Source of the DNA: Arthrobacter sp. SDTb3-6
Lineage (GTDB): Bacteria > Actinomycetota > Actinomycetes > Actinomycetales > Micrococcaceae
Reading direction: 5' to 3'
NCBI RefSeq assembly: GCF_013376095.1
Contig: NZ_JAAMFN010000003.1
Location: forward strand, 62,001 to 126,000
DNA length: 64,000 nucleotides
Position 1 is the first letter of the stretch; each line of letters starts with the position of its first letter. Made by a program: the position numbers and the translations under genes. Of the stretch, positions 1-64,000 are shown piece by piece. The notes under the pieces were generated by a model. The model made no database searches and was not told the DNA's origin. It saw nothing but the letters and a program-made list of their open reading frames with translations.

Positions 1-1
1 A

Positions 2-346
2 AAGCACGGGATCGACCTGGCGGCGGGTTCCATAGTGATTCATGAGCCGTTGGCCTATCCGCAGCTGGTCAACGCCGTGGCCAACAGCTCCGGCGTGGTC
101 ACCGACTCGGGCGGGCTGCAGAAGGAGGCGTTCCTGCTGCGGGTGCCCTGCACCACCATCCGCCCGGAAACCGAATGGGTGGAAACGGTGGAGCTGGGCT
201 GGAACGTACTAGTGAATGGCGACCTCGGCAAGTTGGCCGCAGCCGTGGAACGCCCTGCGCCGGCCGCTACCGACGCCGCGCCGTACGGCGACGGCCATGC
301 CGCCCAACGGACGGTCGATGCACTGCTGGATATCTTTGCAAAATAA
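2..346 (+). CDS. wecB: UDP-GlcNAc 2-epimerase family protein (WecB/WbpI type), 3' part only
   Basis: C-terminal 114 residues of a non-hydrolysing UDP-N-acetylglucosamine 2-epimerase family protein; the 5' part lies outside the window and the frame is open from base 2. The stretch TDSGGLQKEAF followed by PETEWVE is what I recall from WbpI/WlbD (UDP-2,3-diacetamido-2,3-dideoxyglucuronate 2-epimerase); E. coli WecB has a QEEAPS-type sequence there. The PYGDGHAAQR motif near the end is typical of the whole family. It is convergent with the minus-strand uronate genes that would supply such a substrate. The exact substrate is an inference because most of the protein is missing; plain UDP-GlcNAc 2-epimerase (WecB) is the alternative. 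Confidence 0.85.
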   Translation, partial: KHGIDLAAGSIVIHEPLAYPQLVNAVANSSGVVTDSGGLQKEAFLLRVPCTTIRPETEWVETVELGWNVLVNGDLGKLAAAVERPAPAATDAAPYGDGHAAQRTVDALLDIFAK

Positions 347-360
347 GCGCGTTTGCCCAT

Positions 361-390
361 GAGGGCCCCGGGCAGTTGGCCGGGGCCCTC
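361..390. terminator. Bidirectional hairpin terminator between convergent genes
   Basis: Perfect 11-bp arms (361-371 and 380-390, GAGGGCCCCGG and its complement) around an 8-nt loop. It sits 15 bp after the epimerase stop and 54 bp before the stop of the opposing C5-epimerase gene. There is no T-run, which is common for actinobacterial terminators. Confidence 0.65.
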
Positions 391-443
391 CGCACGTCCA
401 TTATCGGTGCGCAGGCGAATGGTCATGCGCACCTGCCAGGCAA

Positions 444-1487
444 TTATGCATCATGGTCCGCATGCAGAAGGTCAGCCTGCCGCGAAAACTCATCGTCACC
501 TGTCATCCCGGCCATCGTGCGAAGCTGGCTGATGACGCCTTTATGATAGTTTGCCGGGTTGTCCCAAACTGTCCTGCCGTAGTAGGTCGGCGAATACCAG
601 CTGGGTTTTCCCGGATTTCTATAGGCACCAAACGAGTCGCGAATACTGGATGCCCCAACATCGAACAGCCATTTGACGTGTCTGTCACCGGATATCCGGT
701 AGTAATCATAAAGTCCGTACAACGCATAAATATGGCCGTTGACCACGTGGGCGTTCTGTTCGTCGGCAAGGGCGGGATATTCCTCATAGTAGAGAAACTT
801 TTTGCCGTCCAGCAGCTTGACGTTTTGGAACCATGGACCGGCCTCCACCTTCGGCTGGTCATATGACTTGACAGTCGATGCCGCCATCTTCTTCCAGTGC
901 TTGTCGCCGGTAGTCTCGTACAAGTTGACGAAAACCGACGTCATCATGCCTTGGGCCATGCCTGAATACCATGGCGTTCCAAGGCGCAGCGTCCTGACAT
1001 CATGTGCAAAGCGGTACGGAAACCAAAGTGCCCCTTTGTCGTCAGTCACAGACCACTTGACCAAATAATTGGCAGTGGAGACTGCCCGGTCCAAATACTG
1101 TGGATTCTTGGATTCCTGGTACGAGGACAGCATCTGGCTGATGTACCAGGCTGAATTCACCGGGTGGTAGACGGCTTGCCCGTGCAGTTTTGTGACCAGG
1201 ACGTTGTTTTCGTTGGTCTCGCCCCACCTGGTGTCCTCCAGTGGCACCACGAACCTGCCGATGTAGGGTGACGTCCCATCGCGGCTTAATTCGAAGCCTG
1301 AATGGTTGAATTTTGGGCCCCAAATGGCGTCCCTCAAGGAAAAAAGACCACCGGAAACTGCCAGAACCACCACCATGGCCACAATTCCGAGGGCAATGCG
1401 CCGACGGCGAATGATGCGGCGCCGCCTGAGCCTTCGGAATTGGGCATTGGACGCCACGGCAGTGGTCGCCGGCGTTTGAATTGTCAT
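444..1487 (-). CDS. Membrane-anchored D-glucuronyl C5-epimerase family protein
   Basis: 347 aa. An Arg-rich N-terminus (residues 18-30) and one hydrophobic segment (about 31-51) look like a signal anchor with the rest outside. The remainder resembles the C-terminal catalytic domain of heparosan glucuronyl C5-epimerase (PF06662): a PWYSGMAQG motif near residue 172, then EEYP and NGHIYALYGLYDYYRISGD near 237-269. That family inverts C5 of uronic acids inside a finished polymer. Eukaryotic members are much longer (about 600 aa), so this is the catalytic core with an anchor. It is the last gene of the uronate block, with its ATG one base after the preceding stop. It could act on glucuronate or on the diacetamido-uronate predicted for this locus; the substrate is inferred. 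Confidence 0.75.
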   Translation of the reverse strand: MTIQTPATTAVASNAQFRRLRRRRIIRRRRIALGIVAMVVVLAVSGGLFSLRDAIWGPKFNHSGFELSRDGTSPYIGRFVVPLEDTRWGETNENNVLVTKLHGQAVYHPVNSAWYISQMLSSYQESKNPQYLDRAVSTANYLVKWSVTDDKGALWFPYRFAHDVRTLRLGTPWYSGMAQGMMTSVFVNLYETTGDKHWKKMAASTVKSYDQPKVEAGPWFQNVKLLDGKKFLYYEEYPALADEQNAHVVNGHIYALYGLYDYYRISGDRHVKWLFDVGASSIRDSFGAYRNPGKPSWYSPTYYGRTVWDNPANYHKGVISQLRTMAGMTGDDEFSRQADLLHADHDA

Positions 1488-1488
1488 T

Positions 1489-2655
1489 TCACATTCCCAA
1501 TTTCAGTACGGCCTGGGCGGCAACCCGCCCCGATGCCGCCAGTGACGCGTTCTGAAGGACCCACCGGACCCTGGCATCCGCCGACGGCGAGCCAGCCACG
1601 ACAGCCTCGTGCAAGACGGCCGACATGGCCTGGGCAACCGCCTGGACGTCGTAGGCGGCAGCCGCGCCGAGCCGGCCGGACTCGACGACGGCGGCGCCGT
1701 CGCCCTGCCCCGCGAACACCACAGGGGTGCCGCAGGCGGCGGCAGCATAGATCTTCGTGGGCTTGGCAAAGTCGTAGCCCTGGCCCGGCTTGATGCTGAC
1801 CAATGCCGCGGCGGCGCCCCGAATCCAGGCGGCGGCATCGGCCGGCGGCACGACCCCGCCAAAGTGGACCGCACCCGGGATGGCCTGGGCGGCCACGGCC
1901 TTGAGGTGCCCTTCATCCGCGCCCTGGCCGAAGAACCGCAGCTCCACGTCCGGGAACTTTTCGCGGACCAGGGCCAATGCCTCGATGAAAATGGCCGCGC
2001 CCTGCCACTCGCTCATCGTCCCGGTGTACACGAAGTAGGGGTGGCCGGCGGATGCAATGGGCCCATCCGGGCGGAACACGGCCGTGTCCACACCGTTGCC
2101 GACGACCTCGATCCGGTGTGCGGGCACGTTGAAGTGCACCACCTGGCCTGCCACCGGCTCGGAGACTGCGATGACCTTCGCGGCGCGCCGCAGCACAAAC
2201 CCTTCCACGGCACCCATGAGCTTCTTGACCGCTGCGGGCACTTGCACGGCGGAAAGCGCCTCGGTCCACACGTCGGCCGCATAGTAGACGAACGGGCGGC
2301 CGCGCAACAGCGACGACAGTGCAACCACCAGCCCAGTGGTGGGCGGCGGCTCCGAAACCACCAGGTCCGCCTGGACGGACAGAAGCCGGAAAAAAGCGGG
2401 GATGTCAAAGCTCAGGTACTGCACATAGCCCCGGACGTTGCCGCCCCGATCCCGCAGAACGGGCCAGCGGCGCAGCCCGTACCGGGGCTTGAACACTCCC
2501 GATCCCTTGGGCGCCTTGGACGTGATCACTTCCACCTCGGCCCCCTGCTCCACCAGTCCGTCAACCAACGCCTTTAAACGGAAGGCCGCCGCCCCCACTT
2601 CCGGCGTATAGAGCCGGGTGGCGACGACGACCTTCAACGGTTTTTGTGCTGTCAC
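1489..2655 (-). CDS. Glycosyltransferase family 4 protein
   Basis: 388 aa GT-B-fold retaining glycosyltransferase of the WcaI/WbuB kind. The N-terminal half begins VVVATRLYTPEVGAAAFRL, which resembles the acceptor-side start of fucosaminyl/GlcNAc transferases. The C-terminal half has a GTMSEWQGAAIFIEAL helix region and KPTKIYAAAACGTPVV, where GT4 enzymes hold the nucleotide sugar. There is no membrane segment, so it is probably a cytoplasmic or membrane-associated transferase that adds one sugar to a lipid-linked intermediate. The GTG start overlaps the stop of the oxidoreductase gene by one base (TAGTG), which implies translational coupling. Donor and acceptor cannot be read from sequence. 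Confidence 0.85.
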   Translation of the reverse strand: MTAQKPLKVVVATRLYTPEVGAAAFRLKALVDGLVEQGAEVEVITSKAPKGSGVFKPRYGLRRWPVLRDRGGNVRGYVQYLSFDIPAFFRLLSVQADLVVSEPPPTTGLVVALSSLLRGRPFVYYAADVWTEALSAVQVPAAVKKLMGAVEGFVLRRAAKVIAVSEPVAGQVVHFNVPAHRIEVVGNGVDTAVFRPDGPIASAGHPYFVYTGTMSEWQGAAIFIEALALVREKFPDVELRFFGQGADEGHLKAVAAQAIPGAVHFGGVVPPADAAAWIRGAAAALVSIKPGQGYDFAKPTKIYAAAACGTPVVFAGQGDGAAVVESGRLGAAAAYDVQAVAQAMSAVLHEAVVAGSPSADARVRWVLQNASLAASGRVAAQAVLKLGM

Positions 2656-3647
2656 TAAGACGGGATCCTGACGATGGCGCCGGTACGGGAGGATTCCAGC
2701 ACGGCCTCGGCCACCACCAGCGTGTCCTGGCCTTCGGCCATGGTGACAACGTCGGTGCGCAGCCGCAGCACGGCGTCACGGAAGGCCTCGTGTTCGGTGC
2801 GCAGCGGCTCGGGCTTGGCGATGGCCAGCCGGGTCACGTTGCCCTCGGAGACGCCGCGGAACGCTGCCATGGAGTCCCACTGGGTGGCCACGGTTCCGTT
2901 TTCGTAGAAGGTGAGGTCGGCGGTGACGGTGTCCGCCACAAACGCGCCTTTTTCACCCGTGACGATGGTGAGGCGTTCCTTCATCGGGGACAGCCAGTTC
3001 ACCAGGTGGTTGGTGATGATGCCATTCTCCAGCTTGCCGGTGGCGGCGACCATGTCCTCGTGCGGGCGTCCGCTGCGGGTGGTCGTCTGGGCGAAGATCG
3101 ACTCGAAGCGGCTCTGGGCCAGCCAGGCGGTCAGGTCGATGTCGTGCGTGCCGAGGTCCTTCACGACGCCGACGTCGGCGATGCGGGACGGGAACGGCCC
3201 CTGCCGGCGGGTGGCGATCTGGTAGACCTCGCCGAGTTCGCCGTCGGCTATGCGCTTGCGCAGCGACTGCAGCGCAGGGTTGAAGCGCTCAATGTGCCCC
3301 ACGGCCCCGACCAGGCCCTTGGCAGCAAAGGCCTCGACGAGACGCTGGCCGGCCGGTACGCTGGCCGCGATGGGCTTCTCCACCAGGGTGTGGATTCCCG
3401 CCTCGGCCAGGGCCAGACCCACTTCCTCGTGCATGCCGGTGGGCACGGCGGCGACGGCCATGTCCAGGCCGGCGGCAATGAGCTCTTCGACGCTGTGCAG
3501 AACGGGAAGGTCCTTGGCGACGCCGTGGGGGTCGCCGAAGGCATCCGCCACGGCCACCAGGTCCACGCCCTCCACTTCACGGATGACCCGAGCGTGGTGC
3601 CGTCCCATCATGCCCAGCCCGATGAGTCCTACGCGCAAGTTCGCCAT
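2655..3647 (-). CDS. wbpB: Gfo/Idh/MocA oxidoreductase, WbpB-like
   Basis: 330 aa. N-terminal Rossmann fold with GLIGLGMMGRHHAR (residues 7-20), the EKPIA motif carrying the family's conserved lysine (near 92-96), and GHIERFNPA in the substrate domain. In WbpB/WlbA this family oxidises C3 of UDP-N-acetylglucosaminuronic acid with NAD+, and the 3-keto sugar goes directly to the aminotransferase. The neighbouring WbpE-, WbpD- and WbpA-like genes make that role likely. The gene starts 3 bp after the aminotransferase stop. Many other sugar oxidoreductases share the fold, so the assignment depends on context. Confidence 0.8.
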   Translation of the reverse strand: MANLRVGLIGLGMMGRHHARVIREVEGVDLVAVADAFGDPHGVAKDLPVLHSVEELIAAGLDMAVAAVPTGMHEEVGLALAEAGIHTLVEKPIAASVPAGQRLVEAFAAKGLVGAVGHIERFNPALQSLRKRIADGELGEVYQIATRRQGPFPSRIADVGVVKDLGTHDIDLTAWLAQSRFESIFAQTTTRSGRPHEDMVAATGKLENGIITNHLVNWLSPMKERLTIVTGEKGAFVADTVTADLTFYENGTVATQWDSMAAFRGVSEGNVTRLAIAKPEPLRTEHEAFRDAVLRLRTDVVTMAEGQDTLVVAEAVLESSRTGAIVRIPS

Positions 3648-3650
3648 GCT

Positions 3651-4742
3651 TTAGGCACCTGCCTTGACGAGCGTGTTCACGGCGGTGACGATGCGCTCAA
3701 GGTCGTTCTGGGTCAGTGACGGGTGGACCGGCAGGGAAAGGACTTCCTTGGCTGCGATCTCCGTGTTGGGCAGGTCCTCGGTCCTGTTGAAGGAGGGCAG
3801 GCGGTGGTTCGGCACCGGGTAGTAGACACCTGAGCCGATGTTGTACTCGGAACGCAGGCGCTCGTGCAGCTCGTCCCGGCCTTCCGGCACCCGGATGGTG
3901 TACTGGTGGTACACGTGCTCGGCGCCCTCGGCCACCTTCGGGGTCCCCACACCTTCGAGGTTGGCGCTGAGGAAGGCTGCGTTCTCCTGGCGCTGCTTGG
4001 TCCAGGCTTCCACCTTGGTGAGCTGGACGCGGCCGATGGCTGCGTGTAGGTCCGTCATGCGGTTGTTGAAGCCCACGAGTTCGTTTTCGTACTGCTTCTC
4101 CATGCCCTGGTTGCGCAGAAGGCGCAGGTTCCGCTCAACGGTGGCGTCCGACGTCGAGACCATGCCTCCCTCGCCCGAGGTCATGTTCTTGGTCGGGTAC
4201 AGGCTGAACATGGCGAACTTGCCGAAGGTGCCCACCTTCTTGCCGTTAAGCGCAGCGCCGTGGGCCTGGGCCGCGTCCTCGTACAGGTCGATCCCGTGCT
4301 TCTCGGCCAGGGCAGCAAAGGCTTCGGCGGCGAAGGGGTGCCCGTAGAGGTGCACCGGCATGATGCCCTTGGCCTTGTCCGTGATGAGGGACTCGACGTG
4401 GGCCACGTCCAGCGCGTAGTGGTCCAGTTCAATGTCGGCGAAGACGGGCGTGGCGCCGGTCAGGGCCACGGAGTTGCCGGTGGCGGCAAAGGTGAAGGAC
4501 GGGACGATGATCTCGTCGCCGGGGCCGACACCGGAGGCCAGCAGGCCCAGGTGCAGGCCCGAGGTCCCGGAGTTCACGGCAACGCTGGCACGTCCATCCA
4601 GGAGCACGTGGGAGAACTCGGATTCAAACTCGGCCACCTGCTTCCCCTGCGCCAGCATGCCGGTGGCCATGACGGCGTCGACCGCTGCCCGTTCCTCGGC
4701 TCCGATGATGGGTTTTGCTGCGGGAATGAAGTCCTGGCTCAT
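3651..4742 (-). CDS. wbpE: DegT/DnrJ/EryC1 family PLP aminotransferase, WbpE-like
   Basis: 363 aa sugar aminotransferase. The PLP-binding lysine is K185 in SLYPTKNMTSGEGG. The EDAAQAHGA motif (about 155-163) supplies the Asp that contacts the cofactor pyridine nitrogen, and NSGTSGLHL (57-65) is the phosphate-binding start. In the WbpB/WbpE pair the enzyme transaminates the 3-keto uronate with glutamate to give UDP-GlcNAc(3NH2)A. The start codon overlaps the acetyltransferase stop (ATGA), so the two genes are probably translationally coupled. Length is normal for the family. Confidence 0.85.
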   Translation of the reverse strand: MSQDFIPAAKPIIGAEERAAVDAVMATGMLAQGKQVAEFESEFSHVLLDGRASVAVNSGTSGLHLGLLASGVGPGDEIIVPSFTFAATGNSVALTGATPVFADIELDHYALDVAHVESLITDKAKGIMPVHLYGHPFAAEAFAALAEKHGIDLYEDAAQAHGAALNGKKVGTFGKFAMFSLYPTKNMTSGEGGMVSTSDATVERNLRLLRNQGMEKQYENELVGFNNRMTDLHAAIGRVQLTKVEAWTKQRQENAAFLSANLEGVGTPKVAEGAEHVYHQYTIRVPEGRDELHERLRSEYNIGSGVYYPVPNHRLPSFNRTEDLPNTEIAAKEVLSLPVHPSLTQNDLERIVTAVNTLVKAGA

Positions 4743-5335
4743 GCGTTGTCCTCTGCCTCTTTCAGGGAAGTTCCATCTTCAATATATTTGGCCCCGGTTT
4801 CCGGGCACACCCAGAAGCCGCCGTCCGCCTTGAGGGGGAAGCCGGCCTTGCCGACCCATCCCAGGCGGCGGGCTGGTACGCCTGCCATGAGGGCAAACGC
4901 GGGGACGTCCTTGGTGACCACGGACCCGGCCGCGATGGTGGCCCACCGGCCGACGGTCAGCGGCGCAATGCACACGGCGCGGGCACCGACGGAGGCGCCG
5001 TCCTCGATGGTGACCCCCACGGGGGTCCAGTCGTGGGCGCTCTTGAGGGAGCCGTCCGGGCTGACGGAGCGCGGGTAGGTGTCGTTGGTGAGGACCACGG
5101 CTGGGCCGATGAAGACGCCCTTTCCGAGGACGGCCGGCTCATAGACCAGCGCGTAGTTTTGGATCTTGGTGTTCTCGCCAATTTTGACGCCGGTGCCGAC
5201 GTATGCGCCGCGGCCGACTATGCAGTTCGCGCCGAGCTCGGCGTCCTCCCGGACCTGGGCCAAGTGCCAAATTTTGGTGCCTTCGCCAAGGACTGCCTGC
5301 TCGGCGACGTCGGCGCTGGGTGCTACATAAGTCAT
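4739..5335 (-). CDS. wbpD: Left-handed beta-helix N-acetyltransferase, WbpD-like
   Basis: 198 aa hexapeptide-repeat acyltransferase. Repeated isoleucine/valine-spaced hexads (for example LGANCIVGRGAYVGTGVKIG) fill residues about 30-140, followed by a short C-terminal tail. WbpD acetylates the new C3 amino group with acetyl-CoA. I chose ATG at 5335 over the upstream in-frame GTG at 5353 because AGGAG lies 7 nt before it. Stop overlaps the aminotransferase start. Related enzymes acetylate other amino sugars, but the flanking genes favour UDP-GlcNAc(3NH2)A. Confidence 0.82.
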   Translation of the reverse strand: MTYVAPSADVAEQAVLGEGTKIWHLAQVREDAELGANCIVGRGAYVGTGVKIGENTKIQNYALVYEPAVLGKGVFIGPAVVLTNDTYPRSVSPDGSLKSAHDWTPVGVTIEDGASVGARAVCIAPLTVGRWATIAAGSVVTKDVPAFALMAGVPARRLGWVGKAGFPLKADGGFWVCPETGAKYIEDGTSLKEAEDNA

Positions 5336-5380
5336 GCTGGTACTCCTGGTCACATACGGATGCGGACGGGCTGTGGTTAC

Positions 5381-6670
5381 CTATGCCTTGCCAATGACAC
5401 GGTAGGTGACGCCGTCCCACTGGTCGGCTGAACTTACCCGGCGGCCGTCGATGAACACCTTGACGCCGGGCAGGTCTGTCGGTGTGAGCTGACGGTACTC
5501 GGTGTGGTCGGCCTGGACGACGGCCGCATCAACCGGCTCGCCCAAATGGTAGGCGTCGAAGCCAAGCTTGTTCAGCTCCGCGTCCGTGTACATGGGGTCA
5601 TGGACCAGTGCGGTCCCGCCTCTGGTCGCGATGGCCTCGACGGCGTCGAACACGCCGGAAAAGGCGGTTTCCTTCACCCCTCCGCGGTAGGCGGCACCCA
5701 GCACGACGACGCGTGCCCCGGCGAGGTCTCCATAGGCACCTTCGAGCAGGCCGATGGTGTAGTCGGGCATGTCCGCGTTGGCGGCACGCGCGGCACGGAC
5801 CACGGTGGCTTCCGGGTCGTTCCACAGGTACAGGCGCGGGTAGACCGGGATGCAGTGGCCGCCGACGGCGATGCCCGGCTGGTGGATGTGGCTGAACGGC
5901 TGCGAGTTTGAGGCTTCGATGACCTGGTAGATGTCGATCCCCGTTGTCGCCGCGAAGCGGGCAAACTGGTTGGCCAGGCCGATGTTGACGTCCCGGTAGG
6001 TGGTTTCAGCGAGCTTGGCCAGTTCCGAGGCTTCCGCGGAGCCAAGGTCCCACACGCCGTTGGCGCGGTTCAGGTCAGGGCGGACGTCAAAGTCCAGCAC
6101 GGAATTGTAGAATTCGACGGCCTTGGCGGCACCCGCATCGGACAGTCCACCCACCAGCTTGGGGTACTTGCGCAGGTCCTCGAAGACCCTGCCGGTCAGG
6201 ACGCGCTCGGGGGAAAAGACCAGATGGAAGTCCTTTCCTTCGACCAGGCCGGATCCCGCTTCCAGGGCCGGCTTCCAGCGGCTGCGGGTGGTGCCGACAG
6301 GCAGGGTCGTCTCGTAGGACACGAGCGTGCCCGGTGTCAGGTGCTTGGCAAGCTCGGCCGTTGCGGCGTCCATCCAGCCAAAGTCCGGCTTGGCGTCCGA
6401 GTCGACGAAGAGCGGGACCACCAGGACCACCGCGTCGGCTCCAGGGACCGCCTGGCCGTAGTCCGTCGTGGCCCGCAACTTGCCGGCCGGCACCAGTTCG
6501 GAGAGCAATTCCGGCAGGTGGGCTTCTCCGGGGAAAGGTTCGGTGGCGGCATTGACGAGGTCCACCACGGCTTGGTTGACATCCACACCCACCACGTCGT
6601 GGCCCTTGGAAGCGAACTGGACGGCCAGTGGCAGGCCGATCTTACCGAGTGCAATGACAGCAATCTTCAC
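5381..6670 (-). CDS. wbpA: Nucleotide-sugar 6-dehydrogenase (WbpA/WecC/UDP-GlcNAc dehydrogenase type)
   Basis: 429 aa UDP-glucose/UDP-GlcNAc 6-dehydrogenase family enzyme. Rossmann motif VIALGKIGLPLA at residues 5-16; catalytic cysteine C273 in GGHCIPVYP; central helical dimerisation region with ETTYRDVNIGLANQ. It oxidises C6 of a UDP-HexNAc to a uronic acid with two NAD+. The GHCIPVYP form and lack of a glucose-type signature fit UDP-GlcNAc or UDP-ManNAc as substrate. It is the first gene of the six-gene uronate block. WecC (UDP-ManNAc dehydrogenase) is the main alternative; the WbpB/E/D neighbours favour UDP-GlcNAc as substrate. Confidence 0.87.
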   Translation of the reverse strand: MKIAVIALGKIGLPLAVQFASKGHDVVGVDVNQAVVDLVNAATEPFPGEAHLPELLSELVPAGKLRATTDYGQAVPGADAVVLVVPLFVDSDAKPDFGWMDAATAELAKHLTPGTLVSYETTLPVGTTRSRWKPALEAGSGLVEGKDFHLVFSPERVLTGRVFEDLRKYPKLVGGLSDAGAAKAVEFYNSVLDFDVRPDLNRANGVWDLGSAEASELAKLAETTYRDVNIGLANQFARFAATTGIDIYQVIEASNSQPFSHIHQPGIAVGGHCIPVYPRLYLWNDPEATVVRAARAANADMPDYTIGLLEGAYGDLAGARVVVLGAAYRGGVKETAFSGVFDAVEAIATRGGTALVHDPMYTDAELNKLGFDAYHLGEPVDAAVVQADHTEYRQLTPTDLPGVKVFIDGRRVSSADQWDGVTYRVIGKA

Positions 6671-6779
6671 GTTTTAGTAGCCTTTACTTTTCGATCTTGG
6701 CGGCATGGGGCGGTGCAGCCGTGGACCACGCATTGTTATTAGAATATCCGCAGTTTGCGGGCCGGACGCGCACCATGAG

Positions 6780-6808
6780 AGCCGGGCCACGTCGGGCCGT
6801 GCCCGGCT
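6780..6808 (-). terminator. Hairpin after the acyltransferase gene
   Basis: Inverted repeat AGCCGGGC(C)ACG at 6780-6791 and CGTGCCCGGCT at 6798-6808, one bulged base, 6-nt loop. It starts 14 bases beyond the stop of the acyltransferase gene and is followed by no U-tract. It separates the export block from the uronate block. The 110 bp from here to the dehydrogenase start presumably hold that block's promoter; I see an AT-rich patch (6731-6746) but no convincing -35. Confidence 0.5.
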
Positions 6809-6822
6809 GCGCCTTCCCAACA

Positions 6823-8922
6823 CTAGATCTGGCGTTCAATGTACGGCGCCAAAAGCTTCGAAAAATCACCGTTGAGGTGGTCCGCGTCGTAGTAGACGGC
6901 GACGTTCCCAACCACGGCATAACACCGGCTCGAATCGCAGAAGTGGTCGGTCAGGTCAATCAATTTCACCTTTGGCGATTTCATGGACCTTGCCGCGGAA
7001 ACCAATGGGTCCGCCGGCTGGGCAACCGCACGCGGAACTGCACACTTGAGCGGCCGTGCCGGATTGAGCGCCACGCACTGCGGATCGCGGACGTAGCCGT
7101 TCAGCGGCGGATCGGCCATGACGTACACGGTGCTGCCGGCAGCGGCCCAGCGGCCCCAAAACTTCGGCAGCCCGGCGCGGTACTGTGCGTCCTGGCTCCG
7201 TCCCGAGCCGTCGTCGACCGTTTCTTTCCGGGCAAAGACGGAGTAAAAGACCTTGTCGGGCTTGTCGGCCGCAATCATGTTGGCGATGGACCGGGCACCG
7301 GCCATGCAGGCTGCGTTCCCGGCTGGATCACCTTTGCCGCGGTACCCGGCAAAAGTGACGTCGGCCACGGGGCACCCGCCCAACAACGAATACGTCAGCT
7401 TCCAGTGGTTCTTCCTTGCCAGCACCAGAAGTGCCGGCTTCCACTGCTCGGCGTGGGAGTCCCCGGTCAGCCAAACCGTGGTTGCGCCCTTCTTCCCGCC
7501 GGAGAAGTCACAGACGGCGACGGCCTTGATTCCCGCCCCCTTCCGGTTGGGGTCGGTGGCGCATTCGGGGGCCGAGGCGTAATACCGGTTCCCGGGGCCC
7601 ATGACCGTGACGGCAGCCGGCCCGAGCGCGTCGGTGCACCCCTTCTGGGCAGGCAACGCCGCCGGGCCGAGGCAGGGGCGGCCCATTTGCTGTTCCTGCA
7701 CCGCCTCTGCCCGGCTCTCCTGCAGGGCGCCGCCCCACGTCATGCCGCCGGCCAGGATGGCAAGCATGGCAAGGCCCGCCCCCATGCCAAGGAATGTGCC
7801 CCGCGGGCGCTGCCCCAGGATCTTCCAGGACTTGCCGCGGTCCTCCACCAGCACCTTGGTCAGCCAGGCAAGTGGCACACAGACGGCAATGATGCCAATT
7901 TTCACCCACGCGTTCAGGGGTGCCAGCAGGACGTAGGGTGCCACGACGATCATCGGCCAGTGCCACAGGTAAATCGAATAGGAAACATCGCCCACAAACT
8001 GCACCGGCTTCCATGCCACGAAAGGATGGAAGGGAACGCGGGTCCGGCCCGTCCCGCCGGCGATGACGGCGGTGGCCCCGATGACGGGAAGGAGCGCCGA
8101 CCATCCGGGAAACTCGGTCTGGGGGCTGAAGGTCAGGGCGGAAGCTGCAATGGCAAGCCATCCAAGCACCGCCAACACGTCAGCGGCCAGCCGGGGCAGG
8201 GCAACCTTGGCCGCGGCAATGGCCAATATCCCGCCGGCCGCGAATTCCCATACCCTCACAGGGGTGACGAAATAGGCGGGGTTTGGATTGCCCGCGGTGA
8301 AGATGATCGAGTACACCAGGCTGGCCGCCCCCAGCAGGGTGATTCCCGTCAGAATCGTCCTGCGACGGGCACCCAGCCGGGCACCCAGGCGATACAGGCC
8401 AAAGAGCGCCAACGGCCAGAGGAAGTAGAACTGTTCTTCCACAGACAGGGACCAGTAGTGCTGGGCGATGGTTGCCTGGTTGTTGATCGCCGAGTAATCG
8501 ATGGACTGCCCGGCCAGGGACCAGTTCTCAACGTAGAAGGCACTGGCCATCACTTCGCGTGCTGTGGGCTGCCATTCCGAATACGGCACCCAGATGGCGA
8601 CGGCCACCGACCCGGCGGCAAGCACGATGAACGCGGCGGGCAGCAGCCTCTTGATCCGCCTGGCATAAAACCGGCCAAAGGACAGGGCTGACGTACCAAA
8701 GATCTCCTTGGCCAGGTGCGATGTAATCAGGAAGCCGGAGATGACAAAAAAGACATCGACGCCCACGTAGCCGCCGGTGAGCCGGTTGGGCCACAAATGC
8801 GTCAGGACCACCATCGTCACCGCCACGGCTCGAAGCGCCTGGATGTCAGGACGGAACCTGGCCCGTCTGGCTCCCGCGCGGGACTGCGGGCTGGATTGGG
8901 TTTCCCCTATGACGAGGTTCAA
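6823..8922 (-). CDS. OafA/YrhL-type O-acyltransferase with SGNH domain
   Basis: 699 aa. Residues about 23-370 form an acyltransferase-3 membrane domain with roughly ten to eleven helices, opening with RPDIQALRAVAVTMVVLTHL and the FFVISGFLIT motif. The C-terminal part is a periplasmic-type SGNH domain: GDSHAEQW (nucleophile Ser) and DADHLN near the end (Asp/His). Such fusions move acetyl or other acyl groups onto surface polysaccharides. Between the stop of the ABC ATPase gene and RPDIQ the only start codon in frame is TTG at 8922, so a TTG start is likely. Last gene of the galactofuranose/export block; the polymer exported there is the probable target. Confidence 0.9.
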   Translation of the reverse strand: MNLVIGETQSSPQSRAGARRARFRPDIQALRAVAVTMVVLTHLWPNRLTGGYVGVDVFFVISGFLITSHLAKEIFGTSALSFGRFYARRIKRLLPAAFIVLAAGSVAVAIWVPYSEWQPTAREVMASAFYVENWSLAGQSIDYSAINNQATIAQHYWSLSVEEQFYFLWPLALFGLYRLGARLGARRRTILTGITLLGAASLVYSIIFTAGNPNPAYFVTPVRVWEFAAGGILAIAAAKVALPRLAADVLAVLGWLAIAASALTFSPQTEFPGWSALLPVIGATAVIAGGTGRTRVPFHPFVAWKPVQFVGDVSYSIYLWHWPMIVVAPYVLLAPLNAWVKIGIIAVCVPLAWLTKVLVEDRGKSWKILGQRPRGTFLGMGAGLAMLAILAGGMTWGGALQESRAEAVQEQQMGRPCLGPAALPAQKGCTDALGPAAVTVMGPGNRYYASAPECATDPNRKGAGIKAVAVCDFSGGKKGATTVWLTGDSHAEQWKPALLVLARKNHWKLTYSLLGGCPVADVTFAGYRGKGDPAGNAACMAGARSIANMIAADKPDKVFYSVFARKETVDDGSGRSQDAQYRAGLPKFWGRWAAAGSTVYVMADPPLNGYVRDPQCVALNPARPLKCAVPRAVAQPADPLVSAARSMKSPKVKLIDLTDHFCDSSRCYAVVGNVAVYYDADHLNGDFSKLLAPYIERQI

Positions 8923-8931
8923 GCCTGGCGC

Positions 8932-9660
8932 CTACGCCCCGCGCAACTTCGCAACGGCGTCGTGGATGGATCCGTCGAAGGTGACATGGCCGTGGTCCAG
9001 GACCACACCGCGGCTGCAAATCCGTGACACCAAATCCAGGTCGTGGCTGACCACCACCAAGGTGCGCCCCTCGGCAGCCAGCTCCTGGATTTTGGCAATG
9101 CACTTCTGCTGGAACGGTTCGTCGCCGACAGCAAGGATTTCATCGACAAGGAAAACTTCGGGATTGGTGTGCACCGCCACGGAAAAGGCAAGGCGAAGGT
9201 ACATGCCCGAGGAGTAGAACTTCACCTCGGTGTCGATGAACTGGCCGATCTCGGCAAAGTCGATAATCGACTGGAACCGTTCGTTGATCTGTTCCTCTGT
9301 CATGCCCAGGATGGCGCCGTTGAGATAGACGTTGTCCCTGCCGGAAAGGTCATGATGGAACCCCGCGCCCACCTCGATCAGGCCCGCAACCTTTCCCCGC
9401 GTGCGCACCGTTCCGCTATCAGGAATCATGACCCCGGAGATGTGCTTGAGCAGCGTTGACTTGCCTGACCCGTTGAATCCGAGCAGGGCAACGGTCTCCC
9501 CCTGCTCCACCACCAGGTCAACGTCCCGGAGGGCATGGAACTTCTCGGACAGGTCACCCTTGCGGCCCTTGATGAGCCAGATGAAGGCTTCCTTCAGGGA
9601 CCGGGTGTGGCGGAGCACAAACTGCTTGCTTATGCCCGTGACTTCGATTGCCGTTGTCAT
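8932..9660 (-). CDS. ABC transporter ATP-binding protein for polysaccharide export (Wzt/TagH type)
   Basis: 242 aa ATPase. Walker A GFNGSGKSTLLKHISG near residue 54, signature-like YSSGMYLRLAFSVA, Walker B VFLVDEILAVGDE, H-loop VVSHD. Like the short Wzt of mycobacterial galactan export, it has no C-terminal carbohydrate-binding domain. I chose ATG at 9660 because AGGAG lies 7 nt upstream and the permease gene stops 2 bp before; the in-frame GTG at 9690 would add ten residues inside the permease gene. With the adjacent permease it should flip a lipid-linked glycan across the membrane. Confidence 0.9.
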   Translation of the reverse strand: MTTAIEVTGISKQFVLRHTRSLKEAFIWLIKGRKGDLSEKFHALRDVDLVVEQGETVALLGFNGSGKSTLLKHISGVMIPDSGTVRTRGKVAGLIEVGAGFHHDLSGRDNVYLNGAILGMTEEQINERFQSIIDFAEIGQFIDTEVKFYSSGMYLRLAFSVAVHTNPEVFLVDEILAVGDEPFQQKCIAKIQELAAEGRTLVVVSHDLDLVSRICSRGVVLDHGHVTFDGSIHDAVAKLRGA

Positions 9661-9661
9661 G

Positions 9662-10544
9662 CTACAACTCCTGGGCGAAGCGGCCTTCAAGCCGCCGGAA
9701 GGTCAGCTGGCCCCATACCAGGACCGCGGCCGAGACCAGCAGTCCCACGGGTATCCAAAGCGATAGCAGGTGGGGCGGTATCCCGGCCGAGCCGTCCGTC
9801 GTCGGAAGCCAGAATGCATAGTGGAAGGTCTCCACGGCGATGGTGATGGGGTTGACCTGGTAGATGGAGTACCACGCTTCACCCAGCTTGTGCTGGACCA
9901 TGGTCCACGAATACATGACGGGGGACGCCCACGTGGCGATCATCAGGAGCATGTCCACGAAGTTTTCGGAGTCCCGGAAGTAGACGTTGGCGGCACCAAA
10001 CAACAGTCCAAGGCCCGTTGCCAACAGTGCGATGATGATGAACCCCGCCACCGCTGCGAGCAGTTGGAGAAACGAAGGGTGCCAATCGGAGAAAAGACAG
10101 GCCACCACCAGGATGAGCAGCTGCGGGAAGAAATGGACGGCAGAAACCCACACCGACGCGACCGGGAACAGCTGGCGCGGCAGATAGATCTTTTTGATCA
10201 GTCCGCCGTTGCCCACTATGGATCTGGAGGCGTTTCCCAGGGCTTCGGTGAAGAAGTTGATGAGGATGATGCCGGAGAACAGGTAGATGGCATAGTTGGG
10301 CAGCCCCGACTTGTTGGTGGAGCTTTGTTCGAGTCCAAGGAACACGCCCAATGCCACGTAAAACACAATGAACTGCACGCCCGGCTTCACGTAGGACCAG
10401 ATGATGCCCAGCACCGAGCCGCGGTAGCGGACCTTGAGTTCCTTGCGTACCAGCAGTTTCAGCAGAAAACGCTGACGGTACACGTCCGCCAGTCCACCAC
10501 TGGTCCCCGGACGGACCAAGCCATCCTTCGCTGTTTCCAAGAGT

Positions 10545-10558
<14 letters not shown>
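9662..10558 (-). CDS. ABC-2 type polysaccharide export permease (Wzm/TagG type)
   Basis: 298 aa with about six membrane helices. The N-terminal RKELKVRYRGSVLGIIWSYVKP is the classic start of the Wzm/TagG/RfbA family. Start chosen: GTG at 10558, overlapping the last codons of the glycosyltransferase gene. A longer frame back to 10624 only adds Pro/Arg-rich sequence that is the shadow of the upstream gene. No strong ribosome-binding site is visible, so coupling to the upstream gene is likely. It pairs with the ATPase encoded next to it. Confidence 0.9.
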
Positions 10559-14003
<3,445 letters not shown>

Positions 14004-17000
14004 GTGCGTCTGGAAATCACCGCAGTGGCCGGCCCCGGCACCGATCCGTTTGACCCGGCCGAACTGAGCATTTTCCTGCCGGACGGCATGCTGGCCGAGG
14101 GCCACCTGTCCGCAGCGGACCTGTCCGGCGGGGCGGCTGTCGCCGGGGCACTGAACGGTCGCTGGCCCGGCGCCGCGTTCACGGTGGCCGGGCTGCCACT
14201 GGACCGGCTCCGCGCGGGACGCCCGCCCCTGACGGACGGCGCCGTCGTGGTGGTGCACGGGACCGCGCCGGCACCTGCTGGTGGTCGGCATCCGTCGGGA
14301 CCTGACGCGCCTGCACAACTGGCCGTCTGCTCCGGTCCCGGCGCCGGCGCCATTTTCCCGCTGCACCGGGGCAGCTACGGCCTGGGCCGCGGGCGCTGCC
14401 GTATTTCCATCGCCGACCCCGCCTTGTCCAGGCGCCAGGGGACGCTAACTGTCGGCGAGCGCGCCATCGTCCTTGAGGCGGCCCCCGGCGCAACCGGCTT
14501 CAGCCTCCTCCGCGGCTGGCAGGCCAACCCCCTGGCCGCCGCCGTCGCCGTGAAGGGGCCGGCCATCATTGAAGTGGGCGACCTCATCCGCTGTGGCGCG
14601 ACCGGGCTGCTCCTGCAACTCTCCACTCCTGTGTCCACGTCGACGGGCCGATGTGCGATGCCTGGTGGAAACGCTGCCCGGACGGGTGGCCGCAGCGGCA
14701 CCGGCAACGTTGGCGCGACCTTGAACGAGGACGGTCAGGGCGATGCCGGCCGCTCGGGAGAAACGGGCAGCCTCGGGCACGGCGGGGCTGGCGCGCCTGG
14801 CCTAACCGGGGGAACGGACATGGACCGGCCAAGCGGAGTCAGCGGGCCCCTGTTGGGCGCCCGTGATTTTGCCGGTTTGCTGGATGCCGGTGCCCTCGCC
14901 GCGCTGTCCTTGCCCGCCAGGTCCGGACAGCTGCGGAACCGTTGGGGCACCTTGGCCACCGGCCTGCTGCCCCTGGCCGTGGGCGTGTTGCTGGCGTGGC
15001 TGACCGGTTCGTTGATGTTTCTGGCGTTCGCCGCCATGGGCGCCGTCGCCGTCATTTCGCCTCTCGTGGGTGGTGCCAGGGACCGGCGGGGATTCCGCGC
15101 GTCGGTGGCAATGGCTGCTGTGCAGAATGCTGCACGGCGTCTGGCCGCCTTTCCCGGGGCGGATGAGCTGTTTTCCGGCGCACTGCAGAAGACGCTGCCG
15201 GATCAACCCCTTGCCGGCCCGGGCGGATCTGGCCGCACAGGACTGCAGGCGCCGGATCCAGGCCAAGGAGCGCTGCCTTTTTCCGGCCGGCGGCTTGCCC
15301 TCCGTGTGGGCACGGCCCACCAGTGCGCGAACCTTGACACGGCATCCGCCGGTCCCGGCCTGAAGGTGCCTGTGTTGACCCATTCCCCGGTTACGGTGCC
15401 GTTGGGGCAGGGTCCGGTGCAGATTTGCGGTGCCGCCGGGCCGCTGCGGCTGTTGCTCCATTTTGTCCTGATGCAACTGGACGCGGCCGGCGTGCCCGTG
15501 GTTCTTTTGGCGTCCGCCGGCGACCAGCCCCTGGCGGCGAGGTTTTTGCCGGGCACAGTGCTCTCCAGTGGACGCCTGCCGACCCCGGCGGCACCTCCGG
15601 TCCCGCCGGGAGGCGTTGTGGTGACATTCGATGAGCCGCAGGAACTGGTCCGGGCGGCCTATCCGGGCACGGCCGCGGTCTTTTTCTTTACACGCGCGGT
15701 CGAACACGGCACTGCGGCCACCGGGGTGCGGCTGCACCTTCAGGGGGACACAGCCTGCGGCCTGCTGGACGGGCTTTCATTCGTTCCTGACGGTGTGCCC
15801 GCGGAAATCTTCGACCGCTACGCCCGTGCCAGGGCAGGCTCGGGACGCCACGAGGTGGCGGCGGATCCCTTGGCACCCTGCTCTGTTCCGCTGCCCGGAC
15901 GGTGCCGGGCACACCAGGTCGTGGAGGGTTGGCGTGCCTCCGCAGGCGGTCCGCTCAGGCCGGTTCCGGTCGGGCGCTCGGCAGCAGGGCAGGAAATGTT
16001 CAGTTTCGCCCAGGACGGTCCACACCTCCTCGTGGGCGGCACAACGGGCTCCGGGAAGTCCGAGTTCCTGAGGACCCTGGCGGGCAGCCTGGCGCTGGAA
16101 CATTCCCCCGCCGATCTTGAATTCATCCTGGTGGATTTCAAGGGCGGCGCCGGCCTGGGCGCGTTGCGGAAGTTTCCCCACACCTCCGCACTCGTCACGG
16201 ACCTTGACGGACACGGGATGGACCGCGTCCTGGCTTCCCTGCGGACGGAAATCCACCGGCGCGAAACCCTGCTGGGTGCCGCCGAGGCTGCCAATGCAGA
16301 CAGCTACCGTGCCAGGCGCGCTGCCGGCAGCATCTTCGGCCGGTCAGGCGGGGGAGGCATGGCCCACCTGGTCATAATGGTCGATGAGTTCCGGGTGTTG
16401 GTGGACCAGTATCCCGATGCCATGGGTGAGTTGATGCGCATCGCGGCCGTGGGACGTTCGCTCGGCATCCACCTGGTCTTGGCAACCCAACGGCCCCAGG
16501 GGGCGGTCAGCGCCGACATCCGCGCGAACGTCACCTCCTCCGTATGCCTTCGTGTACAGACCAGCCTTGATTCCCAGGACGTCATAGGGTCCGGCGCTGC
16601 ATCATGCATTGCCGTGGACACCCCTGGAAGGGCCTTCATCAGCCGGGCCGGTGCCCGCCCCACCGAGTTCCAGAGCGCGACCTTGCGGCTGCCGGATGCC
16701 CGCGGGCCGCTGCACGCCGTCGTATCACCGGTGGCCGAGCTGCTGGCCGGCCCGCAGATGATGACAGCGCTGCCGTCCGCACCCCTGCCGCCGTCCCCCG
16801 GCTCCGCCGCGCCGGTGGGCGGAACGGCCAACGAGTCCGCCGCGGACAGCGACGTCGACTCCGTGGCGGGCCTGCTCATAGCCGCCTGGCAGATGCTGTC
16901 CTCCCCCGGCACTTCAGCCCCGCCTGCCAACGAAACGGCATGGCAGCGCGGCCTGGAAAATGGGGCGGCAACCACGCCCGGTCGGTCAGTTCCGGTTCGG

Positions 17001-18527
17001 CAGTCGCCGTGGCGGCCGGCCCCCGCCATCGTGGCGCCGGAGCTGCCATCCGGGATCGATCTGGACGCGCTGACATCCGACAATGGCGCCGTCACGGCCG
17101 CCACCAGCCGGCATGTTGCGGCCGGCTCCGGCACGGACGGGGGTGCCGTCCTGCTCGGGCTGGTGGATGTGCCCGAACGGCAGTCGTTGGAGCCGCTGGT
17201 GTGGTCTCCTTTGCGACATTCCCACGTGGCGTGCCTCGGCGCCCGGGACGAGTCCTCGGCCGGCGTGCAGCTGTTGGCCTCCAGGCTGCTCGCCCCCAAC
17301 ACCCGGCGGGATGGGAGCTTGCCGCATTATGCCTACCTGCTGGACGGCGACGGGTCCCTGCAGCACCTCAGGCGCCATCCCCGGGTGGGTGGTTATGTGA
17401 CGCCCGCCAGCCTGCGCACCGCGGCCCGCCTGCTGCTGCGGCTGCAGGAGGTCGCCGAGCGCACAGAGTCCCGGATGGTGCTGTTTGCCACTGATTGGGG
17501 GCGCTGGGTGGCCGCCTTCCGGTCCGGAGCCTGGCCCTGGGCCGAGGATTGTGCCGCGGCCCTGGTCGGCCACAGCCGCCCAACCGTGGCCGTGGTGGTG
17601 GGCGGGGAGCGCGAACTGCTCACGGCTCCGTTCATGGCAGGCATGCCCAACCGCCTGTTCCTGCCCTTCGGTACCAGCACGGAATCCCGGCTGGCGTGGC
17701 CGGGCCTGCCGCGATTCACGCCTGTGCCCGGCCGCGCCGCAGTCTTCGGTCCCATCAACGCCGCCGCCTCACGGGGTGCCCCCGAGGAACCCCATGTGGC
17801 CCAGCTCGGCGCAGCCGCCCCACCCGGACGGGGCCTGTCCATGGTGGCGGAACGGGAAGGCGGGCACCCGCCGCTGGTTGTGCGTGACCTGCCGTCAACC
17901 CTCACACTGGCGGTGGCCAGCGCGGCCTTGGCCGGAGCATCGGCCGCGGCCGGCCCCGGCGCCACTGCCGGTGTCGGCAACACAGGCGCCGGCGCAGGAA
18001 CAGCCAGGGACACGTTCACGGGTGTCCCACCAACCACGGCTCCCGGCCCAACCGCGGTCTGGGACGTGATGGTGGGCCTTGGAGGGGATTGCGGGACCCC
18101 CATCTGGCTGTCGGTTGCCCCCGGGACGGTCATTCCTGTGCTGGGGGCACCGGGATCGGGCCGCTCCAGCTTCCTGGCTGCGGTACGGGAGCTGAACGCC
18201 GGTCGGGGCAGGCTTCTTTGGGTGGACGACGCCACGCGGCTGACGCCGGAACAGTGCCACGCCATATCCCGCCAGGTGGCGGACGGAGGTTCAGCGCTGG
18301 TCGCCGTTCCCAACCATCTGCCCTCGTTGTCCAGGCTTCCCCCGGAATGGGGTGTGCGCACTGCCGAACAGGGGGTGGTCCTCAGACCGCGCCGGCAGCA
18401 GGACGGGGAACTGTTCGGGCTCCGACTCGACACGATGGGTTCGGAGCCGGCGGGCCGCGCAGTGTTGGTGGATCGCGGTCGGACTACTTGGTTCCAGTTC
18501 CCCGCGCCAAGGCAGGGCGCGCCGTGA
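14004..18527 (+). CDS. FHA-FtsK/SpoIIIE ATPase, EssC/EccC-like (type VII secretion-like), orphan
   Basis: 1507 aa. FHA-like domain about 105-205 (GLGRGRCRISI..LSRRQGTL), Gly-rich linker, two membrane helices about 315-353, then three FtsK-type modules. Module 1 is intact: Walker A GGTTGSGKS (678-686) and Walker B VIMVDEF (790-796). Module 2 (about 1060-1290) has VACLGARDESSAG where a P-loop should be. Module 3 has GAPGSGRS (1381-1388), with Arg for the P-loop Lys. One active and two degenerate modules is the EssC/EccC layout. Those proteins drive export of WXG100 proteins, but no WXG100, EccD, EccB or EccE gene is visible nearby. GTG start. Function as a translocase is inferred. Confidence 0.88.
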   Translation: MRLEITAVAGPGTDPFDPAELSIFLPDGMLAEGHLSAADLSGGAAVAGALNGRWPGAAFTVAGLPLDRLRAGRPPLTDGAVVVVHGTAPAPAGGRHPSGPDAPAQLAVCSGPGAGAIFPLHRGSYGLGRGRCRISIADPALSRRQGTLTVGERAIVLEAAPGATGFSLLRGWQANPLAAAVAVKGPAIIEVGDLIRCGATGLLLQLSTPVSTSTGRCAMPGGNAARTGGRSGTGNVGATLNEDGQGDAGRSGETGSLGHGGAGAPGLTGGTDMDRPSGVSGPLLGARDFAGLLDAGALAALSLPARSGQLRNRWGTLATGLLPLAVGVLLAWLTGSLMFLAFAAMGAVAVISPLVGGARDRRGFRASVAMAAVQNAARRLAAFPGADELFSGALQKTLPDQPLAGPGGSGRTGLQAPDPGQGALPFSGRRLALRVGTAHQCANLDTASAGPGLKVPVLTHSPVTVPLGQGPVQICGAAGPLRLLLHFVLMQLDAAGVPVVLLASAGDQPLAARFLPGTVLSSGRLPTPAAPPVPPGGVVVTFDEPQELVRAAYPGTAAVFFFTRAVEHGTAATGVRLHLQGDTACGLLDGLSFVPDGVPAEIFDRYARARAGSGRHEVAADPLAPCSVPLPGRCRAHQVVEGWRASAGGPLRPVPVGRSAAGQEMFSFAQDGPHLLVGGTTGSGKSEFLRTLAGSLALEHSPADLEFILVDFKGGAGLGALRKFPHTSALVTDLDGHGMDRVLASLRTEIHRRETLLGAAEAANADSYRARRAAGSIFGRSGGGGMAHLVIMVDEFRVLVDQYPDAMGELMRIAAVGRSLGIHLVLATQRPQGAVSADIRANVTSSVCLRVQTSLDSQDVIGSGAASCIAVDTPGRAFISRAGARPTEFQSATLRLPDARGPLHAVVSPVAELLAGPQMMTALPSAPLPPSPGSAAPVGGTANESAADSDVDSVAGLLIAAWQMLSSPGTSAPPANETAWQRGLENGAATTPGRSVPVRQSPWRPAPAIVAPELPSGIDLDALTSDNGAVTAATSRHVAAGSGTDGGAVLLGLVDVPERQSLEPLVWSPLRHSHVACLGARDESSAGVQLLASRLLAPNTRRDGSLPHYAYLLDGDGSLQHLRRHPRVGGYVTPASLRTAARLLLRLQEVAERTESRMVLFATDWGRWVAAFRSGAWPWAEDCAAALVGHSRPTVAVVVGGERELLTAPFMAGMPNRLFLPFGTSTESRLAWPGLPRFTPVPGRAAVFGPINAAASRGAPEEPHVAQLGAAAPPGRGLSMVAEREGGHPPLVVRDLPSTLTLAVASAALAGASAAAGPGATAGVGNTGAGAGTARDTFTGVPPTTAPGPTAVWDVMVGLGGDCGTPIWLSVAPGTVIPVLGAPGSGRSSFLAAVRELNAGRGRLLWVDDATRLTPEQCHAISRQVADGGSALVAVPNHLPSLSRLPPEWGVRTAEQGVVLRPRRQQDGELFGLRLDTMGSEPAGRAVLVDRGRTTWFQFPAPRQGAP

Positions 18528-18535
18528 CAAACCGT

Positions 18536-19015
18536 CTAAAGGACCGGCTGCCCGCCACGCGGACGCAGGGAGAACTCAACCACCTTGGGTGTGAACAGGT
18601 AGAAAATCACGGCGAGCGCCGGCAGCAGCATCACCATGCCGGTCACGGCAGGGCCGTTGAGGAGGGCCGGCACGGCGAGGGCGACCATCAGCAGCTGCCA
18701 GACAAACGCAGCAGACCTGGTCCATCGGAAGCCCTTGAAGGCGTTGACCGCCACGGCCGCCAAAGCCGCTGCCAGTGCAAAGACCAGCACAATCAAAAAG
18801 ACGGTGCCGGCAACGGAAAGTGACGGCTGGCTGAACGCACCAATGGTGGCGACGACGCCGAGCACGGCGAGGGCAACGGCCTGGAGGCCGACCACCACGG
18901 AGATCACGTAGACGCCGGCGGGCCGGTGCGCCGAAACGTCGTTGGGTCCGTGCGCGGCATGGTCCCGCTGCCCTGGATCCGGCTGTTCTGCGGGGTTCAC
19001 TGGAGGTCTTGACAC
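18536..19015 (-). CDS. Small four-helix membrane protein, unknown function
   Basis: 159 aa with four predicted membrane helices (about 35-57, 67-93, 101-118, 120-142), a Pro/His-rich N-terminus and a short charged tail. I recognise no family beyond a conserved-hypothetical actinobacterial membrane protein. The GTG start has AAGG 7 nt upstream; an in-frame GTG five codons later is an alternative. Convergent with the FtsK-like gene (8 bp between stops) and divergent from whiB1. Nothing in the sequence points to a substrate or partner. Confidence 0.65.
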   Translation of the reverse strand: MSRPPVNPAEQPDPGQRDHAAHGPNDVSAHRPAGVYVISVVVGLQAVALAVLGVVATIGAFSQPSLSVAGTVFLIVLVFALAAALAAVAVNAFKGFRWTRSAAFVWQLLMVALAVPALLNGPAVTGMVMLLPALAVIFYLFTPKVVEFSLRPRGGQPVL

Positions 19016-19172
19016 AACTGCACCTTACCGGAGATAGTCGGGTAACAACCACGCACGACTGCCGTTTGGCCGCAACCATTGTGATGCATCGCTCATGGTC
19101 CGGTGCCAATTAAAGCCTCACAACCCCTTGTTTACAAAGAGTTAACATGACACGCTTAACTCAATGACCGAC

Positions 19173-19195
19173 AAGGGCCGATAGCGGCCCTTTTC
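19173..19195 (+). terminator. Intrinsic terminator/attenuator in the whiB1 leader
   Basis: Perfect 8-bp arms AAGGGCCG (19173-19180) and CGGCCCTT (19185-19192), 4-nt loop, then TTCTT. It lies 65 bp before the whiB1 ATG, in the gap from a divergent gene, so no plus-strand gene immediately upstream needs it. It may insulate whiB1 or attenuate transcription started further upstream. Confidence 0.6.
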
Positions 19196-19208
19196 TTATG
19201 TGGCCTAA

Positions 19209-19224
19209 CGTGAAATTTTTCACA
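19209..19224 (+). promoter_or_regulatory. CRP/GlxR-type palindrome upstream of whiB1
   Basis: CGTGAAATTTTTCACA matches the CRP-family consensus TGTGA-N6-TCACA except for the first base. It is a perfect inverted repeat GTGAAA/TTTCAC ending 35 bp before the ATG. Mycobacterial whiB1 is known to be controlled by the cAMP receptor protein, which makes this a good operator candidate. Confidence 0.65.
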
Positions 19225-19259
19225 AACAGCCTCCCGTTCTAAAGGAGTGAGTGATCAGC

Positions 19260-19508
19260 ATGGACTGGCGTAGTCGCGCAGCCTGCCTCGACAAGGACCC
19301 GGAATTGTTTTTCCCGGTGGGAAACACGGGACCGGCCTTGTTGCAGATCGAGGAAGCAAAGAGCGTGTGCCGTCGTTGCCCCGTGATCGACACTTGCCTG
19401 AAGTGGGCCATCGAGTCCGGCCAGGATGCCGGTGTCTGGGGTGGTCTGAGCGAAGACGAGCGGCGGGCCATGAAGCGCCGCGCAGCCAGGGCCCGCCGCG
19501 CCAGCTAG
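19260..19508 (+). CDS. whiB1: WhiB1-type iron-sulfur transcription factor
   Basis: 82 aa. Starts MDWRSRAACL; cysteines at 9, 37, 40 and 46 match the four [4Fe-4S] ligands of Mycobacterium WhiB1. The GVWGG turn (57-61) and Arg/Lys-rich tail for DNA contact follow. WhiB1 is a nitric-oxide-sensitive cluster protein that binds the housekeeping sigma factor. I chose ATG at 19260 over the in-frame GTG at 19251 because it gives the family N-terminus exactly; AAAGGAG is 12 nt upstream of the ATG and only 3 nt from the GTG. The neighbouring divergent pdtaS gene matches the Rv3219/Rv3220c order. Confidence 0.95.
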   Translation: MDWRSRAACLDKDPELFFPVGNTGPALLQIEEAKSVCRRCPVIDTCLKWAIESGQDAGVWGGLSEDERRAMKRRAARARRAS

Positions 19509-19731
19509 CACCCGTCAGGCAACCAACCCGCAGGGATGGATGCGCATTGCGTTTTCTACGCACATGCCGTCCGACCGTGCGGGTTTGCTCTTTAAGCGTC
19601 CGGCGAGGGCGCCCCCTGGTCGCGGCCCAAGATGCCCTGTGCCCGGGATTGGTTTACATCGTGGACACTTCGGCGCCGGTCCGGCCGTGATCATGGTGCC
19701 CGGCACCTTCCGGCGGGCTGTGCCGGAGCAT
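19509..19731. other. Intergenic region between convergent whiB1 and pdtaS
   Basis: 223 bp. The only structure I see is a 6-bp-stem hairpin (TCCGGC 19709-19714, GCCGGA 19722-19727) just beyond the pdtaS stop, without a T-run. It is a possible weak terminator. No gene is evident. Confidence 0.3.
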
Positions 19732-21207
19732 TCAATGGCGGCGGATCAGCGCCATGTCCAGCACCACGGCGGTGCCGCCGCCTTCGCGGGGAATCCATTC
19801 TATGGTGCCACCCAACTCGCTGGTGACCAGGGTGCGCACAATCTGCAGCCCCAGCCCCTCGCCGATCTGGCCCTCGGGGAGCCCGACCCCGTCGTCGGCG
19901 ATGGTCACGGCAAGGGCGTCGTCGCCGGCGTCGTTCTTGTAGCGGCGGGCGGCCAGGGACACTGTGCCTTCACGGTCCTGGAGTCCGTGCTCCACCGCGT
20001 TGGTGACCAGTTCATTGATGACCAGGGCCAGCGGCGTGGCAAAGTCGCTCGGCAGTTCGCCGAAGACGCCCTCCCGCTCGGTGTGGACCCGCTGGGAGGG
20101 TGAGGCGACCTCGGCGGACAGCCGGAACTGGCGGTCGATCAGTTCGTCAAAGTCAACGCTTTGGGCCAGCCCCTGAGAGAGCGTTTCATGCACCAGGGCG
20201 ATGGTGGAGACCCGGCGCATGGCCTGCTCCAGGCCCTGCCGCCCCTCTTCGCTGTGCATGCGCCGGGACTGCATGCGCAGCAGCGCCGCCACGGTCTGCA
20301 GGTTGTTCTTCACCCGGTGGTGAATCTCGCGGATGGTGGCATCCTTGGTGACAAGTTCCTGCTCGCGCCGGCGCAGCTCGGACACGTCACGGCACAACAC
20401 CAGCGCACCAAAGCGTTCCGTGGCGTCGCGCAGCGGTATGGCCCGCAGGGAAAGGCTCACCCCGCGGGACTCGATTTCGGTGCGCCACGGCATGCGCCCG
20501 GTGACCACCAGGGGAAGCGTTTCATCCACCATGCGCCGGTCCTTGAGCAGGCCGGTGGTCACCTCGGCCAGGGAGCGGCCCTCCAGGGACTCGCCGTCGC
20601 CCAGGCGCCGGAACGCGGATACGCCGTTGGGGCTGGCGTACTGGACGATCCCGTCCACATCCAGGCGCAGGACGCCGTCACCCACACGTGGGGCGCCGCG
20701 CCGGGAGCCGGTGGGCGAGGCGAAGTCGGGCCACAGTCCCAGGGTCCCCATTTTCAGCAGGTCGTAGGCGCACTGGCGGTAGGTCAGTTCCAGCCGCGAG
20801 GGCATCCGGGAGCTGGAGAGGTCCATGTGGGTGGTGATGACGGCCAGCGTGCGGCCGTTGCGCACCATCGGAATCGCCTCCACGCGCATGGCCAGGTCGG
20901 CGTTCCAGATGCCGGTTTCACTGGACCGCTCAATGTTTTGGCTCCGCCAGGCCGCGGCGACAAGTGGTTCGAGTTCCGGGCGGATGCCCTCGCCCACGAA
21001 GTCCGTGTGGAACATGGTGTGGCTGGTGGAGGGCCGGACATGTGCCAGGGCAACATAACCCTTGTCCTGGTGCGGGAACCACAGCGCCAGGTCGGCGAAG
21101 GAGAGGTCGGCAATCAGCTGCCAGTCCCCCACCAGCAGGTGCAGCCATTCCGCATCCCCGGGCCCAAAGTCTGCGCCTTCCTTGATCATGTCGGCGAAGA
21201 TGGCCAT
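19732..21207 (-). CDS. pdtaS: PdtaS-like sensor histidine kinase
   Basis: 491 aa soluble kinase. N-terminal GAF-like domain (about 1-150), PAS domain (about 175-285; LDVDGIVQYASPNGVSAFRRLG), then an HWE/HisKA_2 region with the phospho-acceptor His in REIHHRVKNNLQTVAALL (about 298-315) and a C-terminal ATPase domain (NELVTNAVEHG, DDGVGLPEG, GLGLQIVRTLV). No membrane segment, so it senses a cytosolic signal. In mycobacteria PdtaS phosphorylates PdtaR, an RNA-binding ANTAR antiterminator; no ANTAR regulator is encoded in this window. AAGGAG lies 7 nt before the ATG. Confidence 0.9.
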   Translation of the reverse strand: MAIFADMIKEGADFGPGDAEWLHLLVGDWQLIADLSFADLALWFPHQDKGYVALAHVRPSTSHTMFHTDFVGEGIRPELEPLVAAAWRSQNIERSSETGIWNADLAMRVEAIPMVRNGRTLAVITTHMDLSSSRMPSRLELTYRQCAYDLLKMGTLGLWPDFASPTGSRRGAPRVGDGVLRLDVDGIVQYASPNGVSAFRRLGDGESLEGRSLAEVTTGLLKDRRMVDETLPLVVTGRMPWRTEIESRGVSLSLRAIPLRDATERFGALVLCRDVSELRRREQELVTKDATIREIHHRVKNNLQTVAALLRMQSRRMHSEEGRQGLEQAMRRVSTIALVHETLSQGLAQSVDFDELIDRQFRLSAEVASPSQRVHTEREGVFGELPSDFATPLALVINELVTNAVEHGLQDREGTVSLAARRYKNDAGDDALAVTIADDGVGLPEGQIGEGLGLQIVRTLVTSELGGTIEWIPREGGGTAVVLDMALIRRH

Positions 21208-21230
21208 GCACGGCTCCTTACAAATAGTGT

Positions 21231-21269
21231 GGGCGGCGGCCGGTCCCGCTGGGGAACCGACCGCCGCCC
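21231..21269 (-). terminator. Hairpin after the NAD-glutamate dehydrogenase gene
   Basis: GGGCGGCGG (21231-21239) pairs with CCGCCGCCC (21261-21269); after one mismatch the stem continues for four more pairs. It begins 7 nt after the dehydrogenase stop on the minus strand. No U-tract. Confidence 0.5.
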
Positions 21270-21276
21270 GGTTCGG

Positions 21277-24200
21277 CTAGCGCCGGACGATCGAACGCAA
21301 GAGCCTTAATGCTACAGACAACGACGCCATGTCGTCTTGTTCCAGCCCGTTGACCTCCGCGAACATCTTGGTGGCCCGGCCCAGTTGTTCCTTGTTCTGG
21401 GCCTCCCAGCCGGCGATGCGGTCTTCGGTCGGCAGGCCCTCGTCGGTGCTGTGCATGACATTGCGCGTCATGTCGGCGGTGGTGGCGTACAGGTCGTCAC
21501 GCAGTGCGGCGCGGGCCAGCGCCTGCCAGCGGTCGTTGCGCGGCAGCGCCGTAATCCGTTCCAGGAGCGCGTCAATGCCGTAGCGGTTATACAGGCTGTA
21601 GTAGATGCGGGCCACGTCTTCCACGGGCTCGTCAATGTCCCGGCTGACCTTCGCCACGTCCAGCAGCGGAAAGGTCTCGAACAGTTCGGCCCACTGCCGC
21701 CCCAGCCGGTCAGGCATGTTGCACGCCTTCGCCCGGTCATACCAGGACCGGACGCGTTCGGCATCAACCCCCTGGACAAAGCTGGAGAGCCGGCCGCCCA
21801 CCGATGCGACCACGGGCTTGAACTGGCCAATGACCTCCTCGATGCTGCGCTGGCCCGTGCCTTCGTTGACCAGCCAGCGCAGTGCGCGGTCCAGGAGCCG
21901 GCGCATGTCCAGCTGCACGGCGCACCACTGCACGGTGGGGAACGACGGCGGCAGCTCGCGCAGTGCCGCCGTCATGGATGCGAAGTCGAAGATCTCGTGC
22001 AGGGCCACAAAGGCCTTGGCGATGGCCAGCTCATCCGCATTGGACTCCTCCATGGCCCGGAAGGCGAAGGTGATGCCGCCCAGGTTGACCATGTCGTTGG
22101 CGACGACGGTGGCGATGATCTCGCGGCGCAGGGGGTGCGAATCGAGTTCCCCGTCAAAACGGGCGGCCACTTCCTGGGGGAAGTATCGGCGCAGGGTGCG
22201 CTGGAACCAGGGGTCGTCCGCCAGGGTGCTGGCGGACAGCGCGGTAGCCAGCTCCATCTTGGCGTAGGCGGCAAGCACTGCGAGTTCCGGGGAGGTCAGG
22301 CCCTGCCCGCCCTGCAGCCGTTCGTGCAGTTCGTCATTGGTGGGCAGCGCCTCGATGGCACGGTCAAGGTCTCCGTGTTCTTCCATCCAGTCCATGAACC
22401 GCTCATAGCTCGGGCTCCACTCCACCACGCGCTGCCGGTCGTTGAGCAGCAGGACGTTTTGGTCGATGTTGTCCTCGAGGACCAGGTGGCCGATCTCGTC
22501 CGTCATCGACATCAGGAAGCCGGCCCGCTCGGTTGGGTCGATGTTGCCGGCCGCCACCATGCGGTCCACGAAGATCTTGATGTTCACCTCGTGGTCGGAG
22601 CAGTCCACGCCGGCGGAGTTGTCGATGGCATCGGTGTTCAGGATGACCCCGTGCAGGGCGGCCTCGACGCGCCCGTGCTGGGTCATGCCCAGGTTTCCGC
22701 CTTCGCCGATGACCTTGACCCGCAGGTCCTTGCCGTCAACGCGGATGGCGTCGTTGGTTTTGTCCCCCACCTCGACGTGGCTCTCTGTGCTGGCCTTGAT
22801 GTAGGTGCCGATCCCGCCGTTGTAGAGGAGGTCGGCCGGAGCCAGGAGGATGGCACGCAGCAGCTCCGGCGGGCTGAGCTTGACGGTGCCTTCCGGCAGG
22901 CCCAGTGCGGTGCGGACCGCGTCACTGATGGGGATCGACTTCCGCGTCCGCGGGTAGATCCCGCCGCCCTCGCTGATCAGCTCCTTGTTGTAGTCCTGCC
23001 AGGATGAACGGGGCAGGTCATACAGCCGCTGGCGTTCGTCAAAGGCGGCCCCGGGGTCGGGGTTGGGGTCCAGGAAAATGTCCCGGTGGTCAAAGGCGGC
23101 CACCAGCTTGACGTGGCGCGTGCGCAGAAGGCCGTTGCCGAAGACGTCCCCGGACATGTCCCCAATGCCAACTGCCGTGAACTCCTCGCTCTGGGTGTCG
23201 ACGTCGAACTCGCTAAAGTGCCGCTTGACGGACTCCCAGGCACCACGGGCGGTGATGCCCATGGCCTTGTGGTCGTAACCGACGGAGCCGCCGGAGGCGA
23301 AGGCGTCGCCGAGCCAGAAGCCGTACTCGGCGGAGATGGCGTTGGCCGTGTCGGAGAACGACGCCGTGCCCTTGTCCGCGGCCACCACCAGGTAGGTGTC
23401 GTCGGCGTCGTGCCGAACCACGTTTTCCGGCGGGACCACCACCTCGCCGTCCGCCGTCGCCACCAGGTTGTCGGTGACGTCCAGCAGGCCCCGGATGAAG
23501 GTCTTGTAGCTTTCGCGGCCCTCGGCAATCCAGGCGCCGCGGTCGACGGCGGGGTTTGGCAGGGCCTTGGGGAAGAAGCCGCCCTTGGCCCCGGTGGGGA
23601 CAATTACGGCGTTCTTGACGGTTTGGGCCTTCACCAGTCCCAGGACCTCGGTGCGGAAGTCTTCCCGGCGGTCCGACCAACGCAGGCCGCCGCGGGCCAC
23701 CTTGCCAAAGCGCAGGTGCACGCCTTCAACCCGGGGCGAATAGACCCAGATTTCAAACATGGGGCGGGGGAACGGCAGGCCGGCGATCTGCGAAGGGTCC
23801 AGTTTCAGGCTCAGGAATTCCCGGCCCCGGTAGTAGTTGGTGCGCAGGGTGGCGTCGATCAGGTTGGCAATGGTGCGCAGCACCCTGTCGGCGTCCAGTG
23901 TGGGGACGCCGTCCAGCGCCTTGTCGAGGCGGCCATGGACTTCAGCGACACGTCCGGCCCGGCCTGCCTCATCACCGCTGGGGTCAAAACGGGTCTCAAA
24001 AAGCTCCACCAGCGACCGGGTCACGGTCACGTTGTGCAGCAGCGTGTCCGCAATGAAGCCAAAGGAGTTCGTGTTCCCCATCTGGCGCAGGTATTTGGCG
24101 TAGGCACGCAGGATGACGATCTGGCGCCATTGCATGCCTTCAGTCAGTACCAGGCGGTCAAAGAAGTCGGATTCGCTGGCACCCGTTGTGGCGGCACCGA

Positions 24201-26157
24201 ACGCGTCCGTCAGGAGTGCGGCGGTTTCCAGCGGGTCCACGCCGGCGGGGTACTTCAGGCCGAGGTCGTAAAGGAAGAAGTCGCGCTTGTCAGCCGTTTC
24301 AATCTCGAAGGGACGTTCGTCAATGACCTCAATGCCGAGGTTGTGGAAGAACGGCAGGATCTTGCTGAGGCTTTGGGGGTGCGCCATGTACAGCTTGACC
24401 CGGGCATCACCCTGCTGGCCGTCGAGGGCCCCGCCGGGCAGGTAGACGTTCATCCCGGGGGCGCAGGCTTCCGGCGCCCCTCCGGCGTCGATGACCTGCT
24501 TGTACCGGGTGTCAAAGTCCTCGAACCGCTTGATGTCCGCCAGTGCGTCCTCAACTTCAAAGTCCACCCGGTAGCTTGCCGGGAATGCTTCGGACCACTT
24601 GGCGGCCAGATGTTCTGCCGTTTCGAGGGGCTGGGTGTTCCGAAGCACTTCGGTGATGCCCTCGGGCCAGGAACGGGCCGCCATGACCAGCCGCTGTTCC
24701 AGCTCGGCGGACTGGAGATCGGCGGGAATGCGGTAATCCTTGGAAAGGCGGATGCGGAAGAACAGGCGGGCCAGGGCCGACTCGCTCATCCTGGCCTCAA
24801 AGTCGATCGACACGGCCTCGAAGGTGCGGGTGAGCTCGTCCTCAATGCGGCGTCGCACGGCGGTGGTGTAGCGGTCACGGGGGATGAAGATCAGCGCCGA
24901 CATGAAGCGCCCGTAAATGTCCGGACGGAGGAAAAGCCGCGTGCGGCGGCGCTCCTGCAGGCGCAGGATGCCCTCTGCGGTTTCAATGAGCTGGGAGGTT
25001 TCAATCTGGAACAGTTCATCGCGCGGGTACGTTTCCAGGAGGGCGAACAGGTCCTTGCCCGAGTGGGAATCGGGCGGGAAACCAAAGTGCCGCAGCACGG
25101 CGTCGACCTTTTCACGCACCACGGGGATGTTGCGGACCGAGCCGGTGTACACGGCCGAGGCGAACAGGCCGATAAAGCGCTGCTCGCCATTGACGTTGCC
25201 CTGCGAGTCAAAGGACTTGATGCCGATGTAGTCCAGGTACGAGGCCCTGTGCACCGTGGAGCGGGAATTGGCCTTGGTGATGACCAGCACCCGCTTCTCG
25301 CGGGCCTTCCGGCGCCCGGTGGTGGTCAGGTGCTGCACGGTGGGGTGGCTGGAACCGTCGCGGAGCAGTCCGAGCCCGCTGCCCTCACGGTTGACCAGCA
25401 CGTCCTCGCCGTCCTGCTTGACGAGGTCATACTCGCGGTAGCCCAGGAAGGTGAAGTTTCCTGCGTCCATCCAGTGCAGCAGGTCCTCGGCCTCGCGGAT
25501 GTCGGCGAGGTGCTCACCGGCCAGCTCGGTGGCAAGGACTTCGGCCCGGCTCAAAGCCTTTTCACGCATGGCGGGCCAGTCCTCGACTGCGGCGCGGACG
25601 TTGCCCAGGACCTTGGTGAGGCCTTCGACCAGCCGGGCCTTGGCGGCGTCGTCCGTCTTGTCGATTTCAACGGCGATCCAGGACTCAAGGTGCGAGGAAC
25701 TGTCTCCGTCGGTGACGAGGTGGGCGATGCTGGGCATGGTCGCGGTGTCCCCGCTGGCCACCCCGGCATGCGAGGGCACCTTGTGGATGCCGGTCAGCAC
25801 ATGGCTTCCCCTGGCACGGGCGACGACAAACATCGGGTGGGTCACCAGGCGGATGGCCAGCTTTTGATGGACCAGCTCAGCACTGACGGAGTCGACCAGG
25901 AACGGCATGTCGTCCGTCACGATGTACACCACGCCGGCATCACGTTCATCGAGCACCTCGACCTTGACCGTGCCGGGTGCCCGGTCCGCGGCGAGTTCGC
26001 GGTGGGTCAGCGCCCGGGCGGTGAGGGTTGCCGGGTCGTAGGCCGCGGTGTCCTCGGCGGACAGCTGCGCATAGTAGTCGGTGATGAATTGTTGGTCATC
26101 GGCGCCCTGGCGGGCGGGATCCTGCACGGACCCGGTCTTGGGTGAGTTGGACGACAT
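21277..26157 (-). CDS. gdh: NAD-specific glutamate dehydrogenase, large (180-kDa) class
   Basis: 1626 aa, the size of the L_180 class (Streptomyces, Mycobacterium Rv2476c). Converts glutamate to 2-oxoglutarate and ammonia with NAD+. Long N-terminal region with ACT-like regulatory parts (about 1-700). The catalytic core includes ARGGLRWSDRREDFRTEVLG and the TGAKGGFFPK lysine motif (about 815-860), followed by the NAD-binding Rossmann part (GVGDMSGDVFGNG) and a helical C-terminus. ATG start with GGAGG 11 nt upstream. Monocistronic by position. A 1019-codon open frame on the opposite strand is a GC-rich shadow. Confidence 0.95.
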   Translation of the reverse strand: MSSNSPKTGSVQDPARQGADDQQFITDYYAQLSAEDTAAYDPATLTARALTHRELAADRAPGTVKVEVLDERDAGVVYIVTDDMPFLVDSVSAELVHQKLAIRLVTHPMFVVARARGSHVLTGIHKVPSHAGVASGDTATMPSIAHLVTDGDSSSHLESWIAVEIDKTDDAAKARLVEGLTKVLGNVRAAVEDWPAMREKALSRAEVLATELAGEHLADIREAEDLLHWMDAGNFTFLGYREYDLVKQDGEDVLVNREGSGLGLLRDGSSHPTVQHLTTTGRRKAREKRVLVITKANSRSTVHRASYLDYIGIKSFDSQGNVNGEQRFIGLFASAVYTGSVRNIPVVREKVDAVLRHFGFPPDSHSGKDLFALLETYPRDELFQIETSQLIETAEGILRLQERRRTRLFLRPDIYGRFMSALIFIPRDRYTTAVRRRIEDELTRTFEAVSIDFEARMSESALARLFFRIRLSKDYRIPADLQSAELEQRLVMAARSWPEGITEVLRNTQPLETAEHLAAKWSEAFPASYRVDFEVEDALADIKRFEDFDTRYKQVIDAGGAPEACAPGMNVYLPGGALDGQQGDARVKLYMAHPQSLSKILPFFHNLGIEVIDERPFEIETADKRDFFLYDLGLKYPAGVDPLETAALLTDAFGAATTGASESDFFDRLVLTEGMQWRQIVILRAYAKYLRQMGNTNSFGFIADTLLHNVTVTRSLVELFETRFDPSGDEAGRAGRVAEVHGRLDKALDGVPTLDADRVLRTIANLIDATLRTNYYRGREFLSLKLDPSQIAGLPFPRPMFEIWVYSPRVEGVHLRFGKVARGGLRWSDRREDFRTEVLGLVKAQTVKNAVIVPTGAKGGFFPKALPNPAVDRGAWIAEGRESYKTFIRGLLDVTDNLVATADGEVVVPPENVVRHDADDTYLVVAADKGTASFSDTANAISAEYGFWLGDAFASGGSVGYDHKAMGITARGAWESVKRHFSEFDVDTQSEEFTAVGIGDMSGDVFGNGLLRTRHVKLVAAFDHRDIFLDPNPDPGAAFDERQRLYDLPRSSWQDYNKELISEGGGIYPRTRKSIPISDAVRTALGLPEGTVKLSPPELLRAILLAPADLLYNGGIGTYIKASTESHVEVGDKTNDAIRVDGKDLRVKVIGEGGNLGMTQHGRVEAALHGVILNTDAIDNSAGVDCSDHEVNIKIFVDRMVAAGNIDPTERAGFLMSMTDEIGHLVLEDNIDQNVLLLNDRQRVVEWSPSYERFMDWMEEHGDLDRAIEALPTNDELHERLQGGQGLTSPELAVLAAYAKMELATALSASTLADDPWFQRTLRRYFPQEVAARFDGELDSHPLRREIIATVVANDMVNLGGITFAFRAMEESNADELAIAKAFVALHEIFDFASMTAALRELPPSFPTVQWCAVQLDMRRLLDRALRWLVNEGTGQRSIEEVIGQFKPVVASVGGRLSSFVQGVDAERVRSWYDRAKACNMPDRLGRQWAELFETFPLLDVAKVSRDIDEPVEDVARIYYSLYNRYGIDALLERITALPRNDRWQALARAALRDDLYATTADMTRNVMHSTDEGLPTEDRIAGWEAQNKEQLGRATKMFAEVNGLEQDDMASLSVALRLLRSIVRR

Positions 26158-26184
26158 AAAAACAAACGCCTCCGCGAAATAGTA

Positions 26185-26206
26185 AAAGACCGCTTCTTTG
26201 CGGCCT
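26185..26206 (-). terminator. Intrinsic terminator after the CpaE-like gene
   Basis: On the minus strand GGCCGC-AAAGAA-GCGGTC (one G-U pair) is followed by TTTT (plus-strand AAAA at 26185-26188). It lies 10 bp past the stop of the CpaE-like gene and just upstream of the dehydrogenase start. Confidence 0.6.
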
Positions 26207-26216
26207 CACCCCGAGC

Positions 26217-28049
26217 CTAGCCCGGATTCCCGGGCCCTGCTGTGGCGCTTACTACAGCAGTTTCAGGAGTCTGTTGGGCAGGTGCACAACAGATGCCGAG
26301 GATGGCCCGGCGCAGGGGCGACTCCGGTGCAATTTCCATCAGCAGCCGGCCTTCCGTCAGCGCCCGTGCCGGGAGGTCTGCATCCCACGGCAGCGCATGG
26401 CTGATGGCCAGCGCAGGGCCGAACCGCGCCCAGGCGTCCTCAAGTTCCTTGAGCGGCGATCCCCCTGCCGACCTTTTCCGGACCTTGTTCAGCACCACCT
26501 GAACCTCCGCACCGGCACAGGCCTCGGGCAGGGCAGCGAGTGCCCGGACAAGCCGGGGCACGCCGACGGCGTCCGCGCTGCCCACTGCGAAGACGGTGTC
26601 TGCCTGGCCCAGCACGGCGAGCGTTGCCGCGTTGCGCCGGGGCGCCACCGTGTCATAGCTCAGTTCCTCATCGGTTTCCAGGCAAAACCCGCAATCGACC
26701 ACGACGGTGTCCACCAGGGACAGCGCCGCCTGGAGCACGCGTTCAACGGCGGCCGCACGCAGTTCCGGCCACCTGTCGGACCGAGTGAGGCCCGTCAGGA
26801 GTGAAAACGTGCCGCCGGCGCACACCACCTCGGAGCTGATCCGTGCCAGTTCACCCACGGTCAGGAGTCCCTGGTCGGCCACCCGGCAGGCCTGGGCAAA
26901 GGAAGCCGCCTCATCCAGCAGTCCCAGGCTGGCGGCCACGCTGGCCCCATAGCTGTCCGCATCAATCAGCATGACGCGGCGCCCCTGCTCAGCCAGTTCA
27001 GCCGCCATGTTTATGGCGACGAGGGTCCGTCCCGGGGATCCGATGGGACCCCAGACGGCCAGTGTCCTGGGCGGGCCGCCGCCGTGGTCCGGCCCATCCG
27101 CGGGGCCGCCCGGAATGCGGGCTGCGCCCGGTCCCACCCTGCTCCTGCCGTCCCGGTTCCGGAACAGGGTGCTGCCGGCGACCCCTGAAGCCATCCGTGC
27201 CGTCACCTGACGGAGGCCGCCCGCGTCCCTGGCCGGGCGGCCGACTGGCCGGACGCCGTCGGCCAGGCCACGGTTCGCTCTGACTCCGTGCGGGCCACGG
27301 CCCGCACCGTCTCCCTGGGGGCCGCCGGAGCCGCCCCCGGAGGCTCCACCTTCGGCGGCGTCCGGCAACATCCCGTGAAACGGGGCCTGTCCGGAACCGA
27401 ATTCAACACCGATGTTGGCGTCCGCCGGTCCGCCCGGCCCGCCCGGCACCGGGCTGCCGGGAAGGCCTGGTGCCACCCCATCGATGGGCGCCGGCGCGCC
27501 GGACTTTTGTCTGCGGGCGGACTTGCGCCCCCGGACGGCGGCACCGCTGCGCCCCAGTCCCCCGGCGGCGGGCGGGGATTCATCGGGAGGGGTCCGTCCG
27601 GCGTCGTTCCGGGACGGGTCCGGGTGAAGCCCATCGGGGCGGGGGCAGGATTCGTGCTGTGCCGAGAGCGCGAACCCGAGGGATACGGACTGCGGGTGCC
27701 TGCGTGCGCTGACCACGGCCAGGATGGATTCGGTAATTTGTTCCGCCGTGACCCTTCCGGTGACGGGCCACGCGCCGATGCTGCGCAGCCGTGACGCCTC
27801 CGCCGGCGAATCCGCCACGGAGACGACACTGACGCCGACGGCAGTGAGCCGGTCGACCAGGGTGGCGGTCAGGCCGTCGGTTTCCGAGGCCACCACGGCG
27901 ACCTGCGCCAGTCCGCTTTGGCAGGCGGCCAGCAGGCCGGCAAGCTCGGGGCAGCGGCGGACCACGGATACGGGGCCGCGACGGTGTTCGAGGGCGTCAA
28001 TGGCGTTGCCGGCAGTGTCCCCCACCGTCACCACGGTCACCGGGCTCAC
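26217..28049 (-). CDS. CpaE/MinD-like P-loop protein with degenerate nucleotide motif
   Basis: 610 aa. Residues 1-125 look like a receiver-like domain as in CpaE (VVSVADSPAEASRLRSIGA). A Gly/Pro-rich linker fills about 130-290. A ParA/MinD-type domain follows (about 290-570): TLAVWGPIGSPGRTLVAINMAAELA, MLIDADSYGASVAASLGL, VVDCGFCLET, QVVLNKVRKRS. The deviant Walker A reads GPIGSPGRT: the first signature lysine is missing and Arg replaces the P-loop lysine, so ATPase activity is doubtful. CpaE proteins position Flp/Tad pili, but no tad genes are nearby. The start overlaps the SAF-protein stop (GTGA), which implies one operon. Confidence 0.8.
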   Translation of the reverse strand: MSPVTVVTVGDTAGNAIDALEHRRGPVSVVRRCPELAGLLAACQSGLAQVAVVASETDGLTATLVDRLTAVGVSVVSVADSPAEASRLRSIGAWPVTGRVTAEQITESILAVVSARRHPQSVSLGFALSAQHESCPRPDGLHPDPSRNDAGRTPPDESPPAAGGLGRSGAAVRGRKSARRQKSGAPAPIDGVAPGLPGSPVPGGPGGPADANIGVEFGSGQAPFHGMLPDAAEGGASGGGSGGPQGDGAGRGPHGVRANRGLADGVRPVGRPARDAGGLRQVTARMASGVAGSTLFRNRDGRSRVGPGAARIPGGPADGPDHGGGPPRTLAVWGPIGSPGRTLVAINMAAELAEQGRRVMLIDADSYGASVAASLGLLDEAASFAQACRVADQGLLTVGELARISSEVVCAGGTFSLLTGLTRSDRWPELRAAAVERVLQAALSLVDTVVVDCGFCLETDEELSYDTVAPRRNAATLAVLGQADTVFAVGSADAVGVPRLVRALAALPEACAGAEVQVVLNKVRKRSAGGSPLKELEDAWARFGPALAISHALPWDADLPARALTEGRLLMEIAPESPLRRAILGICCAPAQQTPETAVVSATAGPGNPG

Positions 28050-28681
28050 CGGGACCCTCCCGGGTTCCAGACCACCGACACCTTGGCCTTGTTGGCGACG
28101 GCACCGAGGAATTTGGGCATCTGGACGTCGGTCACCAGCACCATCAGCTGGGTGGTTTTCGCCGATCCCAGCGTGGTCGAGGCGTCGGTCAGCGCCGCCA
28201 CCTCGGCACCCGGCAGCATCAGCACCGGCTCACGGTAGCCGTTGCGGTCATCGGGCAGGGCAACCCACACGTCAACGTGCGAGCCTGCCACGACTTGTTT
28301 CGGCAGCGGTTCAGAAACTGTCACCGATGCGGTCTTGCGATCCAGTGCATCGGTTCCGCCGATGCTGCTGGCCGGCACGAGCTCGCCCTTGGGCACCATG
28401 CGTACGGCCACGGGGTGGCCGGGCAGCTCTGCCCCCGGGTCCAGGTACTTGCCTTCGAGATCACCCAGGCGCACCCGCACCACCGCAAAGGAGTCCTCAG
28501 TGATGCCCTGGCCCACCACCAGCCCGTCCTTGGCGACGAATGCCGGCACCGTCCTGTCCGCGCCGCCCACCAGCGCCACCACACCGGCCACGGAGGCCAG
28601 GACCAGCAGGATGCCAACGAATAGCCGCGGGTCCTTCCATGACGGCTTGGCCAGCCTTGGCGCCCTGCCCTGTGAGTCCAT
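28046..28681 (-). CDS. SAF-domain membrane protein, CpaB/RcpC-like
   Basis: 211 aa. One membrane helix (about 16-38, RLFVGILLVLASVAGVVALVG), then an SAF domain (GLVVGQGITEDSFAVVRVRLG to GELVPASSI) and a C-terminal domain as in Flp-pilus assembly protein CpaB. Two in-frame ATGs compete: 28687 and 28681. GGGGGAGGAG lies 2 nt from the first and 8 nt from the second, so I prefer the second. Overlaps the CpaE-like gene by four bases. It is divergent from the small DNA-binding protein gene, with about 200 bp between. Confidence 0.78.
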   Translation of the reverse strand: MDSQGRAPRLAKPSWKDPRLFVGILLVLASVAGVVALVGGADRTVPAFVAKDGLVVGQGITEDSFAVVRVRLGDLEGKYLDPGAELPGHPVAVRMVPKGELVPASSIGGTDALDRKTASVTVSEPLPKQVVAGSHVDVWVALPDDRNGYREPVLMLPGAEVAALTDASTTLGSAKTTQLMVLVTDVQMPKFLGAVANKAKVSVVWNPGGSR

Positions 28682-28885
28682 CCCCATGGCTCCTCCCCCG
28701 ACACCGCCACGCCGTGGCTCCCCCGCCGCGTGGACTGCATTGTTGTCATTTCTACCGTCGTTCGGCCCGCGGTGAAAGCCCTTCCGGGAAAGTTGTGGAT
28801 AAGTTACCGGGGCCCAACCACCACCAAAGACGACAAACGGTGGATAACCGGAACAAAGAGAACCAAATCGGAGGATAATGGAACC

Positions 28886-29122
28886 ATGCCTAGATTCCTG
28901 ACGCTGGCCGACGTAGCCGAAGAACTCCAAATCTCCGCGGCCGCGTGCTATTCACTGGTCCGCAGCGGTGAGCTTCCGGCCTTCCAGATCGGCGGCCGCG
29001 GGCAGTGGCGCGTCGATGCCGCCAAGTTTGACCAGTTCATCGAGGACCGCCATGCCGCCGCCCGCGCCATGCTGGCTGCAGGCAACGTGCCCGAGACGGA
29101 ACCAACCGGCAGTGCCGGCTAA
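28886..29122 (+). CDS. Small BldC/excisionase-type helix-turn-helix protein
   Basis: 78 aa. A single MerR-superfamily winged helix-turn-helix (FLTLADVAEELQISAAACYSL, then SGELPAFQIGGRGQWRVDAAKFDQFI), the domain found in BldC and phage excisionases, with a short Ala-rich tail. ATG with GGAGG 11 nt upstream. BldC proteins bind direct repeats head-to-tail and control development genes. No integrase or att site is near, so a phage role is unlikely. Its stop codon overlaps that of the opposing gene by 4 bp. A decamer direct-repeat array lies about 730 bp downstream, upstream of the LysM gene. Confidence 0.82.
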   Translation: MPRFLTLADVAEELQISAAACYSLVRSGELPAFQIGGRGQWRVDAAKFDQFIEDRHAAARAMLAAGNVPETEPTGSAG

Positions 29123-29679
29123 AACTCGTTTTCACCGGAGGACGTGACGGACATCAGCGCGTCCAGCGCGACCACCACGGCATCCTTCCGCCGGCCGCCG
29201 CCCCTCGCCACGCCGTCGGCCAGTGGCGTGACCACCACAAAGTCGGCACCCACCTGTTCCAGCACGCCGTGCACGCCGGCCGGCTGCGCCGCCTCCAGCC
29301 CCAGGACCACGGCGGCCCTGTTGCGGGCCAGAATCCGCAGGGCCGAGGCGAGCGTGTAGCCGACCCGTCCCTGCCGGGCCACCCTGGCCGGGCCGAGGCC
29401 GCGTACCTGCATCAGCTTGGCCAGGGGCAGCACCACTGACAGCCGGCCCGTGCCGAGCAGCAGCCATTGCTCTTCCACGCGCTGGAGCGTGCCGTGATGG
29501 ACGACGCCGTCGCGCAAAACCGCGGCTATCCCGCCTCCCAGCGATCCGCGCAGGGCATCGGCCAGCGTGGCCTGGGACGCCTCGATGCGGGAAAGTTCAT
29601 CGACTTCCCGCTCCAGCTCCTGCTGGGTGGCTGCATGCCACTGGGCATCAAGGTCACCAAACAGTGCGTCCCATCGCAT
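29119..29679 (-). CDS. Conserved hypothetical protein
   Basis: 186 aa, soluble, Ala/Arg/Leu-rich. N-terminal helical part (1-50, WDALFGDLDAQWHAATQQELEREVDELSR), then a beta-rich barrel-like part (GGIAAVLRDGVVHHGTLQRVEEQWLLLGTG) and a C-terminal Val-rich segment. I recognise no catalytic motif. The coding frame is supported by G/C at third positions and amphipathic order. Stop codon overlaps the stop of the small helix-turn-helix gene (CTAA). No clear ribosome-binding site. Confidence 0.65.
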   Translation of the reverse strand: MRWDALFGDLDAQWHAATQQELEREVDELSRIEASQATLADALRGSLGGGIAAVLRDGVVHHGTLQRVEEQWLLLGTGRLSVVLPLAKLMQVRGLGPARVARQGRVGYTLASALRILARNRAAVVLGLEAAQPAGVHGVLEQVGADFVVVTPLADGVARGGGRRKDAVVVALDALMSVTSSGENEF

Positions 29680-29850
29680 GCCGCCACGCTAGGCCCTCCC
29701 CACGGCCGCGTCAACCACGGCCCGCCAGGGCATGCGGTCAGGCCACCGCCGCACAGGCAGGGTCCGCGCCGCCGCAAGCCCTACCGCCGTTGCCCTTTTC
29801 CACAGCCTTTGACAGGGGGTGGACATTGCGTCCATCCAGGCACAAGATGT

Positions 29851-29900
29851 ACTAAAAGATAATAAAAACCATCAAACTACATCAAACTACATTAAAGACG
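29851..29900 (+). repeat. Five phased decamer direct repeats with A-tracts upstream of the LysM gene
   Basis: Five consecutive 10-mers start at 29851, 29861, 29871, 29881 and 29891. Copies 3 and 4 are identical (ATCAAACTAC); the others match at the A-tract. A-runs begin at 29854, 29864, 29874, 29884 and 29894, exactly one helical turn apart, in otherwise GC-rich DNA. The array ends 20 bp before the LysM gene start. Likely curved DNA and/or a multi-site operator. Confidence 0.7.
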
Positions 29901-29920
29901 TTCGAAAGGGAGGTTGGACC

Positions 29921-30724
29921 ATGAAGAGACAGGCTGCGGCGGATGCCGCCATGACTGCGGCCGTTCTGCTCCTCGGTGCATCACTGGTCTTCGCCGGAGA
30001 GGCCCTGCTCCGCCGCCGGATCCGCGGTCAATTCCCTGCTGCGCCCTTGGCGCTCGACGAGGTGGTGGGCGCCGCGGCCGCAGGGATCGGCATTGCCGTC
30101 ACAACGTGGTGGCTGGCCGCCCTGGCCTGCGCGTTTCTGGCCGGCCTGGCCAGGTTGCGCGGCCGTTCCCGCCTGGCCCAGGTGGCAGATGCGTGGTCGC
30201 CGGCCTTCATGCGGCGCCTGGTGGCAGTGGTCCTGGGCCTGAACCTCCTGGCGGCACCCATGGCCACGGCCGCTCCGGGCACCTATCCCGTCGACCCCCG
30301 GTGGCAGCCGGGGCCGGTGGCGGCAGCGCCCCTTCACGTTGCACCCGCAGGCCCCGCCACCCGTGTTGCGGCCGCAGGGAAACCGCCGGCCAACCGCGCC
30401 CCGGCTGTTGCGGCTGGCAAGGGCCCGCCGGTCAACCCCGCCTGGACACCGCAGGCGCCTGTTATGGATCCCGGACCCCTGGCCCGTGCCGAGACACGGC
30501 CTTCCCAGCGGCGCGAGTCCCCGGTTGCGGGAGCAGGCGGGAAGGTGGTGGTGCGTGGCGGTGACACCCTGTGGAGCATTGTCGCCGGGGCCTTGGGCCC
30601 CTATGCCACCGATCTCGAAGTGGCGCAGGCCTGGCCGGACTGGTACCGGGCCAACCGCAGCGTCATCGGCAACGACCCCAACGTCATCCTGCCCGGCCAG
30701 GTGCTGCACGCCCCGGCCGGCTAA
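29921..30724 (+). CDS. LysM-domain membrane protein
   Basis: 267 aa. Three hydrophobic segments (about 8-27, 47-75, 97-117), a Pro/Ala-rich linker (about 120-205) and a C-terminal LysM domain (about 208-265: VVVRGGDTLWSIVAGAL, then NPNVILPGQVLHAPAG-type ending with NDPNVILPGQ). It should sit in the membrane and hold peptidoglycan or chitin-like glycans outside. ATG at 29921 with GGAGG 7 nt upstream; open frame further upstream is non-coding. The decamer array just before it suggests specific control. The next gene follows in the same direction after about 75 bp, probably as an operon. Confidence 0.85.
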   Translation: MKRQAAADAAMTAAVLLLGASLVFAGEALLRRRIRGQFPAAPLALDEVVGAAAAGIGIAVTTWWLAALACAFLAGLARLRGRSRLAQVADAWSPAFMRRLVAVVLGLNLLAAPMATAAPGTYPVDPRWQPGPVAAAPLHVAPAGPATRVAAAGKPPANRAPAVAAGKGPPVNPAWTPQAPVMDPGPLARAETRPSQRRESPVAGAGGKVVVRGGDTLWSIVAGALGPYATDLEVAQAWPDWYRANRSVIGNDPNVILPGQVLHAPAG

Positions 30725-30798
30725 GGCCGGGAAAGCACCTTTCAACATCACAGGCCGTCTTGCGGCATGACAGGCAAAACCGTTCAAAGGAGAACATG

Positions 30799-31391
30799 AT
30801 GAACACCATGGCCATCGAGGAACCCACCCCCACGGTCCCAAAGCTGGTGACCCGTCCCGCTCCGGCGGCACAGGGCCAGGACTGCGGCAACACCCAGGGC
30901 ATGCCGGGGGAAGTCGTGAAAATGACCCCGCGCCCCGCCCGGGCCATGGGACCGGGAGGGACAGGGACGCCACGCGTCGCCTCCGGGTCCGGCACCACCG
31001 TGCTTGATCCCGGCGCCCCGGAACGTGCCCTCGTGGCGGAGATGTCGCGCCGGATAGCCCAGGCGGCATTGGAGGTGCTCAGCGGGGTCCGCTCGGTCCA
31101 ACAGCTGTCCCGCTGGCTGGACGCCCGGTGCTTCAGTGCGCTGACTACCCGGGCCAGGCTGCATGCCGCGGCCTGCCAGGCCGAAAACCGCCGTCAAAGC
31201 CAGCCGGGAGGCAACGGCAACGTCAGCCTGCTCCACCACCAGCCGCTGGTTCATTCAACCCACTGCTGTGCCGTGGCGCCCGGGATCTACGAATCATCCG
31301 TGGTGGTGGCGGACAAGTCGCGGTTCCGGGCCATCGCCATGCGTTTCGAGGAGACGCATGGCACCTGGAAGGTAACGGCGCTGCAGATCGG

Positions 31392-31395
<4 letters not shown>
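30799..31395 (+). CDS. Rv3235-like protein (DUF6459 family)
   Basis: 198 aa. Disordered Pro-rich N-terminus (1-75), then a conserved domain ([35 protein letters not shown] and a beta-rich end [24 protein letters not shown]), as I recall for actinobacterial Rv3235 proteins located beside secA. Function unknown. Tandem ATGs at 30796 and 30799; AAAGGAG is 6 nt from the second, which I prefer. The stop overlaps the secA stop on the other strand in a shared CTAG. Confidence 0.78.
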
Positions 31396-34232
<2,837 letters not shown>

Positions 34233-34362
34233 GAAATTGCTCCCAATCTATGGCTGCCTAAAAGTGGCGTAACCAGTCTACGTGAACGGGCACAGCCTCC
34301 GACCAGTCTGCCATGTCCGGCAGGGAAATCCCTGAACGCTGCCGCGGTTTGCCGCCCCGGAC

Positions 34363-35613
34363 TTAGCCGTGCCGGGTTTCCATGGCCAGTTGGCGGGCCA
34401 GGTTCCCCCGGGGTTCAACGACGACGCAGTCCAGTCCCAGCCAGTGGGCCATGAGGGCCAGTTCGACAGCCAGCGCGGACGCCGTTTCGGCCGGGGCGTC
34501 CGGTTCGGCGAAGGCCCCCCGGACCAGCAGCCTGCCCTCCTGCCGGTCGGCCTTGAGGTCAACGCGGGCCGCCATGGTTTCGCCCACAAGGAACGGCAGC
34601 ACGTAGTAGCCGTATTTTCGCTTGGCAGCAGGCGTATAGATTTCCAGCCGGTAATGGAAGTTGAACAGGTCCAGCAGCCTGCGCCGTTCGAAGACCAGTG
34701 AGTCAAAAGGACTCAGGAGCGCCCTGCCCTGTGCCTTGCGGGGGATGGTCGCTGACGTGTGCAGGTACGTCGGTGCGCTCCAGCCGTCAACCTCGACCCG
34801 TTCCAGGGTGCCATTGGCCAGCAGGCGCGCCACCGAGCCGGCCGCCTCCTTGGCCGGGAGGCGGAAGTAGTCGGCAAAACACCGCAGGGTGCCGATCCCA
34901 TGGGCACGGGCACCAGCCGCCATGAGCCGGTCCATGGCTGCCTGTCGCCCGCCTTGCCCCTCGCCGCTGCCGTCCGGGGCTGCGCTGCCGTCCCCCGGAT
35001 CCTGCCGCAGTGCCGGGGGCAGCACATTGCCAACAAGGGTGTAGCGGCGTTCAAACTGCTCATTGCGTGATGCGGCCCCCACCACCCCGCGCTCAAACAG
35101 CCCTTCCAGGGTCCTCTTGACGGAGCTCCAGTTCCAGCCCCACTCGTCGCGGGACTTTTCCTCCTCGTGGCCGATCCGCGTCTTCACCTCGCGGGCAGTC
35201 AGCGGCCGGCTGCTGGCCAGCAGTGCCAGGATTTCCCGTTCCAGCCCGTCGCGCAGCTGCGGGTCAAGGCTGGCGGAACCGGCCCACGTCCGGTTCTGCC
35301 AGAGGGTGAGGTCGTGGAAGTGTTCGGGCCGGATGTAACTGGCCTCGTGCGCCCAGTACTCCATCATCTTCCGCGGGGCCCGGCCGGAGAGCGTGGCAAG
35401 AATGGTCCGGTCGTAGTTGCCCAAGCGGGAGAAGAAGGGCAGGAAATGGCTGCGGGCAATGATGTTGACGGAATCAATTTGCACCAGTTGCAGCTGGGCA
35501 AAAGCCCGGCCCACCGCCCGTGCGTTCACGGGTTGGACGGGCCGGACTCCGGCGAGGCCCTGGGCGCTGAGTGCAATTCGCCGCGCCTGTGGCAGGCTCA
35601 GGCGTGCACCCAT
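34363..35613 (-). CDS. YcaQ/AlkZ-family winged-helix DNA glycosylase
   Basis: 416 aa, HTH_42 (YcaQ) family. The N-terminal RRIALSAQGLAG and LQLVQIDSVNIIARSHFLPFFSRLG motifs are diagnostic. VQID near residue 43 is the Gln-x-Asp form of the catalytic motif seen in YcaQ/AlkX-type enzymes rather than the Gln-x-Gln of AlkZ. Then tandem winged helices and a C-terminal beta barrel. Such enzymes excise alkylated or crosslinked bases. This gene interrupts the otherwise conserved hpf-secA adjacency. ATG start. Confidence 0.85.
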   Translation of the reverse strand: MGARLSLPQARRIALSAQGLAGVRPVQPVNARAVGRAFAQLQLVQIDSVNIIARSHFLPFFSRLGNYDRTILATLSGRAPRKMMEYWAHEASYIRPEHFHDLTLWQNRTWAGSASLDPQLRDGLEREILALLASSRPLTAREVKTRIGHEEEKSRDEWGWNWSSVKRTLEGLFERGVVGAASRNEQFERRYTLVGNVLPPALRQDPGDGSAAPDGSGEGQGGRQAAMDRLMAAGARAHGIGTLRCFADYFRLPAKEAAGSVARLLANGTLERVEVDGWSAPTYLHTSATIPRKAQGRALLSPFDSLVFERRRLLDLFNFHYRLEIYTPAAKRKYGYYVLPFLVGETMAARVDLKADRQEGRLLVRGAFAEPDAPAETASALAVELALMAHWLGLDCVVVEPRGNLARQLAMETRHG

Positions 35614-35681
35614 CCGTACCTTGGCTCCCTTTCCTGGTTGGCTGATGTTCGTTGTATCGGCGGCGGCGCCGGACCGGCCTG

Positions 35682-36386
35682 CTAGACCTTGGCCGGTACG
35701 TCCGGGGAGCGGTAGGCGGAAATTTCCTCCGCGCCCGTCCCTTCATCCGCGTTGGGGTCCAGGGAGATGACACCGTAGGTCCAGCCGCTGCGGCGGTAGA
35801 CCACGGACGGGATGCCGGTGGCCGAGTCCATGAACAGGTAGAAGTCGTGTCCCACCAGTTCCATGTTGTCGACGGCGTCGTCAACACTCAGCGACGCAGC
35901 CGGGAAGACCTTCCGGCGGATCAACACCGGAGAGTCCCCTGCGGGGATGTCGTTTTCGATTTCATAGGGCGAACGTTCCGTGGCGGCTTCCGGCTCCGAC
36001 TGTGCGTAGATCGGTTCCGAGCTGCTGACGGGGGTGAGGGCCCCGGTCGCCTCGTTGACGGCCACGGGGGCGTGGCGGCCGTGGTGGACCTTCTTCCTGT
36101 CCTTGGCCCGGCGCAGCCGCTCCAACAGCTTGCCGTAGGCCAGGTCAAACGCCGCGAACTTGTCCGATGCGGCTGCCTCGGCGCGGATCACCGGGCCGCG
36201 GCCGAGGACGGTCAGCTCGACTGTCAGCGGCGTCTCCGCCGACCTGGACTTGGACTCCTTGGAAATCTTCACATCGACACGCTGGACCTTGTTGGCCAGC
36301 TGCTCGATCTTCGTGAGCTTTTCGCCGGCGTATTCGCGGAAACGGTCTGAAACACTCAGGTTGCGACCGCTGATCATGAACTCCAT
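35682..36386 (-). CDS. hpf: Long-form ribosome hibernation promoting factor
   Basis: 234 aa. N-terminal RaiA/HPF domain (1-105; MEFMISGRNLSVSDRFREYAGEKLTKIEQL), charged linker, and a C-terminal dimerisation domain (about 165-225; VIRRKVFPAASLSVDDAVDNMELVGHDFYLF-type, written here in part). The long form dimerises 70S ribosomes into 100S particles in stationary phase or stress. I chose ATG at 36386 because GGAGG sits 6 nt upstream; the open frame beyond is non-coding. Its position between comF and secA is the standard actinobacterial order. Confidence 0.95.
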   Translation of the reverse strand: MEFMISGRNLSVSDRFREYAGEKLTKIEQLANKVQRVDVKISKESKSRSAETPLTVELTVLGRGPVIRAEAAASDKFAAFDLAYGKLLERLRRAKDRKKVHHGRHAPVAVNEATGALTPVSSSEPIYAQSEPEAATERSPYEIENDIPAGDSPVLIRRKVFPAASLSVDDAVDNMELVGHDFYLFMDSATGIPSVVYRRSGWTYGVISLDPNADEGTGAEEISAYRSPDVPAKV

Positions 36387-36540
36387 GGTGCCCTCCAAAT
36401 AACTTCGGTGACACGGCGGCCGGCAAGCAATCCAAGCTTCGCTCCTGGCCGCCGACGGGTGGTTTCCCCTCGTGAAAGGTACCCGTTTACTCACGTTAGT
36501 TCACGGATACCTTTTATTCATCTTTTGCCCAAAACTATTT

Positions 36541-37503
36541 TCAGGCGCGCCGTCCCAGGGTGGTTCCGCCGCCCCCTTGGCCGGGCGAACGGGCTGCCGC
36601 CAGCACCAGCGCACCGCATACAGTGGCGCCCGTTCCCGCCAGGGTCCGGGCTGCCTCGCCCACCGTTGAGCCGGTGGTCAGGACGTCGTCAACCACCACG
36701 ACGTCGGCCCCGGCCAGAAGCGCGGCAGGCCTGGCGCCGCGGTGGAGCCTGCGGCGGATGCGCATGGAGTTGCGGACATTGGCGCGGCGGGCGGCGCGGC
36801 CCAGTGCTTTCTGCTTCCTGCGGTGCCAGGGCAGCCTGGGCCGGATGGCCAGCAGTGGCGCAACTGACATTCCCGGCGGCAGCCGGCGTTCCCGGGCGAG
36901 TGTGTGCAGCAGGAGGGCCACGGGGTCGTAGCCGCGGCGCCGCCAACCGCTGCCGGTGCTGGGCACCGGAACCAGCATCAGCTCCCGGCCGCCCGTTCCG
37001 GGCAGCAGCCGCGGCAGGGCCTCCACGCCGCGCCCCAGGGCGCGGCCCAGTTCGGTGGCCAGTTCAGTGCGGCCGTGGTTCTTGAAGGCCAGGATGGCGG
37101 CCGAGAGGATGTCCCGGTAGTCACCCACGGCAACCACCGGCAGCGTCGTCTGGCCAAAAACACTCATCAAGGCATCGGCCGCCTCCTCCGCCCGAAACGG
37201 GTCGCGTGCCTGCCGGCGCAGGGCCACGGCGCAGTCCGGGCACAGTGCCGCGTCGTCACGGCCACAGGCGACGCATTCGGCGGGCATCACCAGATAGTGG
37301 AAGTCGTGCCACGCCGCACCCCACCAGGACAGGGTCCGGGCCCACCAGTGCCGCGGCTTGTCCCGGTGCCTGGCGGCAGGCCTGCCGCTTGCAGTTCGGG
37401 GGACGTCCATCCCCCCAGCCTTGCGCCCGGCTGTCCCGGCCGCCAGTGCCCGGTGCGAAACTGTGGACAACACGCCTGCCATGTGCCTTGGGGAGGGCGG
37501 CAT
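36541..37503 (-). CDS. ComF-family phosphoribosyltransferase-like protein
   Basis: 320 aa from the ATG at 37503. A zinc-finger-like CVACG..CPDC (about 77-93) is followed by a PRTase domain with the PRPP loop VVVVDDVLTTGSTVGEAART near residue 268. In naturally competent bacteria ComF aids DNA uptake; its role in actinobacteria is unclear. The start is uncertain: ATG 37503 is 3 bp beyond the lpqB stop without a clear ribosome-binding site; ATG 37482 and ATG 37410 (preceded by GGGGGG) would give 313 or 289 aa. Part of the mtrAB-lpqB-comF-hpf order. Confidence 0.85.
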   Translation of the reverse strand: MPPSPRHMAGVLSTVSHRALAAGTAGRKAGGMDVPRTASGRPAARHRDKPRHWWARTLSWWGAAWHDFHYLVMPAECVACGRDDAALCPDCAVALRRQARDPFRAEEAADALMSVFGQTTLPVVAVGDYRDILSAAILAFKNHGRTELATELGRALGRGVEALPRLLPGTGGRELMLVPVPSTGSGWRRRGYDPVALLLHTLARERRLPPGMSVAPLLAIRPRLPWHRRKQKALGRAARRANVRNSMRIRRRLHRGARPAALLAGADVVVVDDVLTTGSTVGEAARTLAGTGATVCGALVLAAARSPGQGGGGTTLGRRA

Positions 37504-37506
37504 CCG

Positions 37507-39261
37507 TCAGCCCGCGTACGATGCCTGGCCCAGTCCCTTGACGGCGGGCTGCCAGGAGTTTCCCGCCTGCGAGTACATTTGCGACGGTGTCTGGGCGTGC
37601 ACATCGTGCAGTCCTGCCCCGGCACTGAGCCAGGTGGCGCCCTTGAGCGGCGCCAGCGTTGAGGTCGGCCTGGCGAAGTCCAGGACCTGGATGGCCACCT
37701 CGGACGTCGTGGACGGTGCCATGGCGGCGACGCTGGTCTCGCCGGTCCACACGCCGATGGTCGGCGCGCCCTCGTGGGCCAGGTTGATGGGCTCTGTCAG
37801 TGCCTTGGGGACCTGGCCGGAAACGGAGATGCCGGTGATGGAGACCTGGCTTTCCCCGTGGGCGTTGGAGATGACGAGGGCGCGCGTGCCGTCACGGGAA
37901 ATTCGGAAGGTGGTGACCTCCCGGCCGGTCAGCCACGGGACGGTGAGCACCACCGGCGCCGCTGCCTTGGCCCCGGGGTCGGCGTTGGCGGCGAAGACCA
38001 TGCCGGAGCCATCCCCGGCGGCGGTCCACAGCCATCCGTTCGGGGCGAAGGACGGCGCGGTCAGGGCCACACCGGAGGCGACGTTGTCCGGCGGGTGGCC
38101 CGCCGAAACGGTGAAGGCGTGGTTGCCGTCGGCGGAGAGGAAGGCAAAGTTCTTCTCGTTGTAGGACATGGCCGGCTCGTTGGGGCCCAGCGCCGCCACG
38201 GAGCCCAGCCCTGCCACGCGGGCGACGGTGCCGCCGTCGTACATGGCAAGCTCGTTTTTCGAGATGCCCACCTGGGCGGACGGGACGGGGTTGTCGATGA
38301 CCATGGCGGGCACGGCGTCGCCGGATCCGCCCATGTCCACCTCCCGGTCGTCGGCCAGGAACTGCACCTCCGTCACGTCGTTCACGGCCCCGCGCAGGGA
38401 GACGAGCAGCTGCGCATGCATGCGCTGGCGCTGTTGCACGCTCGATTCCAGCAGCGGCTGGGCGGTCAGGCCCACCTTGGCCAGGCCGTTGTTGACGGAC
38501 ACGGAATCCCGGGCCAGCGACATGCCCGCCGGAAAGGCGCTGAAAACGGCGCCCTTGAGGTAGGGGGCCGGCCCGGCCAGCATGTCCCGGACAATGGACG
38601 TGGCGGTGCGGGAGCCCGTTCCGGCCAGCCAACGGACATCGGGCACGCCGTAGGTGTAGGTGGAATCGTAGAAGTAGAGCGTGACCGGCTTGAAGAGCAC
38701 GTTGAAGGTGTCCTGGCTGAGCACCACGCCGTCGGGCGTCTTCGCAATCCGCCATTCCCCGTCGACCTGGACCAGGTCCATTTCGATGGTGTCCGTCGAC
38801 CCTGCCGGTGCGGGTGTCATCACGCCGGTCGAATCCACGGAGGAAACGGTGTCGAACTTGACCAGGTAGGAGTCCTTGGCCTTGCCAGGCGTGACTGAGA
38901 CGGTATTGGTGTAAACCAGCGTGCGCTTGTCCGCAGCCCACGACTGGGCCAGCGGGGCAGTCAGGTACTGCCTGGCGGTCTGGAAGTCGTCACCAATGCC
39001 GGTCCCCGAGTCAATGAATCCGCGGATGATGCTTTCCGGCGACGCCCCGGCCACCGGGTTGTACTGCTGGTAGTCGACCTTGTTGGAGTTGCTGCGCGTG
39101 CTCACCGGGTCGCTGGTGCCGACCGGCCCGTCGGTGGGGATGGCCGCGCATCCCGCCATGAAGAGCACGACGGCGGCCATCGCCAGCAGCGCCGGAAACC
39201 CCTTGCGCCGTGGCTGGCGGTGGCGCGTGTCCAAGGCCCTGGCCGGCAGGGTATCCCTCAT
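37507..39261 (-). CDS. lpqB: Lipoprotein LpqB
   Basis: 584 aa. Signal peptide with lipobox MAGC (Cys near residue 38), then a GerMN domain (about 200-310) and a C-terminal beta-propeller-like LpqB domain. In actinobacteria LpqB interacts with the extracytoplasmic part of MtrB and tunes MtrAB signalling during growth and division. The start overlaps the mtrB stop by 4 bp (ATGA-type), so it is translationally coupled to mtrB. If mtrB is really broken upstream, polar effects on lpqB are possible. Confidence 0.93.
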   Translation of the reverse strand: MRDTLPARALDTRHRQPRRKGFPALLAMAAVVLFMAGCAAIPTDGPVGTSDPVSTRSNSNKVDYQQYNPVAGASPESIIRGFIDSGTGIGDDFQTARQYLTAPLAQSWAADKRTLVYTNTVSVTPGKAKDSYLVKFDTVSSVDSTGVMTPAPAGSTDTIEMDLVQVDGEWRIAKTPDGVVLSQDTFNVLFKPVTLYFYDSTYTYGVPDVRWLAGTGSRTATSIVRDMLAGPAPYLKGAVFSAFPAGMSLARDSVSVNNGLAKVGLTAQPLLESSVQQRQRMHAQLLVSLRGAVNDVTEVQFLADDREVDMGGSGDAVPAMVIDNPVPSAQVGISKNELAMYDGGTVARVAGLGSVAALGPNEPAMSYNEKNFAFLSADGNHAFTVSAGHPPDNVASGVALTAPSFAPNGWLWTAAGDGSGMVFAANADPGAKAAAPVVLTVPWLTGREVTTFRISRDGTRALVISNAHGESQVSITGISVSGQVPKALTEPINLAHEGAPTIGVWTGETSVAAMAPSTTSEVAIQVLDFARPTSTLAPLKGATWLSAGAGLHDVHAQTPSQMYSQAGNSWQPAVKGLGQASYAG

Positions 39262-41268
39262 GATTCCGCCTTTCCCTGGTCACCGTGGGACGGCGTGCCG
39301 GTCTTGGCCACGCCGGGGCCGGCGGCACCGTTGTGTGTTGTGGAACCGGCAGGGCCGACGGCGCCCAACGCGCCGACCACGCCAAAGGAGCCGGTGTTGG
39401 TCATGATAGGGCCGGTGTTCAGGTGCAGCGACGCGGCCGCGGCACCGCCGTCGGGGGGAAGCGGTACCGGGGAGTGCTCCAGCTCGCCGCCGCGCTTGCG
39501 CGGGAGCGTGAGCCTGAAGCAGGCGCCCTCGCCAGGGGTGCCCCAGGCATCAAGCCAGCCGCCGTGCAGCCGCGCGTCCTCGGTGGCGATCGACAGGCCC
39601 AGGCCGCTGCCGCCGGTGGTGCGTGCACGGGCCGGATCGGCCCGCCAAAACCGGTCAAAGACGTGTTCCAGGGCGTCCGGGGACATGCCGATGCCGTAAT
39701 CGCGCACGGCCACGGCCAAGGCACTTTCGTCGGCAGAGACGAAAATCTTCACCGGCCGGCCTTCACTGTGTTCCAGGGCGTTCAGGACCAGGTTGCGCAG
39801 GATCCGGTCGATGCGGCGGGCATCCATTTCCACGATGCATTTGTGGTTGCGCAGCCTCGTGACCACGGAAAGCTGGCTGTGGTTGGCCTCGGCGACGGGC
39901 TGTGCGGCGTCGATCACGGAGTCGATGACGGAGAAAATGTCCAGGGATTCAACATCGAGGTCAGCCACGCCGGCGTCAAACCGGGAAATCTCCAGCAGAT
40001 CGGCGAGCAGCAGTTCAAAGCGCTCCACCTGGTGGAACAGCAGCTCCGAGGAACGCTTGTTGATCGGGTCAAAGTCGTCGCGGGCGTCGAACAACACCTC
40101 AGCGGCCATGCGCACGGTGGTCAAGGGTGTCCGCAGCTCATGGGAGACATCGGAGACGAAGCGCTGTTGCATCTCGGAAAGCGCGGCCAGGGCGTTGATC
40201 TGGTCCTGCAGGGACGTCGCCATTTTGTTGAACGACGTGGCCAGCCGCGCCATCTCATCCTCGCCCACCACCGGAATGCGCTCTTCGAGCCGGCCGGCGG
40301 CAAGTTTCTCGGACACCGCAGCGGCCAGGCTGACCGGCCGGACCACCATGCGCGTCACGTACCAGGTGATGGCGCCGATGAGCAGCAGCAGGATGCCACC
40401 GGCAAGCCACAGCACCGACTGGATGTAGTTCTAAGGTCAGCTGGGCGCTGTTGAGGTCATAAAACATGTACAACTCGTAGCCGGTGTTCAACAGTTCCAC
40501 CTGGGAGCCGATCGCCACCGCCGGGTGGCCGCCGGAGGATCCGGTGGGCAGTTCCATCGACTGCCAGAACTGCCCCGTCTTGTTCGCCTGCACCACTTGG
40601 CGCAGTTCATCGGGGATGATGGCGGAGGTAACGCCGATGGACCCGACGGAGCTGACGGCCAAGGTGCTGTCCTGGTGCGGGATCTTCACCATCAGGTACT
40701 TGCGGTTGTCGTCTGAGCCGCCCACTTCCAGCAACTGCAGCTCGTCGCGGACAAAGGTGGAAACCCGTTGCTGGTCGCTGAGGCTGGCCCCGGAGAAGCT
40801 TTCCTGGACCTGGGTGGCACCACGGCTGGATTCCACCTGGGCCTGGGCCAGCCTTTCCTTGAACAGTCCGCTGGAGATCTGTCCGGCAAGGTAGCCGCCG
40901 ACCCCAATGACGGCGATGGAGGCAATGACCAGCGTGGTCAGCACCGTGCGGAACTGCAGCGAAGTGCGCCAGCTGCGTCCAAGGGCCGCCTCGCCGGCCT
41001 TCAAGGCTCGCCAAATGCCCCGGCCGGCCGCCGCCAGGCCATGGCACAGCTGCGACCACGCGCGCGCCATGGCACCGCCGGGCTCGTCGGGGCCGGGCAC
41101 GTCGGGGCCGGGCTCGTCGGGGCCGGGCTCGTCCGTGCCAAGCGGCGGGGCCGCAGCGGCCGCCGGCGACGGGGGCGCAAAGGATGTGCCGGCGTCGGGC
41201 CCGCCTGCGACGGCGCCGCCGGAACCGCTGTCCACCGGGTGTCCCGTCCCTTCCTGACTGGTTTTCAT
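39258..41268 (-). pseudogene. mtrB: Sensor histidine kinase MtrB, interrupted by a one-base frameshift
   Basis: Two overlapping frames encode the halves of MtrB. The 5' frame (41268 to 40255) gives a Pro-rich N-terminus, TM1 (TVLTTLVIASIAVIGVGGYL) and the extracytoplasmic domain up to MFYDLNSAQLTL, then unrelated residues. The 3' frame (from about 40429 to 39258) gives TM2 (LWLAGGILLLLIGAITWYV), HAMP, the His box SDVSHELRTPLTT and the ATPase domain (ALEHSEG, GSGLGLSI). Removing one A on the minus strand (T at 40432) restores TLNYIQSVLWLAGG. MtrB with MtrA controls cell-wall hydrolases and division. Real mutation or sequencing error cannot be told from here; everything else looks intact. Confidence 0.88.
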
Positions 41269-41305
41269 GGTGCTTCCGCCGCTGTGTCCGATGCCGTCGA
41301 TGCCC

Positions 41306-41980
41306 TTACTGCCCGGCCTTGTAGCCCACGCCGCGCACAGTCAGGACCACTTCGGGGGCCTCAGGGTCACGTTCAATTTTAGAACGCAGGCGCTGGACGT
41401 GGACGTTGACGAGCCTGGTGTCGGCTGCGTGACGGTAGCCCCACACCTGTTCCAGCAGCAGTTCGCGGGTGAAGACCTGCCACGGCTTGCGTGCCAGCGC
41501 CACGAGCAGGTCAAATTCCAGCGGGGTCAGCAAAACCCGCTCGCCGGCGCGGCGAACGGCATGGCCGGCCACGTCGATGGTGATCTCGCCGATCGACAGG
41601 GTTTCCGGGGCCTTCACGTCGCCCGGGCGTAGGCGGGCACGGACGCGGGCCACCAGCTCCGCGGGCTTGAACGGCTTGGCCACGTAGTCGTCGGCACCTG
41701 ATTCGAGGCCGCGGACCACATCGGAGGTGTCCGACTTCGCCGTCAGCATGACGATGGGCACGTCGGATTCGCCGCGGATGAGCCGGCACACTTCAATGCC
41801 GTCGATCCCGGGCAGCATGAGGTCCAGCAGCACCAGGTCCGGCTTGTTCGAACGGAAAGTCTCCAGCGCCTTGGCACCGTCGGCACAAAAGACGGGGTCG
41901 AATCCATCATTGCGCAGCACGATCCCGATCATCTCGGCCAGTGCTTCGTCGTCGTCTACCACTAAAATGCGTGCCTTCAT
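41306..41980 (-). CDS. mtrA: Response regulator MtrA
   Basis: 224 aa OmpR/PhoB-family regulator. Receiver domain with acidic pocket VVDDDEA (7-13), phospho-acceptor D53 in LLDLMLPG and the conserved Lys in YVAKPFKPAEL; C-terminal winged helix ending LRSKIERDPEAPEVVLTVRGVGYKAG. Start ATG at 41980 gives the family N-terminus; the in-frame open stretch running upstream to 42889 is antisense to a plus-strand gene and not coding. No Shine-Dalgarno sequence is visible, so the mRNA may be leaderless. The gap to mtrB is 37 bp. Confidence 0.97.
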   Translation of the reverse strand: MKARILVVDDDEALAEMIGIVLRNDGFDPVFCADGAKALETFRSNKPDLVLLDLMLPGIDGIEVCRLIRGESDVPIVMLTAKSDTSDVVRGLESGADDYVAKPFKPAELVARVRARLRPGDVKAPETLSIGEITIDVAGHAVRRAGERVLLTPLEFDLLVALARKPWQVFTRELLLEQVWGYRHAADTRLVNVHVQRLRSKIERDPEAPEVVLTVRGVGYKAGQ

Positions 41981-42280
41981 GGTTCTATATTTGCCTATTC
42001 GGGGCCCAAAGTCCCCATCGCCCCTCCACGGCGGGGCGGAAACCGCGACGTTTCGCGTGCCCGGGGCGGTCCGCAGCTGCACGCCTGGCCTTTCCGGAGG
42101 GCCCGCGCCGGTATTTTCCGGCAGGTCACGGGGCAATTTCAGCTCTTGCGGATAGGGTAGAACCTGGAAGCTGCATCTTCTTCCGGATGCTCCCGAGCGC
42201 CCCGCCAACGGGCCCTCACCAGGACCCGCCGGGGCGGGCGCAGCGGACATTTTGACGGGGGACCAAGACACGGGAGCATC
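41981..42280. other. Divergent intergenic region, mtrA / membrane-protein gene
   Basis: 300 bp between divergent starts and the likely site of both promoters. An AT-rich patch (41985-42000) lies directly before mtrA. A TAGGGT hexamer at 42153-42158 could be a -10 for the plus-strand gene, but no good -35 is seen. GGGAG before 42281 is its ribosome-binding site. I see no gene or repeat. Confidence 0.35.
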
Positions 42281-43738
42281 ATGACGCAGGAACCACAACA
42301 ACCGCCGGCCGGCCCGGGCCAGGGCGGTTCCGTTCCGCCGCCGGGACCGCCGCCTGCCCAGCAGCCCGCGCAACCGCAGTGGGTGCCGCCGCATTACGAA
42401 CCTTCCCAGTGGACGCCGCCGCAGCAGCCTGCGCAGCCCCAGTGGGGGCAATACGCGCCGCAGCCGCCGCAGTGGGGACGGCCGCAGCAGCCCGGACCGA
42501 ATCCCTACGGCTACAACCAGTACGCCGCCCCGCCCAAGCCCGGCGTCATCCCGCTGCGCCCGCTGCGCCTGGGCGAGGTGCTCGACGGCGCGTTCCAGGC
42601 GGCCCGGCGCAACGGCAAGGCCGTCTTTGGCTCCACCTTGATCTTCCAGGTCCTCACGGCCGTCCTCACGCTCGCCGTGAGCCTGCCGTTCCTCAACGGC
42701 ATGTCCACCAGTATTTTTGCCGACTCGCTCTCGCAGACGGCGCCCACCGAGGCGCAGCTGAACAATTTGGCCGGGTCCGTGCTCCAGTTCTCCATCGGCA
42801 CTGTCGGCATCGCCATCATTACCGGCCTGCTCGAGATGGTGTTGCAGGGAGCCTTGGTGGTCCCGGTCCTGCGCGCCACCCTGAACCATAAAACCGGCTT
42901 TGGGCAGATGTGGCGGCTGGTCAGGCCCCGCATCGGAACGCTGCTGTTGCTGGCACTGGTCTACGGCGTGGCCACCATTCTTGCCGTCCCCGTCTACATG
43001 GCCGTCCTCATCGGGATTCTGTTTGCCACAGGCAGCATCGGCTCAAGCTCCGGCGGCCTTGCCGCCGTGGGCTTTGGCCTGCTGCTGGTCCTGCCGTTCC
43101 TGGCGGCGGGCGTGTGGGCCGGCGTCAAGGTCATGCTGGCCCCCGCCGCGATCGTGGTGGAGAACACCGGCGTGTTTGCCGGGATCAAACGGTCCTGGCA
43201 GCTCACGCGGCAAAATTGGTGGCGCACCTTCGGCATTGCTGCGCTGGCCGCCATCATTGCCAGCGCCATCGGCGCCATCATCAGCACCCCCGTGAGCCTG
43301 TTCATGGGCCTCCTGCTGCCGGTGATGGCGCCGGGCCCCGACCAGCTGGCCGGCACCACGGCGATCGCCTCCATCGCCACCTCCCTCATCGGCGCCCTGG
43401 TCGGTGCCGTGACAGTCGCCTTCCAAACCGGCGTCATGGCGCTGCTCTATGTTGACCTGCGCATGCGCCGCGACGGATTCGACGTCACCCTCCTAAAGGA
43501 GTCCGAATCGGGGAAGGACGACGGCGGCATCCCCGGCCGGGGTGCCCCGGTCCCGGCCGCGGCAGGATCCACGCAGGCCGCCCCGTATCCGCACCAGCCC
43601 CCACCCGCCTACCCGCCTGCCTGGTATCCGGGGCAGGACGGGCCTTCGCCCCACCCGGGCCAGATCCCGCCCGGCCAGCAGCCCCCTTCCGCATACCCAC
43701 CCAACGGGTACCCGCCCAACCAGCAACCCGGCCAGTAG
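42281..43738 (+). CDS. Multi-pass membrane protein with Pro-rich termini (GPDPase membrane-domain-like)
   Basis: 485 aa. Residues 1-85 are Pro/Gln-rich and disordered. GVIPLRPLRLGEVLDGAFQAARRNGKAVFG (about 88-117) opens a membrane domain with about six helices that resembles the glycerophosphodiester phosphodiesterase membrane-domain family, without any catalytic GDPD domain. The tail is again Pro/Gly/Tyr-rich. Start ATG with GGGAG 5 nt upstream. It heads the MoxR cluster; a scaffold or transport role is possible but not demonstrated by sequence. Confidence 0.8.
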   Translation: MTQEPQQPPAGPGQGGSVPPPGPPPAQQPAQPQWVPPHYEPSQWTPPQQPAQPQWGQYAPQPPQWGRPQQPGPNPYGYNQYAAPPKPGVIPLRPLRLGEVLDGAFQAARRNGKAVFGSTLIFQVLTAVLTLAVSLPFLNGMSTSIFADSLSQTAPTEAQLNNLAGSVLQFSIGTVGIAIITGLLEMVLQGALVVPVLRATLNHKTGFGQMWRLVRPRIGTLLLLALVYGVATILAVPVYMAVLIGILFATGSIGSSSGGLAAVGFGLLLVLPFLAAGVWAGVKVMLAPAAIVVENTGVFAGIKRSWQLTRQNWWRTFGIAALAAIIASAIGAIISTPVSLFMGLLLPVMAPGPDQLAGTTAIASIATSLIGALVGAVTVAFQTGVMALLYVDLRMRRDGFDVTLLKESESGKDDGGIPGRGAPVPAAAGSTQAAPYPHQPPPAYPPAWYPGQDGPSPHPGQIPPGQQPPSAYPPNGYPPNQQPGQ

Positions 43739-43753
43739 GCGCCCCTGCTGCCC

Positions 43754-44464
43754 ATGAACCCCTTGACCTTGGCCGGAGCCGCGCAGTTTGACGTCCCCGT
43801 TGTTCCCGGGGCCGGTGAGGCGCGCCGCTGGGCGGCGGAGGAACTGGCCAAAAAGGTCTACCAGGACGCCAGGCCGGGACTGGGCGCCCAAATTCTTGCC
43901 TGGCTGCGGAAGGCCTTCGCCGATTTCCTCCAAGGAATGGGCTCGCTGGGCGGCAACACCGGCATGCTGGTGGCCCTGGGCGTGGTGGTCCTGGCCATTG
44001 TCGCGGCGGCCATCGTGGTCCGCCCCCGGCTCAACCGCAGGGCTGCCGGAAAAATGGCAGTCTTCGACGGCACGGCCGCCCTCAGTTCCGGCCAACACCG
44101 CAGCTTGGCCCGCTCCGCCGTCGAACGCGGTGACCTGGCCACGGCGGTCAGCGAACAATTCAGGGCGATGGTGCGCTCCGGCGAGGAGCGCGACGCCACC
44201 TCGGCGGGGCCCGGCCGGACGGCGGCCGAGATCGCCGGCGGGCTCGGGCAGGCGTTCCCCGCCCACGGAACTGCGCTGCGGCATGCCGCGGAGCTTTTCA
44301 ATGCCGTGCGATACGGCCACGCAGTCCCGGACCGCGGCATGTATGACGAACTCGTCGCCACCGATCTCGCGGTGTCGTCGGCCCGGCCCGTCCATGCCGG
44401 CGACACCTTCGACACTTTCGGCGGTGCCGCCGGCGGGCCGGCCGGCAAGGTGGGGGTACCATGA
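43754..44464 (+). CDS. DUF4129 domain protein
   Basis: 236 aa. An N-terminal juxtamembrane segment (WAAEELAKKVYQDARPGLGAQI, about 26-47), one membrane helix (about 71-92, GMLVALGVVVLAIVAAAIVV), and a cytoplasmic DUF4129 region with TAAEIAGGL and ELFNAVRYG motifs. DUF4129 proteins accompany MoxR/DUF58/transglutaminase clusters and sometimes form the C-terminus of transglutaminase-like proteins. Stop overlaps the next start (ATGA). Confidence 0.8.
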   Translation: MNPLTLAGAAQFDVPVVPGAGEARRWAAEELAKKVYQDARPGLGAQILAWLRKAFADFLQGMGSLGGNTGMLVALGVVVLAIVAAAIVVRPRLNRRAAGKMAVFDGTAALSSGQHRSLARSAVERGDLATAVSEQFRAMVRSGEERDATSAGPGRTAAEIAGGLGQAFPAHGTALRHAAELFNAVRYGHAVPDRGMYDELVATDLAVSSARPVHAGDTFDTFGGAAGGPAGKVGVP

Positions 44465-45735
44465 ACGCGCCTGTCCGCACGTCTGGCGGTGCGGCTGCCG
44501 CCGAAGCCGGCGTCTTCAGGGCCGGCGGGGGCACCGGTCCGGAACGCGCCGGTGCGTGGTGGCGGAAGCACGGCCTGTGGGTCGTTGCCGGCGCCGCGCT
44601 GGCGGCCGTGACGGTGGCCGGGCTGCTGGCCGCCTCCCTGGGCGGGCGAAGCACGCAACCGCTGTCCATCACCAATCCCGCGCCCGACGGCGCGCAGGCC
44701 GCGGCCAGCGTCCTGCGCGGCCAGGGCGTCACGGTCACGGCCACGGACTCGCTCGAGTCCACCCTGAAGGCCCTCTCGGCGAACGGGACCGGCGCCACCA
44801 CGGTGTTGGTCTACGACCCGATGTCCCTGCTGCAGCCAGGCCAGGCCGCCCGGCTGGCCGGGTCGGCGCAGAAGTCAGGGGCCGCACTCGTTGCACTGGC
44901 CCCGGGCCCGCTGGCCGTGCAAAAGCTCAGCCCCGAAATCTCCGCTGCCGGAACCGCGCCCGCTGCCGCCGCCGGCAGCCCAGTGGCGGCCGGCTGCTCC
45001 AACCCCGACGCCGTGGCGGCCGGTGCCCTCGACGTGCGCAGGGTGGACGGGATCGGCGCGGCCGGCAACCCGTCGCCGTTGCTGTACCGCGGCGCCGTGA
45101 CCTGCTTCGCCCCCGCAGGGGGGACCGCCGGTTTCATGGCGGCCGACAGCAGCGGCGGGGTGACAGTGGTGGGGACCCCCGCCGTCGTCAGCAATGAACG
45201 GCTGGCAAGCCAGGGCAACGCGGCACTGGCCTTCCGCCTGCTCGGCAGCCGGCCGCACCTGCTCTGGTACACGGCGTCGCTGAAGGATGTGCCTGCGGCA
45301 AGCCATCCGCCCACCCTGGCCGAACTGACGCCGAGGTGGATTTTCCCGGCGTCGGCCTGGCTGCTGCTGGTGGCCGTCATCGGCATGCTGTGGCGGGGGC
45401 GGCGGCACGGGCCGCTGGTCGCGGAACCGCTGCCGGTGGTCGTCAAGGCCTCGGAGACCGTGGCCGGGCGCGCCCGCATGTACCAGGACGCCCATGCCCA
45501 GGACACGGCCGCCGCGGCCCTGCAACGTGCCACGCTGACCAGGCTGGCGCAGCGGCTGCGGCTGGGATCGAACGCAGATCCCTCCGCCGTGGTGGAGGCT
45601 GCTGCCGCCCACACCGGACGCCCCGAGCAGCAGCTCGAGGCGCTGCTGCTCACGGACATCCCGTTCAACGACAAACAGCTGCTAACCATGGCCGCACAAT
45701 TGGCTGCCCTAGAGGAAGAAGTCGCCCCACGATGA
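44461..45735 (+). CDS. DUF4350 domain membrane protein
   Basis: 424 aa. TM1 about 38-62; an extracytoplasmic DUF4350 domain (about 70-270) that begins with the NPAPDGAQAAASVLRGQGVTV type motif; TM2 about 294-314; and a cytoplasmic helical C-terminus. Two cysteines in the outer domain (AGCSNPDA and VTCFAP) might form a disulfide. Function unknown; always seen with MoxR and DUF58 genes in actinobacteria. Stop overlaps the MoxR start (ATGA). Confidence 0.82.
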   Translation: MNAPVRTSGGAAAAEAGVFRAGGGTGPERAGAWWRKHGLWVVAGAALAAVTVAGLLAASLGGRSTQPLSITNPAPDGAQAAASVLRGQGVTVTATDSLESTLKALSANGTGATTVLVYDPMSLLQPGQAARLAGSAQKSGAALVALAPGPLAVQKLSPEISAAGTAPAAAAGSPVAAGCSNPDAVAAGALDVRRVDGIGAAGNPSPLLYRGAVTCFAPAGGTAGFMAADSSGGVTVVGTPAVVSNERLASQGNAALAFRLLGSRPHLLWYTASLKDVPAASHPPTLAELTPRWIFPASAWLLLVAVIGMLWRGRRHGPLVAEPLPVVVKASETVAGRARMYQDAHAQDTAAAALQRATLTRLAQRLRLGSNADPSAVVEAAAAHTGRPEQQLEALLLTDIPFNDKQLLTMAAQLAALEEEVAPR

Positions 45736-46814
45736 CGGCACAACACCCCGAAACCCAGCAACCGCACCTGCAGCCGGCACCCCAGCTGCAGCCGGGCCGG
45801 CTTCCCGGCCAGCCGGCCGCCGCCAGCCCGGCCGGCCTTGACGGGGCCGCGGGTCCGGCCAGTCCTGCGGGTCCGGCCGCGGCCCTGCTGCAGGTCCGCG
45901 CTGAGGTGGCCAAGGCGGTGGTGGGCCAGGACGCCACCGTGACAGGGCTGCTCGTGGCACTGCTGGCCGGCGGGCACGTGCTGCTGGAAGGAGTTCCCGG
46001 CGTGGCGAAGACGCTGCTGGTCCGGGCCCTCTCCACCGCCCTGGACCTGGATATGAAACGTGTGCAGTTCACGCCGGACCTGATGCCCGGCGACATCACC
46101 GGATCGCTCGTGTATGACGCCCACACGGCCGGGTTCACCTTCCGCGAGGGGCCCGTTTTCACCAACATCCTGCTGGCCGATGAAATCAACCGCACCCCGC
46201 CCAAGACGCAGGCGGCACTGCTGGAGGCCATGGAGGAACACCAGGTCTCGGTGGACGGCGTGTCCCGGAAACTGCCCGCCCCGTTCCTGGTGGCCGCCAC
46301 CCAGAACCCGGTGGAGTACGAGGGGACCTATCCACTGCCGGAGGCCCAGCTTGACCGCTTCCTGCTCAAGCTGACCATGGAGCTGCCGGAGCGCGAGGAG
46401 GAAATTGAGGTGATCCGCCGCCACAGCCTCGGCTTTGACCCGCAGGACCTGCACGCCGCCGGCGTGCGTGCCGTGGCCGGCGCCGCGGACCTCGCCCAGG
46501 CTCGTGAAGCCGCCGCCCGGGTCAGCGTGGCCGCCGAAGTCCTCGCCTACGTGGTGGACCTGGCCCGCGCCACCCGCACGGCGCCGTCGTTCCAGCTGGG
46601 CGTTTCGCCCCGCGGCGCCACGGCCCTGCTCAAGTGCGCCCGCGCGTACGCCTGGCTGTGCGGGCGCAGTTTCGTCACCCCCGACGACGTCAAGGCCCTC
46701 GCCCTCCCGGCCCTTCGCCACCGCGTTTCACTGCGCCCCGAGGCGGAGATGGACGGGGTCTCGGCGGACGGGGTCCTGCTTTCCATCCTGGGCACCGTCC
46801 CGGTCCCCCGCTAG
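45732..46814 (+). CDS. MoxR-family AAA+ ATPase
   Basis: 360 aa. A Pro/Gln/Ala-rich N-terminal extension (1-55) precedes the AAA_3 domain: Walker A LLEGVPGVAKT (about 83-93), Walker B ILLADEINRTPPKTQ, sensor 1 ATQNPVEYEGTYPLPEAQLDRF, and the C-terminal lid (SPRGATALLKCARAYAWLCGRSFVTPDDV). MoxR ATPases act as chaperones that mature or activate partner proteins, often with DUF58/VWA proteins. ATG 45732 overlaps the preceding stop. Confidence 0.93.
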   Translation: MTAQHPETQQPHLQPAPQLQPGRLPGQPAAASPAGLDGAAGPASPAGPAAALLQVRAEVAKAVVGQDATVTGLLVALLAGGHVLLEGVPGVAKTLLVRALSTALDLDMKRVQFTPDLMPGDITGSLVYDAHTAGFTFREGPVFTNILLADEINRTPPKTQAALLEAMEEHQVSVDGVSRKLPAPFLVAATQNPVEYEGTYPLPEAQLDRFLLKLTMELPEREEEIEVIRRHSLGFDPQDLHAAGVRAVAGAADLAQAREAAARVSVAAEVLAYVVDLARATRTAPSFQLGVSPRGATALLKCARAYAWLCGRSFVTPDDVKALALPALRHRVSLRPEAEMDGVSADGVLLSILGTVPVPR

Positions 46815-46826
46815 CGCGCCGCCGGG

Positions 46827-48119
46827 ATGGCCATTTCGGGCAGGTTCTTCCTCCTGGCACTGCTGGCGGTGGTGCCGGTCATTGCCGCGCCCAACGCCGC
46901 CACGTGGCTGGTTGCGTTGGCCGTACTGCTCGCGGTGCTGGCCGTGGACCTTGCGCTGGCGGCGTCCCCACGCCGTGTTGCCGTCCGCCGCACAGTTCCC
47001 ACAGGCGTGCGCCTGACGGAAAGCACGACGGCGGTGCTCCGGCTCGCGAACGAGTCGTCCCGCCCGTTGCGCGGCCAGGTGCGCGACGGCTGGCAGCCCT
47101 CCGCCGGGGCGGTCAACGCGTTGCAGGCGCTGCGCATCCCGGCCGGGGAACGCGCCGTCGTCCGGGTGGCGCTGGAGCCGGTGCGCCGCGGGGATTTGCG
47201 CACGGAGCACGTGACCATCCGGTCGTTCGGGCCGCTGGGCATGGCCGCGCGGCAAAAAACCATCACGGCGCCGGGCACGCTGCGGGTGCTGCCGCCGTTC
47301 CATGCCAAGCGCCACCTGCCCTCCAAGCTGCGCAAGCTCCGGGAACTGGACGGTCGGGCGGCCGTGCAGATCCGCGGGGCCGGCACCGAATTTGACTCGC
47401 TGCGCGACTACGTCCGCGGTGACGACGTCCGCTCCATCGACTGGCGGGCCACGGCCCGGCGGCGCGAAGTGGTGGTGCGCACCTGGCGGCCGGAGCGCGA
47501 CCGCCGCGTGGTCATTGTCCTGGACACGTCCCGGACCTCCGCGGCCCGGATCGGGGACGAACCACGGCTGGACACTGGCATTGAGGCTTCGCTGCTGCTG
47601 GCGGTGCTCGCCGAACGCGGCGGCGACCGCGTCAGCCTCATCGCCTATGACCGCCGGGTGCGGGCGCGGGTGTCGTCCGCGGGGAAGGGCAACATGCTTG
47701 GCGCCATGGTGCAGGGGCTCGCACCGCTGCAGCCGGAACTCATTGAGCTGGACACGGCCGGGGTGCCGGGCCAGGTCCGGGCCGTGACAGCGCACCGGGC
47801 GCTGGTGGTGCTGGTGACCTCGCTCGACGCCGGCGCCCCCGAGGAGGGGTTGATACCGCTCGTGGCCCGGCTGGCCCAAAAGCATGTGGTGGTCGTGGCT
47901 TCCGTCCGGGACCCGGCCCTGGATGAGGACCGGTTGGAACGTTCGACGGCGGCCCTCGCCTACCGTGCAGCCGCCGCCGAGCACGCCCTGAACCGGCGCG
48001 CGGCCATCACGGCCGTCCTGAAGCAGCTGGGCGCCGAGGTGGTCGATGCCCCGCCGCACGGCCTTCCCCCTGAACTGGCCGACACCTACATCCGGCTAAA
48101 GGCCGCCGGCCGCCTCTGA
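46827..48119 (+). CDS. DUF58 domain protein
   Basis: 430 aa. Two N-terminal membrane helices (about 5-48), a beta-sandwich (about 50-150), then the DUF58 core with the diagnostic FDSLRDYVRGDDVRSIDWRATARR (about 191-214) and a VWA-like continuation (VVIVLDTSRTSAARIG). This is the standard partner of MoxR. A weak ribosome-binding site 12 bp after the MoxR stop suggests operon expression. The cluster ends here, followed by the repeat-rich interval. Confidence 0.9.
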   Translation: MAISGRFFLLALLAVVPVIAAPNAATWLVALAVLLAVLAVDLALAASPRRVAVRRTVPTGVRLTESTTAVLRLANESSRPLRGQVRDGWQPSAGAVNALQALRIPAGERAVVRVALEPVRRGDLRTEHVTIRSFGPLGMAARQKTITAPGTLRVLPPFHAKRHLPSKLRKLRELDGRAAVQIRGAGTEFDSLRDYVRGDDVRSIDWRATARRREVVVRTWRPERDRRVVIVLDTSRTSAARIGDEPRLDTGIEASLLLAVLAERGGDRVSLIAYDRRVRARVSSAGKGNMLGAMVQGLAPLQPELIELDTAGVPGQVRAVTAHRALVVLVTSLDAGAPEEGLIPLVARLAQKHVVVVASVRDPALDEDRLERSTAALAYRAAAAEHALNRRAAITAVLKQLGAEVVDAPPHGLPPELADTYIRLKAAGRL

Positions 48120-48133
48120 CCACCCCCAACCCT

Positions 48134-48177
48134 CGGTTGCAACCGGGGCGTTTTCCACCGACCGTCGGTTGCAACCG
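48134..48177. repeat. Two copies of palindrome CGGTTGCAACCG at 32-bp spacing
   Basis: Perfect 12-bp palindrome at 48134-48145 and 48166-48177, exactly 32 bp apart. Each is followed by GGGG(C/G)(G/T)GTTT. The linker shares GGGGCGTTTnnCCnCCGAC with the reverse complement of the array at 48260, so both may belong to one repeat family in opposite orientations. Confidence 0.7.
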
Positions 48178-48227
48178 GGGGTGTTTACGTCAACGCTCAC
48201 GCGCAATCCGGGCATCCATCGTCGATC

Positions 48228-48264
48228 CTCCCGCAGGCCCCGCTTGGGCGCAGGCCTGCGGGAG
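48228..48264. repeat. 12-bp perfect inverted repeat between the two repeat sets
   Basis: CTCCCGCAGGCC (48228-48239) and GGCCTGCGGGAG (48253-48264) with a 13-nt loop. It can form a strong hairpin on either strand and its right arm runs into the first unit of the 32-bp array. Possible terminator for the DUF58 operon. Confidence 0.6.
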
Positions 48265-48434
48265 CGAGCGTCGGGGAGAAACGCCCCAATCGGGAGCGAG
48301 CGTTTGGGAGAAACGCCCCAATCGGGAGCGAGCGTCGGGGAGAAAGGCCCCAATCGGGAGCGAGCGTCGGGGAGAAACGCCCCAATTGGGAGCGAGCGTC
48401 GGGGAGAAACGCCCCAATCGGGAGCGAGCGTCGG
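48260..48434. repeat. Tandem array of 32-bp repeats, five copies plus a partial
   Basis: Units start at 48260, 48292, 48324, 48356 and 48388; a 15-bp partial sixth starts at 48420. The unit begins GGGAGCGAGCGTCGGGGAGA and ends AACGCCCCAATC. Units differ at only a few bases (CGG/TTG, AAAC/AAAG, TC/TT). No spacers, so not CRISPR. Each unit contains GGGG...CCCC arms around AGAAACG. The array ends one base before the stop codon of the MetE-like gene. Confidence 0.9.
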
Positions 48435-48435
48435 A

Positions 48436-49617
48436 TTAGGCGTGGCGGAGTTCGGTGAGTGCCCGCGCCACTTCCAGCGTCCTGTCCACGACGGCGCGCG
48501 CCTCAGCCGGGGAAACGCCCGCCAGGCCGGATTCAGGGGTCACCCGCAACAGCCCGAGCGAGGATTCGGCCAGGCCAAGCCCGCGCCACGGCCTCATGAT
48601 GCGCTCCACCAGGACCGAGTACGACGGCGGCACCTGGCCCGGGCGGGCGGGTACGGTGCCTGCCCACACGCCAAAACCGGACTCGACGGCGCCGGCCAGC
48701 TGTTCCCAATGGCCGGTGTCCAGCCGGTCCAAGGGAACGGCAACGGCGTCAACGCCCGATTCCAGGGCGAGTTCCAAGGCCTTCCGCCAGGCATCGGATT
48801 CTGCCCGCCGGGTCCAGGCAGGCGCGGCCTCCGGCCCACCCTCGTCGAGCGCCGGGGCCAGGTTGAGTGCCACCTGGGCAAATCCCGCGTCGCGGGCGGC
48901 GGAAACAAACGTGGTCCATGTTTGCCGCAGCTCGGATGCCGAAATGGCACGCAGGGTCCGGTAGCCGGACGCCGTGGCGATGGTGCCGGCCAGCGCGGCG
49001 GCAACAGCGGGTTCGTCAATCTGCAGGGTCAATCCGGCGCCCGGAACGGCGGCGGCCACTTTTTCAGCATGCACGGCGAGCCCTGCGGACAGCGACTGGG
49101 CTATGTCCCGGCGGGCACCGTAGTCACGCAGCGCACGTTCGCCGTAGTGCAGGTGAACGGCCGCCGCCAGTGACAGGGGCCCCACCGCCTGCACCTTCAG
49201 TTCCGGCAGTGCAAGCTCCGATGCGCCCGCGACGTCGGCCAGCACGTTGATGTCCGTGGACAAGGCGGAAACGGCGCGCCGGTGGTCGTTCCCGGGCCGG
49301 TCCACCAACCGCCAGCCGTATGGTTGGACGTCCACGGGCAGTTCCACGAGCAGGCTGGCGGTGCGGCCCACGGCGTCGGACCCGATGCCGCGGGACGGGA
49401 GCTGCGGCAGGGAGGGCAGCTGCGGCGGCGTGAACAGGCCCAGGGAAACCTTGGCGGCCTCCACCGGGTCCGTGCCGGGCCAGGGCCCCGGCATGGTGGC
49501 CGTGACATGGGTCCCGCTCCCCCGGCTCCCGACGGCCGGACGGGTCCCGAAAGGCTCCACCGACGGCCCACGCCCGGCCACCGGGGCCTGGTCACGCCGG
49601 TTCGTGGGGGTGCCCAC
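48436..49617 (-). CDS. MetE C-terminal-like (cobalamin-independent methionine synthase family) protein without zinc ligands
   Basis: 393 aa TIM-barrel of the MetE/UROD superfamily: PWPGTDPVEAAK (about 45-56), VELPVDVQPYGW, QAVGPLSLAA and LTLQIDEPAVAAAL (about 196-209). The protein contains no cysteine at all, so it cannot form the His/Cys/Glu/Cys zinc site of MetE. Mycobacterial Rv3015c-type proteins sit in the same neighbourhood (mnmA, iscS, ligA) and have unknown function. The GTG start overlaps the chorismate mutase stop by one base with no ribosome-binding site; ATG 49494, just before GPWPGTD, is a good alternative start. Confidence 0.75.
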   Translation of the reverse strand: MGTPTNRRDQAPVAGRGPSVEPFGTRPAVGSRGSGTHVTATMPGPWPGTDPVEAAKVSLGLFTPPQLPSLPQLPSRGIGSDAVGRTASLLVELPVDVQPYGWRLVDRPGNDHRRAVSALSTDINVLADVAGASELALPELKVQAVGPLSLAAAVHLHYGERALRDYGARRDIAQSLSAGLAVHAEKVAAAVPGAGLTLQIDEPAVAAALAGTIATASGYRTLRAISASELRQTWTTFVSAARDAGFAQVALNLAPALDEGGPEAAPAWTRRAESDAWRKALELALESGVDAVAVPLDRLDTGHWEQLAGAVESGFGVWAGTVPARPGQVPPSYSVLVERIMRPWRGLGLAESSLGLLRVTPESGLAGVSPAEARAVVDRTLEVARALTELRHA

Positions 49618-50105
49618 TAAAGGTTCGCGCCGCCGTCGCCCGGATGCCCTTCGGCGGGCTGTGCGGCGGCGTCCGGCCCGCCCACAAAGCCGCGGCCGTC
49701 CTCGCTGACCACGGGCACGACGCCGGTCGCGGCCACCGCGGAGTGGCTTTCGGAGATCGCCTGGTGGTGGTGGATGACCTCGCTGATGATGAAGTTCAGG
49801 AACTTCTCCGCAAATGCCGGGTCCAGGTGGGCGGACTCGGCCAGGGCACGCAGCCGGTGGATCTGCTCCTTTTCACGGGTGGGATCGGCCGCGGGAAGAC
49901 TGTGTGCGGCCTTCAGGATGCCCACGCGCTGGGTGGCCTTGAACCGTTCGGCCAGCAGGTACACCAGGGTCGCGTCAAAGTTGTCGATGCTGGAGCGGAT
50001 GGAAAGCAGCTCCGCCATGACGGCCGGGTCCACGGTGCCTGTGAGGGAACTGGCGGCCGGGTCAAAGTCTTCAACGGACAGGTGGGCGTGGCTCGGGTCG
50101 GTCAT
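49617..50105 (-). CDS. AroQ-type chorismate mutase
   Basis: 162 aa. The all-helical AroQ domain spans about 28-118: AELLSIRSSIDNFDATLVYLLAERF, KATQRVGILKAAHSLP and DPTREKEQIHRLRALAES carry the Arg/Lys/Glu residues that hold chorismate; IISEVIHHHQAI follows. It converts chorismate to prephenate for Phe/Tyr synthesis. No signal peptide, so cytosolic. A Gly/Ala-rich tail follows. No Shine-Dalgarno sequence; a -10-like TAAACT six bases before the ATG suggests a leaderless transcript. Confidence 0.88.
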   Translation of the reverse strand: MTDPSHAHLSVEDFDPAASSLTGTVDPAVMAELLSIRSSIDNFDATLVYLLAERFKATQRVGILKAAHSLPAADPTREKEQIHRLRALAESAHLDPAFAEKFLNFIISEVIHHHQAISESHSAVAATGVVPVVSEDGRGFVGGPDAAAQPAEGHPGDGGANL

Positions 50106-50111
50106 GAAAAC

Positions 50112-50139
50112 AGTTTAGGTGGTGCACCGGGGGCGACAA
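50112..50139 (-). promoter_or_regulatory. Probable leaderless promoter of the chorismate mutase gene
   Basis: On the minus strand TTGTCG (50139-50134), 16 bp, TAAACT (50117-50112), then 6 nt to the ATG at 50105. The 16-bp spacer contains one arm of the 13-bp inverted repeat, so a repressor bound there would block the promoter. Confidence 0.45.
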
Positions 50140-50166
50140 AAGCTGTGTCCACGCCGGTGCACCACC
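50118..50166 (-). terminator. 13-bp perfect inverted repeat after the peptide ABC operon
   Basis: GGTGGTGCACCGG (50118-50130) and its exact complement (50154-50166) around a 23-nt loop, 17 bp past the stop of the ABC ATPase gene. It can act as the operon's terminator. Each arm also contains the palindrome GGTGCACC, so it might instead be a pair of operator half-sites. Confidence 0.5.
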
Positions 50167-50182
50167 CAAGGCTGCGAAGGTC

Positions 50183-51892
50183 CTACCGCCGGGCCAGCAA
50201 GGCCTGGTGGGCGGCGCGCCGCCTGGCCTGCTCCGCCGGGTCCGGCACCGGCAGCGAGGCCAGCAGCCGCTTGGTGTAGTCCTCCTGCGGGTCGCCCATG
50301 ATCCGGTTTCCGATGCCCTGCTCCACCATCCTGCCCTTGAGCAGCACGCCCACCCACTCGGCAAGGATGTCCACCACGGCCAGGTCGTGGCTGATGAACA
50401 GGGCGGCAAAGCCCATCTCCACCTGGATGTCCCGGAACAGCTCAAGGACCTTGGCCTGGACGGAGACATCCAGGGCCGACGTCGGCTCATCGGCAATCAG
50501 CAGCTTCGGCTTCAGCGCCAATCCCCTGGCGAGGGAGGCACGCTGGCGCTGCCCGCCGGAGAGCTCATGCGGGAAGCGCTTGGCGTAGGCACGGGGCAGC
50601 TGCACGGATTCCAGCAGTTCCTCCACCTTCTTCGTCACGGCCCCGTTGGACAGGTCGGTGTGGATCAACAGCGGCTCGGCCACGCACTCGCCGATGGTCA
50701 GGTGCGGGTTGAAGGACGCGGCCGGGTCCTGGAACACAAAGCCGATGTCCTTGCGGTACGGCCGGAAGGTGCGCTCCTTGTAGTTGCGCATCTCGTAGCC
50801 GAGCACCTCCAGCGAGCCTCCCGTGGTCCGGTTGAGGCCGGCAATGGCCCGGCCAATGGTGGTCTTGCCGGAGCCGGACTCCCCCACCAGGCCAAACACC
50901 TCCCCGGCACTGATCGTGAAGGACACCTGGTCCACCGCCCGGAAGGCCGGGCTGCCGAGGCGGCCGGGATATTCAATTTCCAGGTCCGTGGCCCGCACCA
51001 GCACTTCCTTGTCCTGGAACGCCCGCTCCGTGAAGCCCGCCGAAGCGGAGTTGCGGCCCAGGTGAGGCACGGCGGCCAGCAGCTTTTGCGTGTACTCCTC
51101 CCGGGGTTGGGCAAAGAGCACCGCCGAATCGGCCTGTTCCACCACGTCACCCTGGAACATGACCACCACCCGGTCGGCCAGGTCCGCCACGACGCCCATG
51201 TTGTGCGTGATGAGCACTATGGAGGTGCCGTACTGGTCGCGCAGGTCCCGGAGCAGTTCCAGGATCTCCGCCTGGACGGTCACGTCCAGGGCGGTGGTGG
51301 GTTCATCTGCCACAATCAGGCCAGGGTTCAGCGCCAGCGCCGCGGCAATGACCACGCGCTGCTTTTGCCCGCCGGAGAACTGGTGGGGGTAGTAGTCAAC
51401 GCGCTTTTCCGGATCGGGGATGCCCACCTTGCGCAACGCGTCAATGGCCAGCCGGCGGGCTTCCTTGCGGCCCACCCGCCTGCCTTCGGGCCGGTGGGCG
51501 CGCAGGCCCTCGGCGATCTGCCAGCCCACCGTGTAGACCGGGTTCAGGGCCGTGGACGGCTCCTGGAACACCATGGCCACGTCCCGTCCGCGGATCTGGC
51601 GCAGCTGGTGCGGGCTGACACTGATGACATCGTTGCCGCTGACCACCACAGCCCCGCTTCCCTGGGCCGTTTCCGGCAGCAGCCCCAGGATGGCCTTGGC
51701 CGTGACGGTCTTGCCGGAGCCCGACTCGCCCACAATGGCCACGATCTCCCCCGGCGCCACCGTGAAGGAGACATCCTTCACGGCATGGACGTCCCCGGAG
51801 TCCGTGGCAAAGGTGACCTTGAGGTCTTCTATGTCCAGCACGGGCCGCAGCCCCGACGGTTCAACGGGTGTTTGCTTGTCAGTGCGGCTCAT
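50183..51892 (-). CDS. Peptide ABC transporter, fused ATP-binding protein (DppD-DppF)
   Basis: 569 aa with two complete ATPase domains. Each has GESGSGKT (about 55 and 340), an LSGGQ-like signature (FSGGQKQRVVIAAALALNP; LSGGQRQRASLARGLALKP), a Walker B (LIVADEPTTALDV; LLIADEPTSALDV) and an H-loop. This is the fused two-ATPase form common in actinobacterial oligopeptide/dipeptide and nickel importers. Start overlaps the permease stop (ATGA). Last gene of the substrate-binding protein-DppB-DppC-DppDF operon. Confidence 0.95.
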   Translation of the reverse strand: MSRTDKQTPVEPSGLRPVLDIEDLKVTFATDSGDVHAVKDVSFTVAPGEIVAIVGESGSGKTVTAKAILGLLPETAQGSGAVVVSGNDVISVSPHQLRQIRGRDVAMVFQEPSTALNPVYTVGWQIAEGLRAHRPEGRRVGRKEARRLAIDALRKVGIPDPEKRVDYYPHQFSGGQKQRVVIAAALALNPGLIVADEPTTALDVTVQAEILELLRDLRDQYGTSIVLITHNMGVVADLADRVVVMFQGDVVEQADSAVLFAQPREEYTQKLLAAVPHLGRNSASAGFTERAFQDKEVLVRATDLEIEYPGRLGSPAFRAVDQVSFTISAGEVFGLVGESGSGKTTIGRAIAGLNRTTGGSLEVLGYEMRNYKERTFRPYRKDIGFVFQDPAASFNPHLTIGECVAEPLLIHTDLSNGAVTKKVEELLESVQLPRAYAKRFPHELSGGQRQRASLARGLALKPKLLIADEPTSALDVSVQAKVLELFRDIQVEMGFAALFISHDLAVVDILAEWVGVLLKGRMVEQGIGNRIMGDPQEDYTKRLLASLPVPDPAEQARRRAAHQALLARR

Positions 51893-52845
51893 GCGTCTAC
51901 CATCTCCCCCGGTTTGACGGGCGCGTTCTTAATCTTTCCGGCCCGTTTGCGGCCGCGGAGCCGGGGGTCGTTGAGGTCGTTCATGGACTCTCCGAGCAGG
52001 GTCAGCCCCAGCACGGTGATGACGATCGCGGCACCCGGGAACACGCCGGTCCACCAAATGCCGGAGGCGGCGTCGGTCTGGGCGTGGTTGAGGTCGTAGC
52101 CCCATTCCGCCGCCGAGGAGGGTTCAATGCCGAACCCCAGGAAGCCCAGGCCCGCCAGCGTCAGGATCGCCTCGGAGGCGTTGAGCGTGAAGATCAGCGG
52201 CAACGTCCGGGTGGCGTTCTTGTAGATGTGCCGGGCCATGATGCGCACGCTCGAGGCGCCCACCACAATCGCGGACTCCACAAACGGCTCGGCCTTCAGC
52301 CGGATGGTCTCGGCCCGGATCACCCGGAAATACTGGGGAATGAACACCACTGTGATGGAAATCGCCGCCGAGAAAATGCCCGACCACAGGTTGGACTGGC
52401 CCTTGCTGATGGCGATGGACATGACCATGGCCAGCAGCAGTGTGGGGAACGCATAGATCGCGTCCGCCACCACCACCAGGATCCGGTCCAGCCAGCCGCC
52501 AATGTATCCGGAGAGCAGGCCCAGGATCACGCCAATGAAGATGGACAACGCCACGGCCACCACAATCACCAGCACGGCGGTCTGGGTGCCCCAGATGGTG
52601 CGGGCAAAGACGTCGTAACCGCCCGCCGTCGTACCCCAAATGTGGGCGGACGACGGCGGCGCCTGGGTTTCGTTGAAGCGCTGGGTTGCGCCGTAGGGGG
52701 AAATCAATGGCGCCAGCGCAGCCGTCAGCAGGAAGGCGGCGGTCAGGACGATGCCGGCGATGAGCATGCCGCGCTGCAGTCCAACGCTCTTCTTCAGCTG
52801 GGACACGATGGGAAGGCGGCTGAACAGGGATTTCTTGGTCTCCAT
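51889..52845 (-). CDS. Peptide ABC transporter permease (DppC type)
   Basis: 318 aa. One N-terminal helix (about 24-52), an extracytoplasmic loop (ISPYGATQRFNETQAPPSSAHIWGTTAGGYDVFARTIW), then five helices and the cytoplasmic coupling motif ASSVRIMARHIYKNA. Typical BPD_transp_1 permease of the DppC/OppC group. The GTTAGGYDVFAR sequence is the standard family landmark. Gap to DppB is 3 bp. Confidence 0.93.
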   Translation of the reverse strand: METKKSLFSRLPIVSQLKKSVGLQRGMLIAGIVLTAAFLLTAALAPLISPYGATQRFNETQAPPSSAHIWGTTAGGYDVFARTIWGTQTAVLVIVVAVALSIFIGVILGLLSGYIGGWLDRILVVVADAIYAFPTLLLAMVMSIAISKGQSNLWSGIFSAAISITVVFIPQYFRVIRAETIRLKAEPFVESAIVVGASSVRIMARHIYKNATRTLPLIFTLNASEAILTLAGLGFLGFGIEPSSAAEWGYDLNHAQTDAASGIWWTGVFPGAAIVITVLGLTLLGESMNDLNDPRLRGRKRAGKIKNAPVKPGEMVDA

Positions 52846-52848
52846 GGC

Positions 52849-53940
52849 CTAATACCTCACCCTCGGGTCGATCAGCGCGGCAACCACGTCCACGATGAAG
52901 TTGGTGATGGCCACAATCACGGCGAGCAGCGCCACGATGCCCTGGACGGCCACGAAGTCGCGGGCCGTGAGGTAGTGGGCCAGCTGGAAGCCCAGGCCCT
53001 TCCACTCGAAGGTGGTCTCCGTCAGGACCGCGCCGCCCAGGAGCAGGGCGATCTGCAGGCCCATGACGGTGATGATCGGGATCAGTGCCGGCTTGTAGGC
53101 GTGCTTGGTGAGGAGGCGGTATTCGCTGACTCCGCGGGAACGCCCGGCCTCGACATAGTCCTTGCCGAGCGTGCCGATCACATTGGTGCGCACCAGGCGC
53201 AGGAAGATGCCGGCCGTGAGCAGGCCCAGTGCGACGGCGGGGAGCACGGAGTGCTGGACGACGTCCCAGAAGGCGTCGAGGTTGCCGCTGCGCAGGGCAT
53301 CGAGCCAGTAGATGCCGGTCGGAGCGGCCAGTGATGCCATGGCAATTTCGGTGGAGGTGCCGGCACGGCCGGCCACCGGGAACCAGCCCAGCCAGATCGA
53401 GAAGACCAGCTTCAGCAGCAGCCCGGCGAAAAACACCGGGGTGGCGTAGAAGGAAATGGCGAGGACGCGCAAGATGGCGTCGTGGTATTTGTCGCGCTTG
53501 TACGCGGCGAGCATGCCGAAGGGGATGCCGATGGCCAGGGCCACGATGAGGGAATTGATGGCCAGTTCCAGGGTGGCCGTCCCATAGGTGGCGAGCATGT
53601 CCGAGATGGCCAGGTTGTCCGAGATGGTCCGGCCAAAGTTTCCGGTGGCCATTTGGCCCAGGTAGTCAAAGTATTGGATGAAGATGGGGCGGTCGTAGCC
53701 TGCCTCGTGGACGCGCAGCGCCAGCTGGTCCGGTGCGAGCCGCCCGCCCAGGGCTGCCGTGATGGGGTCGCCGGTCAGGCGCATCAGGAAGAAGACCATG
53801 GTGACGAGGATGAGGATGGTGGGAAAGATCAGCAGGAAGCGGATGAGCAGATATTTGCCCAGGCTGCCGCCGGCCTTCCTTTTCCGTTGGGGTGCCTGCG
53901 CGGCGGGTTCCACCGCTGGCAGGTCGATCATTGCGGTCAT
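52849..53940 (-). CDS. Peptide ABC transporter permease (DppB type)
   Basis: 363 aa. A polar N-terminus (1-28), then LLIRFLLIFPTILILVTMVFFLMRLTGDP, which is the diagnostic DppB/OppB opening, six helices and the coupling loop DYVEAGRSRGVSEYRLLTKHAYKPALIP. It forms the channel with the DppC-type protein. The N-terminal extension is slightly longer than usual. A 127-bp gap with hairpins separates it from the binding-protein gene. Confidence 0.93.
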   Translation of the reverse strand: MTAMIDLPAVEPAAQAPQRKRKAGGSLGKYLLIRFLLIFPTILILVTMVFFLMRLTGDPITAALGGRLAPDQLALRVHEAGYDRPIFIQYFDYLGQMATGNFGRTISDNLAISDMLATYGTATLELAINSLIVALAIGIPFGMLAAYKRDKYHDAILRVLAISFYATPVFFAGLLLKLVFSIWLGWFPVAGRAGTSTEIAMASLAAPTGIYWLDALRSGNLDAFWDVVQHSVLPAVALGLLTAGIFLRLVRTNVIGTLGKDYVEAGRSRGVSEYRLLTKHAYKPALIPIITVMGLQIALLLGGAVLTETTFEWKGLGFQLAHYLTARDFVAVQGIVALLAVIVAITNFIVDVVAALIDPRVRY

Positions 53941-53969
53941 GGGTGCCTATTTCTGTGGTGCCAAAAAGG

Positions 53970-54005
53970 GTGCGGCATGGTGCCGCACGGGAAAGTGCCG
54001 TGCGG
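53970..54005 (-). promoter_or_regulatory. Two mutually exclusive hairpins between binding-protein and permease genes
   Basis: Stem A: GTGCGGCA (53970-53977) with TGCCGCAC (53981-53988), 3-nt loop. Stem B: CCGCACGG (53983-53990) with CCGTGCGG (53998-54005). The middle segment can join only one stem at a time, an arrangement like an attenuator or RNA-stability element. Confidence 0.45.
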
Positions 54006-54036
54006 AAGGCGGGGCGTCCCAGGGAGGCCCCGCCTT
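54006..54036 (-). terminator. Intercistronic hairpin after the substrate-binding protein gene
   Basis: Perfect 10-bp arms AAGGCGGGGC (54006-54015) and GCCCCGCCTT (54027-54036), 11-nt loop, 31 nt beyond the binding-protein stop. It probably lets some transcripts end here, so the binding protein is made in excess over the permease, as is usual in ABC importers. Confidence 0.6.
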
Positions 54037-54067
54037 CTGTCTATCTCTCGTTTTGCAGGCCACAGGC

Positions 54068-55711
54068 CTACTTGGAAAGAACGCCCAAACGGAACTTGAA
54101 CGATGCGTCAAGGGTGTCCTTGGTGCCCTTGACCTTGACGTTGGAAACCGCCACCTGCGCGCCCTGAAGCAGCGGCAGCGTGGAGAGGTCCTTGGCCTCG
54201 TCCGCCTGGATCTGCTCAATGATCGAGGTGCGCTTGGCCTTGTCGTTGGTGACCAGCTGTTCGCTGATCAGCTTCTGGATGGCGTCGTTGCTGTAGTGGT
54301 TCTGCAGGAAGTTGTCCTTGCTGAAGAACGGCGTCAGGTAGTTGTCCGCGTCCGAGTAGTCCGGGAACCAGCCCAACTGGTACAGCGGGTACGCTCCGCC
54401 ATTTGCCGTGCGCTGCTTCGAGTAGGAGACCCACTCGGTGGACTGCAGGTTGACCTTGAACAGGCCGGTGGCCTCCAGCTGCGACTTGATGGCCGCGTAT
54501 TCGTCGCCGGAGGAGGAACCGTAGTGGTCGGGGTTGTACTGCAGGTCCAGGGTCACGGGGCCGGTCACGCCGGCGTCCGCCAGCACCTTCTTCGCCTTCG
54601 CCACGTCCGGGGCGCCGTTGCCGTCGCCGTAGTCCTTCTTCAGCGGTTCGGTGGCACCGGTGAAGCCCTGCGGAACGAAGGAGTACAGGGGCAGGTAGGT
54701 GCCCTTGTAGACCTGGTCGGCGATGGCCTTGCGGTCAATCGTGTCCGCCATCGCCTGGCGGACGGCCAGCGCCTTCGCGGCATCCGGCGTCGCCGTCTTG
54801 GCACCGAACGGCATGGTGTCGAAGTTGAAGACGATGTAGCGGATTTCGCCGCCGGGCCCGATGTCCACCCGGACGTTCTTGTCCGTCTTGAGGCTGTCGA
54901 TGTCGGTGGCCGTCAGGCTGCGCCAGGCCACGTCGATGTTGCCCTTTTGCACGTCGAGCTTCATGTTGGTGGAGTCCGCGTAGTACTTCAGGGTCACCGC
55001 GTCCGACTTGGCGGGGCCCAGCAGGCCCTGGTAGTTGGGGTTTTTCTTGAAGGCGATGAGCTCGTTCTTCTTGTACGTGTCAATGGAGTACTGGCCCGCG
55101 AAGGACTTGCCCTTGATGATGGTGTCGTCGTCGGTGACCTTGGTGGGGCTGAACACGGTGTCGTCGACGATCGGCCCGGCCGGGCTGGTCAGCACCTGCG
55201 GGAAGGTCTGGTCGTTGCCGAGCTTGAGCTTGAACACCACGGTGGTGGGGTCAGGGGCGCTGACGCTGGCCAGGTTGCCCAGCAGCGTTGCCGGCCCGTT
55301 GGCGTCATTGATCTTCAGCATCCGGTCGAAGGAGAACTTCACGTCCTTGGAGTCAAGGGCCGTGCCGTTGGCCCACTTCAGACCGGGCTTGAGCTTGACC
55401 GTGTATTCGGTGGGGGAGGTGAAGGACGCCGAGACGGCGATGTCCGGCTTGGGATCCGCACTGCCCGGGGCCGAATTGAGGAGGAACGGGTAGATCTGGT
55501 TCATGACCATGAACGAGCCGTTGTCGTAGGAACCGGCCGGGTCAAGGAAGGTGACCTTGTCCGTGGTTCCCACCACGATCGGACCGCCCGCGGTGCCGCC
55601 ACCCTGGGAGCTGCCGCCCCCGCCGGCGGGGCCGGTGCATGCTGTCAACGCAAGCAGTGAGACGCCGGCTACGGCGACCACCGACCGCAGTCCAAACTTA
55701 GTCTTAGCCAT
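54068..55711 (-). CDS. Peptide ABC transporter substrate-binding lipoprotein
   Basis: 547 aa SBP family 5 (DppA/OppA class). Signal peptide with lipobox LTAC (Cys near residue 25) and a Gly/Ser-rich linker. The mature lobe starts GGPIVVGTTDKVTFLDPAGSYDNGSF. Internal YTVKLKPGLKWANGTALDSKDVKFSFDRML is the family signature. I chose ATG at 55711; the frame upstream to 55753 would put residues before the signal peptide. It binds a peptide or similar ligand outside and passes it to the permease. First gene of the operon. Confidence 0.93.
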   Translation of the reverse strand: MAKTKFGLRSVVAVAGVSLLALTACTGPAGGGGSSQGGGTAGGPIVVGTTDKVTFLDPAGSYDNGSFMVMNQIYPFLLNSAPGSADPKPDIAVSASFTSPTEYTVKLKPGLKWANGTALDSKDVKFSFDRMLKINDANGPATLLGNLASVSAPDPTTVVFKLKLGNDQTFPQVLTSPAGPIVDDTVFSPTKVTDDDTIIKGKSFAGQYSIDTYKKNELIAFKKNPNYQGLLGPAKSDAVTLKYYADSTNMKLDVQKGNIDVAWRSLTATDIDSLKTDKNVRVDIGPGGEIRYIVFNFDTMPFGAKTATPDAAKALAVRQAMADTIDRKAIADQVYKGTYLPLYSFVPQGFTGATEPLKKDYGDGNGAPDVAKAKKVLADAGVTGPVTLDLQYNPDHYGSSSGDEYAAIKSQLEATGLFKVNLQSTEWVSYSKQRTANGGAYPLYQLGWFPDYSDADNYLTPFFSKDNFLQNHYSNDAIQKLISEQLVTNDKAKRTSIIEQIQADEAKDLSTLPLLQGAQVAVSNVKVKGTKDTLDASFKFRLGVLSK

Positions 55712-55743
55712 CAGCAAACTTTCTGTAGTGCCTGCACATGAAA

Positions 55744-55769
55744 CAGGCCACACTACGAAGTGTGACCTG
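55744..55769. promoter_or_regulatory. Palindrome upstream of the peptide-transporter operon
   Basis: CAGG-C-CACACT, 4-nt loop (ACGA), AGTGTG-A-CCTG: 10 of 11 positions pair. It starts 33 bp before the binding-protein ATG, close to where a promoter should be. It is a candidate operator. A transcribed leader hairpin is the alternative. Confidence 0.45.
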
Positions 55770-55847
55770 GCCCACGCGCCTTATGTTTACTTTCTACCAG
55801 ACTTATGCCGCGGACCTTGCATGGAGCAGGAAGTTGCAACCAGACGG

Positions 55848-56465
55848 TTACTTAAGCGACTCGGCCCGGGGCCCCGGCACGAACTGCGGGTCCCGGCCAA
55901 ACCAGCCGGCCAGGCGCGCATATTTGTCGGCATTCAGCGGCACGCGCACCTCGTGGCCAAACGCCTTGTCCGGGCCGCGGTAGTCGGTTTTCATCACCCG
56001 CTGCGACCAGGCCAGCGACTGGTCGGCCAGCGCCGGATCCAGCGTGACGTGCACGCCGGTGGCCTTGGCAAGGTCCCAGGAATGCACCGTGAACTCGGCA
56101 ATCTGCAGGCCGATCCGGCTGCGCAGCGGCGCCTCTCCGCCACCGGGCAGGGCCACCTGGGTGCTGAGGTCGGCCACCGCCCAGGCACGCATGAGCATCG
56201 CGGCGCCGTCCGCAAAGCGGGTGGACCAGTCGGCACCGACGGTGGCAGTGGCGGCCAGCGGGTCAATGTTGTTGCCCCGGGCCATCACGGTGTAGTTGTG
56301 CAGGTCCTGGACCACCAGGTGGTGCAGGAGGTCCTGCACGGTCCATTCGGTGCATGGGGTTGGCCAGACCGCCTGGCCGGCGGAAATCGCCTGGATCACC
56401 TCGCCGCACTGGTCCAGGGCCCGTTCGAGCAGTTGGAGCGGGTTCGGTATTAAATGCGGGGGCAT
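55848..56465 (-). CDS. TIGR03086-type DinB/mycothiol-dependent maleylpyruvate isomerase-like protein
   Basis: 205 aa helical protein of the DinB/MDMPI superfamily. Landmarks: PTPCTEWTVQDLLHHLVVQDLHNY (about 35-58), whose His is one metal ligand, and QIAEFTVHSWDLAKATG (about 121-137) with the second His. Members bind a divalent metal and some use mycothiol, a thiol made by actinobacteria; the reaction of this protein is unknown. ATG start with GGAAGG upstream. Confidence 0.82.
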   Translation of the reverse strand: MPPHLIPNPLQLLERALDQCGEVIQAISAGQAVWPTPCTEWTVQDLLHHLVVQDLHNYTVMARGNNIDPLAATATVGADWSTRFADGAAMLMRAWAVADLSTQVALPGGGEAPLRSRIGLQIAEFTVHSWDLAKATGVHVTLDPALADQSLAWSQRVMKTDYRGPDKAFGHEVRVPLNADKYARLAGWFGRDPQFVPGPRAESLK

Positions 56466-56534
56466 GATGGCTACCTTCCGTGATCAAAGTCACCTTGTAC
56501 GGAAGTTTACGCCAGCTTGCAGTTTGCCGTGCGG

Positions 56535-57674
56535 CTACGGCAGCTCGGGGCGCGCCAGCGAGCGGGCCGAGTCGATGGTGGCCTGGCCCAAAACGCGGGT
56601 GCCCTGATACAGGACCACGGTCTGGCCGGGCGCCACGCCGCGCAGCGGCTCGCGCAGGGTGACGGTCAGCGCCTGGCGGGTGCCGGCGTCGTCCGCCACC
56701 TCGGTGACGAAGGCGCGGGCCGGCACGGGGTCCCCGTGCGCGCGCACCTGGGCGTGGCAGTCGAACTCCCCGCCGGTGGCAACCTCGGCGATGGGCAGCC
56801 CGGCCCAGGAGACCTTGATGCCCTTGAGTTCGTCGATGGCCAGCAGCGCGTGGGGGCCCACCACGACCTTGTTTTCCTTGGGCCGGATCTCCAGCACAAA
56901 GCGCGGCTTGCCGTCGGCAGCAGGCGTACCCAGCTTCAGGCCGCGGCGCTGGCCCACCGTGAACCGGTTGGCGCCGTCGTGGCCGCCCACCTTGGTGCCG
57001 GTTTCGTCGACGATGTCCCCCGGGGTCATCTGGATCTTCTCGGCCAGCCAGCCGGCGGTGTCGCCGTCGGAAATGAAGCAGATGTCGTGGCTGTCCGGCT
57101 TCTTGGCCACGGACAGGCCGCGGCGTTCGGCCTCGGCACGGACCTCGGCCTTGGACGGGGTGTCCGCAAGCGGGAACATGGAGTGTCGCAGCTGCTCGTG
57201 GGTCAGCACGCCGAGCACGTAGCTCTGGTCCTTGGCCCAGTCTGCGGCGCGGTGCAGTTCCGGGTTGCCGTCGGCGTCGGTGATGACCTTGGCGTAGTGG
57301 CCGGTGCAGACCGCGTCGAAGCCCAGCGCGATGGCCTTTTCCAGCAGGGCGGCGAACTTGATGCGCTCGTTGCAGCGCATGCACGGGTTGGGTGTGCGTC
57401 CGGCGGCGTATTCGTCAATGAAGTCCTGGACCACATCCTCCTTGAACCGCTCGGAGAAGTCCCACACGTAGTACGGGATGCCGAGCAGGTCGCAGGCGCG
57501 CCAGGCGTCGTTGGAGTCCTCCACGGTGCAGCAGCCGCGGCTGCCGGTGCGCAGGGTGCCCGGCATCCGGGAGAGTGCCAGGTGGACGCCGACGACGTCG
57601 TGCCCCGCCTCAACGGCGCGGGCGGCGGCGACGGCGGAATCCACCCCGCCGCTCATGGCGGCCAATACTCGCAT
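56535..57674 (-). CDS. mnmA: tRNA-specific 2-thiouridylase MnmA
   Basis: 379 aa. PP-loop ATP-binding motif [12 protein letters not shown] (7-18), catalytic Cys in NPCMRCNE (about 98), second Cys in [10 protein letters not shown] (about 195), then a C-terminal beta-barrel. It thiolates U34 of Lys, Glu and Gln tRNAs using sulfur that comes from a cysteine desulfurase. That desulfurase is encoded immediately upstream in the same direction, matching the iscS-trmU order of mycobacteria (Rv3025c/Rv3024c). Confidence 0.97.
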
Positions 57675-57770
57675 TACGTGCCTTTCACTTGCAGGTTGTT
57701 GCTCTATGGTGCGCTGACCTTGGTCTCGGCAGCCTTGATCTCGACAAGCTCCATCAGCGGTTTTCCCCGG

Positions 57771-58994
57771 TCAGCGGTGCGTGCTCGCCGTTTGGATGGA
57801 CGACTGGTGGCCGGCCATGCCCGCCTGTTTTGCGCGCGCGTAGGCCTGCGGCAGGGCCGCCACAAAGGCGTCAACGTCCGCGGGGGTCGATGTATGCCCC
57901 AGGCTGAAGCGTTGTGCGCCACGTGCGGTGTCCTCGTCCAGGCCCATGGCCAGCAATACATGGGACGGGCGGGGCACGCCGGCCGTGCAGGCCGAACCGG
58001 TGGAGGATTCGATGCCCGCCACGTCCAGCAGGAACAGCAGCGAATCGCCCTCGCAGCCCGGGAAGGTGAAGTGGGCGTTGCCTGGCAGCCGGCCGGCCGG
58101 CCTGGCGGCCGGGTCCGTGCCGCGCAGCACCGCCTCCGGGACCAGCTCGCGGACGGCGGCAATGAGCGCATCCCGCAGCCCCGCGATCCGGGCGCTTTCC
58201 GCGGCCAGGTTCGCGGTGACGTCCTGTGCGGCGGCGGCAAAGGCCGCGATGCCCGCGGAGTCCAGCGTGCCGGAGCGGACGCTGCGCTCCTGGCCGCCGC
58301 CGTGCTGGACGGGCGTCAGCGTCACGTCGCGGCCCAGCAGCAGCGCGCCGACGCCCACCGGCCCGCCGATCTTGTGCCCGCTGATGGACACCGCGGCCAG
58401 CCCGGAGTCCTTGAAGTTCAGCGGCACGGCGCCGAAGGCCTGCACGGCGTCCGAGTGGACGGGGATGCCGTGTGCTGCGGCGAGCGCAACGACGCCGGCA
58501 ATGGGCTGGATGGTGCCCACCTCGTTGTTGGCCCACATGCAGGTGACCAGCGCCACGGAGTCGGCGCCGCCGTCGTCCAGTTCCCTTTTTAGCGCGGCCA
58601 GGTCCAGGGTCCCGGTCTCGTCAACGGGCAGCCACACCGCTTCCGCGCCCTCGCTCCTTTCCAGCCACTCGACGGTGTCCTGGACAGCGGCGTGTTCAAC
58701 CGTGGAGACCAGGATCCGCGTGCGGCGGGGGTCGGCGTCGCGGCGGGACCAGAACAGCCCCTTGACAGCCAGGTTGTCCGCCTCGGTGCCGCCGGAGGTG
58801 AAGATGACTTCGGTGGGGTGGGCTCCGGCGGCCCGGGCTATGGTTTCGCGGGACGCCTCCACCGTGGCGCGGGCGCGGCGGCCTGCGCCGTGCAGCGAGG
58901 ACGGGTTGCCGCTGCGGCTGATGGTGTTGGTGAGTGCGGCGAGGGCCGGGGCCGAAATGGGCGTGGTCGCCGCGTGGTCTAGATACACGGGCAC
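57771..58994 (-). CDS. Cysteine desulfurase (IscS/NifS family)
   Basis: 407 aa PLP enzyme. N-terminal VYLDHAATTPIS, PLP lysine in SISGHKIGGPVG (about 197-208), active-site Cys in ESSTGSACTAGVPRPSHVLLAMG (about 330), whose long loop places it in the IscS/NifS class. It takes sulfur from cysteine as an enzyme persulfide for tRNA thiolation and cluster assembly. It probably feeds MnmA. The GTG/ATG start context at 58994 lacks a strong ribosome-binding site; MPVYLDHA is the expected N-terminus. Confidence 0.93.
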   Translation of the reverse strand: MPVYLDHAATTPISAPALAALTNTISRSGNPSSLHGAGRRARATVEASRETIARAAGAHPTEVIFTSGGTEADNLAVKGLFWSRRDADPRRTRILVSTVEHAAVQDTVEWLERSEGAEAVWLPVDETGTLDLAALKRELDDGGADSVALVTCMWANNEVGTIQPIAGVVALAAAHGIPVHSDAVQAFGAVPLNFKDSGLAAVSISGHKIGGPVGVGALLLGRDVTLTPVQHGGGQERSVRSGTLDSAGIAAFAAAAQDVTANLAAESARIAGLRDALIAAVRELVPEAVLRGTDPAARPAGRLPGNAHFTFPGCEGDSLLFLLDVAGIESSTGSACTAGVPRPSHVLLAMGLDEDTARGAQRFSLGHTSTPADVDAFVAALPQAYARAKQAGMAGHQSSIQTASTHR

Positions 58995-59067
58995 CGCTCA
59001 ATTCTACGGCATCCGGCAGCCATGCACTGATCGGAACCCTCCGCACGACGTCAACAGCAGGCGGCTT

Positions 59068-59105
59068 TTGTCAATCTTGTCAATCCGTGCGACTGATGGC
59101 AGGAT
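59068..59105 (+). promoter_or_regulatory. Probable promoter with 9-bp tandem repeat for the subtilase gene
   Basis: TTGTCAATC occurs twice head-to-tail (59068-59076, 59077-59085). The second TTGTCA followed by 17 bp and CAGGAT (59100-59105) resembles an actinobacterial promoter. The gene starts 46 bp further on, with GGGGGA before the ATG. Confidence 0.4.
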
Positions 59106-59150
59106 CGCTGGTGTCTCGCATCACACAACAATCCTTGGGGGATTAAATCC

Positions 59151-60662
59151 ATGAAGACAGCACTTTTCCGTCGAACGACGGCGGCCGCCGCATGCGCCGT
59201 TGCGGTGTCCGCTTCCACCCTGCTCAGCGGCAGCGCCCTGGCGGCGCCGGCGAATCCGCAGTCCACGCCCATTGCCTTTCCTGCGGCCGACGGCCAGCTC
59301 ATGAGCTATGTGGTCAATGCCAAGGCTGCGAACGCCAACAAGGCCAGGGAGGCCGTGCAGGCGGTGGAGGCCGCCGGCGGCGTCGCGGTCCAGGAGTGGC
59401 CGGAGATCGGCGTCGTGGTTGCCCAGTCCGAGCTCGCCGGCTTCCGCACCGACGTCCTCAAGTACGGGAATTCCTCGGTGGAATCCGTCGGCGCAACCCG
59501 CACCATCACGGTCGCGGAGGGCACACCGGAGGGCATTGCCACCCCCTGGCAGCAGGCCCCGCAGCCAGCGCCTCAGCTGCGCAGCAGGCAGCTGGCCAAC
59601 GCCGGCCTGCTGTACGGCGACGCAACGTTCGACGGCGCGGCCCTGGACCCGAGGGAAGGCGAGCAGTGGAACCTGGCGCAGGTGAAGGCGGACCAGGCCC
59701 ACCAGCTCACCGACGGTTCACGCGACGTCCTGGTCGGGGTCCTGGACAGCGGGATCGACCCGGACCACCCGGACCTCAAGGCCAACATCGACGTGGCCAA
59801 CTCCGTGAACTGCACCAATGCCGGGCGTCCGGACACTTCGCCGACGGGCTGGAACCCCACCACCTCCTACCACGGGACCCATGTGGCGGGCATCATCGGC
59901 GCCGCCCGCAACGGCGTGGGCATCGTGGGCGTGGCACCCAACGTGCGCATGGCCTCCGTCAAGGTGGTCAACGACGCCGGCTCCATCTATCCCGAATACG
60001 CCATCTGCGGCTTCATGTGGGCCGGCCTGAAGGGCATGGACGTCACCAACAACAGCTACTACATTGACCCGGTGCAGTTCTGGTGTGGCGACCAGCCCGA
60101 CCAACTGGCCGTGCGCGTAGCCGTGGAACGCGCTGTGGACTGGTCCACGGACCAGGGCACGGTGCATGCGGCAGCCGCCGGCAATGCCTCCTACGACCTG
60201 GCCAACAAGACCACCGACAACGTCAGCCCGAACGACGCCGCCGGCATCCAGCGCCAGATCAACAACGGGTGCAAGGACATGCCCACCGAGCTGGACGGGG
60301 TGGTCACCGTGGCCTCCACCGACCAGGCCGGCAAGCTCTCATCCTTCTCCAACCGCGGGCTGAACGTCATTGACGTGGCGGCACCCGGATCACGGATCCT
60401 CTCCACCCTGCCGAACAACAGCTACGGCCTGCTCAGCGGCACCTCCATGGCCTCGCCCCACGTCGCGGGCGTGCTCGCGCTGATGAAGTCCGAACACCCC
60501 GGCTGGAAACCGAACCAGCTGGTTTCGCAACTGCGCAAGCAGGCGCAGGACCACCTCTGCATGCCCTCAGCGACACCGGCCGGATCCGCCTGCACGGGCA
60601 CGCTGCGCAACAACAGCTACTACGGCGAAGGCATCATCGACGCCCTGCAGGCCGTCCTCTAG
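59151..60662 (+). CDS. Secreted S8 family (subtilisin-like) serine protease
   Basis: 503 aa. Sec signal peptide (about 1-31, ending SGSALA with AAP after it), an inhibitor-I9-like propeptide region (about 45-130), then the peptidase domain with Asp199 in GVLDSGIDPDHPDL, His241 in YHGTHVAGIIG and Ser432 in LSGTSMASPHVAGVLAL. Four or more cysteines in the mature part may form disulfides. No C-terminal anchor, so it is released. Divergent from the cysteine desulfurase gene; no operon partner. Confidence 0.95.
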   Translation: MKTALFRRTTAAAACAVAVSASTLLSGSALAAPANPQSTPIAFPAADGQLMSYVVNAKAANANKAREAVQAVEAAGGVAVQEWPEIGVVVAQSELAGFRTDVLKYGNSSVESVGATRTITVAEGTPEGIATPWQQAPQPAPQLRSRQLANAGLLYGDATFDGAALDPREGEQWNLAQVKADQAHQLTDGSRDVLVGVLDSGIDPDHPDLKANIDVANSVNCTNAGRPDTSPTGWNPTTSYHGTHVAGIIGAARNGVGIVGVAPNVRMASVKVVNDAGSIYPEYAICGFMWAGLKGMDVTNNSYYIDPVQFWCGDQPDQLAVRVAVERAVDWSTDQGTVHAAAAGNASYDLANKTTDNVSPNDAAGIQRQINNGCKDMPTELDGVVTVASTDQAGKLSSFSNRGLNVIDVAAPGSRILSTLPNNSYGLLSGTSMASPHVAGVLALMKSEHPGWKPNQLVSQLRKQAQDHLCMPSATPAGSACTGTLRNNSYYGEGIIDALQAVL

Positions 60663-60704
60663 GACCGTCCTGGACCGCCTTCGGCAACAACCACCCCGCG
60701 GGCC

Positions 60705-61391
60705 TTAAGCGCCCCGGGGCACGATCCTGGCGCAGCAGTGGGACAGCTCTGCGTCCGGTTCTATGCTGTGGGTCGCGTCGGCACACCCCTCCAGGACGCC
60801 GTTGAGCAGCGAGCCGTTGAGCTGGCACACCACGCCGGTGTGCTCCCGGGACAGCCTGTGGAACGGGCAGTTCGCCATGATGGTGCCACCCTGGCCGTCG
60901 GGCCGGGGATCGTAGCCGGTGTCGGCCAGCAGGTTGTGGATGGTGCCGGCCCCGGCGCCCAGCCGCTTCCCGGCCTCGAACGCCACCTGGGCCAGCGCGT
61001 CCCCCACATCCTCGGAGGAGTCGATGGAGCGCTGGATCGCCGCTGCGAGCAGTTCGGCGGCGAGGTCGTAGTGGCGGGCGGGGACGGAGGCCGCCACCTC
61101 CCCCACGGCCACGGTGTAGAGCTTGGTGGGGCGCCCGGAGCCGGGCCCCGTGCGCTCCCCCACCTTGCGGAACTCCACCAGCAGCAGGCCGTCCGCCGCC
61201 AGCCGGTCCAGCTGGGCCCTGATGGTGCTCTTGGGCAGTCCCAGCGCCTGCGCACAGTCGTCCCGGCTGAGGGCGTGCGGGCTTTCGCGGAGCAGCTCGA
61301 ACAGCCTTTTGCGGACGGGATCGCCCAGGGACGCCACGGCGTTGAGCCGCTCCGCCTCACTCAGGGACGCGTGCTGCCGGGTTGGGTTCAT
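60705..61391 (-). CDS. SufR-like iron-sulfur helix-turn-helix regulator
   Basis: 228 aa. N-terminal winged helix (about 15-75; LGDPVRKRLFELL, DDCAQALGLPKSTIRAQLDRLAADGL). C-terminal sensor domain with C175, C189, C203, C219 and C220 (C-x13-C-x13-C-x15-CC), a pattern like the cluster ligands of SufR-type repressors. Such proteins sense iron-sulfur status or redox state. It is divergent from folE, and an inverted repeat overlaps the folE promoter, so autoregulation and folE control are likely. No suf genes are in the window. ATG start. Confidence 0.82.
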   Translation of the reverse strand: MNPTRQHASLSEAERLNAVASLGDPVRKRLFELLRESPHALSRDDCAQALGLPKSTIRAQLDRLAADGLLLVEFRKVGERTGPGSGRPTKLYTVAVGEVAASVPARHYDLAAELLAAAIQRSIDSSEDVGDALAQVAFEAGKRLGAGAGTIHNLLADTGYDPRPDGQGGTIMANCPFHRLSREHTGVVCQLNGSLLNGVLEGCADATHSIEPDAELSHCCARIVPRGA

Positions 61392-61446
61392 GACTGCTTG
61401 CCTTCAGTGTTGGAGGGACGGGAAAGTTGCTTTGTTTCATTCCTGC

Positions 61447-61475
61447 TTGACGCTTTGAGTCTGCGCTTCTAAAGT
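61447..61475 (+). promoter_or_regulatory. Sigma-70-type promoter of folE
   Basis: TTGACG (61447-61452), exactly 17 bp, TAAAGT (61470-61475). It is the best-matching promoter I found in the window. The folE ATG follows at 61507 with AAAGGAAG as the ribosome-binding site. Confidence 0.65.
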
Positions 61476-61495
61476 CAAGAATACAAGCTTTAGAA
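61467..61495 (+). promoter_or_regulatory. Inverted repeat overlapping the folE -10 region, candidate operator
   Basis: TTCTAAAG (61467-61474) and CTTTAGAA (61488-61495), perfect 8-bp arms, 13-bp spacer. The left arm covers the -10 hexamer. A second inverted pair CTTGAC (61446-61451) / GTCAAG (61474-61479) overlaps it. Suits a dimeric winged-helix repressor such as the divergently encoded regulator. Confidence 0.6.
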
Positions 61496-61506
61496 AGGAA
61501 GAGCAC

Positions 61507-62127
61507 ATGTCGATCTCAAGTGCCGCCCTCCCGGACCTCCTCGCCTTCGATGACCCGGCGCTGGACGATGCCGCGCTGGGCCGCCCGGGACCGGTGGACC
61601 TGCCGGCGGCGCAGGCGGCCATTGCCGACTTCCTGCGCGCGCTGGGCCGGGACGCCAGCGACCCCCACCTGCTGGACACCCCGCGCCGGGTGGCGGCCGC
61701 CTATGCGGAAATGCTCACGCCGCGCGAAACGAACTGGACCACCTTCCCCAACGACGAGGGCTATGCGGGCCTGGTGATCGTGAAGGACATTCCGTTCCAT
61801 TCGCTGTGCCAGCACCACCTGCTGCCCTTCCGCGGCGTGGCCCACGTGGGCTACCTGCCCGGCGAGCGCCTGTTTGGCCTCTCCAAGCTGGCCCGCGGCG
61901 TGGAATTGTTTGCCCGGGACCTCCAGGTCCAGGAACGCCTGACCCAACAAGTGGCAGACTGGTTGGAAGAGACGCTGTCCCCGCGGGGCGTCGGAGTCGT
62001 TTTGGAGGCCGAGCACATGTGCATGTCCCTGCGCGGCGTCCATACGGCCGGCACCCTGACCCGCACCTCCGTCTTTACGGGCGGGCTGGCCGACGCCGGT
62101 CCCCTGCGCAGCCAGTTCCCCCAGTAG
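61507..62127 (+). CDS. folE: GTP cyclohydrolase I
   Basis: 206 aa. Zinc and catalytic motif SLCQHHLLPFRGVAHVGYLP (C101, H103, H104), GLSKLARGVELFARDLQVQERLTQQ (124-148) and EAEHMCMSLRGVHTAGTLTRTS (C172). It converts GTP to dihydroneopterin triphosphate, the first step of pterin synthesis. Compared with the usual CEHH and FARRLQVQERL motifs it has Gln and Asp substitutions (Q102, D138), so it is a divergent member, maybe a second paralog. Control by the divergent Fe-S regulator is likely. The next two genes follow in the same direction. Confidence 0.93.
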   Translation: MSISSAALPDLLAFDDPALDDAALGRPGPVDLPAAQAAIADFLRALGRDASDPHLLDTPRRVAAAYAEMLTPRETNWTTFPNDEGYAGLVIVKDIPFHSLCQHHLLPFRGVAHVGYLPGERLFGLSKLARGVELFARDLQVQERLTQQVADWLEETLSPRGVGVVLEAEHMCMSLRGVHTAGTLTRTSVFTGGLADAGPLRSQFPQ

Positions 62128-62187
62128 GGCCGCCCCGCACCTTTTTGCTTCACACAAATCCACTTCCACGGAAAAGAGTTTTGTCCC

Positions 62188-63438
62188 ATGAGTGAATCAA
62201 GCAGTCCCGCAGCCCAGGACGCCGGCATGGTCATCATCGGCGGCGGCCTCACCGGCGCCACCGCCGCCCACACCCTGCGTGAGGAAGGCTGGACGGGACC
62301 GGTCACCATTGTGGCCGACGAGCAGGAAACCCCGTACCAGCGCCCGCCGCTGTCAAAAGGATTTTTGGCCGGCAAGGAAGGTGAGGACGCCCTCCTGCCC
62401 TACCCCGCCAACTGGTACCCCGAAAACAATGTGACGGTCCTGGAAGGGACCGCAGCCACCGCCGTCGACCCCGCCGGACACACCGCCACCCTGGCCGACG
62501 GCACCGTGCTGCCCTACGCCAAGCTCCTGCTCGCCACCGGCGCCACGCCGCGCGTCATCCCCTTCCCCGGCGTCGACCTCGACGGCGTGCACTACTTCCG
62601 CACCAAGGCCGACAGCGTGGCCATGAAGGCACTGCTCTCCGCCGGCGGGCACAACCTGGTCATGATTGGTTCCGGCTGGATCGGCATGGAAATCGCCGCC
62701 ACCGCCACGGAACTGGGCAACAAGGTGACCCTGCTGGGCCTGGAGGACGTACCGCTGTCCGTGGCCATCGGCAACGAACTGGGTCGGGTGTTCGCCTCCC
62801 GGCATGAGGAGGCGGGAGTGAAGTTTGTGCTGCCCTCCAGTGCCAAGGAAATCCAGGGCACCGGCGGGAAGGTCACCTCCGTGCTGACCACCACCGGGGA
62901 GGTGCTGCCGGCCGACCTGGTCATTGTCGCCGTCGGCGTGGTTCCCAACACCGGCCTGGCCAAGGATGCCGGGCTCACCATCAGCAACGGCATCCAGGTC
63001 TCGGCCAGCCTGCAGACCTCCGACCCGGACATCCTTGCCGCCGGGGACGTCGCCAACGCCCTGCACCCCGTGACCGGAGCCTACGCCCGCTCCGAACACT
63101 GGGCCAACGCCATTGCCAGCGGCAAGGTGGCCGCCAGGACCATGCTGGGCAAGGACGACGTGCTCGATGACATCCCCTACTTCTACACCGACCAGTTCGA
63201 CCTCGGCATGGAGTACTCCGGCTTCGGCGCGCTCACCAAGGACGCCGAACTGGTGGTCCGCGGCAGCCTGGAAAAGCGTGAATTCATCGCCTTCTGGGTG
63301 CTGGAGGGCCGCGTCGTGGCGGGCATGAACGTGAACATCTGGGACGTCCAGGACGCCATCAAGGACCTCATCAGCTCGCAGCGCACGGTCGACACGGCGA
63401 AGCTGGCTGACCCGCAAACGCCGCTGGGGGATATTTGA
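62188..63438 (+). CDS. FAD/NAD(P)-dependent oxidoreductase (ferredoxin-reductase/AIF-like)
   Basis: 416 aa. FAD motif MVIIGGGLTGATAAHTLRE (14-32), NAD motif MIGSGWIGMEIAATATELG (about 155-173), the TGATPR link, and ILAAGDVAN near residue 290 closing the FAD site. A C-terminal reductase-type domain follows (about 320-416; FYTDQFDLGMEYSGFG). Relatives pass electrons from NADH to rubredoxin, ferredoxin or Rieske partners; no such partner is encoded adjacently. Stop overlaps the folP2-like start (TGATG). Confidence 0.88.
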   Translation: MSESSSPAAQDAGMVIIGGGLTGATAAHTLREEGWTGPVTIVADEQETPYQRPPLSKGFLAGKEGEDALLPYPANWYPENNVTVLEGTAATAVDPAGHTATLADGTVLPYAKLLLATGATPRVIPFPGVDLDGVHYFRTKADSVAMKALLSAGGHNLVMIGSGWIGMEIAATATELGNKVTLLGLEDVPLSVAIGNELGRVFASRHEEAGVKFVLPSSAKEIQGTGGKVTSVLTTTGEVLPADLVIVAVGVVPNTGLAKDAGLTISNGIQVSASLQTSDPDILAAGDVANALHPVTGAYARSEHWANAIASGKVAARTMLGKDDVLDDIPYFYTDQFDLGMEYSGFGALTKDAELVVRGSLEKREFIAFWVLEGRVVAGMNVNIWDVQDAIKDLISSQRTVDTAKLADPQTPLGDI

Positions 63439-64000
63439 TGGAGGGGATGACAACTCTCAGGCCGCCTGCCGAAACCACCGCCACCGCCCCGGGCTCCGGG
63501 ACGGCGGCGCCGTTTTACACCCCGCCGCTGCGCCACCCCGTGCGCCGCTTCGGCTCCCGCACCCTGGACTTCAGCCGGCACGTGGCCCTCATGGCCATCG
63601 TGAACCGGACCCCGGATTCCTTTTACGACGGCGGGGCCACCTTCGCCCTGGATGCGGCCGTGGCGGCATCCCTGAAGGCCGTGGACGACGGCGCCGACTG
63701 GGTTGACATCGGCGGTGTCCCCTTTGCGCCGGGGCCGGCGCTGGGCGCCCGGGAAGAGGGCGACCGGGTGGTTCCGGTGGTGGAGGCCGTCTCCGCGGCC
63801 AGCGACGTGATCATCTCCGTGGACACCTTCCTGCCGGAGGTGGCCGCCCGCAGCATTGCCGCCGGGGCCCACGTCATCAACGACACCACCGGCCTGGCCA
63901 ATCCGGAGCTGGCCTCCGTGGTTGCGGAGGCGGGCGCCCACCTGGTCATCACGCATTCACTGGCCCGGCCGCGCACGGTTCACCCCCGCCCCAGCTATGA
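63438..64000 (+). CDS. Dihydropteroate synthase-family protein, FolP2-like, 5' part
   Basis: First 187 residues; the gene runs off the right edge. The pterin-binding TIM barrel starts ALMAIVNRTPDSFYDGGATF (about 51-70), then DGADWVDIGGVPFAPG and VIISVDTF, HVINDTTG. Canonical FolP has NVTPDSFSDGG and DIGGESTRPG; the NRTPDSFYD and IGGV forms are those I recall from mycobacterial FolP2 (Rv1207), which lacks dihydropteroate synthase activity. Its placement behind a divergent folE suggests a pterin role other than standard folate synthesis. ATG 63438 overlaps the previous stop; ATG 63447 is possible. Confidence 0.87.
   Translation, partial: MEGMTTLRPPAETTATAPGSGTAAPFYTPPLRHPVRRFGSRTLDFSRHVALMAIVNRTPDSFYDGGATFALDAAVAASLKAVDDGADWVDIGGVPFAPGPALGAREEGDRVVPVVEAVSAASDVIISVDTFLPEVAARSIAAGAHVINDTTGLANPELASVVAEAGAHLVITHSLARPRTVHPRPSY

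Follow-up and report, generated by a model that had tools for sequence, protein, structure and literature searches.

In S. venezuelae, a strain deleted for mtrB grows at a normal rate, with raised MtrA and a shifted metabolome, and these effects are attributed in the same source to constitutive phosphorylation of MtrA (PMC5487470, in part). In C. glutamicum, both mtrA alone and mtrAB can be deleted, and the cells become elongated and altered in their drug sensitivity (PMC3353115, in part). In mycobacteria and corynebacteria, deletion of MtrA or MtrB changes cell morphology (PMC9599347, in part); therefore, selection against loss is expected. The portion of PMC9395588 available contains nothing bearing on MtrB loss. 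The original prediction for the locus described here held that a true loss of mtrB would be striking, which is too strong given that the deletions in S. venezuelae and C. glutamicum are viable. By analogy with these deletions, it is plausible that a strain without MtrB could live, at some cost.

The locus lies in a stretch of 64,000 nucleotides of Arthrobacter sp. SDTb3-6 (the window), within a contig of 185,178 bases (C68) that belongs to a 4.31-Mb draft assembly of 144 contigs with a completeness of 99.97% and a contamination of 1.36%. The gene order on the minus strand is mtrA, mtrB and lpqB, and mtrB is identified in part by its position between the other two, whose names rest on the original prediction and on our reading of their translations. 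The features of the locus are as follows.

41306-41980, minus strand: mtrA response regulator, 224 amino acids, intact.
40255-41268, minus strand: front open reading frame of mtrB, 337 amino acids, with an N-terminal extension, the first membrane helix and the sensor domain, followed by 59 out-of-frame residues.
40428-40436, minus strand: place of the frame change, with one extra base relative to all 89 aligned relatives, at the column of 40432.
39258-40415, minus strand: kinase half of mtrB, 385 amino acids from GTG 40415; the frame is open from 40430 (390 codons).
40350-40415, minus strand: second membrane helix, residues 1-22 of the kinase half, predicted from hydropathy.
40203-40358, minus strand: HAMP domain of the kinase half (PF00672).
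39969-40169, minus strand: HisKA phospho-acceptor domain of the kinase half (PF00512).
39495-39824, minus strand: HATPase_c domain of the kinase half (PF02518).
37507-39261, minus strand: lpqB, intact and conserved; its start codon ATG shares bases with the mtrB stop (ATGA, 39258-39261).

The two halves of mtrB are open in different frames, as had been proposed, and against the NCBIfam model of MtrB (NF040691, 507 positions) they align consecutively and without overlap, the front reading frame to positions 1-185 and the kinase half to positions 190-507. The kinase half alone scores 530.4 bits, above the curated cut-off of 450 bits, and the front half scores 95 bits; no single open reading frame here covers the whole model, and the sensor and the kinase are in different frames. 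When the whole genome was scanned with NF040691, the two adjoining pieces were recovered in their different frames and the kinase half was the sole place above the cut-off; a second mtrB copy was sought in the same scan and was not found, the next kinase scoring 199.9 bits. According to hydropathy, the front reading frame has a single hydrophobic helix at residues 103-132 and its 59-residue tail has none, and translation from GTG 40415 would begin the kinase half at the onset of the second helix. The N-terminal extension carries a 15-base tandem repeat of 3.8 copies (41077-41133), which encodes a proline-glycine-acid repeat. An Rfam scan of the window gave no matches.

The break is reduced to one base by comparison with relatives. 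In an alignment of 89 loci (L006-L065 and L070-L098, with 85 distinct site sequences and some rows repeated), every relative has one base fewer at the column of 40432, and the only further gap within 40400-40465 occurs in a single locus (L045), at 40408. The prediction of an extra base is thereby narrowed to a single column, and the suggestion that 40429-40431 are nearly equivalent to it is unsupported by the relatives. The frame of mtrB is uninterrupted in all 22 congeners searched, at 605-736 codons compared with 390 for the kinase frame here, and for the longest of them (L078) a second count gives 666 codons. Across these congeners, between 227 and 307 codons separate the upstream stop from the kinase half. 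Relative to the single uninterrupted genes of two congeners, G021 and G018, identity is 88-89% in the kinase half and 65-67% in the front half, and because both halves are so similar to single intact genes, their adjacency is more than chance. By the kinase half, Arthrobacter wenxiniae (93%), Arthrobacter sp. GMC3 (87%) and Specibacter cremeus (75%) come nearest among named relatives, in a list from which entries for this genome itself or for one very close to it may be missing. The strain is presumably an Arthrobacter-like actinobacterium of environmental origin.

Programmed ribosomal frameshifting or transcriptional slippage could in principle join the two frames. The codon at the frame change, TTA, is indeed rarely used, as originally noted: it occurs 16 times among the 4,613 leucine codons counted across 117 gene-like open reading frames of the window and six further stretches of the same contig, and a rare codon at this place would suit such a mechanism. 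However, the site contains no homopolymer, the nearest runs of at least three bases being 40461-40464 and 40443-40445; nothing resembling a known shift signal is seen by inspection; and the frame change is absent from all 89 relatives, so the shift site is not conserved. We therefore reject frameshifting and slippage, which we regard as extremely improbable.

Another reading is that the extra base is real and that the gene works through two polypeptides, one carrying the sensor and the other a kinase fragment that is anchored in the membrane and starts at GTG 40415. The kinase half read from this codon retains HAMP, HisKA, HATPase_c and the whole second helix, and it is under strong purifying selection; we also counted in favor of this reading a statement on osmotic activation in part of a review. 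However, no Shine-Dalgarno-like sequence is found in the 22 bases before GTG 40415, and the front reading frame stops approximately 160 bases downstream of this codon, so a termination-coupled restart is not available. Moreover, the arrangement occurs in none of the aligned relatives, and the purifying selection on the kinase half is equal in relatives with an intact gene and thus lends no support to the split. The lack of a homopolymer, of a Shine-Dalgarno-like sequence and of conservation makes it unlikely that the frame change is programmed or that the gene is designed as a two-protein kinase, and we give the latter only a slender chance. It is just as doubtful that MtrA is acted on by a sensor-less, membrane-anchored MtrB kinase fragment from GTG 40415 that needs neither LpqB nor the sensor domain; if it were, the fragment would represent a natural uncoupling of sensor and kinase within an actinobacterial system that is widely conserved. 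Thus, of the three readings offered originally, two polypeptides are weakly supported, and an assembly error and a recent loss both fit the observations.

An error would mean that the extra base is a single fault of the consensus or the assembly and that mtrB is in truth ordinary and unbroken in the organism. The draft state of the assembly in 144 contigs favors this reading, as does the strong conservation of mtrB, which is uninterrupted in the 22 congeners and whose kinase half is matched (E 1e-90) in 390 of the 395 genomes of the family, its own included. We compared the gene-like open reading frames of G021, a closed congener, in stretches matched to contigs C68, C55, C1 and C112 (C53 and C62 were left out), with the corresponding stretches of the present assembly, a homologue being defined by at least 60% identity. 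Among 273 such frames, 187 pass this threshold, and the comparison covers approximately 68,000 aligned residues, or roughly 200 kb of the genome. A single frame over at least 80% of the length was found for 178 of the homologues, with four partial and five split, and mtrB alone among the 187 is a true split, in which both sides have coding composition; the 5′ part of each of the other four splits has no coding composition. Two of the partial cases are cut by the end of the compared stretch, one is a shadow open reading frame and one is an upstream extension. The same comparison with G018 (58 frames, 51 with a homologue) gave 47 in a single frame, one partial and three split, and mtrB was again the sole true split. 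By codon-position composition, the other splits are upstream-extended reading frames or antisense shadows, and their gene names (peptidase, desulfurase, folP and ribD) come from our reading of the translations. Within the part of the genome that was sampled, a general error problem is therefore rejected.

These results weigh against a consensus error, and so does the location of the extra base, which lies outside any homopolymer and approximately 83 kb inside the contig, measured from its nearer end. In addition, this DNA has only one full-length match within its own genome, which shows that the locus is not a collapsed repeat. The solitary split in the sample, the lack of a homopolymer, the distance from contig ends and the high completeness are also the observations that speak for a genuine loss. 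However, a lone consensus error would look identical and likewise predicts no decay of the gene.

Decay was sought in both halves. For the kinase half, the dN/dS of the window is 0.058 against G018 and 0.061 against G021, compared with 0.056 between G018 and G021. The corresponding values are 0.306, 0.209 and 0.188 for the front half and 0.290, 0.227 and 0.142 for lpqB, and because lpqB shows a similar rise, the raised value of the front half does not set the broken gene apart. We also counted private amino-acid changes in the window, G018, G021 and a further congener, G006, in that order: 16, 14, 5 and 23 in the front half; 6, 3, 8 and 11 in the kinase half; 40, 16, 9 and 88 in lpqB; and 0, 1, 1 and 4 in mtrA. 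By dN/dS and private changes, neither half of mtrB shows clear decay beyond its neighbors; mtrA and lpqB, which had been described as intact, are open and conserved. The break is therefore either very recent or not real; the lack of decay counts in favor of an error, and the dN/dS of the kinase half equally suits a very recent genuine loss. As an indication only, from a hand calculation that assumes a clock, more than the six private changes seen would be expected if the kinase half had been unselected for more than approximately 4% of the branch of the window (approximately 0.34 synonymous changes per site).

Broken mtrB genes are found in other genomes, and they were surveyed in the family and in a sister genus. 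Two of the five family genomes without a kinase-half match have a split mtrB instead, and together with the 390 matched genomes this indicates that loss of MtrB is unusual; frame lengths cover part of the 390 matches, and the broken cases are those among the matches listed. In the sister genus, 137 of 141 genomes were matched at E 1e-60, with frames shorter than 500 codons in three (G465, G502 and G435). When six odd genomes were re-examined, mtrB was found in two frames in four of them (G502, G435, G325 and G229), and G465 carries two incomplete copies, each on its own contig. In G229 (C4:778473-779988) and G325 (C112:18598-19619), the break falls inside the kinase domain, and since these genomes are 99% and 96% complete, respectively, with a contamination of 1%, broken mtrB genes are not limited to poor genomes. 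No MtrB-grade match was found in G488, a sister-genus genome that is 96% complete (best score 201 bits), which possibly reflects either a true absence of mtrB or an assembly gap. In G502, the break is at model position 191, near the site described here, and the frame of 409 codons equals that of Arthrobacter sp. Hiyo8 (L045), a public complete genome; the two are probably the same genome. All three genes compared in Hiyo8, mtrB and lpqB included, lie in several frames, a pattern that suggests consensus or sequencing errors and so counts in favor of an error here. In Pseudarthrobacter sp. Fe7 (L063), another public complete genome, a single frame holds the upstream gene, mtrB stops early (385 codons) and lpqB is spread over two frames. 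The re-examined genomes fit both a real loss and an error, and therefore our estimate of either is unchanged.

Taking this evidence together, we consider that there is about an even chance that the extra base is a genuine disabling mutation of the sequenced culture, an isolated frameshift of one base that arose very recently where the second helix begins, and we slightly favor this reading over a lone consensus error, whose probability we place somewhat short of even. If the mutation is genuine, translation from the mtrB start would yield a product of 337 residues with the first helix and the sensor and without the second helix or the kinase, and MtrA would presumably be left without its cognate kinase/phosphatase. 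The gene normally ends on the start codon of lpqB: in 75 of the 89 relative loci, as in the window, the mtrB stop overlaps the next start by four bases (ATGA, GTGA or TTGA; counted where the following open frame has at least 100 codons), which suggests translational coupling. Because of this overlap, translation that halts approximately 1 kb early may lower the expression of lpqB. With a genuine mutation, this strain would be naturally deficient in MtrB within a family in which the gene is almost always retained, and it could be used to study MtrA without its kinase in Micrococcaceae. If the base is an error, the record presents a conserved kinase as two fragments.

Under either reading, the event is most simply of an ordinary kind, a lone frameshift rather than a new type of gene. 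It resembles the MtrAB mutations of evolved strains (PMC12914118, in part), which are small insertions or deletions in an MtrAB gene arising in culture; however, those are deletions in mtrA, whereas one base of mtrB is concerned here and its reality is unproven. The table in the available part of that source labels the mtrA deletions as frameshifts, yet the lengths given there, 6 and 21 bases, are divisible by three. The mtrB of Hiyo8 is similar in that its frame is broken 24 bases from the place seen here, but it has one base fewer rather than one more, and the other two compared genes are also in several frames. With the MtrAB-LpqB system of Actinobacteria, the window has in common the order mtrA-mtrB-lpqB, the sensor, the two membrane helices, the HAMP, HisKA and HATPase_c domains and the stop-start overlap; it differs in that mtrB is read in two frames, so that the sensor and the kinase are found together in no single open reading frame.
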